Shown: positions 1 to 64,000 of the stretch, in pieces
Numbering within the stretch: the stretch's first letter is position 1
Layout: the number at the start of each line of letters is the position of its first letter
Origin: Laetiporus sulphureus 93-53
Taxonomy: Eukaryota; Basidiomycota; Agaricomycetes; Polyporales; Laetiporaceae
Assembly: GCF_001632365.1 (NCBI RefSeq)
Contig: NW_024468531.1
Location: 292,316 to 356,315 of the forward strand
Length of the DNA: 64,000 nucleotides
Direction of reading: 5' to 3'
Notes under the pieces: generated by a model
Database searches by the model: none
What the model was told of the DNA's origin: nothing
Seen by the model: only the letters and a program-made list of their open reading frames with translations
Program-made: the position numbers and the translations under genes

Positions 1-1472
1 AGGCGTTTGCATTGGCATCTGCGCGCTCTGTTGCACCTGCTGCATCTGCTCATTGGAGGGCATATTCGGGAATTGCGAAGGCATGTGCGGCGAGGTGCGC
101 ATCGGCGTTCCACCCTGCGGAAACGGCGTACCGAGCATTCGTTAGGGAGCCTGCTCCATTTGTCCCCCGGCCTGTTGACCAGGCATCATTAACGGGCTCC
201 CCCGCATGACGGACCCTTGCGCGGGAGCATTCATCAGCGCCTGCTGTTCCGATTGAGGCTCTGGACGAAAGAGATTTGGCGGAGAATGACCAGAAGGCGC
301 ATTGTTTTGAACAGGGAGAGGAGAACCCTGATGCTGCGCTACCTCGCTTCTGAAGCAGACACATGTTAGCGATCAACCGTCGCACAATACGCACACCGCT
401 CACATATTTCCCTGCTGCTCAACGCCGGCAAGCAGATTGAACGATGCTTTAGTAGAGTTCGCGGTGGCCAATCTCTTCAGCTCATTCACGAATCCGAAAA
501 ACTGCTGCTTCTTCTCGTTGATTTCTGACTGAATCCTGTTTCTCTCAAACTCCCACTGCATGTCCGACATTCCAACGTGACGGGAGCCATGCTCCTGTTG
601 CTGCTTCTCAAGCTCGCGGATGATGCTCTGCAGTTTTGTCGCGCGGGCTCGCATCTGCTGGTACGTTGCCGCACGAAACTCCCACATCTGTTGCGGCGTG
701 GGCGATGATTGCATCGACGCTTGTTGCGTGTGCTGCTGCTGCTGTTGCTGCTGCTGTCGCTGAAGAAGTATTTGGGCAATTTGAGGTGTACTGTTGGCGA
801 TCATTTGCAGCCGTTGCGCATTCGTGTTCGAAAAGGGATTCTTTGAGGCCTGCGCCTGTGGTAGTTGCTCATGGAGCGAGGCTGACGCAGTCAGGTTCAT
901 CTGTGGAGGAAACTGTATCGGCCGCTGGCCCATCTGTTGCTGCTGGTTGGCTCGCTGCCGCATCTGGTGGCTGCGAAGGAGATCTATCATCTATAATGGA
1001 AGCAGTCAGCGACCGTGACTGTGAACGGAAGGCTGAGCCAAATGAACGACCACTCTCGACCGCTCACGTGATGACGTAAGTAGACGGGCGTGAGTAAAGA
1101 GTAAAGTGGATGGCCAGGCTGCAGCGTGATCTCGTAACGCGCAAAAGAGGCTGTGTGTGTAGCGTGATGGAACAGCCAAAGAACTACAAGCAGAGAGGAG
1201 GAAAGGAGAGAATGTAGCGGAGAGCACACTTGCTGCTTCGTCTGATCATTAGCCATCATGCCTGCACCCTGTTGAGGAGGGCGAAACGACTGCTGAAGTA
1301 TCTGAGGCTGCTGCTGCTGCTTCCGAGCCCACATGCGAGCCTGATCGGAGGACTGCATGCCCTGAAGATTGACGTTCAGATGCAGATCAACGAGACCCAG
1401 TTGCTGGGAGGCAAGACCGGCAGGAAGATTGGCTGGGTGCATATTATACTGCTGCGGAAGGCGGTCTGCCAT
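1..1472 (-). CDS. Q-rich putative transcription/chromatin regulator, N-terminal part
   Basis: This is the 5' part of a minus-strand gene that continues past the left edge. Exons deduced: 1472..1230, 990..404, 349..<1, with introns of 239 and 54 nt and reading phase kept at both joins. The first exon starts MADRLPQQYN. The product is rich in Gln, Met and Pro, with a run of eight Gln in exon 2 and a charged helical stretch (LQSIIRELEKQQ...) near its end. Such composition is usual for subunits of SWI/SNF, SAGA or Mediator-type complexes, but no diagnostic domain lies inside the window, so the function is an inference. In exon 3 an in-frame TAA (144..142) interrupts an otherwise clearly coding Q/P/M-rich frame; see findings. 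Exon 1 and exon 2 boundaries are well supported; what lies beyond position 1 is unknown. Confidence 0.6.
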
Positions 1473-3949
1473 GAAGGCAGATCGGACTGTCGAGGGAGGG
1501 GTCGCAAGGCGTGTGCGGTCGCGGGGTGCTGGCGGTGGGAAGGTACGTTATGCGGCAGGAGGTAAAGCGGGCGGCGAGCGAGCACGGCTGGGCCGCCGCA
1601 AAGGAGGACGTCGATGGGCTGAGCGGCGATGGGACGCGCACAACGGGGAGGAGGGGGAGAGGGAGGGCAGTCGGAGGGACGATGGTGGTGGGAGGGGAGA
1701 GCAGGCGGGAATCGTGCTGTGGGCTCACCCGAAGGCTGACATATACTAGCATTGCCTCGCCTTAAGCAAGCATATAAATCTCCTTTTCTGAATGAGGTGA
1801 TGACAGGAGATAACACTCGCATGCACAGGCCACCAGCGCTCGGAGCTGAAACACAAGGTCACCTGGGAGTCCCACAAGTAAACGTGATATGAGCGCACAA
1901 AGGAAGGATGGTATAGGAAATGTGATGCACTCATTCCATCAGCATATGCTACAGCCTTTCAAGTGGCGTGCCCACGTGTAGTCTTTCTTGAATGCCCTGT
2001 GGCAGGCTGTGGGAGGTCCGGAACAGTGTTGTCAGCGGCTTGTTGTCCACGACCAGTTGAAAGGTAACGCAGAGGTCGGAGAGTTCCCTTCAGCTGTGTG
2101 ATAAGCGGTTAAAGCATCAGCAAAACCTAAATCCGGCTTAGGTCATTTTTGTCGGCTTGCTGTCACCAAAAACGACAGTGAGTTCGAGAAAGTCTCAGGA
2201 CCTTCTTGTTTCGAACTTTTTTCTGGGTTGGAAGCTTCTTATTGTGCACTTATTAGCAAGTACCAGCAAGAACAAGTCAAAAAGGAGGCTCTCGAGTCAG
2301 AACAAGTCGATTTGGGTTTTCCTGATGAAAGATTGAACTGTACACTTACGGTGACTGTTCCACGTCGTGCAAACGCAACTCTGGTTTTCCAGGAGTTCCG
2401 TATACGAACGAAGCTTACCCGTGCCCTCAAGTTGTGATCTATGGCGTAAAGATGGATGTGTCAACATGCTTTCTGACAAGACAATTGAATGCGCACGCCG
2501 CACATGCAGAATGTGATCAGCAGCTTCAGATCGCTGAGTTTCGCAAAGGTGACGTCGTCTCGATTGTCTTTGTCCATCTCATGCAATGTGGTCTCTTTCC
2601 TTCCAATGTACAGTTACAGCAACAGCTCGTGTACGAAGCTTGCGACTGAATGTACAGCCAGAGGTGTGAACGCAGCTGATAGTGGCCGCGATCAATGTCT
2701 GCTGTGGCGCGGAGATTGTCTGCACGAGCTCGCACCATCCCGCAAAAGGCAACCGTTGTGGTTCGGCGACGGCGCTTATTTACTTTCCGCGCTACTCTTA
2801 TCACCTTCATTCATGGAGGAACTTAGATTGTTTTGAGTCTTCTATGCTGAGCCAGCCATGAGTACATATGAGACTTAAATTCTAACAGCGGCTTCGCGGA
2901 ACATATGGAAGTAGGCACATTGGTGCAGTAGTACTAAGTAGTGCATAGTAAGCCGATAAGCGAGGTTCACAGTACGTTCTTCCGTTGTTTATATTCTGTC
3001 TTTGATTGTGTTTTCATGTGTAAAGACCTCAGAGGACAATTACACCTCTATCATACTGTCACGGAAGACAATCGAGATGCTGGGATCCCATTGGCACGAG
3101 GAGCGCAAGTGAGAGCTCAGCGCTCAGTAATCAGTGCTCAGTAACGAGGCTATTTATCTCCGCGACGTACTATGTGACAGCATAACAATTAATCCCTCCT
3201 GTCAAAGCAAATTATCATTGAACGAAAAAAGGGCCTGAAAACGCATAAGAGGAGAAGGAGACCGAGCAGACTCAAGGTCCATTTTGAATGCCTCAGACAT
3301 CGCGCAATGGATCAGCAAAACCCGCGTTTAATTATATAGTCATACATGTGTATATAAAACTTGCTTGCCTCGCAAGTCTTGCAATCGTTTATCTATATAT
3401 ATAAATATCAAGTGCTGAGACAGGCACTGAAACTTTCCCCCGTTCACTATGGAAGTTCTGCAGATACAGACGGCTTGAGGTGGCACCTCTACGGTTCTGC
3501 TAGCGCACTGTCACCTAGCAGTGTATATTACAAACGTACCACTCTCTCGTGTGACGTCCAGGCCTGCGCAGTCCTGCGCTCTTCCGTTTCAAAGACGCCT
3601 GGTTCGACCTGGCCGTTTTCCTTCGGGATAGTGACAGTGCCTGGACCAAGGCTTCCCTGACTGCATACGACCCTGGATCTCCCTGGATAGTTTCTTCCCC
3701 GGTCGTAATATGATGTACCACCGCACCTCCACTCCTACCTTTGGTAGTCCATCGCTACACTTGTACTTAGTCACACCTTCGACCGCCTAGGCCTGCCTTC
3801 GGCGGTATAGAAAAAATATCTCGTGTGACGTGACCCCTTACCGCAGCAGTTGTCACAAGGTGACCGTGACATTAATCATTCCAGGGATGACGGATGTGGC
3901 GCCTTTAAGACCTAAGACCTAACCGCCACTAGCCTCGCTCCACTCTGAA
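1473..3949. other. Intergenic stretch, no supported gene
   Basis: About 2.5 kb between the Q-rich gene and the Nudix gene. Positions 1490-1720 are strongly purine-rich on the + strand (repeated GGAGG/GGCGG) and sit just upstream of the minus-strand gene start, so they are probably promoter or 5' UTR. The remaining ORFs are short, lack recognisable motifs and do not join through plausible introns. I see no gene here. Confidence 0.5.
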
Positions 3950-5044
3950 ATGGCTGCAGATAACCTCTGCTCTCGCTCGCATTCCATGCATGGGAAACTC
4001 TCTCCAATGTCGCAAACATGCATCGAGAGACTCAGGTCTCACCGGCCGGAGGATGTCGACCTGTATAGACCTCACTTCAGATCGGCGTCTCTTTTCACTC
4101 ACAGAGCACTGCACAGCTCAAGGCAGTCCAGGCTGGCTGCTGTCCTCGTCCTACTGTACGAAAAAGCGAACGAGCTACGTGTTCTGCTTACGACGCGATC
4201 CAAGTCTCTCCGCGCGCATCCAGGCGAAACCGCACTGCCAGGAGGCAAAGTCGACGAAGAGGACGCGAACATCATAGCCACTGCCGTAAGCTCCATTTCC
4301 TCTACCCACGTCGCGCGCTCAACATTCTTCTTCAGTACAGAGAGGCTCACGAGGAAGTCGGCTTGCCTCTTAACTGTCCTGCTGTCCATACTGTTGGAAT
4401 TCTACGACCATTCCTGTCCAACCGGAAGATCGTGGTCAGGCCGGTAGTTGCACTCCTTACAGACGTATCTGTACTTGACCGGCTGAAGGCTAGCGAGGAC
4501 GAAGTGGAACACATTTTCAACCACCCTCTGGAGGCGCTGCTGGAACCTGAAATCGTCAGAAAAGAGCCTTTGGCCGAGAAGGGATCTGTAGACTGGCCGT
4601 ATGAGGAGGAGCTTCACGTATGCATTTCACTAGAAGGTTGTCTTGCAAGCACTGATGCATGATCCCTCCCGCAGAACTCGGACGACAGGCGCTTGACGTT
4701 CTTGGGTGACGCCAGCTATCGCATGCATCGCTTCCGAAGCTCGGCCTCCCCTGTCAAAGGTCTCACAGCTGAAATTCTCGTACGTGTCTTCTCGTTTCTT
4801 TTATGCTCTTACGGTTTCATAGGATTGGTCTGAGACGTGACCTTCACAGATGACGACAGCCGAGATCGCGTATGCTAAACCCACTGCTTTCGAACGATAC
4901 GCGCCAGAACAGCCTAAGGACTTTGGAGGGATTTCGGCCTTATTAGCGGCTGCAGAACGCGGGTCTCCCAAGCGTGTGTCTTTATCGGGGAGCTGTACAC
5001 CGATAGGAATCGCTCCTCGCGTGTCTCTTTATGGCAATTCATGA
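3950..5044 (+). CDS. Nudix hydrolase, PCD1/NUDT7-type coenzyme A pyrophosphatase
   Basis: Four exons: 3950..4285, 4336..4617, 4675..4779, 4850..5044, all joined in phase 0, giving 305 aa. The Nudix box is split by intron 1: GGKVDEEDANIIATA continues into YREAHEEVGLP, which holds the REUxEExGU core. Just upstream is LLTTRSKSLRAHPGE, the signature that marks the coenzyme A-cleaving branch (yeast Pcd1, mammalian NUDT7/NUDT8). These enzymes hydrolyse CoA or oxidised CoA to 3',5'-ADP and phosphopantetheine, usually in peroxisomes or mitochondria. The C-terminus ends LYGNS, not a canonical PTS1, so location is not settled. The ATG at 3950 opens the only frame that reaches the Nudix region; a short basic N-terminus is compatible with import but not proof. 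Confidence 0.88.
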
Positions 5045-5464
5045 AGAGCACTTTTCATTCATCAATTTAGATGTTCTAATTGGTTCCTTTAGACTTTATA
5101 CGTATCAACATAGACATAGATGTTAGACTTTAGATGTATCAACATAGACATAGATGGTAGACTTTAGACGTATCAACATAGACGTATTACATTCCACCTA
5201 GATTAAGCATCATAGGCGAGTCGATTTCTGCTTGGCATGATGGCAGTGCTGGTGAACATGACTAATACTTCGCCTGATAGAAAATAGATATGATCACGAT
5301 GGGATCCTCAAATTTTGGCGATACAGTACTATAGACGGATCAGCGAGCTCAGCAATCCCATGTGATGCTTTCCACGGAGGCTATCATATATATACACACT
5401 CTGTCATACCAAGCATTTCGACGTATCACAATCTTACATTCGAACCAAATCCTTGACGTCCTTG
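5045..5464. other. Intergenic stretch containing a short tandem repeat
   Basis: AT-rich spacer between the 3' end of the Nudix gene (+) and the 3' end of the AN1-APH gene (-). It holds the repeat at 5090-5187 and otherwise nothing I can call; it presumably carries both polyadenylation regions. Confidence 0.5.
5090..5187. repeat. 34-bp tandem repeat, about three copies
   Basis: Units start at 5090, 5124 and 5158. Each begins tagacttta, followed by ygtatcaacatagac. The copies differ at only a few bases and the third is truncated. The repeat lies between two convergent genes. Confidence 0.85.
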
Positions 5465-6921
5465 TCAAAGCTCACCGTCCGACTCGCGCATCAACTCCAG
5501 CAGCACTGCGTCGTCCTTATAGAAAGATAAAGCAGATTTTTGCCAGAACTCCCATTCTTCCTTGGTGTCCTCATGCTTCGCGCATCCCAGCTCACGACGG
5601 AATCCAACAAAGAGTGCCGGGAAAGAATCCACGTCATCCATAGTTCCTCCGACACAGAATGCCAAACGGTGCTCGATTCGGCCATCCCGCACGATCGCAG
5701 CGAGCTCCTCCGCGCCAACATCCTCGAGGATGGATGCAAGCATCTCCTCATCGGGGCTCAGCTCGTTCCGGCCCTCGTAGAATGCCTGGACGTCGAGCAG
5801 GAATATGGGCGCAGCAAACGCCTCGCGCTTCGACGTCGTCTGGGCCCACTCCCAGTCGATGATCCCGACGATGTTCAGAGCATCGTCTACGAGGATGTGG
5901 TCGCCCTTGTCGTCCATGTGCTTGAGGTAGTACATCCCTTGATCATCGCTTTCTCTGTACCTCATGAGAGGCGCCAAGCAGTCTAGGAGATAGCGGTGCA
6001 CCAGATAGGCATCGGCGGAGCTGCTAGGGTAGGTCTCCTTGCTGCGAATCATGTCGAGGTGGTGGCTCACGATCGACTTGCGATAGTCGAGGTTGCGTGC
6101 GAACGGTCCCAATAGGTGCAGTTGCCCAAGTGCATCTCGCTTTGCAGCGCTCTCCGACACTAAGGGGCCGACGGACAGCGAGCCGGATTCGTCAAGGCAG
6201 CCGATGTCGGGGAAAGGATATCGTGCTAACTCGATGAATATATCAGCGAGCTGCTCGAGTATCTTTTTCTTGCCATCGTCATTTAGGTCTTCCCATATCA
6301 TCGGCGTGCCGGCCAGCTTGTCCATCAGGATATATCCGACCCCGACCGGGTTCTCCGGGCCATCGGTGGCGATGTCGTGCACTTTCGGGACGGGAACAGA
6401 AGTCGTCGCTAGGAAACGCAGGGTCGCGGCCTCACTGAGAAGACCGTGGTTCTGCAACTCGACGGGGTGGGAGGACGCGTTCCGTCGGCGGATACGGCAG
6501 AACCATGCCACGCCGTCCTCGAACTCGACGTTGACGTGGTAGTTGATGCCACCCATAGTCTTGAGCAGCGCGTCAGGCTCGTACGCAAGCGGAGGGACAG
6601 TACACGGGATGCCCCCGCGCAGAGCGCTCGCTCTCGCCGTCAAGGCCCCGATGTTGATGCGAGCAATGAGCGTGTTGATCTCTTCACGCTCGGCGCGAGC
6701 GGACGCTTCTTGGCAGCCATCTTCATCCGTCTACCACATTCATGGGCATGGTGAGGTTCATCAAGGTACCTAGAGTCGCGACTACTGACCTCCCAGGTCG
6801 GACAAGTGTGCTGCTCTGGCTTGAGGTGTGTGGCGCACAGACGGCGGTTGCATATGAGGCACGCCTTTTGACGAACGCCAGGCTGAGCGCAGCCCAAGAT
6901 ATCGCAGGAGTAGAGGGCCAT
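5465..6921 (-). CDS. AN1 zinc finger fused to APH/choline-kinase-fold domain
   Basis: Two exons: 6921..6790 and 6730..5465, with a 59-nt intron (GTCAGT...GGTAG) and phase 0, giving 465 aa. Residues 1-45 hold an AN1-type zinc finger (CDILGC...CLICNRRLCATHLKPEQHTC). After a charged linker, the remaining ~400 aa match the aminoglycoside phosphotransferase-like kinase fold. The catalytic loop reads LKHMDDKGDHILVDD, followed by the metal-binding GIIDWEWA. The canonical HxDxxxxN Asn is His here. The family is widespread in Agaricomycetes; the substrate is unknown, and antibiotic resistance is not implied. The ATG at 6921 (MALYSCD) is preferred over an in-frame codon 69 nt upstream because the finger starts directly after it. 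Confidence 0.85.
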
Positions 6922-8205
6922 GGCTTGGAACACGCTGAGGGGAGTGGGCAAGGGGGAGAAGAGCAGGGAAAGCTGGCGGTGGTCTCTCAAGATCAGCTCT
7001 TATAGCTTGCGGCCACCAACTGAAGTGGACGCATAACGTGACCGCGTTCCGGGTCCACACGTGTGCCGAGACGCGTCTGTGGCGCTGCGACAAGATCCAC
7101 TAGGATGCATCCAGGGGAGGGACCTAGTCAGCCAGAACGGCACCGAAATCCAAGCCCCGCTGATATTCCCAGACGAGTCATCTGCTGGGCTTGAAGTAAG
7201 AGCCCCGTTTGATGTCCATTCCATCAGGCACTGAACGTTGAACTGTTGACCCTCTGCGGCGTTCCCAGCCTGAACAGATTTGGTCCATGACTTGATGGTC
7301 AGTAAAAGTAGGTTTGGTGAAATATTCTCATGCAGGTTGCTCCGGTGACCCGAATGGGTCGTGTCTCCATTCCGTGCCAGCGGTATCAATACGATCGGCC
7401 AGATGGCCTATCAGTGATCAGTGCGGACCCACAAACAACGAGACCCTTGAACTGCGCTTGAATGTTGCGGGCGAAATTGCACGCGCAGCCTGGATAGCGG
7501 AATTCGTCATACCAGTAATTTGGTGCAGCGGATGGCTTATCCAGGCTCAGGCAAATCCGTCGTGAGTATGGCGATGACTATCCCCTGCGGGGCTGACAGT
7601 GACGGCTGAATATACCTTCAGTAGAGCTGCTGCTCCTTTGAACGCAGCGTATACAAAGATGCAATACGTGTTCAATCCAGTGCTACGCACCTCAAGCATC
7701 AGCACAGACATGACTTACGATTCTGAGGAAGCGCATCAGATCGTCGAAGGCCATCGTTCCACAGAAAGGTCAGATCAATATTTTTTCGAGCTCTTGTTCC
7801 GTTTTCTTGAATTCTGACTTTGCAAGGGAAAACGATACGTCGAAGGACAGACGAGTCACAGCGGGCTGCTATCAGATGCTGGACTCGATTGAACCGGTTG
7901 GGACTCCCTCTGTCCAAGCGAACTCCAGTATAGGCATGCGTGAGAAGTTGACTCAGCGTCTGGACATCCAGAACAGCGGGATACTCGCCCAAGGAGCTGT
8001 CTTACCGTCCTTGCCTTGGGCATGGACGGCAACGACAGCGGCCCAGAAATGGACGTCTGGCTGATGCGATGATGAGAGGTGTTCGCCAGGTATATAAGGG
8101 ACTACCCAACACCTGCAGAGTACCATCGCACCGCACCGCTCAACAACGCACCTCGTCAAGCAGTATCAATACCAACTCGCCCTCTTACTCTCAACACTAT
8201 CCGAC
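6922..8205. other. Intergenic stretch between divergent transcription units
   Basis: About 1.3 kb between the AN1-APH gene start (-) and the small ORF at 8206 (+). The open frames are short and overlap on both strands without known motifs. The right end contains a TATA box at 8091. Nothing else is supported. Confidence 0.5.
8091..8098 (+). promoter_or_regulatory. TATA box
   Basis: TATATAAG lies 108 nt upstream of the ATG at 8206 and is followed by a C/A-rich stretch like many fungal 5' leaders (CAACAACGCACC, CTCAACACTATCC). Confidence 0.6.
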
Positions 8206-8444
8206 ATGCCCGCTCAACGCTGCCGTACTGCAGGATGCTACAGGTGGGCGGTCACCGGCAAGAACCACTGCTCCTTGCGTGAGTGCCTAAATGTTGTCTG
8301 AGAAAACGTTGAACGAGTCATTATCTTGACGACACAGATGACGGGAGGAAGTGGCGCACGGGCGCGCGTACGACCTCGTTTGTGCGAGGATTCCTCGCCC
8401 ATCTGCTCCAGCCGTCCGGCTGTTCCACGGACACGACCTATTGA
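8206..8444 (+). CDS. Small Cys-rich protein, hypothetical
   Basis: Two exons, 8206..8278 and 8338..8444, joined across a 59-nt intron (GTGAGT...ACACAG) in phase 1, giving 59 aa. The N-terminal half contains RCRTAGCYRWAVTGKNHCSL followed by His, a C-x4-C-x10-C-x2-H spacing that could bind one zinc ion. A TATA box, a pyrimidine/A-rich leader, a good donor and a matching phase argue for a real gene. I do not recognise the family, and the second half has no motif. It is short enough that a chance ORF cannot be excluded. Confidence 0.45.
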
Positions 8445-9423
8445 ACCACACCTTCTAAAGCATCTCAATGAGCCTTTGGAAAGTGCGTCGACAGGTCATC
8501 GAGTTTTTGTGTAGTAGAAGATGGACAAGATTGGACTAGCTTTGACAAGCGGACTGTACACATTCTCGTGGACTTGGTTTGGTACTGTATCATATAGGTG
8601 GACTTTCCGGAACTTCGAGCGGATGAAGCTGTATCATAGTTTTCAACGGCTACACGGACTTTTTCTAAGTCTATATGGAGTCACAGTTTAGTGCAAGATT
8701 CCTGCAGTCAAGCGGCGAGAATGCAACAATTATCCTATCCTCCGAGAGCAGCACCTTACCGTTTTCCTGCGCGTAGTCGATGTGTGCATTGAGCACCTAG
8801 CAACATCTCAAGCATACAGAGACGACGCTTTGTTGGAGAGTATCGCCACCGATATATAACACCATGCATCTGCTCAGCTCCAATGTATGAACAAGGAAGG
8901 TTGTTAGAGAGCTTCCGCCTCATCGCTTCTGCGAACTTAGGCGCATATGTCACCGATCCTCCGTCAGTTAATAAACGGTACCAACACGCAAGGTGTTCAA
9001 GCAGGGCTCGGGAAGCAGAGAATCGGTAGCTTCATAATTGTTAAGGTCGCTCGGAGATCTGATTCAGCTCCGATCGTCACGAACCATGAAGCATGAAGCA
9101 TGAAGCTTAAGCTTCAAAAGTGAAACACATTGTTGCACGTCCGAGTCATTCGCTAACGGAAACCCGTCTCGACGTTTATTGTGCATATCGGTGTTCATCA
9201 ACACAAAAAGATGAACAATCTCGTCTTCGCGTTGAGCTATACAGTTCGGGATATATAGGAATGTACAATGTACATGTAGGCTCCGTAGCGAAGCGATGTC
9301 ATCGCCATCATTATGGTCATCGGAACGAATACGTCAACGTAAATGGGTATAACGAAGCAGAGGCAACCACACCATAAAGGAAGCAGGTCATACAGCAAAC
9401 ATAGATATAAATAGTACGAATCA
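8445..9423. other. Intergenic stretch, no supported gene
   Basis: AT-rich DNA between the small ORF and the 3' end of the BAR-like gene. Only short unrelated ORFs are present. Around 9085-9115 there is a short run of gaagcatgaagc-like repeats. Confidence 0.5.
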
Positions 9424-12153
9424 TCACCGGCGTGCTAGGTTTGTCGTGCTCCGATTCTTAATTCCGCCCGTGATGGTCTTCTGCAGCATCACACCGTCTT
9501 CTCCAGGAAGGACAAGGCTAGTCCTGGAGCTCGACCCACCCCAAACGCCAGCGCCGCCCAGATTTTTCTTCGAGTCTAAGGAGAAAGCATTGCCTACAGG
9601 CATACTCAGCCTCCGGATCCAGCCCTTTGGCTTCTCCGCTCGGATTCCAATGATAGGGGGCTGACGTGGTCGCACGTCAGCCGCGCCGAGCGAGGATTCC
9701 TGAGACCTATACTTTGACGTGGAACAGGCTTCACAGCCACAATAGGGTGCGTGGTCTGTTGGACGAAAGAGCGGAGATGAAGGCTGGCTAGACGATTGTT
9801 GACTCGACGTGGGCGGCGAGGTCGGCTGGGGCTGAAGATTAGTCGTGCTGTACGAATGCACGACATACTGTGCCCGCGACGGAGGTTGGGAAGGGAACGA
9901 GCCCAGTTGGGGGTACTTGGACAGTCTGTTGACGATACCTCCCCGCGTCGCATCGCTGCCGTGGCCACTGTCCGGACTGCGAGTGTAGAGCAGTCGAGCG
10001 CGCTCCGCCTCGAGCTCCTTCGCCTTCCGTCCGATCTCGCGCTCCTTCATACGCAGCTCGAGTTCCTGCTCCCTTAGCTCGAGCTCCTCGAGCTCTTCGA
10101 TGCGCTGCCGTCTGATCGCGATATCGTCCACGATAGCTGCTGGTGCATGCCCCGTGACGACTTGCTTAGCAGCGCTCGGGAGGACGCTTGACTCGGGAGG
10201 GGGTATCCTGCGCGTCATGTCTGTAGAGGCTCGGCTTCGATTCTGTGGCGGCGAAGGGGACGTTGGAGCTACTGCGCTTGTCTCATACTGGGTAGCCAAG
10301 CGAGAGACGCTGGTCGGCAATCGTGGAACCTCCCTTTTTGGAGACGTAGACTCCGCCTAGAAGCGCGAATGAAGTAAGCACCGCTCTCATGTCACGATGA
10401 GTAGAATAAACGACGCACCGGACGATTGTAGCGATCCCTGAGAGAAGCAACCACGCTCCCATTGCTCCTTCCTGTATCGCTCCTCTGAACTGGTGGAGCG
10501 ATCGAAGCGTCTAGATTCTTGGCATTTAACATTGGGAAATTCTCGACGGCCTTCTTCACGCCGAAATCGACATCATGGTCCTCATCATCTATCACTTCCG
10601 GTAGAGACGTACGTGCGTGAGCTTCCACAACCGGGGGAAGTATGGTCTCACTTGCAGTGGCATTCGCTGCAGGCGGGTCCGAGTTCTTTACTAGATGATC
10701 ATTCACTGAGGCATGCGCACTGGAAGTCTCGTGGACTCGCATGTTGTCCTGCACTTGGAAGCGAGATATATCGGAAGCAGGCGATTCTGAATGCCACGTA
10801 GCCGGTGAGTGATCTTGATGAGATGTTTCTGTTGGTGTCAGCTGTGCGGGCGATTCAGCAACACGGGGAAACGTAGTATCAACGAGCGGACGGTGGCCTG
10901 AAGATGATTCGCTTTTCATGACATCTGCTTGAGACACGGGACTTCTGGGTACGGGCGGAAGTGGGAAGTGAGTCGGCGGCGATGGGAACGAAGCTAAGGA
11001 TGCCAGCGAAGTGGTTGAATCATTCAAATTCTTGCCAACCGTGAGCCTTGGCGGAGACTTCCTACCAGGCGTAGCCAGATACTGGGGCAATGCAGCAGGT
11101 GAATCTCCAGAGGGTGTGATCGCTCTTGATGATGCTCCAAGGTCTTGCTCAGAGGCATGGCGAGACGAGTACTCTGGAGCAGGACTATCTCCGAGAGGTA
11201 CTTTCAGCTCTCTGGAGCTGTTATCGGCATTCGGTGTAACATCATCGTTCGTCTGCACTGGAGGGATAGATCGAATAGACTGATTTTGGGGCACATCAGC
11301 TTTGGGAAGATCTGCGGGTGCAGATCCAGACCACCCAGCCTCGCAATATGTGCGCCATTCTCCGAGTTGACCGATTGTAGTAGAGAAGCGCCTCACACCT
11401 TCGCAGGAGCGCAACCATTCGCCGTCGGCGACGCGCGATAGGCACGCGGCCAGAGTATGCATAGTACCGCTATGCTTCCGGGTCACTAGCAGCGCATGAT
11501 TGCTGCAACGACAGGATAAGTGTACGGCCATGTGGTTCACATGCGCGGCAGACTAACTATTTCTCGTTGTTAATCTCGGGACCGAGTGTACTGAGAAGGT
11601 TAATGTAGCGTGTATGCTCCTCTGCTGCACCTTGCGGATTCTTCTTGGATTTCTTCTCGTACTGTAATCCGGCTTGCTTGATCTTGGCATTGGCGCTCGC
11701 TATGCGATCATCGTGCGCTCTTTCCTCTTTCTATTCTGCACATCAGCAGTCGAACGCAAATCACAGGCGTTGTCACTCACAGCGAGCCTCTTAAACCATT
11801 TCTTGAGCTCTGCACTGATTCCATCGCACTCCTTATCAGCCAGTTTGACGAATCTTGAGTCAATATCGGAGAGAGTCTCGAAGATAGTCGCACTGGCATT
11901 CAGCGCGTTTGCTGGGTCACGATGAGGCAGGTCGCTGGCATCATGTACACTGATGCGCACCTGGAATCTCAGCAACACATCTCACGGATGATGCATCCCG
12001 CAGGGCTCGCGCTAGCTTCTTCTGCAAAGATAGTATCGCATTTGCCGCCTCGCAGTAATCGTTCAGGACATTCACGACGACCTCTAGCGTCTTGCAGGAC
12101 TTGTGTATATCATTCCTATCCGCTACGGATAGTACAGGGGCTGCAGAGGCCAT
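9424..12153 (-). CDS. I-BAR/BAR-like coiled-coil protein with long disordered tail
   Basis: Exons on the minus strand: first exon from 12153; second about 11911..11781; then 11730..11558, 11502..10419 and 10356..9424. The last four junctions are clean (50-62 nt introns, phases agree). The first ~230 residues are helical and read like fungal membrane-curving IMD/BAR proteins: ...CKTLEVVVNVLNDYCEAAN, then NALNASATIFETLSDID, KECDGISAELKKWFKRLA, and EERAHDDRIASANAKIKQAG. A Ser/Pro-rich region follows, then a short charged coiled coil (RIEELEELELREQELELRMK) near the end. The likely role is at the cortex or in membrane traffic, by family analogy only. The join between exons 1 and 2 (about 11,912-11,990) is unresolved because the best donor puts the frame out. 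The start MASAAPVLSV (12153) is the first in-frame ATG after an upstream stop. Confidence 0.65.
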
Positions 12154-14064
12154 AGATGACGATAGTGCTATATCATGTAGAGTTGCGGCCGTCGAAGGCG
12201 ACGGCGAGCTCTCAGCCGGAACATGGCTCACTGCGCACCGCGCACCCCACAAGTCCCACCTTTGGTAAGCGCTCAGACCTATTCATGACTAGATAAGGCA
12301 GGTATATAAGAATGCGCTGTACTTCTGTGAAACGTTCCTCGCCTTCTCTGCCTCTGCGCTCCGTCACACACCCGGCAGCATCGTTTGAATGATCCTGAAC
12401 AGGTGCAGATTGGATGACCTGCTTCTACTGCTCATATGAGAGATTTGCACATGATGACTATTGATTATTGATGACCTCCCGATTAATGCGGTCGTGCTCA
12501 GGCTCGCTTCATAAAAAAACCACTTCAGATTCACTTATATGCACAACTTGCAGTCCCATGTCTAGGCTGCTGTGCAGCTCCGTTGATTGACCTCAAGAAG
12601 TTGCCGGGTTCACCGTGGCATATGGTAACCATCGCAAAATTGCAAATGAAAATCCAGATCATTACGTCGGACAGTGCGAGCTCCTGAACCTTCTCTTCGC
12701 TAGTCACGTATAGCTTATTTGAATTTGATAGCGTAGTGATGTCTGCACGCCATTCATACACATGTTCGTGACAATGCGAGTCAAGAGAATAAACAGACTT
12801 GATATCATTGCAACTTCAGTCGGCTATCAGGCCTATGATGCATTGACTAACGTTTTTGACGCCAATGGCCATGGCCCAACATTGGAAAGTTAACGACATG
12901 CGCATTTGCGTTTTGCGTTTACACGTTTCGACTCTCGACAGCATTGTGCGTGGACTCGTCGATCGCGTGCAGACGCTGTTCTAACATGTTCAATGAAGTC
13001 TTTTCCTCTAACTGTTGGCCGCCTACCGTTGTACAAGTCAGTGAATGCATGAAACGCGTCAATCGCGCTGTACTAGTACCTGGGCAACGTGGTTTCGCCT
13101 GCGTATTCTTCATGTGGCCTGTACGACCTAATATCACCAAGCTGTCAATGACATCGACACAATGCTACGCGTTATACTTCACAGGCAGGCAGGTCAATTG
13201 TGGTCACCGTTGGCTAGTAATGACTACATCTAAAACGTACGTGAAGAAGCTTCAACATTATTTGCAGTGTTAACCCATGACACCCAGCACGTCCGCGTCA
13301 TGCAGTCATCCGTGAATATGATGTTGATAGCTGAGATAAAGTGATGGCGGCTTCCGTCGCTGTCAACAATCCCATATGGGTCGGAAAGATGAGCTGATGC
13401 TGCGAGTAACGATCATCGATGAACACATCAATGGAGAGATCGCTCGAAATACCCGTTTATTCATGTAATTCCAACGCTGAAGCGCAGTCTGCTGATTTTG
13501 AAGCGTGCAAATTGGAACTTGATATTCGGAAGCAAAAATTTGCTTCCGACTAGGTTAGAAATCTTCAATTAGACAATCCGACAAGCCCCCAGAGAAGCGA
13601 TACATGCTCGAACCATGACCTTTATTCAGCCAGTGTGTGGCTTCTGCGAACTCCATTTGTCTGGAAGTGCAATTTGATGATGGGACATGATGGGCCACAG
13701 CGTTGCAGACCAAGACTTTGCAATTATTGATCGCCATCACGTGATGCCCACTTAGCGCGTTCCGAATCTCATCAGACGCCCGGGCTTGTTCTCCACTTGC
13801 TCTGTCGTACACGGTGCAGTCTTCCCTGGCTCCCCTCCCGTCCCCGCTTGGCTACTCAGGCTTGCTGCTAGACTTCCCTGAGATCTCTGTGGGGGCGCGG
13901 ATAGGCTGACTGTGTTCGCTCGTAAGTGTTAAGGCACACCTTCCGTGTCACGAAGTTTCGGCTGATGCGACGCCTCCCAGGGTGTTCACTCACGACCCTT
14001 GCTGACGCGTACGCGTTGTCGACATCACGACGCTTACTGCTGAGACTGACTGTGCTACTCTGTA
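12154..14064. other. Intergenic stretch between divergent genes
   Basis: About 1.9 kb between the BAR-like gene (-) and the membrane-protein gene (+). A TATATA sequence at 12302-12307 lies about 150 nt upstream of the BAR-like start and may be its TATA box. No other gene is convincing. Positions 13,900-14,060 may hold undetected 5' exons of the downstream gene, including a donor-like GTAAGT at 13922. Confidence 0.45.
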
Positions 14065-17000
14065 ATGACTGCTCCGACGCAAGTGCTTCCTTCTTGGCTT
14101 ACACTTTCCACTACCGTTATCACCGAACCAGACGGGAGTTTGTCTACTTCATCTGCGACGCTGCAGCTACCTCTCACATATTATGGTCCAAGTGTGAGTG
14201 GATGACTCCTCTGCATTCGAAAGTGTTACCCCCTTCAAATATCCAATCCGGGAGAACGGTGCTTTGCGATAGGCAGCGGGTCGTTATGGCAGAGTGGATA
14301 ATCTATTGTTCTTCAGCGAGTGTGCTCTTCGTTCTATCTTCATTGCGTTTCAAATTACAGCTGAAGCTTGCGTCTGCAAGCAGCTTGTGCTACCATCTTC
14401 TGGAAGTAACAAGCCGCTTCTTGCACAAGCGCCGGCCAACTCATTATGTACGCGTATAAACGTGCTGCCGCATTTCTGCATCTGCACAGCAGTCGGCGTT
14501 CATTCCTCGGGTGCAGAGCTGCGGAGTTGCTAGCCGTGCTCCATCGTTGTCGTGACATAGTGTGCCGCTACCTCGAGGCCGCCTTGAACGGGTGATCATC
14601 GAGGCGGTGAAATGCGCAGACCATCGACTGACCGGCGATATCTGGCCGACTGATTAGAGGTTTGATAGCGTTTTAAGATGCGCGTCATCGTGAACCATCT
14701 GATGTTTTGGGTTCATTGTTGTCAGACCGAGCGGACATTGTTTGAACTCGCTATTTCGTTTGCTTCTGAATCATGTTCCGGACGGTGGAGAATGTCGCGG
14801 ACTAATTATGCATATTAGATACCTCTCAATTCCGACTGGACGTGGGGTGGGCTTACATCGCCTGGACCAACGAGCACACCGCTGTCAACAGCATCACCGC
14901 ACTCTCCGTCTCTAGTTCCTCCAACTGCACCTACCACGGCGCTGTCCTCGGTGTCGAGTAGCACATCAACTGCAGCGTCCACAGCCTTGTCGTCGGCTGT
15001 AACATCTACATCTATGTCGTCATCTGTGCCGTCCTCTTCAACTGCTATCATAATATCCTCATCTTCCTCAATTTCGTCTACACTTCTATCCTCCACTGCT
15101 ACCTCCGCGTCCTCTCGCACTTCTTCGGCCTCCTCATCTGCCTCATCATCACCTACAGTTATCGCATTAGCAAACTCCAGTGGCATCTCGGTCAAAGTGC
15201 TGGGTGCAGTTCTTGGTTCGATCATCGGCGCCCTTCTCCTGATCATTGCCTTGCTCGTCTGGCTGCTATTGCGAAAGTACAACCACGATATCCGACCTGC
15301 TGATGAGGCATCTCCGCAGGAATCGAGCTTTTGGAACAGGGAGACGACGCTTCTGTCGCGTCGTTCGTCGCGCCGCAAGACACCCATCTGGACGGAGTGG
15401 CAGGTCGTTTCTCCGGACGAGGCGCATGAGGAGGAGCATGAAAATGTACGCGGAGACAGTCCGGGCGAGGGATCCCCGCGCGGAAGCGGCGATGAAGGTT
15501 CTCCGTTCCTTACCAGGCAGCACACACACGACGAGTCGAACGATATGACGCAGGGTAGCGACACTCTCATGGACCCACCTTCTGCTGCGCTGACATCTGG
15601 ATCGCCCTCGAGTCGCCACTCGGACCGTAAACTCGGTGGACCCATCATTCCCCGTGGCGAGCTGCTTGCGCGAATGAGGGACGAGCAGCATACACCGACG
15701 CCGATGTCTGCGCCCGGTGTGCGAATCGTACGGCCATCCCCACGCAGGTCTGATTCCCCTCCGCTGCCTGCGCCTTTCGCGAACTTTGACGAGCGCCATC
15801 TCGGACGAGGCATGCATCATGCCGAGAGCCCTTCGATGTCGTCCACCATGCAGGGTGTCTCATTCTCTTCTGAAAAATCCACTGAGAAGTCTTCTGCGAC
15901 GCTGGGCGACCCAAATGCTTACGATCCGCCGGACCTACTGTCTCCGAAGCGCATCAATATCAGCAGCTCAGGGCCGTCAGAGGACGAGGCTGGTCCGAGC
16001 AGCAGCTTCAGTTCTAGCCCATCTGGACTTGGGAAGCTGGCCAATCTACCGCGCATGAGCTGGTTCAAACGATTAAGCTCTCCCAAGGAATCATACAGCG
16101 CCACCCAGACCGAGAATGACCCGCCCAGCGAGGATACTTACACTCGCACGCCTTCTCGCCATTCTCGTAATGGTTCACGCTCACGACCGGACTCACGGCC
16201 GGTTTCTTGGGCGCCTCTACCGACACATGAACCAACTAGTCCTGAGGCTGCTAGTCGAAGACAGACAAGACTAGCGGTGCCGGGATTGGGCCTGACAGTC
16301 GGGGGAGTCCGGCCAACCTCGTCAGTTAGTGCGAGTGGAAGGAGCGGAGTGAGTGGGAACACAGTGTACGCGAGTGCGCAGTCTTCCGCTGCGGCCTCCT
16401 ATGCTGATGCTCCTGCTTCTGTGGAAACGTTTAGGTCGGCGCAATCCGGGCCCCGCGACTCTGGGAGCGATTCGCAGCAGGACTCCGTCTCAACATCCTA
16501 TGGCGAGACACCTCGGAGCAGATTCCCTGGAGGGTTTCTCCCTGTACCGGACGTCCCACCGTCTTACGAAGACTCTCAATCTGAAATGTCCCGGGGAAGC
16601 ATGTACATACCTCAAGATGCAGCCGATGTTCTGGATTTCCCTGTCCCACGTCCAGCGTCTCCATTTACTGCCGTAAGCGGGCGCATCCAGATGCCGCAGC
16701 CGCAGCCGTACGTTCTTCCCTCCATTCGCCCTGACTCTCCTCCTGGTCCTGCCGCTGCCATGCCGAACCCGCGCGCGTGGCGCAACTCGCACGCGACGGA
16801 TGGCTCGCAGAGTAGCTCTGCGGAGACTTTGGAAGATGAGCCGCCTCGTCCTCAGAGAAATTGGCGGAGCTTGGCGACTGACAGTGAGGGAAGGAGGATG
16901 ACTTTTGGAGTTGTGCGTACATCGCCTAATTGATGGGGAATGAGTATCTGACCGCGTTATGCAGCCATTGGTTGTCCATCCTCATGACGCAGTGATGTCT

Positions 17001-17591
17001 GAGCAAGGGTCCTTGCACTCACGCCTGGGCGCGCGTTCACCGCTCAGTCCTCCCGGCTCTCATCCTGCGTCCGTTCTTACTGGTTCCGGCTCGTCGTCAG
17101 GACCATCTACGCATTCACGAGGGTTCACAGGCAGTTCCAGCTCAGGTTCGGTGTCGGAGGACGGACGGAGACGAAGGCAACAGGACCCAAGCGATGTCAG
17201 CTCGCCGCCAATTTCAGCTGTCTTTAATCGAGAGGGGTCGAACCACTCCTCACGCCCTGCGTCGCCACTGTACAACCCTCCGAGGCCGCCGATGACGCCT
17301 ATCGAGCAGTCGCCAGACTTCCCAGCTGCTAACTTACCAGAGCATGAGCAGTCGGCGCCAGTCTCTGGCACCATCACGTCTCAGACGACATCGAGGACAG
17401 AGAACAGCAATACTCATTCGAGCGTGACGACCACGCAGACGGATCCGATCACGGGAACTACTATGCACTTCCCTGCTATGCCTTCGAGTTGGCGGCAATC
17501 AGGAACTGATTGGAGAAGGTCGGGAACAAGCTGGAGGAGATCGGGGACAAGCTGGCGAAACTCAAATTATGATCAAGATGCGATGTGGTAA
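14065..17591 (+). CDS. Ser/Thr-rich single-pass membrane protein (Mid2-like architecture)
   Basis: Deduced exons: 14065..14193, 14819..16912, 16965..17591, phase 0 throughout, about 949 aa. An extracellular start ending LQLPLTYYGPS is followed by IPLNSDWTWGGLTSPGP. Then come a Ser/Thr mucin-like stretch of ~100 residues, one transmembrane segment (VLGAVLGSIIGALLLIIALL) with a basic stop-transfer, and a ~700-residue Ser/Pro-rich cytoplasmic tail. This is the layout of cell-wall stress sensors, but no conserved sensor domain is seen, so the role is an inference. No signal peptide is found downstream of 14065, so a 5' exon is probably missing. Intron 1 would be 625 nt, long for this genome. The tail ends in short WRxSGT repeats. 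Confidence 0.65.
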
Positions 17592-18192
17592 CTGGGCTTT
17601 GGCGATGCCATCTCGCCCAAACTGACGATAGGCAAGGAATACCAACGATATCTACATGACTGAACTCTTGATTTTGACAAAAGCTTCGGCAACGACTTCT
17701 CTTTCATCATTGGTACCTAGCGATACCTCATGATTCCTATCGACTGCTATACCTGTTAGATGGACTTCACGTAACGTATTTTTCTTTCGTAGCTTACGCC
17801 ATTGAACGGACTCACGGCCCCTTATGATTATGATGATGTCTTAGCTGCGTACTGACATACTGTAATGCGTACTGATGGAACGGTATGGATGTAATCGCTC
17901 ACACTTCAACCCATCTTTCATTGCGAGAATGAGGCATCGCAAGGCGCAATCTTAAGCGGAGAGATTTTCAGGTCTCACAAATCTTGTGTTGAGTCAGAGA
18001 GTCACCATAGCAGCCTGTGCCTCGCTAGCCCGTGTGAATAAGAAATTAAGAGTGGCACACCCTCATGAACACCATTTAAATAAGGCCCGGTAATAAGTTG
18101 CATCTTGTGCCTATGGTCATAATAAGATGGTCCAGAGGTGAAGCTGGCGCAGCTTTGAAGTCTCAGATCTCAGATCTCAGACCCAGAAGCCG
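17592..18192. other. Intergenic stretch, no supported gene
   Basis: 3' flank of the membrane-protein gene and 5' flank of the OPT gene. Positions 18159-18182 contain a short direct repeat (tcagatc/ctcagatc). Nothing else was found. Confidence 0.5.
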
Positions 18193-21022
18193 ATGCGCGC
18201 TTGTTTGAGAGACGGAGTCCACGTGACCGCGCGCGTCTTCGTCTTAGCGAGATGCGTGCCCGCCGACACCAATCTGCACAACTTTCATTCAGTGCCACTA
18301 CTGGGAGTGCATTGGGCTGGCGATGAGCATCGCAGCTTGCATAAGGTATTCATCCTCCTCTGCTGTGATCTGAGTGGAGATGACACTAAGAGCTTGAACA
18401 GACGGCTCAGCAGGCGGGCTCGCCAAGGCGCAGACAAGCTCGATGGCGGCCAAGAAGAGTTCACTGTATGCCGTCACCAACTTCTCTCTTGTGAAAACAT
18501 ATAACGTTTCAGCAATAGCTCAGAGTTGCTTTGGCCGGACTGCTTATTGGATGTCTTCTTTGCTTCACGAACCTGTACTTCGGGCTGCAGACGGGATGGA
18601 TCAGCATGTGCGTACATCAGCCTTATCCTAATGAGCATTGCTATCGCGCGCTCGCCGGAGGTGCATTGATGTTGACTATAACTCCTCAGGATGTCGCTGC
18701 AATCCGCCTTGATAGGTTTCCTCGTTTCCAAAATCTTCCTTACACCAATAAGCCCTCAAGAGAATGTAGTATTACAAACCATCGCCGTGGCCACAGGGAC
18801 AGTACGTTATTGAAATCGGTCCGACATAACGGCAGTCACTGAGCATATGTGCATGCAATATTCAGATGCCTTTAGCTGCTGGATTTGTTGGTATTCTACC
18901 TGCCCTCGGCTTGTTGGATGAGGAAAGGGACGGCGTGCCTCCCTTGCACATATCTTGGCTCGGCGCGGTAGGCTGGTCTTGTGCGGTCGCTTTCTTCGGG
19001 TGCGTCACCTTCGTTCAGAAGTCTATATCCATGCTAATGTGCACGTGTTAGTGTGTTTTTGTCGCCTCCAATCCGCAAGCAAGTGGTACATCGAATGAGT
19101 GTGAATACTGGGGCTACTCTGACGGTAAACACTCATAGATCATCGAGGAGCAACTCGCTTTTCCTTCCGGTACTGCTACTGCCCAGCTCATATCTGTTCT
19201 TCACCAAATTCCTCCCCCGAATGCCACTCATCGGCAGCGGCGAGGATACCAAGAGATTGCTACCGAGGAAATAGAAGACATCCCAACACCGATAGCAGCT
19301 GTGGAACATGTAGAACTTGCTGACATAGGTGATGCAGAAGTCGCAACCCAAGAAAGTTGGGGCGCGTTGATATGGAGCTTCTCTGCATCGGGTGTCATGA
19401 CCGTAGGACTGCATTTCTTCTATCAGCATACTAGAGTATTGACCGTGACATTGATAGCTTGCGGCATATTTCTTTCCTGTAGTCTTCTCTATCCCTTTGT
19501 TTGGGAACTACCTTGCACGCGAATGGCTCTGGACATTCACGCCTAGTCTGTCGTACATCGGACAAGGTATGATGCGAGCACCTGGCCGATCGCTGGAGCT
19601 CATCATGCACAGGAATCATCATGGGCTTTCCGACTACATTGAGCATGAACCTCGTGCGTATTCTGTTCTCATCTCTCTCTTCGCTATACCGACTGTAACA
19701 CAGGGGATGCTCGTGGGCTGGGCCATCCTCTCTCCAATTTCGAAGCATGCAGGTTGGGCACCCGGTCCTGTAGGAGACATGACCTCTGGCGCGCGAGGTT
19801 GGATCCTCTGGGTGTCGCTCGCGATCATGTGTGCAGATAGCTTAGTGTCCCTCATGCCCGTTATCGCGGAGGTGCTATACGCGAAAGTGTGGCTCAGCTC
19901 GACCATGCAAGGCGACGCTGCTGATGGTCAGTTCGTAAAAGAAGATAAAGAAGTAGAGACTTCAGACAGGCTAGTACCCACAAAGTGGGTCATTTGGGGC
20001 CTGAGTGGGAGCGTCGTCAGCGGGACTCTGCTCGTGTGGTTGGTTTTTGGAAATGAGGGCATTAAGCCATGGGCAACTTTGATTGGATTCCTCATGGGTG
20101 GACTGCTAAGCGTTCTGGGGTACGTGCAAGCTTCCATTCCCTTTATATGTCAGTCTGATGACTCTTCATGTAGGGTGCGTGCTCTGGGAGAAACTGATCT
20201 CAATCCCGTCAGCGGCCTTGGAAAGATCAGTCAACTGTTCTTCGCCTGGATACAACCTGGGAACATCGTAGCGAACATCATCGCAGGCGGCGTCGCGGAG
20301 GCTGGTGCTCAACAGTGAGTGACATCGAATATGAAACTCCCAGTTTTTCTTATAGATGCGCCTTTTCCCAGAGCGGGCGATCTCATGCAGGATCTCAAGA
20401 CAGGACATCTCATCCACGCATCACCTCGCGCCCAGTTCTTTGGGCAGGTCATCGGATCGTTCCTGTCGATAATCGTGACGACCACCGCGTACACCCTCTA
20501 TAACCGTGCTTATCAGATCCCTGGGCCATCATTTCCTGCACCAACCGCCTACGTCTGGCTTGGTCTTGCGCGCCTCCTACGTGGGTAATCTCCATTCGTC
20601 TGACTGGACCATCTTGAGCCCTTCCTTTGCTCGTAGGCGACGGCCAGCTACCACGCGAGAGCGGCGACTTTATGATCGCATTCGCCCTGATCTTCGGGCT
20701 CATCGCTGCATTCAAAGCATACGCACAACGACAAGGTGCACGGTACACGAAGTGGATACCTTCCGGCGTCGCCTTCGCCATCGGCTTCCTGAACACGCCA
20801 TCATTCTCAATCGCTCGTCTGATCGGAGGCATCGCGGAGCACGTCTACTACACGCGTGTGGGCCGAGAACATGGCGGCATCCGCCTCATCATCATCGCTA
20901 GCGGATTCGTGCTTGGAGAGGGAGTGGTGAGCGTCGTATCGCTCGTCCTCAGGACTTGGGGAGTGGGCGTCGCGAGCTGTTGGGGCTGCGAGCATGGGAT
21001 GTGTGGAGGCTGTCCGGCTTAA
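18193..21022 (+). CDS. Oligopeptide transporter, OPT family
   Basis: Twelve exons: 18193..18465, 18519..18607, 18690..18801, 18866..18999, 19052..19085, 19139..19402, 19458..19566, 19613..19653, 19704..20119, 20174..20314, 20372..20580, 20637..21022. All phases agree, giving about 735 aa. Hallmarks in order: GLLIGCLLCFTNLYFGLQTG, SPQENVVLQTIAVATGT, PLAAGFVGILPALGLL, AFPSGTATAQLIS, FGNYLAREWLW, GMLVGWAILSPIS, GWAPGPVGDM, LNPVSGLGKISQLFFAWIQP and GHLIHASPRAQF. These match the OPT (YSL-like) branch of proton-coupled importers with many membrane helices, located at plasma or internal membranes. The substrate cannot be told from sequence. The 5' end is provisional: the first ~60 residues look atypical and a start nearer 18326 is possible. 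Exon 8 is only 41 nt. Confidence 0.85.
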
Positions 21023-21252
21023 CGCGGATTGCATTGTACTACATGTATGAATAGTTGTAATTCCGTGAGAGGATAGTCATGCTATAGAAATCGTTCATGT
21101 TAGCCAGTTGTTTTATAGAGAGCCGCGACTGTTCATGGTTTGATGGAGAACCTGCTGCTGTTGAATCCGTATGTCATTGATCAATGAAGGAAGAAAGGCG
21201 GTGCTATACAGGTCAGTCGTCACGTTGCATACTGTTATCAACATTTGTATTC

Positions 21253-22346
21253 TTATCTGACATTCGAGCCTCCGATCCCTGTACTGCGTCTCATAGATCC
21301 CAAGTTCGACGAACCCTCACCTCGGTCGTCCGACCTCGACCTCGACGACTGAGGCGGCCTGTAGATGGGCTGGATGGGCACATTCACTCTATCCTCCCAG
21401 TCATACAGAACCGGCCTGGGACGGTCGCGCTGGGAATCACGCTGAGAGCGATTGAAGAGATACGTACCCAGCCCGCCCAGTGCCGCTCCTGTCCAAAAGC
21501 CTGGCTGGATGCCAGCATTCTGCGCGCCAGTGGCAGAAGAGGACGAGCTCGCATGTTTAGTGTAAGGCGGAGGAGGGTCTCGATGGTCTGGAGGGTTGTT
21601 GCCGGAGAACCAGCCGCCGCCGAAGCCGCCACCACCCGCCGGAGGACGTGGTCTTGACGATCTACTCGCATTTCCGGATCTTGTGGATCGGTTACCCCAG
21701 CATGACTTCAGGACGCTGTAGAGCATTAGGAGAAGACACGCTGTCCAGATGATCGTGAAGATGACTGCGGATGGATTGTTGTAGGCATCTTGAAGACCAT
21801 CAGCATGGATGTCTGTGGCATCGCAGAGAGATTGCACACGTACATCCGAGCCAGTTGGAGAAACGTGACCTAAAGAGCGGCTCGTCTCCTGCACGCAGGG
21901 CATTTGGTACTTGGACAAGGCGATATTCGAGAGAACATGAGCCTGTCAGTTCACAATGAGTCAGGAAGGCAGCGACACGATCCCGCCATTCCTACCTTTC
22001 AAGATGTCGGGGTCCCCAGGTCCGGACCAGCCCTCACACGATACCTCAACTCTGCCGAAACGGAGAGCCTCAGGGAGATCAGCCTCACACTGTGAGCACG
22101 ATTGTTAGAGAGCCACGATCGTTCCGTCCACGCGAACAGGGAGTCGGAACACACCTTCCAATCCACGTCTGTGCCTTCGCCCCCAACATTAGTACACCGC
22201 ACCACCTCTGGCTGGTAGACATTGCAAGGCTTTCCGATACATATCAACTGAGGGAGTGGTTGTGTTCTCCGTGCAGTTGTATAGGAGTCCTTGTAGAACG
22301 TCAGAGACTTGATGCGCGAGAGTGCGACCTTCGGATGCCTCGCCAT
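21253..22346 (-). CDS. SARAF-like store-operated calcium entry regulator
   Basis: Exons 22346..22155, 22089..21996, 21942..21844 and 21788..21253 join with matching phases, giving 306 aa. The lumenal part resembles SARAF/TMEM66: LTFYKDSYTTARRTQPLPQL, then CNVYQPEVVRCTN with DVDWKCEADLPEALRFGRVEV, CEGW and SCSLEYRL. One membrane span follows (SAVIFTIIWTACLLLMLYSV). The cytoplasmic tail is Gly/Pro/Ser-rich and has the conserved QPGFWTGAALGGLGTYLFN. In animals SARAF sits in the ER membrane and dampens STIM-driven calcium entry; the role in fungi is unproven. No signal peptide is visible after the ATG at 22346, so a further 5' exon is likely, although an in-frame TAG lies 18 nt upstream. Confidence 0.82.
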
Positions 22347-22972
22347 GGTAAATGGGCAAGGCTATTGAACGATGTTGGCTGCACAGGTTCAAGAAAAGGC
22401 CTCACACACAAAGTTCAGCTGCGCGATGTGATTGTTGAGCAACGTGTCCTCGGTACCTTGTGGCTGGAAAAGATGGTGGACTGACGTGTCGCGTACAGCC
22501 TGTCTCAAAATGGCAAGTTCCGCCACCGAAGTGAGGGCCACAGGGCCTGCGGTTCGAGCCATTTCTCCAGGTGCAAAATGTCTCGTCGATTCCGGCAAGA
22601 TGACGAAATGGATGACTGATATATTAAGCACGGACTGATTGCAAGTACAATGCGATGAGATACTCGGACAGAGACAATCGAACGGTGGATGTTGTCACAG
22701 ATCACGTCCACGTGAGAATGTCACACCCTAAGAGACAAATCACGTGCGTTGGGCGCTGAAAATCATCCCGAGGTCCATAGTACATACAGCAACATCGTCC
22801 TCAGCTGTGATTCGACAACCTCTGCCGCAACTACAATCAAACAATCAAGTATCAGATCAGATTTATATGCTGGATAGTCCATAATGGAGATATCTGTGCG
22901 TCCTCGGAAAATGCTCTGTGCCATCCTATCTAACAAGCACTCAGGTAGGGCTCGAATGCATTGAACAAGTCC
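22347..22972. other. Divergent promoter region, SARAF-like gene / RIX7 homologue
   Basis: About 0.6 kb between two divergent starts. It may contain unassigned 5' exons of either gene: minus-strand open frame 22631..22389, and a plus-strand ATG at 22883 followed by a GTAGGG donor candidate. Neither could be confirmed. Confidence 0.4.
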
Positions 22973-25578
<2,606 letters not shown>

Positions 25579-25687
25579 CGTATTAGTTCTTCGGTATAGT
25601 TATACAGTACAGTTGCTGCTACAGTGCTTCGGCGCTTTGGTGATGACTAGACTTTCTCTTCTATCTATAATGTGTTTCTTCGTTGCA

Positions 25688-27394
25688 TTACAGCTCTCCG
25701 ACTTTCTTTACACCTACGATAACCCGTTCGTTCCGCCTCCAGAACTGAACGAGCACTTCGGCCAGCCTCGTAGGGTCATCCTGTAACATCGCCCTTGTCA
25801 GAGCCGGCAGATGGTAACTGGAGTGTACGGACCTCTTGCAACATATGACCCACTCCGGGTATCACGACGAGCTGGAACTTGCCTTGCATCTGGCCAATCA
25901 TCAATTCCTTGTCAAGTCGCTCTGTGCCGGCCAGAATGAGCAAGCGGGCGGTACGCGCTATAAGGAATTTGCTCGAAAGACCTGTGAACCAGCCTAATAG
26001 ACCGAGTCAACTGTCAGTATGCATTAGCCGTGCCATGCATAAGGACGCGCACTTGTCCAATATGACGCGGTTGCCCTTAACGGTGCTCGCCAAACATAAG
26101 CTGGAGTGCCGGGACGAGCGTCGGGCGGCGCAGGTGTGATGACCGCTGGCACAGAGACTCTGGCAGAGGCTGGATTGCGGATTACGTGCGTTTGGACACT
26201 ACAATAGAAGCCGTTGGTATCAGCTTGCCGTGTGCAGGACACCGATGCTTACTGCCATTCAATTGCCTCCTCCGGGCTGTCGAAGCCTTCCGGACGGGCA
26301 TCCAGCAGACTGTGCATCATCGGCAATGCTTCGAGCGTGAATTCTACAACACCGTTGAGTATGCAGCCATCTTCAGTGCACGTGTCCCACCAACCTTCAA
26401 CGATGTCGAGCACGGCGACACCGGTGATCCTGTACTGGCGCTCCTGGAGGATAGGACACGCACGGACAATAACGGATCCACCGAGACTGTGCCCCACCAA
26501 CTGTGTTTACTTCAGCAATGCCGATCTAATGGTGTAGATAGCAACGCACCAGTAGAGTAGGTGCTGAGGCCCGATCTGAGAATATTACTTCAATGGTGTT
26601 GACAAGATCCGACACGAGGGTGTCGATAGAGAAGTCCTCTTGGTCCGGTGCGGGCTCTGTAATATGGGTCGTCTTACCTGCCGCAGCATATTTAATTAAA
26701 GCCTGCCAGCGTGTCATAGAACGGAGGACTTGCCATGTCCCCGGCAGTCCAGTGCAAGCACGCCACATTCTCCCTTGCTCACATCCGTCACCTCCTTCGC
26801 GACGCACGCAAACGTCAGGGCCGACATGCCCGCACCGTGATGGCACACCATCACTGTACCATCTGCGAACTTCGGCGGTGTATAATACACCCGCACGTCC
26901 AGCCCCGAGGCGGGCACGGAGACCTGGGTGGCTTGCTCGAAGAAGTTGGATGCGGAAATGGGTGCGAAGGAGGCATTGGGGACCCGTTTGCGAGCGGATC
27001 TGGGTGTTCGAGAGGGCCTGTAGACAGCAGTCAGTACGAGGTGCGGTGCTTGATGAATGACAGGTCTGCATCATCAACGCCTGCCGGTCTGCACATGGAA
27101 AGGGCAATCCTTCTCCAGACCAATCCCGCTTTGCATTCATGGCAGTCACTCCCCTCTCCGTAGGCTTCTTTAAAGCCATTCCGACAGTTTTTCACATTAC
27201 AACCATGACATACGACGAGTATATATACGCCAACCGAAAGTAATTACTCACATCGGTGCAGGGCCAACACCAGTGGATAACGATCCCAAGGAATCCGCGG
27301 CCTCGGACTCCTCGTCCCCTTCATCATCAACGGCCGGGAGGGCAGGCAGTTTCGAGATGCGTGCCTGCATCGCTGAGCGATACAAATCAGACAT
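25688..27394 (-). CDS. PPE1: Protein phosphatase methylesterase 1 (PME-1)
   Basis: Eight exons: 27394..27252, 27017..26734, 26677..26550, 26500..26395, 26343..26253, 26198..26053, 25993..25833, 25780..25688. All phases agree, giving 383 aa, close to human PPME1 (386). The start [17 protein letters not shown] is family-typical. Later landmarks: [12 protein letters not shown], the oxyanion segment [23 protein letters not shown], the nucleophile elbow [23 protein letters not shown], the acid-bearing stretch [14 protein letters not shown] and catalytic His in [11 protein letters not shown]. The enzyme removes the methyl ester from the C-terminal Leu of the PP2A catalytic subunit and so controls PP2A holoenzyme assembly. 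Intron 2 (26733..26678) uses a GC donor; intron 1 is unusually long at 234 nt. Confidence 0.92.
26678..26733 (-). other. GC-AG intron in PPE1
   Basis: The 56-nt intron begins GCAAGT and ends GCGGCAG. Only this donor joins ..GHG to KTT.. in the correct phase and restores the conserved GHGKTTH. The nearby GT sites (GTCCTC, GTTCTA) all leave the frame out. Confidence 0.85.
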
Positions 27395-28132
27395 GATGGT
27401 TGCAGGTCAAGGCGGCGTGGCCCAACATATTAGCAGGCACGAGATTCCACGCGACCGCCGGTTGCTGTTCCGAGACGACGAGGCCTACACATGCGGTTGC
27501 GCACATCAAGATATCAGTTCAGAGGTCATCTTTCGAAATTACCTGAACATCGTAGAAACGATGGTGTATATCCGAAGCAGATCTGTCCGCCACACCAACT
27601 TCAAGCGAAAAAATACAAGGCAAAAGAATAATCATTCAAATCTACAGTAAAAGCGATGTGTATGGATCGTAGCTACGACCAATGTGGCGACAATATACTG
27701 CAGATGAATCGAGGAGGACAGGATAAATGGAACAAGCTATGTACAATCACTGATCGCTCGCCGTACGGGTTTCGCGGCATGCTCAGACGAACTGTGCGCG
27801 CATGTCGATCCAGACAATGAGAAAGAAATGCACATCAGTCAGGCTGAGTGTACTGGGAACGTTGCTGAAACCGTGTACAAATGCACGGACTATGAGAGGT
27901 GGCAGTCTAGTCCTCGAAGGCGAAGGCAGACGAGCCTTGATATGAAAAGCACCGCCGCACTGACTCCGTCGCGCGGTTTGTGTACACGTACACGGCTGCC
28001 GAGCAGCCAGGAATCCCCTCAGGGATGGAGTGTGTTTACATAGTTGCGAATGGCGCAAATCGGATACGCCTTGAGAGTTTGACGATCAAGATGGGAAAGG
28101 GAAGACGGTCCGCGTAAGAGGAAGGATCAGCA
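27395..28132. other. Intergenic stretch, no supported gene
   Basis: 5' flank of PPE1 (-) and 3' flank of MED19 (-). Short ORFs only; I see nothing supportable. Confidence 0.45.
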
Positions 28133-29639
28133 CTACCCATGTGGCGTAGGCTGTTGCAAAGGCATTCCTCTTGACTGCCCCTGCACATCCTGCGGAGAAT
28201 ATTACTCACGAGACAATACTCCAAGTATAGCCAATACGCACCATGCGCTGCTTTTTGAGCGGTCGCGGCCGAACTCCTGCATTACCTGCCTTCGCGCCCG
28301 CCACCGACGCCGGCTTCGGCGTTCCACCACCATTGACGCCGATACTCTGCGCCTGCCCACTCATTCTATTTGTAGTCGTGCCCATTTGCACCCCATCCAT
28401 CGAATATTCCCGCTCGCGTTTAACTCCGCGCTTTGCCACTCCAGAGTCTGGGCCCGCCACGGGCGCAGGCGTCGACCCTGGCGTGCTCCGTGCGGGTGTA
28501 AATGTGTTCGTAGGCCCTGGCGTGGGGAGCGTACCGGCCGCAGGCGTGCCTATGGAATGTGGCGTGCCAATCCCAAGAGGCGTCCGCGTTCGGTGCTGGA
28601 CCGGGTTCGCGCTCTGGTATGCTATTGAAGTCGCCGTGGTCCGCGTCATGCCTGATGCGGGCTTAGGCGTGCCGGTTCGTGCTGGCGTGTGTGCAGCGGT
28701 GGGAGTGGAGATGGAGGTAGCCATAGTAGCGGGTGTCACGGGCAGACCTGTGGCGCGGGGTGTACCCATTGCCGCCAGTGCGGCCTGTCCTTGAGCCTTC
28801 GCAAATTTCCTGAGCTCTTTCTGCGTAGTTCAATCCGTGTGAGTGAGACGGAAACATCGGACGAACGATAATACGGACCCGCTTCTTCCGATCCTCCCGC
28901 GCCTGCGGTGACTCCTCGACGAGGGCGGCGATGTTCCACTAAAATGTGCATCAGCACTGCTCCAGATATATAGCGTGAAGGTATCCATACAGCTTTGATG
29001 CCTTCCAGGGAGACCGAAAATGCATCCCGCTGCGTCCTCAAGTCGAACCGTTTGATAGCTATTCTCTGCTTTGGCGGCACTTGTATCATCGTCGTGAGGT
29101 AGTCATCCTTCTTTATTGAATGCTTTCCTGCAGCCCGACTGGTGAGGTCACGAACGGGCACCAGTGACCGCCATTTCACGTACCTGGAAGACCTTTGATG
29201 AGCTGCCTGTATGTATTCTTGGCCTTCTTCTCTCCCTTTCCCTCCTCTTCTGTACCGTCGGCTCCTATTGGGGGCGTTGATCCAGGCGGCACGGACCGTT
29301 CCTTCTCCTTGCCCTTGCCCTTGTTGATGGTTGTCGAGGTAGGCTGCTCCACGGGAGCAGAGTACGGCCTAACATACTTGTTGTACGCTGGGAGGAGGTT
29401 GAATCGAGTGAGAAGGTCTTCTGTAGAGGTAAAGTGTGAACGCGGCTTGGGTGGTCCTGCACCATGGGATGAGCAAGATAAACGAGGTCAGTACTCCGCA
29501 CAGGCGGTGGACGCTGGGAAAAGAGACCTGGTGGAGGGAGGTAGACAATCGGTATTTCAGGCGTAGTAGAGGGTCCTGCGAGCGCATTTGTTGGCTGAAG
29601 GTTGTATTTGGGGGGTTCCTGGTGAGCGTCGATGTCCAT
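28133..29639 (-). CDS. MED19: Mediator subunit MED19 / ROX3
   Basis: Exons 29639..29528, 29456..29184, 29127..28991, 28938..28879, 28820..28242 and 28189..28133 give 405 aa in continuous phase. Family landmarks: DLLTRFNLLPAYNKYVRPYS, the hallmark LIKGLPGKHSI (the PGKH motif of Rox3/Med19) and a basic helix region EDRKKRKELRKFAK. The C-terminal half is a low-complexity Thr/Pro/Gly tail with repeated TP motifs and a basic RPRPLKKQR. MED19 belongs to the Mediator head and links to the middle module, passing activator signals to RNA polymerase II in the nucleus. The start MDIDAHQEPPKYNLQ is the first ATG in frame with the conserved core. It is divergently paired with the MFS gene, 444 bp apart. 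Confidence 0.88.
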
Positions 29640-30083
29640 GTCGGCGATGTCGACGATGGCGAGACGGTCATAAGCAGTGTGGCGGCTAAGTGGCTTACGG
29701 CGGCGGTGATCAAACTGGACACACGAACACGCGCCAGATGTTTAATCTCCGACGTGTCGGGGATTGAATGAGATTCAATCCTTGAGCGGCGCGCCGTGGT
29801 CACACTTTGGGCCACATTTCCCTTTTGTTGACGCATTTGTCCGCTGCTTCTCTCGGAATCTCTCCGCTGAGCGAGGTAACAAGAATGAATTGCAATCCAT
29901 GGCGATTGGGCCACCATCGAGTTGCGAACTGGCTCGCACCGCGGAACGAATAGCTAGCGCCATGTTATCTCATGCCGGCGACTGTTAGGTGTTAGTCAGG
30001 AATTGGGCCGCGATTCGGGACGACCACGCTCAGGCTAAAGGCTGCCGCATGTCCGCCTCTCCTCATCCCTCCCCATAGCGGCC
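29640..30083. promoter_or_regulatory. Divergent promoter region, MED19 / MFS transporter
   Basis: A 444-bp gap between two divergent ATGs. No TATA box stands out near either start; both transcripts must initiate here. Confidence 0.5.
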
Positions 30084-32869
30084 ATGGCGGACGGCGACAA
30101 CACCTACCAGACTACCGATGCCGTAGGCACCTCCACCATCTCCATCTTCACTCCCTCCGTCTCCAGAGTCAGATCCGCCGCTCGTGCCAACAACTGTCAC
30201 ACGGTCTCGCGCGAGCACGCTGCAACGATAACACCAGCTGGGGATGAAAGAGCGCCGCTACTGGGCAGCGGACCCCATAGAGTCAAGAAAAAATGGTATC
30301 GCCCGAGACCTCTTTGGTGAGTGCGCTCGGTCGCATGACATCTCGGATGCGATATAGAAGCGAGCGTTCCTTGCGAGCGCGCGTCAGCGCCAGTGACGTC
30401 CTTTCTGATACTCGACCGATGTTGCCTGGCCGGGGGTATTTGGCGAACATTTTTAAAGGAGTGTGCGGGGTTGAATATTCATTGAGTGCATATGAAATGT
30501 TGCTTGCGGATATAAGTGTGTGAGCATTGTCAGAATGGCAGATGCTGGAGCAGTGGGCTTGCGAAGTTTGAGAGGTGTAGTTCAAGACACCCGGGGCGGT
30601 CTACATGTAGCCACCACATTAGCACATCCAAGCCGAGACGAGAACACGTTCTGATTATTGCTTGGACCCGCAGGCTCGTCCCCTTCTCCATCACTGCATC
30701 TATTGTGGTACGTACCTTGCTCGACCACTCACGAGACATGTCGTTGAGCTCACGGATCACATTCAGCGCGGCATGACCCTTGGTCCTCGTGTAGAAGTCT
30801 TCACTCAACTCTCCTGCAATGCTATCTATGGTCGCGACGTCTACGATCATACTGGCGCTAATGACAGCGTTCTCCTAACTACAACCTACCAATATAATCC
30901 TCTTATGGATATCGATTCAAGCGGCAACCATCTCAGTAGACTGCCAGTAGACCTCACTAGTATCACTCAAGAACAGCCTATTTATTTTGCATCCAACACC
31001 AGCGACGATGACGACGACGAACCGGATCCCCGAGTAATTCCATCCAGGCGATGCCTGCAGGATCCTGCAGTGCAATCTGGAGCGGCACGTTTGCAGATGA
31101 TCATGACGTTCACTATGGGTGTCCTCTCAGCTCTGACGACGGGCTGGTGGGGCCACTTCGGTGAACTGCATGGTCGTACGCGCGTGCTGTCGGCGGCCAC
31201 TCTGGGTCTCTTGCTGACGTCAGTAGCTCGGGTTTACCTACGCGGTCCTCACTCACTGTCACTTTGCAGCGACTTGATGTTCATCCTGGTCTCCACTCCA
31301 CACAGCATCTTCGCGGCACACGGGCACAAGCTGCTGATCATCTCTCCCGCAATCGAGGGTCTTCTCGGCGGTTGGCAGACGCTGCAGGCCGCGATCAACG
31401 CATACGTCTCAGACTGCACCTCGGACGGCTCGCGCGCGCAGATCTTCTCTCGGTTCACAGGCGTGTCTTTCTTTGGACTTTCCATCGGCCCGACGATTGG
31501 CGCTTTCCTCATCCGGCACCCGCTTTTCATGGGTGCGCCGCCAAGCTCGAGCACGCATGGCCAGACGCAAACCGTGACGTTGGTCTTCTACGTGAGCGCC
31601 TTCTGCTCGTTCATCAACCTGCTCTTCGCCTTGTTTGTGTTCCCTGAGCCGCCAAAAAAGGAGGGCGCTATCGCGCAGCATACTGAGGAGTTGTCAGATG
31701 CTGATGGATTGGCTTCGACGGCGGGAGGCAAACATGGGTTGGTATCAGGCTTCTTGGGCCCGTTCGCGTTGCTTGCACCTAGAACGATCCACTCCGTCAG
31801 TGGTGCTACCAAGAAGGACTGGAGGCTGACTTGGATGGCGTCAGCATTGCTCGTGTACGCTTTGTCGACTGTAAGTTCCTCAGTTCCTTGCAATTTAGCG
31901 GGTAGTCAAACATGCTGTGGTCACCAGGGAATCTTTCAAATCAAGTATCTGTACGCTGAACACATATACGGTTGGGGAGCAGAACAGGTATGATCAACTA
32001 CCCTGCAGGAAACCGCTCGCCTGACTCGTGTATTCAGCTAAGCTATTACATTTCTACCATGGGTGCCGCTCGGACTCTGTATCTCTTGGTGTTAATGCCC
32101 CGTAAGTCCGAGTTCGTCTTGGGCACTTCCGTTCCTCTTCTCACTTCGTGTTTTCAGTGATCGTTGTGAGCCTCAAGCCCAAGCCCAAGGCCTCCGTAAT
32201 GCCCACCGCCCCCGCTGTACCAGGGAAGAAGCCGCCGCAGACACCCGCACAGATCGCCGCCGAGATGAGGTTCGACTTCGCGCTCCTACGCGCATCGCTA
32301 GCGGTCGACATGTTCTCGCACATCCTCGTCTCGCTGTCGTCGCCCGACTCGAGCGCAGCCATGTTCTACCTGTACACCTCGCTGAGTAGCTTTGGCGCAG
32401 GCGTGGACCCGGCGCTGCACAGCTTGGCGCTCTGCGTGATGCAGGCGAATGGCGACGACAACCGTGGCAAGCTGTTTGGCCTGTTCGCAATGTTGAGGAC
32501 TGTGGGACAGATGATTCTCGGCGTGAGTTCTCGACATAGATCTGCAGCCTGGCCACATACTGATGACGCCGTCGATTCCAGCCCCTGCTGTTCGGCCTGG
32601 TCTACAGCTCGACGGTCGCCACCTACCCCAAGGCGATCTTCGTCGCCGCCGGCAGCTTCGCGTTCACCGCCATGGTGTTCCTTTGCATGATTCGGCCCGA
32701 TGTTGGACACAAGGGGAGACGCAGGGCATCCCGAAGACACGATGACGTGGAGCCTGAGCGTGGGCGGTCGCGCATCAGCAAAGACATTAGCAAGGCAAGT
32801 GTCCGGGTCGTGGTCGTGCCTATCGCAAGCGGCTCCTATGGCATGGTGTCGGAGCGAGGGTCGCGGTGA
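30084..32869 (+). CDS. Major facilitator superfamily transporter
   Basis: Exons 30084..30316, 30674..30707, 30767..31218, 31270..31870, 31928..31987, 32038..32101, 32158..32522 and 32582..32869, phases consistent, about 698 aa. A hydrophilic N-terminus precedes the first span (WLVPFSITASIV). The TM2-3 loop reads GWWGHFGELHGRTRVLSAAT, the G-x3-(D/E)-R-x-G-R/R type MFS motif A in divergent form. Further helices follow, with a central cytoplasmic loop and a second helix bundle. The arrangement resembles fungal tetracycline-resistance-like or drug:H+ MFS proteins of unknown substrate. Intron 1 is long (357 nt). The last ~60 residues after RRRASRRHDD look unlike membrane protein; a 3' intron with a GCAAGT donor near 32793 is possible but was not resolved. 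Confidence 0.8.
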
Positions 32870-34448
32870 GACGTTCGCGCCCATCGTTAGATGATTTTTC
32901 TGTTAGATGGCTCCAAGCCTTTTGCTAGTTTGTATGTACTCTTTATTGTTGTTTGTTTCGTGTACATAAGATTAGAGAAATCGGAGACATTGGATAAGGA
33001 ATAAGGATTACACAAGGCAGCCGACTGAAGTCACAAGCGCGTCGAGTCACGGTCACATGATTGCGTCGCTGCGTCACGTCACTCCTGCTGAACTCTGGCG
33101 AGTGGCTACTAAACTCATTCGCCGACGTCCAGCTGCAGAAACGTTCAAACTTCTGTGATTTATGAACGATGACTCACGGCAATAATATTACACTCAGCGC
33201 AAAGCTCATGTTTGATGAATTATTCTTGCGTGAATGTGTATCCTGTACAGCCGCGGACTCTCTCTCGGATGAGCCGCTCGCGACTCACGCCGCCGGCGGT
33301 ACCAGAGTTTCCACCAGCCTGGGGCACCGACGGTCCAGGATATCGTTGACTCCAGCTCTATAAGTATTGGTAGTCGAAATTGGTGGCAGCGTCCTGAATT
33401 TCACTTTTCATGCTCGTTTGCGTCAACTTTTGTCCGCGGAATGGAGTTCGCTGCCAGGTTTTTTGAGACTCGTTTTAAACCAGATACAAGAGTTTTTCTT
33501 TCTTTCCATCTATATTTGTGGTGAACAGTTGCATTTAACACGCTACCCGGATTTATAATGGTCATCATTCATCAGGCTGATTCATTCAGGATTAATTTCA
33601 ATAACGCATCCGCGATGGTTTCAGTCGTCGCTTTGTCGTCGTGCATAACTGTCGGAGCCATTCAGTTGCCAGGTCATATAGAGGAATTCTACCGTACTAG
33701 ACCGGATTTTGATGGCATATTACAAGGTCAAGAACGGGCCCATGTCTGGGGGTGTAAGCGCTGTAGCACACAATGGCACACCGCCGCGATGCAGACAAGA
33801 TCAGCGGCTTATTCTCTGATCTTATCTGGAGTGGTCTTGTGGTCTTCAAAACTGGGTTTCGGGATCCAATTCCCTTAGTCTTTGAGTTCGCGATTATCAT
33901 GGGCAATCGATGGTGTCATAGTGGAGCATCACGACCAGAATAGATAGTGTACAGAATCATAAATTCAGGACGCCGGGGTCAGCAGCGGTGGAAGTGGGAA
34001 TCAGCCAAGCACCAGGGCGGAAAGGAGCGTACGGTGGGTCAACGGCGCTGACGATACTCCGAAGGAGCGTGGTGTCTTTGAGTGGAGTCGAAGGAAGGGC
34101 GAAAGGCAAATTTCTCCGCGAAGTGGCAAGTGAAGACGATTGGCGCTAGTATTACATGGAAAGAGGAGATCAAGCGGTCTCAGCTGCGGCTCGTTTGTCG
34201 ACTGAGGGATTGCATACTGTATCCATGATACGTGAGACACAGAATTGAGAATTGAGGTTTATTGTGTTCATGACGGAATGCGAGAGCTGCCTTCATGCAT
34301 ACTGATCAAAGTGTGCGCATAGATGACTTCGTAGTAGTTGCTGAAACGTCAACCTATGTATGCCGGTCAATTACCGACAAAGTACTTGAGATAAATGAGA
34401 ACGTACTTGCAGTTTGAGAGGAGCAATGTGTGACTAGCCCAAGACGAC
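32870..34448. other. Intergenic stretch, no supported gene
   Basis: About 1.6 kb of AT-rich spacer. Open frames such as 33558..33878 (+) have no motif, no conserved splice pattern and atypical composition. I see no gene, repeat or RNA here. Confidence 0.45.
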
Positions 34449-35435
34449 TCATGTTCCAGTCCTTCCCCAACTCCTGAAGGCAATTCTGCGCTCAAGAATT
34501 ACGCCGTGTGAAACACACGCAGCCTGCACCTGCGTCCAGCCTGGCGGAAGTGCTGGACCTGTGCGCACGACGATCCGACGTGCAGGGAACGTGTCGTCGG
34601 GCCTCCTTAACAACCCCCTCTTGAGAGCAGAGCCCACGTTCCAACCAACCATGGAAGGCAACGGTGCGTGCCACGGACACGCATCCAGTACTAACACCTC
34701 GAGGGTGTCGAGAAAAAGCAGGTCTTTTAATAGGGTTGGTGTCTCGATGTGGAGGACGCGTAAGTTTGGAAAGTTTGCAAGGAAATTTCGGGGAAAAGTG
34801 TGCAGACGGTCATGATCGCTAGCACCTGCGGGCAAATCCTGCGATAGAGGATATTGCCCGAGGCGTAGATGTCGTATCGCGGGGCTAGGGATAACCTGAA
34901 GAGGTATTGCGAGGTGCAGGTAAGTGGGCCAATTTGATGATATGGAGACGAATGTAACCGTCTGGATTTGATGTATGAATCGCAGAAAGGACAGCAACGA
35001 TTCAATATCTATATGCCCAGGAGAGTTGTTGGGGAAGACAGCTGTGACCGATTCGCACCGAGGAGCCAAATCGATGATGCGCTTGTAGGTATTCTCTGGT
35101 TGAGCCTCTGCCGCCTCATCATTGAGATCTTCTGGACGGGACGCGGTATTGGCCAGCTTAAGGAGATCGACATTGATGATTATGTGAGACTGAGGAGCAT
35201 TCTCTGCGTAGTCGTCGAAATGATACCTCCTGATGTTACTGTATCGCGTGCAATCTAGAGTAGTCTCCAGAATTACATGGCGCAGAATGACAGAGAAGAT
35301 ATCATCGCGACATTGCTTGCTCACGCAGGACAACGTTTCATAGAGTGTCCATCGGGCGGTAACATCCCTGCAAGATAACCATGCGTGCTCGAGTGTCGCG
35401 TAAACCAAGTCATATGGGAGGTATGGCTCAGACAT
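34449..35435 (-). CDS. F-box-like protein, function unknown
   Basis: An intronless ORF of 328 aa read from ATG 35435 (MSEPYLPYDLV). The N-terminal YLPYDLVYATLEHAW and VSKQCRDDI resemble the F-box-like pattern LPxDLxxxIL..W that opens many Agaricomycete proteins. The rest contains leucine-spaced segments (AIRHLRLGQY, NLRVLHIE, LEVLVLDACP) like irregular leucine-rich repeats. Such proteins may recruit substrates to SCF ubiquitin ligases, but mushroom genomes hold large expansions with no known function. The codon upstream at 35450 is GTG, so the ATG at 35435 is preferred. Confidence 0.65.
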   Translation of the reverse strand: MSEPYLPYDLVYATLEHAWLSCRDVTARWTLYETLSCVSKQCRDDIFSVILRHVILETTLDCTRYSNIRRYHFDDYAENAPQSHIIINVDLLKLANTASRPEDLNDEAAEAQPENTYKRIIDLAPRCESVTAVFPNNSPGHIDIESLLSFLRFIHQIQTVTFVSISSNWPTYLHLAIPLQVIPSPAIRHLRLGQYPLSQDLPAGASDHDRLHTFPRNFLANFPNLRVLHIETPTLLKDLLFLDTLEVLVLDACPWHAPLPSMVGWNVGSALKRGLLRRPDDTFPARRIVVRTGPALPPGWTQVQAACVSHGVILERRIAFRSWGRTGT

Positions 35436-35969
35436 GGTAGTGACTGGCACGGTGTGGTCGCTGAATAGTGCTCATGAGGAAGTTCGGTGCTCTTATAATA
35501 TATGTAGATACCGTTAGACGCCGCACTTGCAGTATGTACAGTACGATCGATTCGATAAAAATATGCCAAGCTGAACCACTGAGATCTATATACTGTCTCG
35601 CAGGTATGCACGCGCGATACGACCCATATGTGATTGCAGATATAAATGTGGGTTTTGTGACAGAGACCAAAATGATGCAACTTTTAGTTCACGGGCCATC
35701 TGACAGGACATGGCTTCGAGAAAGACACCAGGAGAGAGTCAGTCTTTGCAGATGAGTGCGAACCGCAACGATGAAGGCACCCAGTGTGAACGATAGACAT
35801 GATGATCAGATCGGGATCGCAGAAAAGAAACATGAAAGTCGAAAGCTATATTCCCTGGATGTCAATGATATGATGCCGGATATGAATGAATTTAGGCGTG
35901 CGCTGAGGAGGCGTGATATGTGTCAAAACGAAAGCCATTGGCCATAATAGTGCGCTCACTTAGCAAACA
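35436..35969. other. Intergenic stretch, no supported gene
   Basis: 5' flank of the F-box-like gene and 3' flank of the uL30m gene. Open frames on both strands lack motifs. Confidence 0.45.
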
Positions 35970-36380
35970 TTACAGGTCTGCATCCTGGAGCTTCGACCCC
36001 ACTATCGAATATCCACGAGGTGCTCTCCTCTCCCGCCTCTGCTCCGTCTTCGTCCTCACCGCAGACGCAGGGACGTTCTCCACTTGCACCAATTCCTTCA
36101 CGGCGAGAATTTTGCCCGCAATGTCTGGGCAATGTTTATGATACACGGTATGCATTCTCCTGTGGAGACCAAGCGCGACAAGAGTGCCTTTGATGCGAGA
36201 TGGGAGGCCGATAGCGGATCGGCGGAGAGTTATGCGGAAATGGGTATTTGGCTCGGGTTGTGCGGGCTCAGGATGAGCGGGAGGAGTGGCTGTTGCGAAA
36301 GAGCGAGCACATTGGCGCGCAATTTGACGGCTGCTGGCGCACGTTCTCAGTGCCGGTGCAAGAGTCGGTGCAAGCTTCAT
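35970..36380 (-). CDS. MRPL33: Mitochondrial ribosomal protein uL30m
   Basis: An intronless 136-aa ORF. Residues 1-30 (MKLAPTLAPALRTCASSRQI...) are rich in Arg, Ala and Ser without acidic residues, a typical mitochondrial presequence. The body holds the L30 core: FRITLRRSAIGLPSRIKGTL, LGLHRRMHTVYH and IAGKILAVKELVQVE. The bacterial counterpart is L30, yeast Mrpl33, human MRPL30. The protein is part of the large subunit of the mitochondrial ribosome. A ~35-residue charged C-terminal extension (EQRRERRAPRGYS...) follows the core. The symbol follows yeast usage. Confidence 0.88.
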   Translation of the reverse strand: MKLAPTLAPALRTCASSRQIARQCARSFATATPPAHPEPAQPEPNTHFRITLRRSAIGLPSRIKGTLVALGLHRRMHTVYHKHCPDIAGKILAVKELVQVENVPASAVRTKTEQRRERRAPRGYSIVGSKLQDADL

Positions 36381-36846
36381 GGCGGAAACGACGTGAGGGG
36401 CAGGCCCAGAGATCGCAACTGTGGCGTAGTCGCGGGAGATGCCGAGCGGAGAGCAAATCTTCTTCCATCCTGAGGTCCTGTAAAGTTATTTGACTTCGGT
36501 CGTCCACGCAAATTCTCTCCTTGACCAGGTCCCATAACTTATACCCTCAAACGCTTGCAATAAGATGTGTGATCCACGTGAAGCAGCGCTTAGTTCAGTC
36601 CTGCCAGCGCCACCTCGCACGTAGAGGCCCATGTGACGCCACTTGACACGACCGGTCACCATAGACCGTCACGTCACGCTCGCGTTGAACACTGCTCGCG
36701 TCGCGTCCTTGGGCCTCGCGTCTCGCGCTGCCTACGTCTCCGACACTGACACCCAGGCGACACCTCGAATTGCCTGTCTCTCATTCCTTATCTCGTCTTC
36801 TTGTTCGGACATTTCACGAATCCGGAGTCACTTGAAAGGACTGGAA
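36381..36846. promoter_or_regulatory. Divergent promoter region, uL30m / BRCT protein
   Basis: A 466-bp gap between divergent starts. Part of it is open in the frame of the downstream first exon but rich in Thr/Ser/Cys, unlike the gene. No distinct element was recognised. Confidence 0.4.
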
Positions 36847-39800
36847 ATGGCCCACAGGCGAAGCAACAAGTCTAGCAAGGTCCGTTGTATGACCTCCGAC
36901 GATATTCGGCTCCTCTCACATTCAACAGGTACCTAACGTGAAACTGAGGCCTGCTGCCCCAGCATCACGCGGATCGAAGAGTCAGGATATTGATCAAGAA
37001 ACGCATTTGCCAGGATGGGGAGTTGATTCGGACCAGGATACCAGTGCCATAGACCTATGTCCGCGTCCGTTCCGGAATGTTGTTCTCTGTGCTACGGGTG
37101 TCGATGACAAGGTGAGATATGGTACGTCCGAACCTCCACCCGTATTCCACGCAGGGGCGGGAGGAACATCTGCTACAATCGACGTCGCGGAAATCATCCG
37201 AATAAAATAGCCTTCGTGAACGTTACATCATCCGCTTTCGATGTTTAGGGTCCATATAACCTTGATCTCCCGCTCGTTATACATCCATGAACGCTGACAA
37301 TTCTGTGCAGACAACCCTATTCAAGATGGCAATTGAGTTGGGGGCGACATCTTCGAACGACCTCACAGACAAGGTCACTCATCTCCTAGCGTTGGAACCC
37401 GGGAGCGCCAAATATAGGGTAAGATGTCAATCTCTTGGTGCAATTCTCCCTGCTTCATGAGATGTCATCAGTGCGCTCTGGAGAACAAGGTTCCCATCAT
37501 GCATCCCTCATGGGTCATTGAGAGCCATAAGGTCTGGCTCAAAGGCGACGATGTGGACTTCAAGGAGGCAAGTATTCATTTAGCCAGTCTTCTTCCACAC
37601 CGTCTGACTTGGCTTTTCGCAACAGAGTGAGATTCAACATCGCCTGCCGGCTTTTTCGGGCATCACAGTATGTGTATCGGGCATCGAAGACATCCATCGG
37701 CGAACGGAGATCAATCGGCTCGTCACTCAAAATGGCGGGAAATACGTCAAAAACATCGAGCGCCCCGTCAAAGTGACGCACCTGCTCTGCGCCAGTGGCA
37801 ACGACGAGACGACAGAAAAGATGCGTTATGCGGAGAAGTTCAACCAACGGCGCGAAGCGAGCATCCACGTCGTATGGGAGGAGTGGTTCTGGGACTCGCT
37901 CGACTTTGGAGGTGCGTGAGCGAAGGCTGGTGCGCCTCCGTTCGTATGAGTCCCGACAGTTCGACAGGTAAATTCGATGAAGAGAGATACAAGGTGTCAA
38001 GTCCCCCACCTCCACGAAGGGTACAACATGAAGGTAAGCAGTCTTCAAACTCTCCAGCTCGTGCTGCATTCTGATCAGTCGAGCAGAGCTCAGGCTCGCG
38101 ACCCCGCCCCCACCTCCGTCTTCCACAGTGCCAGAGGACTCCCTCTCATACATCTCGTCGACAAGAGCGGCTACCCATGATCTCCTCAGCGGAGCAACCA
38201 ACGACGAAGAAGAAGTTGTGTCCGTGCGACGCGTACCAGCTGAGATGCTGGAGATGTGGGGTAGCATCCTGAAACCGCGCGGCTTCGAGGTGATGAGCGG
38301 CAAGCTCATCCGCAGCCCGTCCAAGTCTCAGTCGGTCGCTGCCCAGGGCGAGAATGGCAGCAAGGCCCACGCGCGGGAGGCGTCGCCGACAAGGAGCAAG
38401 GTGCGACGAAATGCGATGAGGAGATCCGTCGGTGCCGACGGCGGCCAGCCTGCCAGTGTTCTGTCGACATTAAAGCGGACCGAGTCCTTCGCTCCTGTAG
38501 CAAACGACAAGGCTGCTCCGCGCCAGCCCTTCGGACGTTCTGTTACTCCGAGGCGGTCGTCCTCGTATCTCACTCATTCGTCAGCTCTTCAGTCCCAGAC
38601 AGAATCCATCGATTCTCGTCGATGGCTCAGTGCCGCCGAAAAGGGCAAGGGAAGAATGCATGACGAGACAATGTCGCCAGAGGCGAGCAGGTCGTCGGCC
38701 TTGTTCGCTGGTCTGAGGTTCCGAGCATTGGGAGAGGCTAGAGGGACGACGGTTAAAACGGCAGTGGAGGATTGTGGTGGTCGCGTCGTCTCGGATGACG
38801 ATGATGGAGAAGTGGACTTCATCATCGTGCGGCTAGTCAGGTCCGTGCATACTGCCTGCTGAGTGCTGGCACGCTGACGCGGATGGATATGCAGCGGCAC
38901 TTCCTTGTACCAAACGGAGATGGACGAAATGGAGCGCACGAAGTACCGGACTGAGTGCTGGCTAGAACGTTGCATCTTCGACGAGCGGATATGTCCGCCG
39001 GAGGAGCATGTCGCCTTCACACCGCTGAAAGTCAAGCTGCCTGTCCTTGGTGAGTCAGTGGAGTGTGAGATGAGGTTTAAAGGCGCTGAAGCAACTCTGT
39101 AGGGGCGGAGCACTTGAGCATCAGCTACTCTGGTCTAGATCAGTCAGAAGTATGCTGGATCGGCCGCCTCGCTCGTGCTATTGGTACGTTATCTGTCACG
39201 TCGCGTCTCAAACCGCTCCTGCTGACCCCTCGTGCCAGGTGCAAACGTGGCGCCCAGCCTTTCCCGTCAGTCAACACATTTGCTTTGTCCCTCAGGCACC
39301 GGAGCAAAGGCGGACAAGGCGCGCCAGTGGGGCATCCCTGTTGTCGATATGAATTGGTTGTGCGAACTCGCGACGGTAGGGGTGATAGCCCCCGCGACTG
39401 TAGAGGACAAGCCTGACAATAACAGAGAGACACCCACGGACGTAGATGTGAATGTGAGCCGTAGGGCGAAAGGCAAGCAGAGGGCCACAGATCCTATCAT
39501 CAAAGACATCACCAACGGTAACTATTGACATCGCTCATCATCTACATACACGTTCCTCACTTCGTGCCAGAATTACCTTCGGGCACGGATCAGGAACGGA
39601 AGGCAATGCAAGAATCAAAACCTGGTTCAATCGACCACGAAAACGAAGTCGAGGCAGAGGATCGTGCTGTCTTCGGGCTGCCAAACGCACTGCTGAGTGA
39701 ACCTCTCAAGCGACAATCCTCCGCCGTGACGGCGATTCCTCTCAGCCAAGCCACGACCTTCACCGACGAGACTGAGACAGAACCTGGCCTCCCGTCCGAG

Positions 39801-40438
39801 CGTATTCTCGTCGCGGATAGTCGACAGTCGTCGCTGGCACAGCTCACGACGAATATACAAGCAGACCGTGTTCCGTCGTCGGAGTCGCCGTCGCCCGTGA
39901 AACTGCTTCCTGGCTCTGGAAGTGCGCCACCATCGCCTAGTAAAATGTCCGTCGACACAGCAAAGGTTCTGCAGAAAAATGTAACCTCACTGCTTGGCAA
40001 GCGACTGTCAACAGAGGACGAAGGTTCTGACACAGGCAACCCGACCGGATGCAAGCGGTCACGACCACCTACCCGGACAGCTGTAAGCTTCAACGTCCTG
40101 GCGTTACTGCTTTCTCGCTAATGTTCTCAAAGTCCGGATCTAGATTGGAACTTCCTCTGCAAGTCGACCCAGAGGTCCTACCTGTACCCCTTCAGGCAGA
40201 CAGGCCAAACCCTGCAATCAGCGCAGAGATCCGGCCTAGCGGGCGCCCAGAAGACAAAAGCGTCCGGGTCACTTATGAGGATCCGCGGCAGAACGCAGAG
40301 AAAAAGAAGCTCATGAAGCTACTTACCTCTCAGAAGCGGGAAATCTGGGAGGAAGGCGATGACGGCTGCGGCTCTGGGACAGGTACGAGCTCGAAAAGAA
40401 AGAAACAAAAGAAGAGTACCCGCGGTGTGGGCTTTTAA
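36847..40438 (+). CDS. DPB11: Four-BRCT replication/checkpoint scaffold, Dpb11/Cut5/TopBP1 homologue
   Basis: Twelve exons: 36847..36879, 36929..37111, 37311..37418, 37472..37567, 37626..37911, 37968..38033, about 38087..38840, 38895..39049, 39103..39183, 39239..39517, 39571..40082, 40133..40438. Phases fit, about 952 aa. BRCT1 starts PFRNVVLCATGVDDK and ends HPSWVIESHKVW. BRCT2 starts FSGITVCVSGIEDIHR and ends VVWEEWFWDSL. BRCT3 starts LFAGLRFRALGEARG and ends RTECWLERCIFDE. BRCT4 starts HLSISYSGLD and ends VVDMNWLCELA. Two BRCT pairs separated by a long linker is the Dpb11/Rad4(Cut5) layout; these bind phosphorylated Sld3 or checkpoint clamp proteins to start replication and activate ATR/Mec1. 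The tail has a basic SSKRKKQKK, likely nuclear localising. The acceptor of exon 7 (38084 or 38087) is ambiguous. Confidence 0.87.
37568..37625 (+). other. GC-AG intron in the DPB11 homologue
   Basis: A 58-nt intron beginning GCAAGT after GGAG and ending CAACAG. It joins ..DVDFKE to SEIQHRLPAFSG.. in phase. The overlapping GTATTC donor would bring a stop codon into frame. Confidence 0.8.
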
Positions 40439-41261
40439 GTCTTGTTTATCGAAGTATTTTATCTCATTTCAGCGATGGATCTGTACAAGTGCGTAATGAT
40501 GTATCCGCATATTAGCTGAACAGTCTAAAATGCAGACGTGGAAGTTGTTGCAATGCGCTTGAGGACACTCCATTCAGAATAGGTAACGGTTGCATGAGCA
40601 GCCGCTGCGGTGCATCAGGAACCTATGCTAGACACCGACATGTTTCCCATCGCTATTTCAACGACTTGCTTACCAGCACCTGCGGCGGTGCATCCTTCGT
40701 CTCATGGACACTTTTCAACACTTGCGCGAGTTCACATCTCGCATTTTCGATAATGTGGACGGACCTATCTTGGCCGCACGTTCTTGCAGACACACTGCAA
40801 TAGCTTTACGAGAACCACAGACATAGCAGAGAACAAAACCGAATGCAATACCGAGACGAGATACCTGGAAAGAGAGAAACAAACAAATGTCAGATTCCAA
40901 AGGCAGACGATGCTCCGGCTCGAGCTACACCCCCCATTCTTACTCCCACTCCCAAAGATCTCACCACCACGACGTAGGACTGGTAGTCCTCACCGACTGA
41001 AAGCCGCGTAGTGCCCAGGCATCAGTCAGCAGGCGCTTCGATCGTGCGACCTGCAGCGTTTACTATCAACAACACCTACACAGCAACGATGATGACGACT
41101 TACTGTGTCGGTGTTGTCCAACCGCATCTTTGACGAGAGCGAACTCCCCATGGATCACCGTCAGAATACCTCATCCACAGGCAGTTTTATAAGGAGTTGA
41201 CTCTGATACCCAAGGTCAAGGCCAGCTGGCTTCAGCGCTGCTCGGTGGGAGGGCTACTTGC
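40439..41261. other. Intergenic stretch between convergent genes
   Basis: 3' flanks of the BRCT gene (+) and the coiled-coil gene (-). No ORF with recognisable features. Confidence 0.5.
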
Positions 41262-43280
41262 TTAGTACCAGAAGAAGCTAGTCCGGCGCGTTGCCGGAGC
41301 AGGCTTCACATACTCCCTGCTGTGCTCAGCTTGGCTAGCTGGTTCATTCTCCAGCTCTTCCGTATTCGCCTTCGTGATGTTCTTCAGCGCCTTACGGCAC
41401 CTGCAGATGGCTAACTCTTCCGACATTGACTTGTTCGTGCGACGAGCCTCCTGCAGTGAGGCAGCAGATCCGCTCATCATGTTCATCGATGCTCTGAGGT
41501 CCGTGTTCTCCTGAGCCATTACTTGCATCTGCGCTGTTACCGCCACACACACTTTTTGGGACTCGGCCAGCCCCTTCGTCGTCTTGTCGAGCTGCTTATT
41601 GGTCTGCACGATGGTGTACTCCAGCTCGTTGATGCGTTTGACGGAAGATTCCTTGCTTTCGATGAGATGGCGCACTGTCTGCTGGAGCATGCTCTTATCC
41701 TTCATGAGCTGGTCGTTCTCCTCCATGGCCTCCTCCCAACGAGCTTGAGATGCATCCTCGAACGCGTGTAGCCTGTCGACTGTGGCATTGTGTTCCTCCT
41801 TTGTCTGGCTGAGTTCCGTCTTCAGGCTACCGATCTCGCTGAGATAGTGCTGATCAGAGGTCTGCTCTTTGTGCAGCTCATCGTGCACTTGAATGCGTTC
41901 CTTGCGGAGGCCATCGTTCTCCTGCGTCATGACTGAGAGATGCTCCCCGAGCTCAAAGACTGCCTTGTCCTCCCCGACTCGCCGTTGATGTTCTTCCGCG
42001 AGTGCCTTGTCCGTCTCTGTGCGTTGCCGACGCTCTTCCTCCAGTTCAGCGCGAAGATCGTTCTCACGACGACGTCCATCCGCAACGATCCTAGCATTCT
42101 CCTCACGGACAGCCGCGATGTCACGGATGAGTTGCTCCTTGGCCGCACGCTCCTGGGTGATAGCGGACTCAGCGGTAGACAGAGCCTTTCTCTCATCTTC
42201 TAGGTCCTCCATGGCATACAGGTAGTTGCTTTTGTGGACCTCACATTCAGCCCTAAGTGCATCGACACTGTCGAGGGCGATCTGTAGCTTCTCCCGCTCG
42301 AGAAGCAGTTCAACTTCGGTGACCTTCAGCTGAGTGCTACACACATCGGCAGATTCCCGCAAATCACTGACGATCCGTTCGAATTCGGATATAGAAAGAA
42401 TTGCTTTTGCAAGCGTCTTCTCGGTGGCCTCGCGCGAATCCCGAAGAGTCTTTACCTCAACGTGCATGTCCTCGGCTAGACTCTGGGACGCCTGGAGAGA
42501 GGCTGAGAGCAAAACCTTTCCCCTGAGTAGTTCATCCACTTGAAATAGAACCGCAGAGAGCTGCTCTTGTGCCACGCGATACTTGTCTGCATGGACCGCC
42601 TGATGTCCCAGCAATTGTTGGCGAGATCCTTCAAGTGCGAGTACGGACGTTTCCAGGCCCTTGCAGCGAGTGCGCTCCGTAGATAACACCCCACGAGTAA
42701 GCTGGAGCTCTTGATTCAGATGAGCGACTGCGTTCTCTAGCTGAAGGCAACGCGCGTTTTCGCTCTTGATAGTCAGCCGTGCCTCTTCGAGGCGCGTGTC
42801 AACCTCTGCCTTCTCGCCCTGAAGTTCCACGATGGCTGTCCCGAGGACAGCGTACTCATCTCTCCCATTTGCCAGTGCAGTGCGCATGTTGTCCAGTGTC
42901 AGGTTGAGAGCGACTCGGGAAGTAGAGAGCGCGCTGACCCGGTCCTCGAGGAAGGCAATGCGCTCTTCATGTCTGCGCTGGGTATATTGCGCGTTTATCG
43001 CATTCCAGGCGTACTTGCAGGCCGCGTTCAAACTCCTGCGAAAGAGAATATCCTGGATGTTGTCGGATAGACGTTTCTGGCAGGAGATGTGTAAAATAAA
43101 GCGCGTCGAATTGCACCGATGTCAGCGCAGATAACATACCATCTGATCCGGCACTCTGGTACAGAATCCATTGAGAGGAAGGAGGTCGCACAGTATGAGA
43201 GATACCGCCTGAGCGTTGTGGAGGCTGTTAGCGATCAAAGCGCGTGAGAATAAGTGTGAGATGCGAAGTAGTCCAGGCAT
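41262..43280 (-). CDS. Long coiled-coil protein, hypothetical
   Basis: Two exons: 43280..43140 and 43052..41262, phase 0, 643 aa. From about residue 60 to 590 the chain is almost unbroken heptad-rich coiled coil (for example RRHEERIAFLEDRVSAL, ELEEERRQRTETDKALAEEH). The N-terminus (MPGLLRISHLFSRALIANSL) is hydrophobic and basic and could be a membrane anchor or mitochondrial presequence. The C-terminus is short and polar with CRCRKALK. I recognise no named family; similarity to myosin tails or golgins would be expected from coiled coil alone and should not be over-read. Confidence 0.75.
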
Positions 43281-44938
43281 GATGAGAGAAGGTATTGCAC
43301 TAGGGAATATGTCTGTGGTGAGGGGAAAAAGAGATATAGCTAGAACGCGAGGAGGTTGACCTTGAAGACTAATGAGGCTGACCGATCGTGGTTGAATTCA
43401 GGTCACATCCAGGTCGCATCTCTCAATTGCGAATTCGACTACTAGAAATGCTTGTGTACATCACATATGACGGTTCTGAACAGAAAATGATTAGAGAATG
43501 GTATGAGTTGCCGGAGAGAATGCAATAATCCACAGCTTCAAGTTCAAATGCTCTATAATTGCCTTTTCGCGCTCAGAGTGTATGTGGGCTTTACTTTCCC
43601 AGGTATCGAATTGCATCTTGCCACCGTTCACACGAGGCGCGTGGTTTACTGTCTTCAAGAAAAGTGGTCCCAGAGCAACTCTACGGGAGACCGTAGCTTG
43701 TAGAAATCGAGGTTCCGAGAAGTTATTTTCTGATGCTCAGCAGACCATGGTCCGACAAGGATATAGGGTATGCCGGGGACGGATGCATATCGATCATACT
43801 TTCCATATTAGTTGACCGAAATTCCGCCTTCTAAGTAGTGGTTGTGAATGCTGATGGTGATGATCATTGATCACCAGAAGTTCGAGGGAATAGTAGTACG
43901 AAATAACAAGTCGAGAAACTTCCAGGGCAGAGCTCAGCTTTGCCGTGCCACGGTGCCACAAAGCATCCTTCTTGTTCCTTGTGACCTCTAGATAGCTGAA
44001 AATGTTAGATATCAGCTGAATGTTGGTGATAAAGAACACAAGCAAGCAATGGGTCGTCATAAGCGGTCTAAAATGGTTAAGGCAGGCAGTCACGCCGCAT
44101 TCCGACCAAATTTAGTGTGGACCCACAACGCCAAACAACCACCGTACATATCTTGGCCTGCGATCTCATTTGCTGTAAATTTTTGGCCTGGTTACAACGC
44201 CCGTCTGGTACGTCCATTAAAACATTGTAGCCTTTGCGTGTGATGGTAACATGGTATACCGTCGTCGTGCATCAGAATGTCTTTGTGTTGTTCTGAGCGA
44301 CTTGAAGACTTGCCATTTCGGTATCTCTGAGACCGAATCGCTTTCGAGTGATATTTTTTTCCGGTCGGGGCAGGATGTTTCCTCCATCAATCCTCGCTTA
44401 TCTATGAACCTTCGCTTAAACGTATCGCCTTGCAAATGATACAGCAGGCCCGCTTGTCGTCGACGATTGTTAGTATGTTGCAAAGTACGATATGGCACTG
44501 CGACGTATATCCAACAGCGCGGTGAGATGCAGCATGCTATTGTACGCTAGTCTCGGATAATACGCACACGTGTAACGCTTTGAGATTCTAGGCACGATCC
44601 ATGATGGAGATGGATTGCAAGCGAGGAACTACGACCATTGTGTTTCTGGAAGTGCCTGCATGCGAAACCGCACGCCTTCTCGCCGGCTAGCAGGAACCAC
44701 GCAACTATCTGAACAATTTGATGTCTTGCTTTCTTTCTTATCAGATGGTTTAGCTTTCTGCTATACGTCAACGCGAGCCCCCTTGCATCTACACGCTCCT
44801 TCTTCCCTCGCCGCATCCTGTCAGTGAGCCTGTAACACGCATTATGGTAGGTGTGAGCTCAAAGCACATATTCCTCACAGTGTTGACAGGAGCTTGTAGT
44901 CTACAGTTGATATAGAAGCTCAGCATGCGCCTGCTGGA
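43281..44938. other. Intergenic stretch, no supported gene
   Basis: About 1.7 kb between the coiled-coil gene start (-) and the DUF6535 gene (+). Short ORFs on both strands lack motifs, and no transposon remnant is recognisable. Confidence 0.45.
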
Positions 44939-47370
44939 ATGGACGGCTATGACCCTGGTGTCAAGTGGACAGGTATGCGAGTGTTCCAAATTCTGGAACC
45001 GCTCTGACTTCTGAATTCTCAAACGTACTGCAGATGACGGCGAGAAACAGCATATCAATGGCGGTGGCAAGCTGAAGCGAAATCGGTCTCGCGTCATGGA
45101 GAAGCCGAACGTCGCGTCTGTACGCAAGGATACCGTGCAATCGGAAGATGCACGAGAGAACCAAGTTCGGGGGTCATCTCTCGACACATCTACTTCATGG
45201 GCACGGTGCGCTGAAGAGCTCTGGAAGCACGAGAAAGACATCATACAAGATCTGAAGGAAGGGATAGATACTCTTCTTCTCTTCGTGCGTCTTCCACTTC
45301 AGCGCATTCATGCTTTGATTAAGCTATCGAATTTGGGATTAGGCGGGTCTGTTTTCAGCAGTTGTCACCGCGTTCAATGTCGAGTTCTACAAGACGCTAC
45401 AGCCCCAGCCGACAGATTCCACCGCTCAGATCCTTATGCACATATCAGCACAGCTGAGCAGCTTTGCTGTCAATTCGGGCTCCATCAATTCTACGGTACC
45501 CGGATACCCGGCGAGATACCTGGAATCCGTTTCCCATCTCGACATCGCCACGAATACACTCTGGTTCTCGGCGCTAGTCATAAGCCTTGCGGCCGCATCC
45601 ATTGGGATCACGATAAAACAGTGGCTTAACAACCATGTAGCCGGTGTGCCATCGAATCCACGCCAGAGCGCGACTGCTTGGTATCTTCGCCACACTGGCT
45701 TTGATCAATGGCACGTCGAGGACATAGTGAACTTGATGCCCATTCTGCTGCAGCTTTCCTTGATGCTCTTTCTCGTCGGTCTGGTACTGCAATTCTGGAA
45801 GACCAGCGCCGTGGTGGCTGGAATGGTTCTTGGGCAAATGGTCTTACTGATGGCTTTCGCTTTCGGAACGGCCATCACTCCATCCCTTAACCCTCACTCT
45901 CCCTACAAATCCCCGATGTCCCGTGCCCTTTATAGGCTATTCCGTGTCTGGAGGTGGAATTATGGCACGAGCGCGCGAAAGTTGAAACGAGCGTGTGCTA
46001 AGTGGCGCGCTCATTGGTTTTCCACCGTGCCATCACTTGTTAGACAGTACACAGCCGACTTCAGTGCAATTGAGAATCTCCCTTCGTGGGAGGACAGAGA
46101 AGACTTCGAGTTGACTTGCTTGACCCCAAATATAGAACCCGTTGTGGTCCTGGACGCCGCATTCAAAACGTTGAAGGGTGACTTTCTAGATAGGGTGCTC
46201 CAGCCGTTTCTGCGGCTTGCTCCACTGGAGATTGCACTTCCTATCTTTGAGCATTACTGTAGCAAAGAGGTGGGCAGCTCAAAATCATAAATTCCGAATG
46301 CGAACACATTAACAGTTCAGGGCTGTAGGATGTGAGCTCTACATTGACGATAGGATACATGGCTGTCGACATTCTGTCGAACATTCATTCCAAGGAGGCC
46401 TCGATGTTCGATCGTAATCGTCCTGCTTCGCGTTCCGGCAAGTTCTTTCCGACACCGTTATCGTCGGACCGTGTACGCATCATCAAATTCCTACAAATTC
46501 AGCTCAGCAACATGCCGTCTGGGGAACGCTCGCTTTACGATCGTCTCTCTGACTATTACAAAACTTTACCTGTTTCGTCTGAACATCGGTTACAGTTGCT
46601 ACAGCTTCTCACTGATAATGTCAAAGCCTTTCGATACGGGGAGGACCGTAAGTGATTCTTGTTTTGATAATCGACTGGAACACTTATTGAGTGGAACAGT
46701 TGCTGACGAATGTGCCACCCTGGGGAGTACAGCTGTCCGAATGCTGGCCGACGTTGTCAAGCCGCAGTCATCTACTAGTAGTCCCGACTCCGAAACAGTG
46801 CTATTGGACATTCTTGATTGTCTCAAACGATTGCTTCGCCTCATCTCTGCCAATGATGCGTCCGTTTATCTCGCCTTGATCGAGCTTCTCGGTTCCATAG
46901 ATCTGCCCGTTAACGAGGTGACACCAAGCAGTATTCAACGTCTACTAGAATGTGTTCGCACATCTTGCCCTTTATTCAAAGCCGGGTGTGAAGGTAAATA
47001 CCGATCAACCTCCGGTAAAGACATCAGTTAAATGGATAGCACAGGGATCCCGGATCTGTTGTCATTATACGCGAAACTGAGCACACGCGATCGGGACGAT
47101 GAAATCATCCTCCTGATCAACGTAGCCCGTTGTATTCTGCTGCAATTATGGTTTTCTTCGTATTCTGAACTGCACCGCGTCCGAGATGCAGTTATGAGCA
47201 CAATAACCCTGAAATCCACCCACACGTGTAGGTCTTGTTTGAATGATACCATATACTCTTGCACTAATCCTCGCTTATCAGCAGCTACCAAGCACCATGT
47301 GTCGCGCACTCCGAAGCTAAACGCGGAACCCACTGGCAACGATGGTGAATCCTTTCAATTCCTGCCTTAG
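44939..47370 (+). CDS. DUF6535-type membrane protein
   Basis: Deduced exons 44939..44972, 45034..45284, 45343..46269, 46329..46647, 46700..46993, 47045.. about 47231, and a last exon from about 47285. Phases agree to about 47370. The core is the Agaricomycete DUF6535 pattern: SWARCAEELWKHEKDIIQDL, GIDTLLLFAGLFSAVVTAFN, VEFYKTLQPQPTD, then a two-span region LWFSALVISLAAASIGITIK and LLQLSLMLFLVGLVLQFW. The downstream part is helical and repeat-like. The family is expanded in mushroom genomes and uncharacterised; some members are linked in the literature to fungal self/non-self type repertoires, but nothing here shows that. The 3' end is uncertain: an extra exon up to about 47,460 is possible. 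Confidence 0.7.
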
Positions 47371-47993
47371 GTTGAACGTTCGTAGGCTCATCCAATTTGA
47401 TGTATAGCAGGCGCTGAATCGGGGATTACTCTCGATGCAATCGTACATGGAATCCAGACACTGTAAGCATTTTGTTGAACATCTCCTAAGCATGTCATCG
47501 ACTGGCCGTGCATGATAGAATCTCACTTCCGGAATCTATTGCCCGCACGCTCAATGACGAAAAAGATCCAGGTATGCTCCACCTTGATTTACCTTTCTGG
47601 AGGAGTTGACGAGCATATTGCTATACATAGAGGTATGGGCATTGGAATGCTCTGAGAAGGCTTTGAAATGCGAGGCACAACACGATGGTTTAGTCAAGTT
47701 AGCAACCCCTGCAAATGCTGATGCGGAAGGAACGTCGCTATCATAGGGTATCCGACGCCTATATTGACGGCATGCCCGTGTTCTCGGGGTCACTAATGTC
47801 AGACTATTGCTCCTAGTATGGCAGGTGTTTTCGCGAAAAAGGTATCGATGTATGAGTTCATGCAAGCCAATGTAGTACGTATCTATGCTCTGTGCAGAGG
47901 CTTGAAAGGTGGGCATACATTAGGTAGTGTTCTGAGGTGTATGACAGTGACAGTTAGCGAAGTCTCACTGTATCATCGCATGTAATAAGATGA
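47371..47993. other. Intergenic stretch between convergent genes
   Basis: 3' flanks of the DUF6535 gene (+) and the kinase gene (-). It may include a last exon of the former; otherwise no gene is supported. Confidence 0.4.
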
Positions 47994-50262
47994 TTAGATG
48001 CACCGTCGCATTCGAGAGACTACCTCATCCATCGACAGACGTTCTCCGGGTCTTTTGCGCCAGCAGCTGATTAGAATCTCCCATATATCATCTGTTAATT
48101 CTGTAGTATCCTTCGGTCTTGTGGGGTATTGACCACGGTAATGGGCATCAGCGACGAGCATGTTGTTTGAGAGTTCCTCATATGGAGGGCACGACGTATA
48201 ACACTCGAGCATTGCCATCCCGAACGACCAAACGTCACAAGCAGCGGTCGCCGCAGGCAGACTAGCATCGCACACCAATTCAGGCGCTAACCAGCGTGTC
48301 AATTCTGCTTCATCCAGAATGCGAGCAGCCCGCTTCTTGGTGATTTCTGCGACGACTTGGATCATGCTGTAGTCGGCGATGCGTGCATTGCCCTTGTAAG
48401 TGTACATATGAGCTAAAGAATCTTCGAAACATCTCGTCAACGGACCTTCTCATTGATGAGGAAATTTGTCTATGATGGTGTGAGAACCGTTAACAGGCAA
48501 AGAGCACAAACAAGGACGGCTCACGCATTTCACTGGATTCAGATGAGCCTCATCAGTCGCTTCTATCGAACATAATATTAGAATTTACCGTTGCCATGAA
48601 CAACGTTTTCCTGATGAAGGTATCGTAGGCCTTGTGCAGCGCCTAAGAGCTAAAATTCGGATTTCATCCAAAACAGCGTCTAGAGGTGCTGTGGAATTGG
48701 AAAGCTGCTTACAAGTCGTGTTCTAGCATAAGCAGGATTGTTCTTCATAAATCTAAAAGCGTATGAGCACTCCAGAATAGGGATTTCGAAAAATGGCACG
48801 AACTCTAGGATGTTTCCGTATTCGCACCAAGGAGTCGCCTGACAACATGATTAGCACTTAATTCGCTCCCACAACATATCAACTTACAGTGTGTATTATG
48901 GGACCTAAATCCGTCACTATCCCAAAGAAAGGGAGAACATTGGGATTTTTCAGCTTCGCCCACTTTCTGGCTTCTTCTTCAAATCGCTGTAACATAACTG
49001 AGTATTTCCACTAACGCCAGGTGTCAAGTGGACTCACGGCAACGGCTGGTTGGGATACGACGATGTCTTGCACTCGTAAGACGATCTGGACACAGTAGGA
49101 TAAGCACAAAAAGTGAGTAGATAGAATGGCCTAAAGCGAACCTGAATCTTTCCAAGCCAGACGCCACTCCACAGCTCGCTGTAGTTACCCCACACCAGAG
49201 GCCTATCGCCGAGTTTCTTCACTTGGCCGTTCAGGATCTTGATAGTTGGAGGCATGCCAGTAAGACGTTGAAAATCCACTAGCCTTTCCCGACATCCGTC
49301 GTGCTCTTCCTTCGATAAGCTCTCGTTCACGGTTTTCGTGGAATCCGCAGACTGAATGGGCAGTCGTAGGAGCTATTGATCGCACTTATGAGATAGTGCA
49401 ACGACTTAGCAAACCTCGATGTTCTCGTACCAACTGACTCAGCTCCATCATCCGCTCTGCCGCCGGATGACCTCGTTTATGCAGCTCTGCAGCCTGTTGC
49501 ATGAGTTGCCGGGATCGAAGGAATTGCTTGGTGAACTTGAATAGTTCAGCTCGGTGTTCCGCTATATACTGCCACCATTCCTCTGCATCTTGTCGTGCGA
49601 TGCGAACCAATGGATTTCGCAGATTGTTAAGGGAGATTGCAACTGCTACCTTCGTAGGCCGTTAGTCAACCGCAATCCTATGAAAGTATGCTGCTATCAC
49701 GTACTTCCCATTTGTCCAAAGCGGCACCAACCTCCTCATTACATTGCTCCAAGCCGTATCCAACTTGTCCGCTTCGCCCTGCAAGAAAAATTTACAAGAC
49801 AACGTTAGCAAGTGCTTTACAACTGTAGGTTACACTTACAGAGCGCCTGTAAGAGACCATATTGGGACAATTCTCGAGCACGAGGATAGACTGAAGTGAG
49901 AACCCTAATGATTGTTACATTAGATTGCACTTTGCTCAACGGTACCGGAGGCCTACTTGAGAATCTCGTCTAGCATTTCAGCAAACTCCGCAGGAGTTAC
50001 CAATCCAACATTGTCCTTGAGCATGGAGAAAAGAGTGCTGACGTCCATGCTTAGTTGCTGAGCCTGCCTCTGCAGTACAGATCGCCTCAGAATGGTAGAA
50101 ACATATCGGTTGATAACAAAAACTGACTCTGTGTACAATGATATTAGTGCACGCCTCCCGTATCCCCGTCACCAGCGTTGCTCCTTCAGATCCACGGCTA
50201 GAAAGACATTGCTCATTCGCAGTGCGGTCTGCATCCCTCGACGGAGTGGGTGGTTGGCTCAT
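47994..50262 (-). CDS. Divergent TKL-like protein kinase, probable pseudokinase
   Basis: A multi-exon minus-strand gene beginning MSQPPTPSRDADRTANEQ (50262). Clear parts: a helical N-terminal region (FVINRYVSTILRRSV; EFAEML);a coiled segment around 49,600-49,400 (RQDAEEWWQYIAEHRAELF); the kinase N-lobe (GNYSELWSGVWLGKI); ARKWAKLKNPNVLPFFGIV; GLRYLHQENVVHGN; then VKC (8-nt exon 48532..48525), TNFLINEK (48469..48446) and NARIADYSMI (exon 48392..47994) with APELVCDAS, CDVWSFGMAMLE and a closing WRKRPGERLSMDEV. The catalytic loop reads HGNVKCTN where active kinases have H(R/G)DxKxxN, so the catalytic Asp is Asn; DFG is DYS. It is probably a regulatory pseudokinase or a degraded member of the mushroom TKL expansion. 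Exons between 48,600 and 50,130 are only partly resolved. Confidence 0.65.
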
Positions 50263-50805
50263 GGTTGGGTATATGAGGCGTGGCTGTGGGCCGGAAGACA
50301 CATGGAGCCCGTGACGAGAATAGAAAGCAGCAACTGGTTGGCAATGATCGCCGCTGGTATGGAATGAGCGGACCCACAAATGTACACAACAGCTATCACA
50401 CCAGTGGCAGGCAATTGGAGTACCGACTTGGCGGCGACTGCATTAGCCTTGCATTGGTCCTACGGCGCCGAGTCTTCTGGCTCGACACTGCCAATACCAC
50501 AGAGAGGTCCGGACGAGCATTCGGCTTACAACGCGGAGGATCGCCCCAAGCAACGAGTGGGATTGAGGCATAGCCGTGATATTCTGCGCCTGTGGCCGGC
50601 CAACTCCGGAGCGGAGTCTGGGGTCCGCTCCGGATAGGTCGGGTGTCGCCACATGGTTTGGCAACCAGCCTCACAGCCTGACTTTATTGTTGCAAAAGAA
50701 CGTTTGTAAGATGGTAAACAAGACGAGTCGACTCGGGGACCGTCATCAAATTTCACAGGCATGTGAGAATACTCTAGGTGCTGATCTTGTGTGGCGGGTC
50801 AGGCT
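50263..50805. other. Flank between the kinase gene and the retrotransposon
   Basis: No gene found. The outer LTR could begin anywhere in the right part of this stretch, since its left boundary is not fixed. Confidence 0.4.
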
Positions 50806-51250
50806 GTGAAGGATCTCAAGAACTCCTTGAGTTCACTCTCGCCTAACCCATCAGGGTTCTTTGGCTTAAGTGGAGGAGTAAAGACCAACTCGAAACTGAG
50901 GTGGAGGCCTCAGCTCGAGCCAGTATATATAGATGTGGGCCTAGACCCCTGGTACTGGGTGTAGGACCCTGCATACCCTAGATTCGTACTAATACATCAT
51001 TATGGTGTGCTATGGCGTGCTCAGGCCTAGTGGAGTCCGTCTAAGTCTAGGAGTGTCTATGAAGTCCAGGCCTGTGATGTCACTATGATGTAGGGTCACG
51101 TGACTGGTATATGTCCGAGGGATGTCCGAGTGGCGTGGATATACTAAGGTATACATGTGGAGGCATAGTGGTACATTCTGTATATGGTATATGAGTGGAT
51201 GAACTAAAGTCCTTGACGCTTGAGACTTGTGGCATGGAAAACCTGTGACA
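50806..51250 (-). repeat. 3' LTR of the outer element
   Basis: On the minus strand it begins TGTCACAGG immediately after the polypurine tract. The other end is placed at a TG at 50806 only by default, because no clear inverted TGTCA is present; the true edge may be up to ~200 bp away. No second copy exists in the window for comparison. Confidence 0.5.
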
Positions 51251-51266
51251 GTACCCCCTCCCTCCA
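51251..51266 (-). other. Polypurine tract, outer element
   Basis: Reads GGAGGGAGGGGGTAC on the minus strand directly before the LTR TGTCACAG; the usual primer site for plus-strand synthesis in LTR elements. Confidence 0.75.
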
Positions 51267-51334
51267 GGCTGAAGTGTCCTCACGAAGCCCCTTGGTTCCT
51301 ACTGATAAATATGTGGGTGAACTGCTTGGAGTGC

Positions 51335-52134
51335 TCATTTGTCTTTGGGTATTGGTGTCCGCGGGCACTCCAGGTCATATATGGTATATTTGGAGACATC
51401 CTCTTCCTTCACCGGGACATTCTTTGCAGTCATATACTCCCAGGGTATCTTGGTATCATCTAGGTAGTAGTAGCCGTGGGTGCATTCGGGGCACTGAATC
51501 TTCTTTTCTTCTATGATCCATTGGGCGTGGACTGGGTATACGAATTGATGGTTTCGAGAATATGGACGACTGACACAGATGATTGTGTGGATATAATGGT
51601 CAGGGTCTGCAAGCCATATTGTCGAGATATCAAGTCGCTCGGGTATGCTGATTTCTAAGCCGATCGGATATCCTTCAGGGTATGGAGCGTGACATGGGCT
51701 TGGTATTTTCTCTTTATCCATCTTTCCATTTTTTCTTGCCAGTGGATCTTTTCTCTCCATTCCTCATCCTCTGTACTATCACCAGCTTCACTGCTTTCTT
51801 CAGTCATGCCTCAGATCTTTCATCCTCTGGGTATAGTAAGGAGATTAGGCAGTCTAGGTGCCTTTGGATGTAGTTTATGGAAATTATCTAATAGTAGTAT
51901 GTGGTCCTTTGCTATCGTAGAGCAGGGTACCCAGGTGTTTTCGGTATCATCCTTCCCTTTCCATTTGACCAGGTATAATAGTCCGTTCTTGGACTTTTTG
52001 CTGTCGAGTATATGGTCAATGGTGGGGGATTCGCCTTCCGGAACGGGTATAGTACTATCGTCCTTTTGTACACTAAACTGTGGGGTATGAAATGGTAATA
52101 ATAAGGATTTGTGAAAGACGGGGTGTATATGACG
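51335..52134 (-). pseudogene. Outer element: chromodomain and C-terminal tail of Pol
   Basis: The chromodomain spans about 52035..51855: TIDHILDSKKSKNGLLYLVK, WKGKDDTENTWVP, then NFHKLHPKAPRLP. It targets integration to chromatin in chromoviruses. After two in-frame TGA codons (each CGA in likely ancestry), a ~140-residue tail continues in the same frame to 51335. It includes QWIIEEKKIQCPECTHGYYY, with a CPEC pair. I do not recognise the tail; it is not part of the usual chromovirus plan. Confidence 0.75.
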
Positions 52135-53223
52135 TCAAGCAGATGGAAGCTTGAGTCTGAAAGCTGACTTCCTGACCTTTTCTACTATGGTAAATGGTCT
52201 GTAGCGTTTATCGTCCAGCTTCTTGCTTGGTCGAGTGGTTGTAATGTTAGTTCCTTCTAGTAGTACCAGATCGCCCTTGGTATAGGCAGCATGTGCTTGG
52301 TATTTGCCATCGTGGTACTTCTTCATTATAGCTTTCGATTTTGTAAGGTGTTTAGTCACGTCCTTGGAAAGTGCCTCCATTTCCTTTGTCCATTCTTCAG
52401 CCGATTGATTACGGGGCTCTTTCCTGGTTTCGACTTCCGTGTAGGGATGGTATCCATGTGTAAGGTAGAAAGGGGTATAGCCGGTGCTTGCCTGTCTATG
52501 GTTTCGGTATGCGAACATAGCAAGGGGTATTTTGGATGGCCAGTCATCCTGTCTATAGGAGGTGTATATATCCTCAAGTAGGTCTCTATTTCCTGGTTCA
52601 TCCGTTCATTCTGCCCATCTGTCTGAGGGTGGTAGGCAGTAGAAGGATTCCCCTGGATGCCCAACTGTTGGTACACATCCTTGGTAAATGAGGATATGAA
52701 CTGTGGTCCCCTGTTGGACCATATCCTTTTTGCTAGTCTGTGCGCCGACATTACATGTTTAATATACAAGTCCGCATAGTCCTTTGAGTTAATCGACTCC
52801 TTGCAGGGTATAGCTATGAAGTCTTTTGACTTCAAGTCCACAAATACAAGGATGGAGTCATACTCATCTACAGTGGGTAGTTTTACAATAAGGTCCATGG
52901 AGATGTACTGCCAGTTATGATCTCGGACTGGGTTTGGCTCTAATGGGGCTGATCTATGTTGGTGGTTATCTTTGGCCTTTTGACAGGTCCCACAACCTTT
53001 CACATACGCCATTACATCTTTGATCATCTCCAGCCACCAGTACGATCACTTGATTAGTTCCAACATCCTTTCTATTCCTGGGTGACCCATGAACGATGCA
53101 TCGTGATGGGAGCATATTATTTTGCCGATAATTTCATGATTATTGGGTATGATGAGAATTTCACCTCCCCCTCCAGAGTGTGCTGTCCTCAGCCACTTCG
53201 AGCTTCTTTTGTGGCAGATTTTT
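52135..53223 (-). pseudogene. Outer element: integrase
   Basis: Zinc-binding HHCC region (HHDASFMGHPGIERMLE ... GCGTCQKAK), then the catalytic core. The first Asp is in ISMDLIVKLP, the second position reads SNRGPQF instead of SDRGPQF, and the Glu lies in GQNERMNQEIE. The C-terminal GPY/F-like stretch follows (DDKRYRPFTIVEKVRKSAF). One stop (LIK*SYWWLE), a frameshift near 53,165 and another near 52,560 break it. The Asp to Asn change would abolish strand transfer. Confidence 0.8.
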
Positions 53224-54066
53224 TTATAATAAATATTCAGATGAATGTGTGGTGCAGAGGTCGCAGATAGTTTCGGTCCCTACGATTTTGGTTGTGCGGA
53301 ATAGTTCATTTGGCAATACAACTTGATTGTCCAAATGGTCCATGCCATCATCGTAGTTTGGTCGTCTGCTAAGAGCATCTACTGTGCTATTTTTCTTGCC
53401 AAGAATATGATGGAGTCCGAAATCGTATTCGGCGAGGAAGGTCATCCAGTGGGCTTGACATGGGTTAATCTTCTGGGGTTTCCTAAAGTATGTGAGGTTA
53501 AGGTGATCAGTAAAGATCTGTACAGTATGTTTAGCATGTATTAAGTAATGGCGCCATTCTTCTAGACAATCTACGATTGGTAAGAGCTCCCAGTCGTAGA
53601 CCTGGTAGTTCTTTTCAGCGTCCTTGAAAGATCTACTGTAATATGATACTGGAACCCAAATATTATCTTGCTTCTGCATGAGAACTGCCCCGAGGGTGAA
53701 TTGCAAAGCATCTACTTCTACCATAAATGGGTCCTCGTCCATAGGTATATGTACAATTGGGGCTGATTTTAGGAGGTCCTTGAGACCCTGGAAGACACAT
53801 CATTCAGTGTCCATCCATTCCCATTTTCGGTTGCCCGTAAGGTCCGATAGAGGTTTGGCCAAAAACCCAAAGCCTTTTACAAAGCATCTGTAATAATTAC
53901 AAAATTCAAGAAACTGCTAAACATCTTTCTTGGACCTGAATTCTGGCCATTCAGTGATGCCAGCCACCTTTGCAGGATCCATGTGAAGTTTCCCATGGCC
54001 AATGATGTGGCCTAGGTACTCAGTTTCTTCGACATGGAACTCGCATTTCTCAGGTTTGCACGTCAA
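53224..54066 (-). pseudogene. Outer element: 3' part of RT and RNase H
   Basis: Starts at the insertion point with KPEKCEFHVEETEYLGHIIG, the palm/thumb end of the RT, and continues through two in-frame stops (DV*QFLEF; DTE*CVFQ). The RNase H follows: FMVEVDALQFTLGAVLMQKQ, VSYYSRSFKDAEKNY, YDWELLPIVDCLEEWRHYL and FTDHLNLTYF. The first RNase H Asp is in VEVDA, the Glu in DWELL and the second Asp in FTDH. It is followed by a frame break toward the integrase. Confidence 0.8.
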
Positions 54067-54071
54067 CATGT
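54067..54071. repeat. Target-site duplication, left copy (CATGT)
   Basis: CATGT immediately left of the inner element; identical to 62204-62208 immediately right of it. A 5-bp duplication is standard for Ty3/gypsy integrases. Confidence 0.93.
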
Positions 54072-54793
54072 TGTCACGGTAACACCGGACAAGAGATCAA
54101 AAAGACTAAAAAGGATCAGTCACGTGGAATGTGCTGTCCTGATCTCCCTGATCTCAAGGTATCCCCCTGAACCCTATGTGGCGCAAGAGCCTATTGACTT
54201 ACTGGTTGATGTGGCATATGCAGAAAAGGGTAGAGATATATGAGGGAGCTTGGTAAGCTCAGTGAGTGCTACAGGTAGTAGACGAGGAGAAACAATCTGA
54301 GGTTTCGTCCTCTACATGGCTGGTCTTATATACATGTACAGCAGGCTATCTTACCTAAGCTACCTATCTACGGGTATAAGCTAATGGCCATACATGAAAC
54401 AATAGGATGTCTGGAAGTAGAACAATAAGTGGGAAGATTTGATGGTTGCCGCAGTAATGCATGTGCTCATCGTGCCTATCTTGGTTTTCCTTTTGTTCTC
54501 CGGTGTGAACATCGTGCCTATCTAGGCTTCTGGCTAAACTAATAGGAAGCGGAAGGCCGATGCATAACAATAGTCCTTGTTCTCTTTGTTCCCAAATGGG
54601 TGCCTCTATTGTATCCTGGAATAGACAGGTCCGACCGTATCATCCGCGGGTCTGGACCATAACATGTGATGTGGACTATCACCTGATCTCTACGCATCAC
54701 GTCTGTGGCTGAATGGCATGAGATATTGGTGAAGCACGTGATCTGTGGTGTGAGAAAAGTCACGTGCAGACTTTGTGGTGAAAATCTGTGACA
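54072..54793 (-). repeat. 3' LTR of the inner element, 722 bp
   Basis: Plus-strand ends TGTCACGG...CTGTGACA. It is collinear with 61559-62203, with 14 single-base differences and one extra 77-bp segment at about 54,160-54,238. Confidence 0.95.
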
Positions 54794-54806
54794 CTACCCC
54801 CCTTTC
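54794..54806 (-). other. Polypurine tract, inner element
   Basis: On the minus strand GAAAGGGGGGTAG sits directly before the 3' LTR and just after the dUTPase stop codon at 54814..54812. Confidence 0.8.
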
Positions 54807-54811
54807 AAGGC

Positions 54812-55185
54812 TCATTGTCCCGAGGAGCCAAAACCTTTATTACCCCTTCTAGTTGCTCACAACGGTTGGTAGCTTCAGGAGGGAAGCCCTTCTGCATAAT
54901 ACTCGAAGATTATTTGGGCTATTCTGTCTCCCGGCTTGACCGAAAATACGAAATCCATTGTGTTGATTAGTATGACCTTGAGTTCTCCAGTGTAATATGG
55001 ATCGACGACTCCTGCGCCCACGTCAATTCCTCATGCAGCCAGTCCACTGCGTGGAGCTATTCATGTATAGGTATGTTTGGGAGGGTCAATCGCGAGACTC
55101 CCATTCCTACCACAGCTCGTGAATGCGGGGGGATTTCATGCATTTCTGCTGCATAAATATCCCATCCTGCTGCTTCATTTGAGGA
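54812..55185 (-). pseudogene. Inner element: C-terminal dUTPase domain
   Basis: All five dUTPase motifs can be read, in two frames: motif 1 [20 protein letters not shown] (upper frame), then in the other frame APRSGLA (motif 2), GIDVGAGVVDPYYTGELKV (motif 3, with the substrate-stacking Tyr), PGDRIAQIIF (motif 4) and RGNKGFGSSGQ (motif 5). A 1-nt frameshift near 55,090 and several in-frame stops inactivate it. The domain hydrolyses dUTP to dUMP and limits uracil in cDNA. Here it is the last domain of Pol, directly after the chromodomain and 20 nt before the 3' LTR. Confidence 0.82.
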
Positions 55186-56163
55186 TTTTTTTGGTGATTT
55201 GGCGAGATCTGTCATCTTATGATATAGGAAGAACTCGTCTGGATGGTCAGACATGTTGATTCGGTGTGTGGAGATCGGTGCAACTTCATATGAGGATAAT
55301 TCGAAGCGTTTTCCACCAAAAGTGACGACCCTGATTGGTGCTTTTGCTGCATCTGGATGTTGCTGGTGGAATTCTTGAAGAAGCTCATCGGCGTTGGTAA
55401 GATTTGTTCGGGGTTCCCATGTATCGTCGGAATGGTCATAGCCTTTCCATTTGATGAGGTATTGGACCCTTCCCCTTACGACCTTAGAGTCTAGTATTTC
55501 TTCAACTTCGAATTCTGGTTCTCCTTCGATTTCTATAGCTGGGGGCTTTGGGGGTTTGCGGTTTGCGACCGTGTCTTGATGGTACATGATCAACTTGCTA
55601 GCGTGGAAGACCGGGTGGACCTTCATTTGCTTAGGCAGTTCCAGTTTGAATGTGACTGGGCCTAGCTTCTGAAGTACTTTGTAAGGTCCGAAGTTTTGTG
55701 TGCCTAGCTTTGCGGATTTGACTTTTACTCTGAGATCCTTTCCCTTGAGTAGTACCAGGTCTATGACTTTGAATGGGACTTCTCCCTTTTTCTCGTCAAA
55801 GTACCATTTCATCCATGAAGCTGAAACTTCCAATGCTGCCTTTGCCTGTTCTTGTGCCTCGGATCGGTGAGCGAATAGATGTTCCAATGAAGGGTGACAT
55901 ATTGATTCATGCACGTCTGGTGCCATCTTTGGATGCCGGCCATATTCGACAAAGAATGGGGAAAGTGCGGTGGACTCATGGGTCTGGTTATTGTATGAAA
56001 ATTCTGCCGTTGGCAGGTAATAGACCCAATCATTCTGTCTGTGATTACAGTACATATGTAGGTACTGTTCCAACACCTGATTAACCCTTTCTGTCTGACC
56101 ATCTGTTTGGGGGTGATATGCTGTGGACATTGTAGACTTTATACCGAGTTTCTGGCAGAACTC
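55186..56163 (-). pseudogene. Inner element: integrase C-terminal part and chromodomain
   Basis: Continues the integrase with [20 protein letters not shown] (the third catalytic residue, Glu, in TERV). Next come the GPY/F region ([19 protein letters not shown]) and HPVFHASKL, then a clear chromodomain: [49 protein letters not shown] (about 55,520-55,370). The frame is open from 56130 to 55057. Confidence 0.88.
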
Positions 56164-56694
56164 CTAGAACAGTTTGCTCGCAAATTGAGTATCTCTGTCT
56201 GAGATAATCTGGCGCGGCAATCCGTGGAGTTTGAAGACTTCATTATAGAATACGTTAGCGACTTGCGACGATGTGACTGTGTCGTCCGTTGCGTAAAAGT
56301 GCGCTCGCTTTGTGAGTCTGTCTACGACGACAAGTATTGCCATCTTCTTTTCTCCCCTAAAGTCCATGGCTGGAGGAAGTTGAGTGATGAGATCGACTGT
56401 GATGATTTCCCATGGTTCTCCTGGTACCTCATTGGGTTGTAATAGTCTGTATGGTTTTTCTCTTGAGTACTTGTTGCGTTGACAACTGTCACGACCTTGT
56501 ACGTATTGTTTAACCATTACAGACATTCCTGGCCACCAATAATTCTGGGTAATAAGCTCCAACGTTTTGAATCTGCTGGGGTGTCCAGCTGGTAAGGTGT
56601 CGTGATGGAGTTTTATTAGGTCAAGGCATAGCTGTTGATCCTTGGAGACATAAACCTTTCCACGATGGAGCAGCAGTCCGTGCTCAAAGTTCAT
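56164..56694 (-). pseudogene. Inner element: integrase zinc finger and catalytic core
   Basis: HH...C region: LHHDTLPAGHPSRFKTLEL, then VQGRDSCQRNK, where the first Cys of the CxxC pair is Arg. The catalytic Asp residues are both present (ITVDLITQLP; IISDRDTQFASKLF). A TAG (56166..56164) separates this frame from its continuation, and a frameshift near 56,720 separates it from RNase H. Confidence 0.85.
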
Positions 56695-57443
56695 TCTGCG
56701 AGGTTTTTCCCAAATTCGTGCTGTCCTGTAGTCAAAAGCGCACGATAATTTTTGGTCATCATGTCATCTGTGAGTGCCTTCTTGATCCTTTCCAGTAGTT
56801 GAGCATCATCAACTTCAGATGCGTGAGTGGGTCGAATCGCATTGATAGCGAAAAATTCAGGTTTTAACAGCATTTGGTTCAAATTGTCGCTGTCTACCCC
56901 CCTCTCATGGTCTGGCCTCCTGGACAGAGGATCGGCACGTAGCATAGTCTTTCCAGGTTGGTGACTAAGTATGAAATTAAATCTTGTGAGGAATAATGAC
57001 CAGCGCACTTGGCGCCGGGATAATTTTTGTGCCTGACAGAAGTATGTAAGGTTGAGATGGTCTGACCAAATCTCAATGGGTTCTAGGTGTCCTTCTAAAT
57101 AGTGCCGGTATTCTTCTAGTGCCCGAATGATAGCAAGCATCTCCTTGTCATAAATCTCATAGTTCCGCTCATGTTCGTTGAGTGACTTAGAGTAGTATGC
57201 GACTGAATGCCATAGCTTGTCCTCTCCCAGTTGTTCGAGTACTGCACCAGTTGCGTAATCTGAAGAGTCTGTTTCTAGACAGTATGGTGCAGTGTCATTG
57301 GGGAGTTGTAGGATCGGGGCTGAAGTGAACACCATTTTAAGTGCACTGAAGGCTTGGTCTTGCTCTTCCTTCCATTGCCAGGGCACGTCCTTACAGGTGA
57401 GAAGCGTTAAAGGTCATGCGAGTTTCGCAAAGTCCTTTATAAA
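56691..57443 (-). pseudogene. Inner element: RNase H
   Basis: Begins after two in-frame TGA codons (57446..57444 and 57416..57414). Motifs: APYCLETDSSDYATGAVLEQ, VAYYSKSLNEHERNYEIYDK, EMLAIIRALEEYRHYLEG, IEIWSDHLNLTYF and the closing HQPGKTMLRADPLSRRPDH. Catalytic acidic residues (ETDSS, KEMLA, WSDH) are retained. Confidence 0.88.
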
Positions 57444-58415
57444 TCACCTGTAGAAATTCGCGAATCCTAAAAAGGCCTGTACTTGTTTGACCTTTGTCGG
57501 TGCGGGCCAGCCAAGTACACCTTCGACTTTAGCAGGGTCCATCTGTACTGAGTTCTTGCTGATGATCATGCCAAGATACTCGATTGAGGACTGTTCAAAG
57601 AAGCATTTCTCCGGTTTGACATATAAGTCATTGTCCCGGAGGCACTGTAGAACTGCTTTCACTAGTCGTCGGTGTTCATCGAGATTGTCTGTAAATATGA
57701 GGATATCGTCTAAGTAGACTACCACCTTTCCAGTGTAAATTAAGTCTTCGAGGACTGTATTCATCATTGTTTGGAAGGTGCTAGGAACATTGCAGAAACT
57801 GAAGTACATTACGGTGGGTTCGAAGAGACCATGATGTGTGATGAAGGTGGCTTTCTCTTCGTCTCCTTCCCTAATCCTTATGTTGTTGAACCCCCATCTC
57901 AGATCAAGCTTCGTAAATATACTAGCATGTGAGAGTCTGTCGATGAGGTCCAAAATGCGTGGGATTGGGAACTTGTTCTTCTTTGTGACTGCATTGAGGT
58001 TCCTGTAATCTTGTATGAGCCTCAGTGATCCGTCTTTCTTTTTGACGAAAAAAACGGGTGCTGCAGTTGGACTCCTTGATCTCTTGATGTAACCTTTGGC
58101 CAACTCTTGGTCTATCCACGTGTCGAGCGAATTTCTTTCCTGTAGGTTCATAGGATATAACTTTGCCGGGCATGGTAACGATGCCTCTGAAACAAGTTCG
58201 ATTGGATGATCGTAGGGCTTTCTTGTGGGCATTCGTTCTGACTGCTTCTTGGAGAACACATCGCCATACTCGTGGAAGTGTTTGGGGACATAGGCTGACC
58301 AGTAGTCTTTGTCCTGTTCTCCTTTTTGCGGTGCTCTATCCTGATTCCTCTTGGTGTCAAGACCCATAATGAGTGATGCTACGGCCTGTGCATCAGGGTC
58401 TTCTGATAATGACAC
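57444..58415 (-). pseudogene. Inner element: reverse transcriptase
   Basis: A 323-codon open frame carrying the RT palm: VFFVKKKDGSLRLIQDYRNL, FTKLDLRWGFNNIRIREGDE, ATFITHHGLFEPTVMYFSFC, VVYLDDILIFTDNLDEH (the YLDD catalytic box) and the thumb start VKPEKCFFEQSSIEYLG. It is in frame with the protease ORF across a single TGA at 58418..58416. This is the best preserved part of the element. Confidence 0.92.
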
Positions 58416-58919
58416 TCATCTGATGAAGCTGTCCATGTCGTTCCAGTTGTCACCTAACTCCTGGGAACCAACGAACTCCATTAGGTCTTCGATGTGGGAG
58501 ATGTTTGTGTCTTCCAGGTCCTCCTTCTGGATTGCTACCTGTGAGGGTGTGCATCTTTGTGGGCACCGGGTGAAATCGACTGTGAGTTTTCCCCAATTCA
58601 CTTTGGGATTATGCTCCTTGAGGAAACTCATGCCTAGTATAACGTCTTTATGTCCTATATCGGTGACCAAAAGGCTTTGCTTGCTTGTGTGATTTCTGAT
58701 GGTTATACTTAGAAGAACCCTTTTCTTAACGGTTCCACCCTTGTTGTGAGATGCATCTGCGTTGTAAACCCTGATCTCTTTCTCGAGTGAGATCGTAGTG
58801 AGATTCAACTGATCAACCAGCCATGGGTTGATGTAGCAAGAATATGCTCCTGAATCGAGGAGCGCCTCAGTCTGGACTTCCCTTACTCCCTGTTTGAGGT
58901 GAACAGGTAAATCAATCAC
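58416..58919 (-). pseudogene. Inner element: aspartic protease
   Basis: Retropepsin-type active site TEALLDSGAYSCYIN (D-S-G), the flap-side region and the helix-turn ILGMSFLKEHNPKVNWGK, followed by the linker to RT. It lies in a different frame from gag, so ancestral expression needed a frameshift or a separate start. The final SFIR*VSLSED join to RT is a simple in-frame TGA. Confidence 0.85.
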
Positions 58920-59023
58920 ATGTTTTGACGAACCAGTAGATGCGATGTATAAAAAACTTGATACTGGTACATGCGAGAGCGAGTAGGTACTATTACAGTG
59001 TCTATGGGAACTCTGGCCAGACC

Positions 59024-61522
59024 TCAGAGAACCCGCCGAAGAAAATCCTCATCATCTTCTATCTCCGTGATCCTAGCTGCTTTGACAGCTGGTTCCGGTT
59101 CTGCCTCCTTTTCCTTTCCCTTTGCGTCGTAGCTGGCGATGAAAGCATGGACTGCTTCTTCCCTCGCCTTGCTGTCGTCAGAGATGTCTGAGGCCGTGTT
59201 TGAAGAAATTGTCCTTGTTGCTTGGCCCCACTTTGGCAGTTCAAATTTGCCTTTGTACTTGGGGTCTGGGCATCGCTGTTTAAAAATGAAGGGGTGTTTC
59301 CCACATCGTACACACAGCTTTTTCTCCAGCCATCCTTCTTGCTCTTTGGTGAGGGTGGATACTCGATCCACGACCATTGCGTTGGGGTCTTTTGGGGCTC
59401 ATGGTGTTGATGATGATGATGTTGTTACTGTTCCGCATTGACCTGCCTTGTCGGCTCTGAACTTGGACTCGAGTTGTAAGCAGAGGTCGAGGTATTTCGG
59501 CCATGTGATTGGGTCAGAAATGCCTAGGCTGTCTCGTGTGACCATTGCCTGTCGTACCTCCTTGCTTTGGTGTTCAGCGATGTAACCGATGAGTGCGGTG
59601 TGCCCTAAGTTGGTCTGAGTGACCCATTGCCGGAACTGTTCTGTGAAGGAGACCATGGTAGGATAGATTTTTGTGCAGATCTCCTTCAAATGTTGTTGTG
59701 CGTCCTTGTCCGGGTCGAGGGTCCTGTAGTTTACTTTGAGAATGTTGATGAAGTCTTCCCATGTGCCGAGTGCCTGCCGTGCTGCTGCTCTGGTCACGTA
59801 CTCGGACATGTATGTGAACACGCCACCTTCCAAATGCAGCAGGGCCGTGGTAATCTTGTGTTCATCGTCGTTGATCTCATTCCACCGCATCCATATACCG
59901 AGTTGTTGGAGCCAGTCCTCTAGACTTCCTTTGCCCGAGTAGTGTGGAGGTTCGGCAATTTTGATGCGGGGCTTGTGTGATTGGACCATGCCGGATGTTT
60001 GACCTTGCATTGTAGTGACGCCGCTTGCTTTGAGCGAAGCTAGCTCGTGCCGCAGCTTAACGTTAGCTGCCTTGATTTCCATCATTTCTTTGCCCATGTC
60101 GAGCATTGCTGCCTGGATTCCCGTGAGCTCATCATTTAAAACTGTCATATGTGCATCTTGTGCAAGGATCCTATCCTTAAGCTTCCCGATCTCCATCTGG
60201 AGAACTGCCTCCTTAAGTCGGTGTTCGCTTTTGTTGTTTTGGATTAGCGATTCAAAGGCTTTCTTGTGCTCGTACATCTTGTTTTTGAGCACATTGTAGA
60301 TCTTGGCAATTTTGGTAGTGACTGTGAGCTTCATTGCGACAATTACCCATTCGCGTATGTGGTCCGGGACTTCTCCGGGAGTCGACTGTCTGAGAGCATC
60401 TTCTAGGTGCTCGAATTGGTGTCCGTCAAGCTCCCAGATGGGTGAAACGTAGGCGGGTACAAGTGATGGTGTCGGGGATGCTGGTCCTCCGACTTGAGAT
60501 GCAGAGTCCTGTGGTCCTAGCGCAGGTTCTGGTGAATTGCGCTGCGAGGCACGTGGGGTGCTTCTGTCATGTGCTGACTCGACGTTTATATGAAGAATGT
60601 CATCCATTCATTGCCTGAATGTGGATGCGTGTGCACGATCGGCTGACTCCATTGTGATATAGGTAAACTAATACAAAAAGTGCAAATATCTCACTTTCGA
60701 GATAAAGACCAGAGCCTTGGTGATTTTCTGCAGCCTCTCTTCCTTTTCTATCTGCTTGAAACTGATTCCCCCTATCTCCAGACAGACTTTGTTGATAACC
60801 TGCTTCTCGACGAATGTATATGTGCACATCCCTGTGTGTAGGTCGGCGCAGACTTTATCGAGCTCTGTGGCGAGGCTAAAGATGGGTCCTTGGTGCTCGT
60901 CCTTGAGATGATATGAGAATGCTCCTAATATGGGTTGGAGCCTGAAGCGGGTAGTGTCTACCTGCTTCGTAAGGGTCTCAATGTGGATCGTCGGCCTGAC
61001 TCTGGAAGGGAGTGGGCGGATGGGATGTGCAACAGTGTTTGTCTTTATGAAGTTGGGTAGGGGATGAGTTGGAATGGGAGCAATGATGGGGGGAGGAACT
61101 GCGTTGGAAGTGATAAGCTCTGGGGGTGGTGCCGGCTTGCGACTACCAGTGGTAAGTCATCCTTTTCTGGGCTTGTAGCATTCAAGCGGTGGGGTGCGAT
61201 CACGAGGTTTGCGGATGATTTCGTACTTTATAATGTGTGTAGTATCGACAACCCTAGCTGCTGCGCGCTGCCTGTCTGTGGACGATGCGCTGAGTGACGT
61301 GAGTGTGAGGAGTCTTCCACGCTCCTTGTTGGTTTCCTGACGCTTGTAGTGGGTGTCGAGGTCGATCCTGGGGGTGACCTTGCGCTTTGAGGCTTTGGGC
61401 AGCTCAGAGTCTTGCTGAGGCTCACGCCGGGTAGAGATCGGGTTGGAATGTATGTCAAAAAAGCTGTGCGCTACAGCTGAAACTGCTTGTGCTGAAAATA
61501 TGTGGCCGCTTGTGTTAGACAC
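59024..61522 (-). pseudogene. Inner element: gag with long N-terminal extension
   Basis: One frame of about 833 codons broken by TGA (61159..61157), TAG (60670..60668), TGA (60610..60608) and TGA (59401..59399). Main part (60607..59402): coiled coil AFESLIQNNKSEHRLKEAVL, then the capsid-like KIAEPPHYSGKGSLEDWLQQ and PDKDAQQHLKEICTKIYPTM. The last part has a single zinc-knuckle-like CVRCGKHPFIFKQRC. The extension before 60607 (~300 codons, Pro-rich middle, helical end KVCLEIGGISFKQIEKEERL) is unusual for gag. The start codon is unresolved; the first codon at 61522 is GTG. Confidence 0.75.
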
Positions 61523-61558
61523 TAAGCAGGGGTGCAGAAAATGTCAGATTGTTTCTAA

Positions 61559-62203
61559 TGTCACGGTAACACCGGACAAGAGATCAAAAAGACTAAAAAG
61601 GATCAGTCATGTGGAATGTGCTGTCCTGATCCCCCTGATCTCAAGATATATGAGGGAGCTTGGTAAGCTCAGTGAGTGCTACAGGTAGTAGACGAGGAGA
61701 AACAATCTGAGGTTTCATCCTCTACATGGCTGGTCTTATATACATGTACAGCAGGCTATCTTACCTAAGCTACCTATCTACGGGTATAAGCTAATGGCCA
61801 TACATGAAACAATAGGATGTCTGGAAGTAGAACAATAAGTGGGAAGATTTGATGGTTGCCGCAGTAATGCATGTGCTCATCGTGCCTATCTTGGTTTCCC
61901 TTTTGTTCTCCGGTGTGAACATCGTGCCTATCTAGGCTTCTGGCTAAACTAATAGGAAGTGGAAGGCTGATGCATAACAATAGTCCTTGTTCCCTTTGTT
62001 CCCAAATGGGTGCCTCTATTGTATCCTGGAATAGACAGGTCCGACCGTATCATCCGCGGGTCTGGACCATAACATGTGATGTGGACTATCACCTGATCTC
62101 TACGCGTCGCATCTGTGGCTGAGTGGCATGAGATATTGGTGAAGCACATGATCTGTGGTGTGAGAAAAGTCACATGCAGACTTTGTGGCGAAAATCTGTG
62201 ACA
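61559..62203 (-). repeat. 5' LTR of the inner element, 645 bp
   Basis: Plus-strand ends TGTCACGG...CTGTGACA, matching 54072-54793 apart from transitions and a 77-bp deletion. The internal sequence next to it (minus strand TTAGAAACAATCTGAC) shows no obvious tRNA-complementary primer site. Confidence 0.95.
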
Positions 62204-62208
62204 CATGT
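62204..62208. repeat. Target-site duplication, right copy (CATGT)
   Basis: Identical to 54067-54071; marks the right edge of the inner insertion. Confidence 0.93.
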
Positions 62209-62785
62209 GTTCCCGGAGTATTCTAAGTACCTGTTTTACAACCTGGCGATGTTCCTCCATGTCCTTGGTGAATATTAAGATATCGTCCAGATATACCATA
62301 ACCTTTCCAGTGAGGATAAGATTGTGAAAGATGTCATTCATCATCATTTGGAACGTTGATGGTGAATTAGTGAGTCCGAAGAACATCACTAGAGGTTCGA
62401 ATAGACCTCAGTTCGTGACGAACGTGGCCTTTTCCTCGTCTCCTTCCTTGATCCATATGTTATTATAAACCCACCGGATGTTGAGTTTAGAGTAGAATTG
62501 GGCTCCCTTAAGCCGGTCAAATAAGTCATTGATTAGAGGGAGCGGGTATTTATTTTTCTTCGTGATTTCATTGAGCCATCTATAGTCCTGAACCGGCCTT
62601 GATTTGCCATCCTTTTTCTTGACAAAGAAGAAGGGGGCATCCCAGGGGGATTTAGACTGTCTGATGCAACCAGTCTTTAGATTTTCTTTGAGGAAAATAT
62701 CCAGAGCTTCTTGTTCTTTTATGCTCATTGGGTATACCTTTCCGCAGAAGGATTTCGCGCTGTCTACTAGTTCTATAGCATGATT
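62209..62785 (-). pseudogene. Outer element: 5' part of reverse transcriptase
   Basis: Reads FFFVKKKDGKSRPVQDYRWL, KLNIRWVYNNIWIKEGDEEK, ATFVTN*GLFEPLVMFFGL, STFQMMMNDIF and VMVYLDDILIFTKDMEEH up to LRILREHM at the insertion site. In-frame stops lie in CRV*NHAIEL (about 62,786) and VTN*GLFEP (about 62,408). The catalytic YLDD is retained. The frame resumes at 54,066 on the other side of the inner element. Confidence 0.88.
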
Positions 62786-63226
62786 TCATACTCTGCACTC
62801 AGGCAACTGATCGAATTCAGTTTCCTCGAAGACCTCCTTGTAATTCCAATATTCTTCTGGAACTACCTCTTGCATGCTCTTAGCTTTAGTACTTATGCCT
62901 TGAGCGATGGCTAGATCGGTGGCCTTGGTGGCTCGTATGTGTTCATATTCGGAAAACTGCTTCTGAATGTAGTCGCTGTCCAGTGCCAGCACCTTGTCAC
63001 CATCCTCCAGCTTGAGCTCCCCACAGTTACAACGTGTGAAGGGAAGTGTGCATTTAGCCCAATCTATCTCTGGATTATGGTATTCTAACCAGTCAAACCC
63101 GAGGAATATGTCGTGGTCTGAAAGGGTAGTGACATTGAGCTTGCGGCGCTCTCTATGGCCCTGAACAACTATGTCTAGAAATACATAATGTGTCATATCG
63201 CCATTTCGGTTGGGGGATCCATTCAC
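62786..63226 (-). pseudogene. Outer element: C-terminal half of protease and linker to RT
   Basis: Contains MTHYVFLDIVVQGHRERRKL, DIFLGFDWLEYHNPEIDWAK and a linker running to FEETEFDQLPECRV. It is one frame away from the preceding dUTPase-protease ORF because of the A7 run at 63282..63276, and is further cut by a TGA at 63247..63245. Confidence 0.8.
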
Positions 63227-63941
63227 ATTGAAAACTTGTACCGGTCATTTGAACGGTATAGTGGGTATATTGAACTTTTTTTACAAATTGTTCGTCGATG
63301 CAGCATCCAGTGCATCCGGAGTCTAGGAGTGCATTTGCTGGTATATTCCTGTCCCCAACTTCTATAGTCATTGGTATATCGATCTGGCAATGTCGTCGTA
63401 CTGCTCGAACATTGAAGTTGCCTTGCAGTTTATGACCAGTGGACCCGAATCCAGCAGTCCCTCTTGCTGTTTCTGCTATCTCCGTTATGACTTTGGTAAT
63501 GAGGGTATCGTTTCGTCCTAAGATGAGCTGGGCAATGTGATCGCCATACTCAATCTCGAAAGGGGTATCAAGGGTATTGATTAGCAGTATTTTGACTCGT
63601 CCTGTGTAGTCTGAGTCTATTACTCCGGCTCCTACATCTATTCCCTTTTTTACAGCCAGACCTGGGCGTGGAGCGATGCGTCCGTAGCATCCACTTGATA
63701 TCATCAACTTCAGGCTGGTATCTATGAGTCCATGAGAATGGGGTCCTATAGTACATTGCTCCACTGAATGCAAGTCATATCCTGCTGCTCCATCTGACTG
63801 ATGTGAGGGTACAATCGCTTGTGGATGGTCTAGATATACATGCAAGGTTGTTTTCCTGTTCTTCTTCTGTGTATGCTTGGGGGTGGAAGCTGCAACCTGC
63901 AAACTGTCAGTGTTCAAAGATGAAGAAATAAAAGGTTTCAT
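63153..63941 (-). pseudogene. Outer element: dUTPase fused upstream of aspartic protease
   Basis: The ORF from ATG 63941 encodes a short linker and then a complete dUTPase: DGAAGYDLHSVEQCTIGPHS (motif 1), GRIAPRPGLAVKKG (motif 2), IDVGAGVIDSDYTGRVKILL (motif 3 with Tyr), YGDHIAQLIL (motif 4) and RGTAGFGSTGHK (motif 5). About 40 residues later comes the retropepsin active site ANALLDSGCTGCCID. The dUTPase part is uninterrupted and retains all motif residues; the protease runs into a frameshift near 63,280. The frame just upstream of the ATG has a TAA, so the link to gag is not seen. Confidence 0.88.
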
Positions 63942-64000
63942 GAATTAAGCACAGCTGCTTCTTGAGCCTGCCGAGCTTGATCAGAGGACTCTGCCTTGTC

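What the first reader, a model, noticed from the sequence alone, without database searches (positions are those of the whole stretch)
54812..63941. Two nested chromoviruses carry dUTPase at two different positions in the polyprotein
Seen directly: the outer element has a dUTPase with five motifs (63941 to ~63,420) directly upstream of its aspartic protease. The inner element has one (55,185-54,812) as the last domain of Pol, after the chromodomain and abutting the polypurine tract. Known: dUTPases occur in some retroviruses, next to the protease in betaretroviruses and between RNase H and integrase in non-primate lentiviruses; most Ty3/gypsy elements lack them. Inference: either the domain was gained twice by fungal chromoviruses, or it moved within the polyprotein. 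A post-chromodomain dUTPase is an arrangement I do not recognise.
Basis: partly seen in the sequence, partly recalled or inferred. Interest (0 to 1): 0.9.

Follow-up and report, generated by a model that had tools for sequence, protein, structure and literature searches.

The report
dUTPase-carrying fungal retrotransposons, nested
Two nested jumping genes in a wood-rotting fungus come from families that carry a dUTP-cleaving enzyme at opposite ends of their long protein; this layout was already described in a related fungus in 2010, so it is a new example of a known thing.

Summary
The outer element has a dUTPase (DUT) just upstream of its protease. The inner one has it after the chromodomain (CHR), but that copy is broken by a frameshift and four stops. 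Host: Laetiporus sulphureus 93-53. Of 150 scored DUT hits in its genome (204 candidates), 123 have CHR 100-209 nt upstream; 12 more show DUT-PR. In L062 and L063 the C-terminal DUT shares one open frame with RT to CHR. This is in print: PMC2864245 reports dUTPase at the N-terminus, C-terminus, or between PR and RT of Pol in Postia placenta. New here: three CHR-DUT families form one RT group and share a one-residue-shorter linker, 48 of 48 DUTs against 0 of 12 DUT-PR copies. That favours one C-terminal gain separate from the outer one, but DUT trees reject neither a single origin (p 0.21-0.32) nor kinship of the outer DUT with basidiomycete cellular ones (p 0.126). DUT is constrained (pN/pS 0.09-0.20). 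Likely role, inferred: lowering dUTP during reverse transcription.

The parts
63435..63818 (-). outer element: dUTPase domain, N-terminal side of Pol
   Evidence: Pfam PF00692 E 1.6e-34; own-genome hit G000:C22:355750-356133
63222..63416 (-). outer element: start of aspartic protease directly after the dUTPase
   Evidence: query PRo; weak Pfam Asp_protease_2 E 0.012; the same segment found after DUT in L001-L006
62408..62728 (-). outer element: 5' part of reverse transcriptase
   Evidence: Pfam RVT_1 E 6.1e-8
51860..52030 (-). outer element: chromodomain (approximate)
   Evidence: read by eye in translation; query CHRo matches chromodomains of relatives
51335..51760 (-). outer element: extra domain after the chromodomain, unknown function
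   Evidence: 18 match rows at 16 places in the genome, the window among them; at four places the open frame (1,778-1,798 codons) has the length of the frame reported for the DUT about 4 kb away, in the same phase; alignment A1
61559..62203 (-). inner element: 5' LTR
   Evidence: repeat search, ends and CATGT flank
59399..60607 (-). inner element: Gag ORF
   Evidence: weak Pfam Ty3_capsid E 0.0013, below cut-off
58416..58919 (-). inner element: aspartic protease
   Evidence: Pfam gag-asp_proteas E 1.6e-9
57444..58415 (-). inner element: reverse transcriptase
   Evidence: Pfam RVT_1 E 3.8e-32
55363..55512 (-). inner element: chromodomain
   Evidence: Pfam Chromo E 2.2e-19; G000:C22:347678-347827
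54812..55266 (-). inner element: dUTPase domain, last domain of Pol, broken by a frameshift and four stops
   Evidence: two profile matches in two frames, the second running on to 54797; Pfam partial match; translation
54072..54793 (-). inner element: 3' LTR; purine run directly upstream of it

Best explanation
Two nested Ty3/gypsy chromovirus copies of Laetiporus sulphureus, from two element groups that encode a trimeric-type dUTPase as part of Pol. In the outer family Pol is DUT-PR-RT-RH-IN-CHR plus an extra C-terminal domain; in the inner family it is PR-RT-RH-IN-CHR-DUT. Shown: domain orders, recurrence across the genome, open Pol frames in relatives, sequence constraint on DUT. Inferred: the enzyme is packaged with the Pol proteins and hydrolyses dUTP during reverse transcription, so that less uracil enters the cDNA; PR frees it, or it stays joined to IN-CHR in the C-terminal case. 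I think the C-terminal DUT was gained once, before the three CHR-DUT families split, and that the outer DUT was a separate gain (about 0.6; one gain followed by a move about 0.35).
For: DUT matches in both elements. 123 of 150 scored DUT hits have CHR 100-209 nt upstream on the same strand; 12 of the other 27 show DUT-PR in fetched sequence. In L062 (1,242 codons) and L063 (1,196 codons, running to the locus edge) one stretch without stop or N reaches the end of DUT, and the RT, RH, IN, CHR and DUT matches lie in one phase. RT tree of 19 of 27 extracted rows: inner, C and B together against outer (100/100; midpoint root, no outside group); identity 66-75% among the three, 56-60% to outer. DUT: inner and C one clade, support 99-100. 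Motif 2-3 linker one residue shorter in 25 of 25 inner, 19 of 19 B and 4 of 4 C DUTs, in 0 of 12 outer DUTs. pN/pS of DUT 0.09-0.20 in four families, of RT 0.03-0.16 in three.
Against: One origin for all Laetiporus element DUTs is not rejected (p-AU 0.318, 0.315, 0.214, 0.297), and deep branches of the DUT tree are open. B does not join inner and C in the free trees, although holding them together is not rejected (p 0.421, 0.365, 0.326, 0.32). The short linker also occurs elsewhere: of 349 database proteins 304 long, 9 short (5 of them close to inner or C), 36 not matched by the pattern, at least two of those short. No activity data. Both window copies are damaged. pN/pS used copies chosen as mostly intact.
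Confidence: 0.75

Rival explanations
1. One capture of a DUT by an ancestral chromovirus, followed by a move of the domain within Pol (recombination between elements) to give the second position.
For: AU tests do not reject one clade for all Laetiporus element DUTs (p 0.318, 0.315, 0.214, 0.297). The families live in one genome and nest in each other, which gives chances for recombination.
Against: The linker deletion and the RT grouping separate the outer from the C-terminal families; the outer DUT is only about 39-52% identical to the others over near-full matches.
Confidence: 0.35
2. The outer DUT was captured from a basidiomycete cellular DUT gene.
For: Holding the outer DUTs together with seven basidiomycete cellular DUTs is not rejected once a fern-labelled row that lies inside the basidiomycete group is left out (p 0.126).
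Against: The free trees do not group them: the seven cellular rows are one clade without outer, 100/99. The first test gave p 0.0002, but it also forced the fern-labelled row P0341 out of the group and is not used. The host's own gene was not found.
Confidence: 0.2
3. The C-terminal DUT acts mainly as an oligomerisation or docking module of the integrase-chromodomain protein, its catalytic role being secondary.
For: Retroviral dUTPases studied are homotrimers (PMC4531489, section 8), and the domain lies 100-209 nt after CHR at 123 of 150 hits.
Against: Catalytic motifs are widely kept: motif 4 reads GDRIAQ or GDRVAQ in 48 of 60 extracted domains, motif 2 exactly APRSGLA in 35 of 60. In B motif 3 reads AGVIDRGY, keeping the Asp that I recall as catalytic but not the second Asp.
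Confidence: 0.08
4. The DUT is a neutral passenger or an annotation or assembly accident.
For: 33 of 60 extracted DUT domains have at least one premature stop.
Against: pN/pS well below 1 in all four families tested; 123 places with the same order; the same orders in proteins from other sources (P0055, P0091).
Confidence: 0.02

Closest known systems
PosPlaTy3-3, -4 and -5 of Postia placenta (PMC2864245; passages seen, figures and additional files not seen)
   Same: Gypsy LTR elements of a basidiomycete with dUTPase at the N-terminus (-3) or the C-terminus (-4) of Pol; the authors too think that the domain was acquired independently.
   Different: The third position, between PR and RT (-5), was not seen in the 62 of 150 DUT hits whose sequence I held; the paper's elements were not compared by sequence.
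dUTPase elements of Phanerochaete chrysosporium (Novikova and Blinov 2008; seen only as a citation)
   Same: Basidiomycete Metaviridae with dUTPase.
   Different: Not compared.
Betaretroviruses (PMC4531489, section 8)
   Same: DUT next to protease.
   Different: There DUT is a Gag-Pro trans-frame protein fused to NC; no such fusion was tested here.
Endogenous retroviruses with DUT at the 3' end of pol, C-terminal to IN (PMC4531489, section 8; the name ERV-L from the titles of its references 54 and 55)
   Same: DUT as the last Pol domain.
   Different: No chromodomain between IN and DUT, as far as I recall.
Bdelloid rotifer Juno, Vesta and TelKA (PMC5408684, passages)
   Same: LTR elements with DUT.
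   Different: DUT between PR and RT; no chromodomain.

Membership tests
Ty3/gypsy chromovirus | PR, RT, RNase H, IN order with C-terminal chromodomain | tested here: met
   inner by Pfam for PR, RT and CHR; PR, RT, RH, IN, CHR order of relatives by blast; outer chromodomain by eye and blast only
Ty3/gypsy chromovirus | LTRs and short target duplication | tested here: met
   inner only: LTRs and CATGT on both sides; outer LTRs not examined
trimeric dUTPase family (PF00692) | profile match over the whole domain, with the motifs | tested here: met
   outer; inner in two frames; motifs over 60 extracted domains (no match to my motif patterns in 23 for motif 1, whose pattern misses the AGMD form of B, 7 for motif 2, 3 for motif 4, 9 for motif 5)
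trimeric dUTPase family (PF00692) | dUTP hydrolysis, trimer | not testable with these tools
   needs purified protein
PosPlaTy3-3/-4 type elements | dUTPase at N- or C-terminus of Pol | tested here: met
   against the passage of PMC2864245
PosPlaTy3-3/-4 type elements | sequence kinship | not tested
   Postia sequences were not at hand
capture from a basidiomycete cellular DUT gene | outer DUT groups with basidiomycete cellular DUTs | tested here: inconclusive
   not grouped in the free tree but not rejected, p 0.126; the p 0.0002 was inflated by row P0341; the seven rows are smut-fungus relatives (lineage recalled), and the host's own gene was not found

The most novel reading that the evidence does not exclude
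In these fungi a DUT joined behind integrase and chromodomain is a long-lived, lineage-defining part of the integration protein, kept through the split of three element families (RT identity 66-75%), and works within the integration complex, as local dUTP guard or as trimer-forming module, not merely as a packaged free enzyme.
Probability: 0.15. Interest if true: 0.55.

Novelty: new member of a known kind. Interest (0 to 1): 0.3.

Why it matters
It shows that DUT capture by fungal chromoviruses is not a curiosity: in this genome 123 of 150 scored DUT hits sit just behind a chromodomain. The two positions and the shared linker deletion give a handle on how often retroelements gain the same enzyme. 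Some proteins named dUTPase in this fungus look like element copies, so annotation of the cellular gene needs care.

Tried and rejected
Host DUT gene: sought with PF00692, an ascomycete DUT and a Jaminaea DUT. Candidate places C30:189803, C11:14102 and C2:403353 turned out to be element copies. The host gene remains unfound, probably split by introns or below the 150-hit limit.

Outer DUT with basidiomycete cellular DUTs: one search gave p 0.0002, which I first took as a rejection. The group left out P0341 (named as a fern protein, perhaps a contaminant), which lies inside the basidiomycete clade, so the test was unfair. Without that row p is 0.126; the claim was dropped.

Chromodomain elements without DUT: L064 and L067 looked DUT-less but run into N after CHR, so they say nothing. 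L065, L068 and L069 do carry DUT matches.

Other one-clade tests: all CHR-DUT including metagenomic P0055 p 0.096, outer with metagenomic P0091 p 0.237, all short-linker rows p 0.184: none rejected, none shown.

Fold of the extra outer C-terminal domain: mean pLDDT 31.1, not used. Premature stops were counted twice; one search also counted stops behind the natural end, one search does not.

Papers: searches. In PMC3248453 (passages) 'dutp' and 'deoxyuridine' do not occur in the main text.
Full report
What is there. The window lies on contig C22 of a 38.6-Mb genome. A Laetiporus sulphureus 93-53 protein (P0003, 218 aa) is found letter for letter in locus L001 of this genome, so the host is that fungus. 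On the minus strand an inner LTR element (54072-62203) sits in the reverse transcriptase of an outer one, between two copies of CATGT. Its LTRs differ at 15 of 652 aligned bases and in length by 77 bases (722 and 645).

The two dUTPases. Outer: 63818-63435, E 1.6e-34, followed in the same ORF by the protease start. Its motif 2 carries Pro where 35 of 60 extracted domains read APRSGLA. Inner: after the chromodomain the domain is complete but split over two frames, with four stops in the second. It ends just before the purine run and the 3' LTR. So the order is real, and this copy is a pseudogene.

Recurrence. PF00692 gave 150 scored hits out of 204 candidates, PF00385 150 out of 195. By coordinates, 123 of 150 DUT hits have a chromodomain 100-209 nt upstream on the same strand. 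Of the other 27: 12 show DUT-PR in fetched sequence (L001-L006, L027 which is the window copy, L051, L053, L054, L055, L057); 6 show a CHR in fetched sequence (L016, L022, L025, L052, L059, L060); 5 have a DUT of CHR-DUT type without a neighbouring CHR in the stretch (L021, L042, L047, L056, L058); 4 were not fetched. A 13th DUT-PR copy outside the 150 is L061. I held sequence for 62 of the 150 hits and saw no PR-DUT-RT order in them. Of 27 chromodomain hits without a paired DUT hit, six were fetched and scanned: L065, L068 and L069 have DUT matches, L064 and L067 run into N, L066 has only a weak chromodomain match and no other element domain. Three more have a DUT 86-148 nt downstream by coordinates of later searches (C7 and C23, C63).

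In frame. L062 has an open stretch of 1,242 codons, L063 one of 1,196 that runs to the locus edge; neither holds N, and both end at the stop after DUT motif 5. The RT, RH, IN, CHR and DUT matches share one phase in both. In the outer family four copies have open frames of 1,778 to 1,798 codons reported alike for the DUT and for an extra domain about 4 kb downstream; I did not read the middle of these frames.

Descent. The RT tree (19 of 27 extracted rows, midpoint root, no outside group) puts inner, C and B together against outer. The DUT trees join inner and C with strong support and leave B, outer and most cellular DUTs open at depth. One clade for all Laetiporus element DUTs is not rejected (p 0.318, 0.315, 0.214, 0.297), nor is inner with C and B (p 0.421, 0.365, 0.326, 0.32). 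One clade that also holds four metagenomic element proteins is rejected in two runs (p 0.012; p 0.037). The outer DUT with seven basidiomycete cellular DUTs is not rejected (p 0.126; an earlier p of 0.0002 was inflated by a fern-labelled row and is withdrawn). The groups were named after a first tree had been seen. All 48 extracted DUTs of CHR-DUT type have a motif 2-3 linker one residue shorter than the 12 outer ones. The short form is rare in the 349 database proteins held: 304 long, 9 short, 36 not matched by the pattern, of which I saw 12 and at least two are short. Together this favours one C-terminal gain and a separate outer gain, without proof.

Constraint. pN/pS of DUT is 0.089 (outer, 6 copies), 0.177 (B, 7), 0.126 (C, 3) and 0.199 (inner, 5). 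RT gives 0.033 (outer, 6), 0.063 (C, 4) and 0.161 (inner, 7). Copies were chosen as mostly intact, and the inner DUT and RT sets are different copies. DUT is thus kept, somewhat less strictly than RT.

Other sources. Metagenome proteins show DUT with CHR (P0055) and DUT with RT (P0047) by Pfam list, the order read by me, and, by my reading only, DUT-PR (P0091) and PR-DUT (P0082).

Literature. [quoted passage not shown] PMC4531489 (section 8): betaretroviral and lentiviral positions, and endogenous retroviruses with DUT C-terminal to IN. PMC5408684 (passages): rotifer elements. The finding is therefore a new member of a known kind.

How it likely works. Inferred from the family: dUTP is cleaved to dUMP and pyrophosphate near the reverse transcriptase, so less uracil enters the cDNA. 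Why the position differs is unknown. Near PR, DUT could be released early; behind CHR it may travel with integrase.

Noticed in passing
51335-51760 (minus strand); L072-L081: The outer family's Pol ends in an extra domain of about 150 residues after the chromodomain, with no Pfam match over the cut-off; 15 places besides the window match it. AlphaFold gave no usable model.
   Followed up: partly
60 extracted DUT domains in L001-L069: Premature stops are mostly TGA: 42 TGA, 5 TAA, 1 TAG, in 33 of 60 domains, as C-to-T decay at CpG would give. Cause not tested.
   Followed up: partly
P0002, P0003, P0005, P0122, P0124, P0125: Laetiporus proteins named dUTP diphosphatase or dUTPase-like in public databases share exact runs with element copies: all 218 residues of P0003, 118 of 228 in P0002, 87 of 164 in P0005, 86 of 186 in P0124, 39 of 131 in P0122, 33 of 139 in P0125. 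They look like retroelement pieces, not the cellular gene.
   Followed up: partly
54072-54793 and 61559-62203: The two LTRs of the inner element differ by 77 bases in length, a deletion in the 5' or an insertion in the 3' LTR.
   Followed up: no
L052, L061, L064, L067: Element copies often run into N; the frame lengths above 5,000 codons are probably due to N.
   Followed up: no
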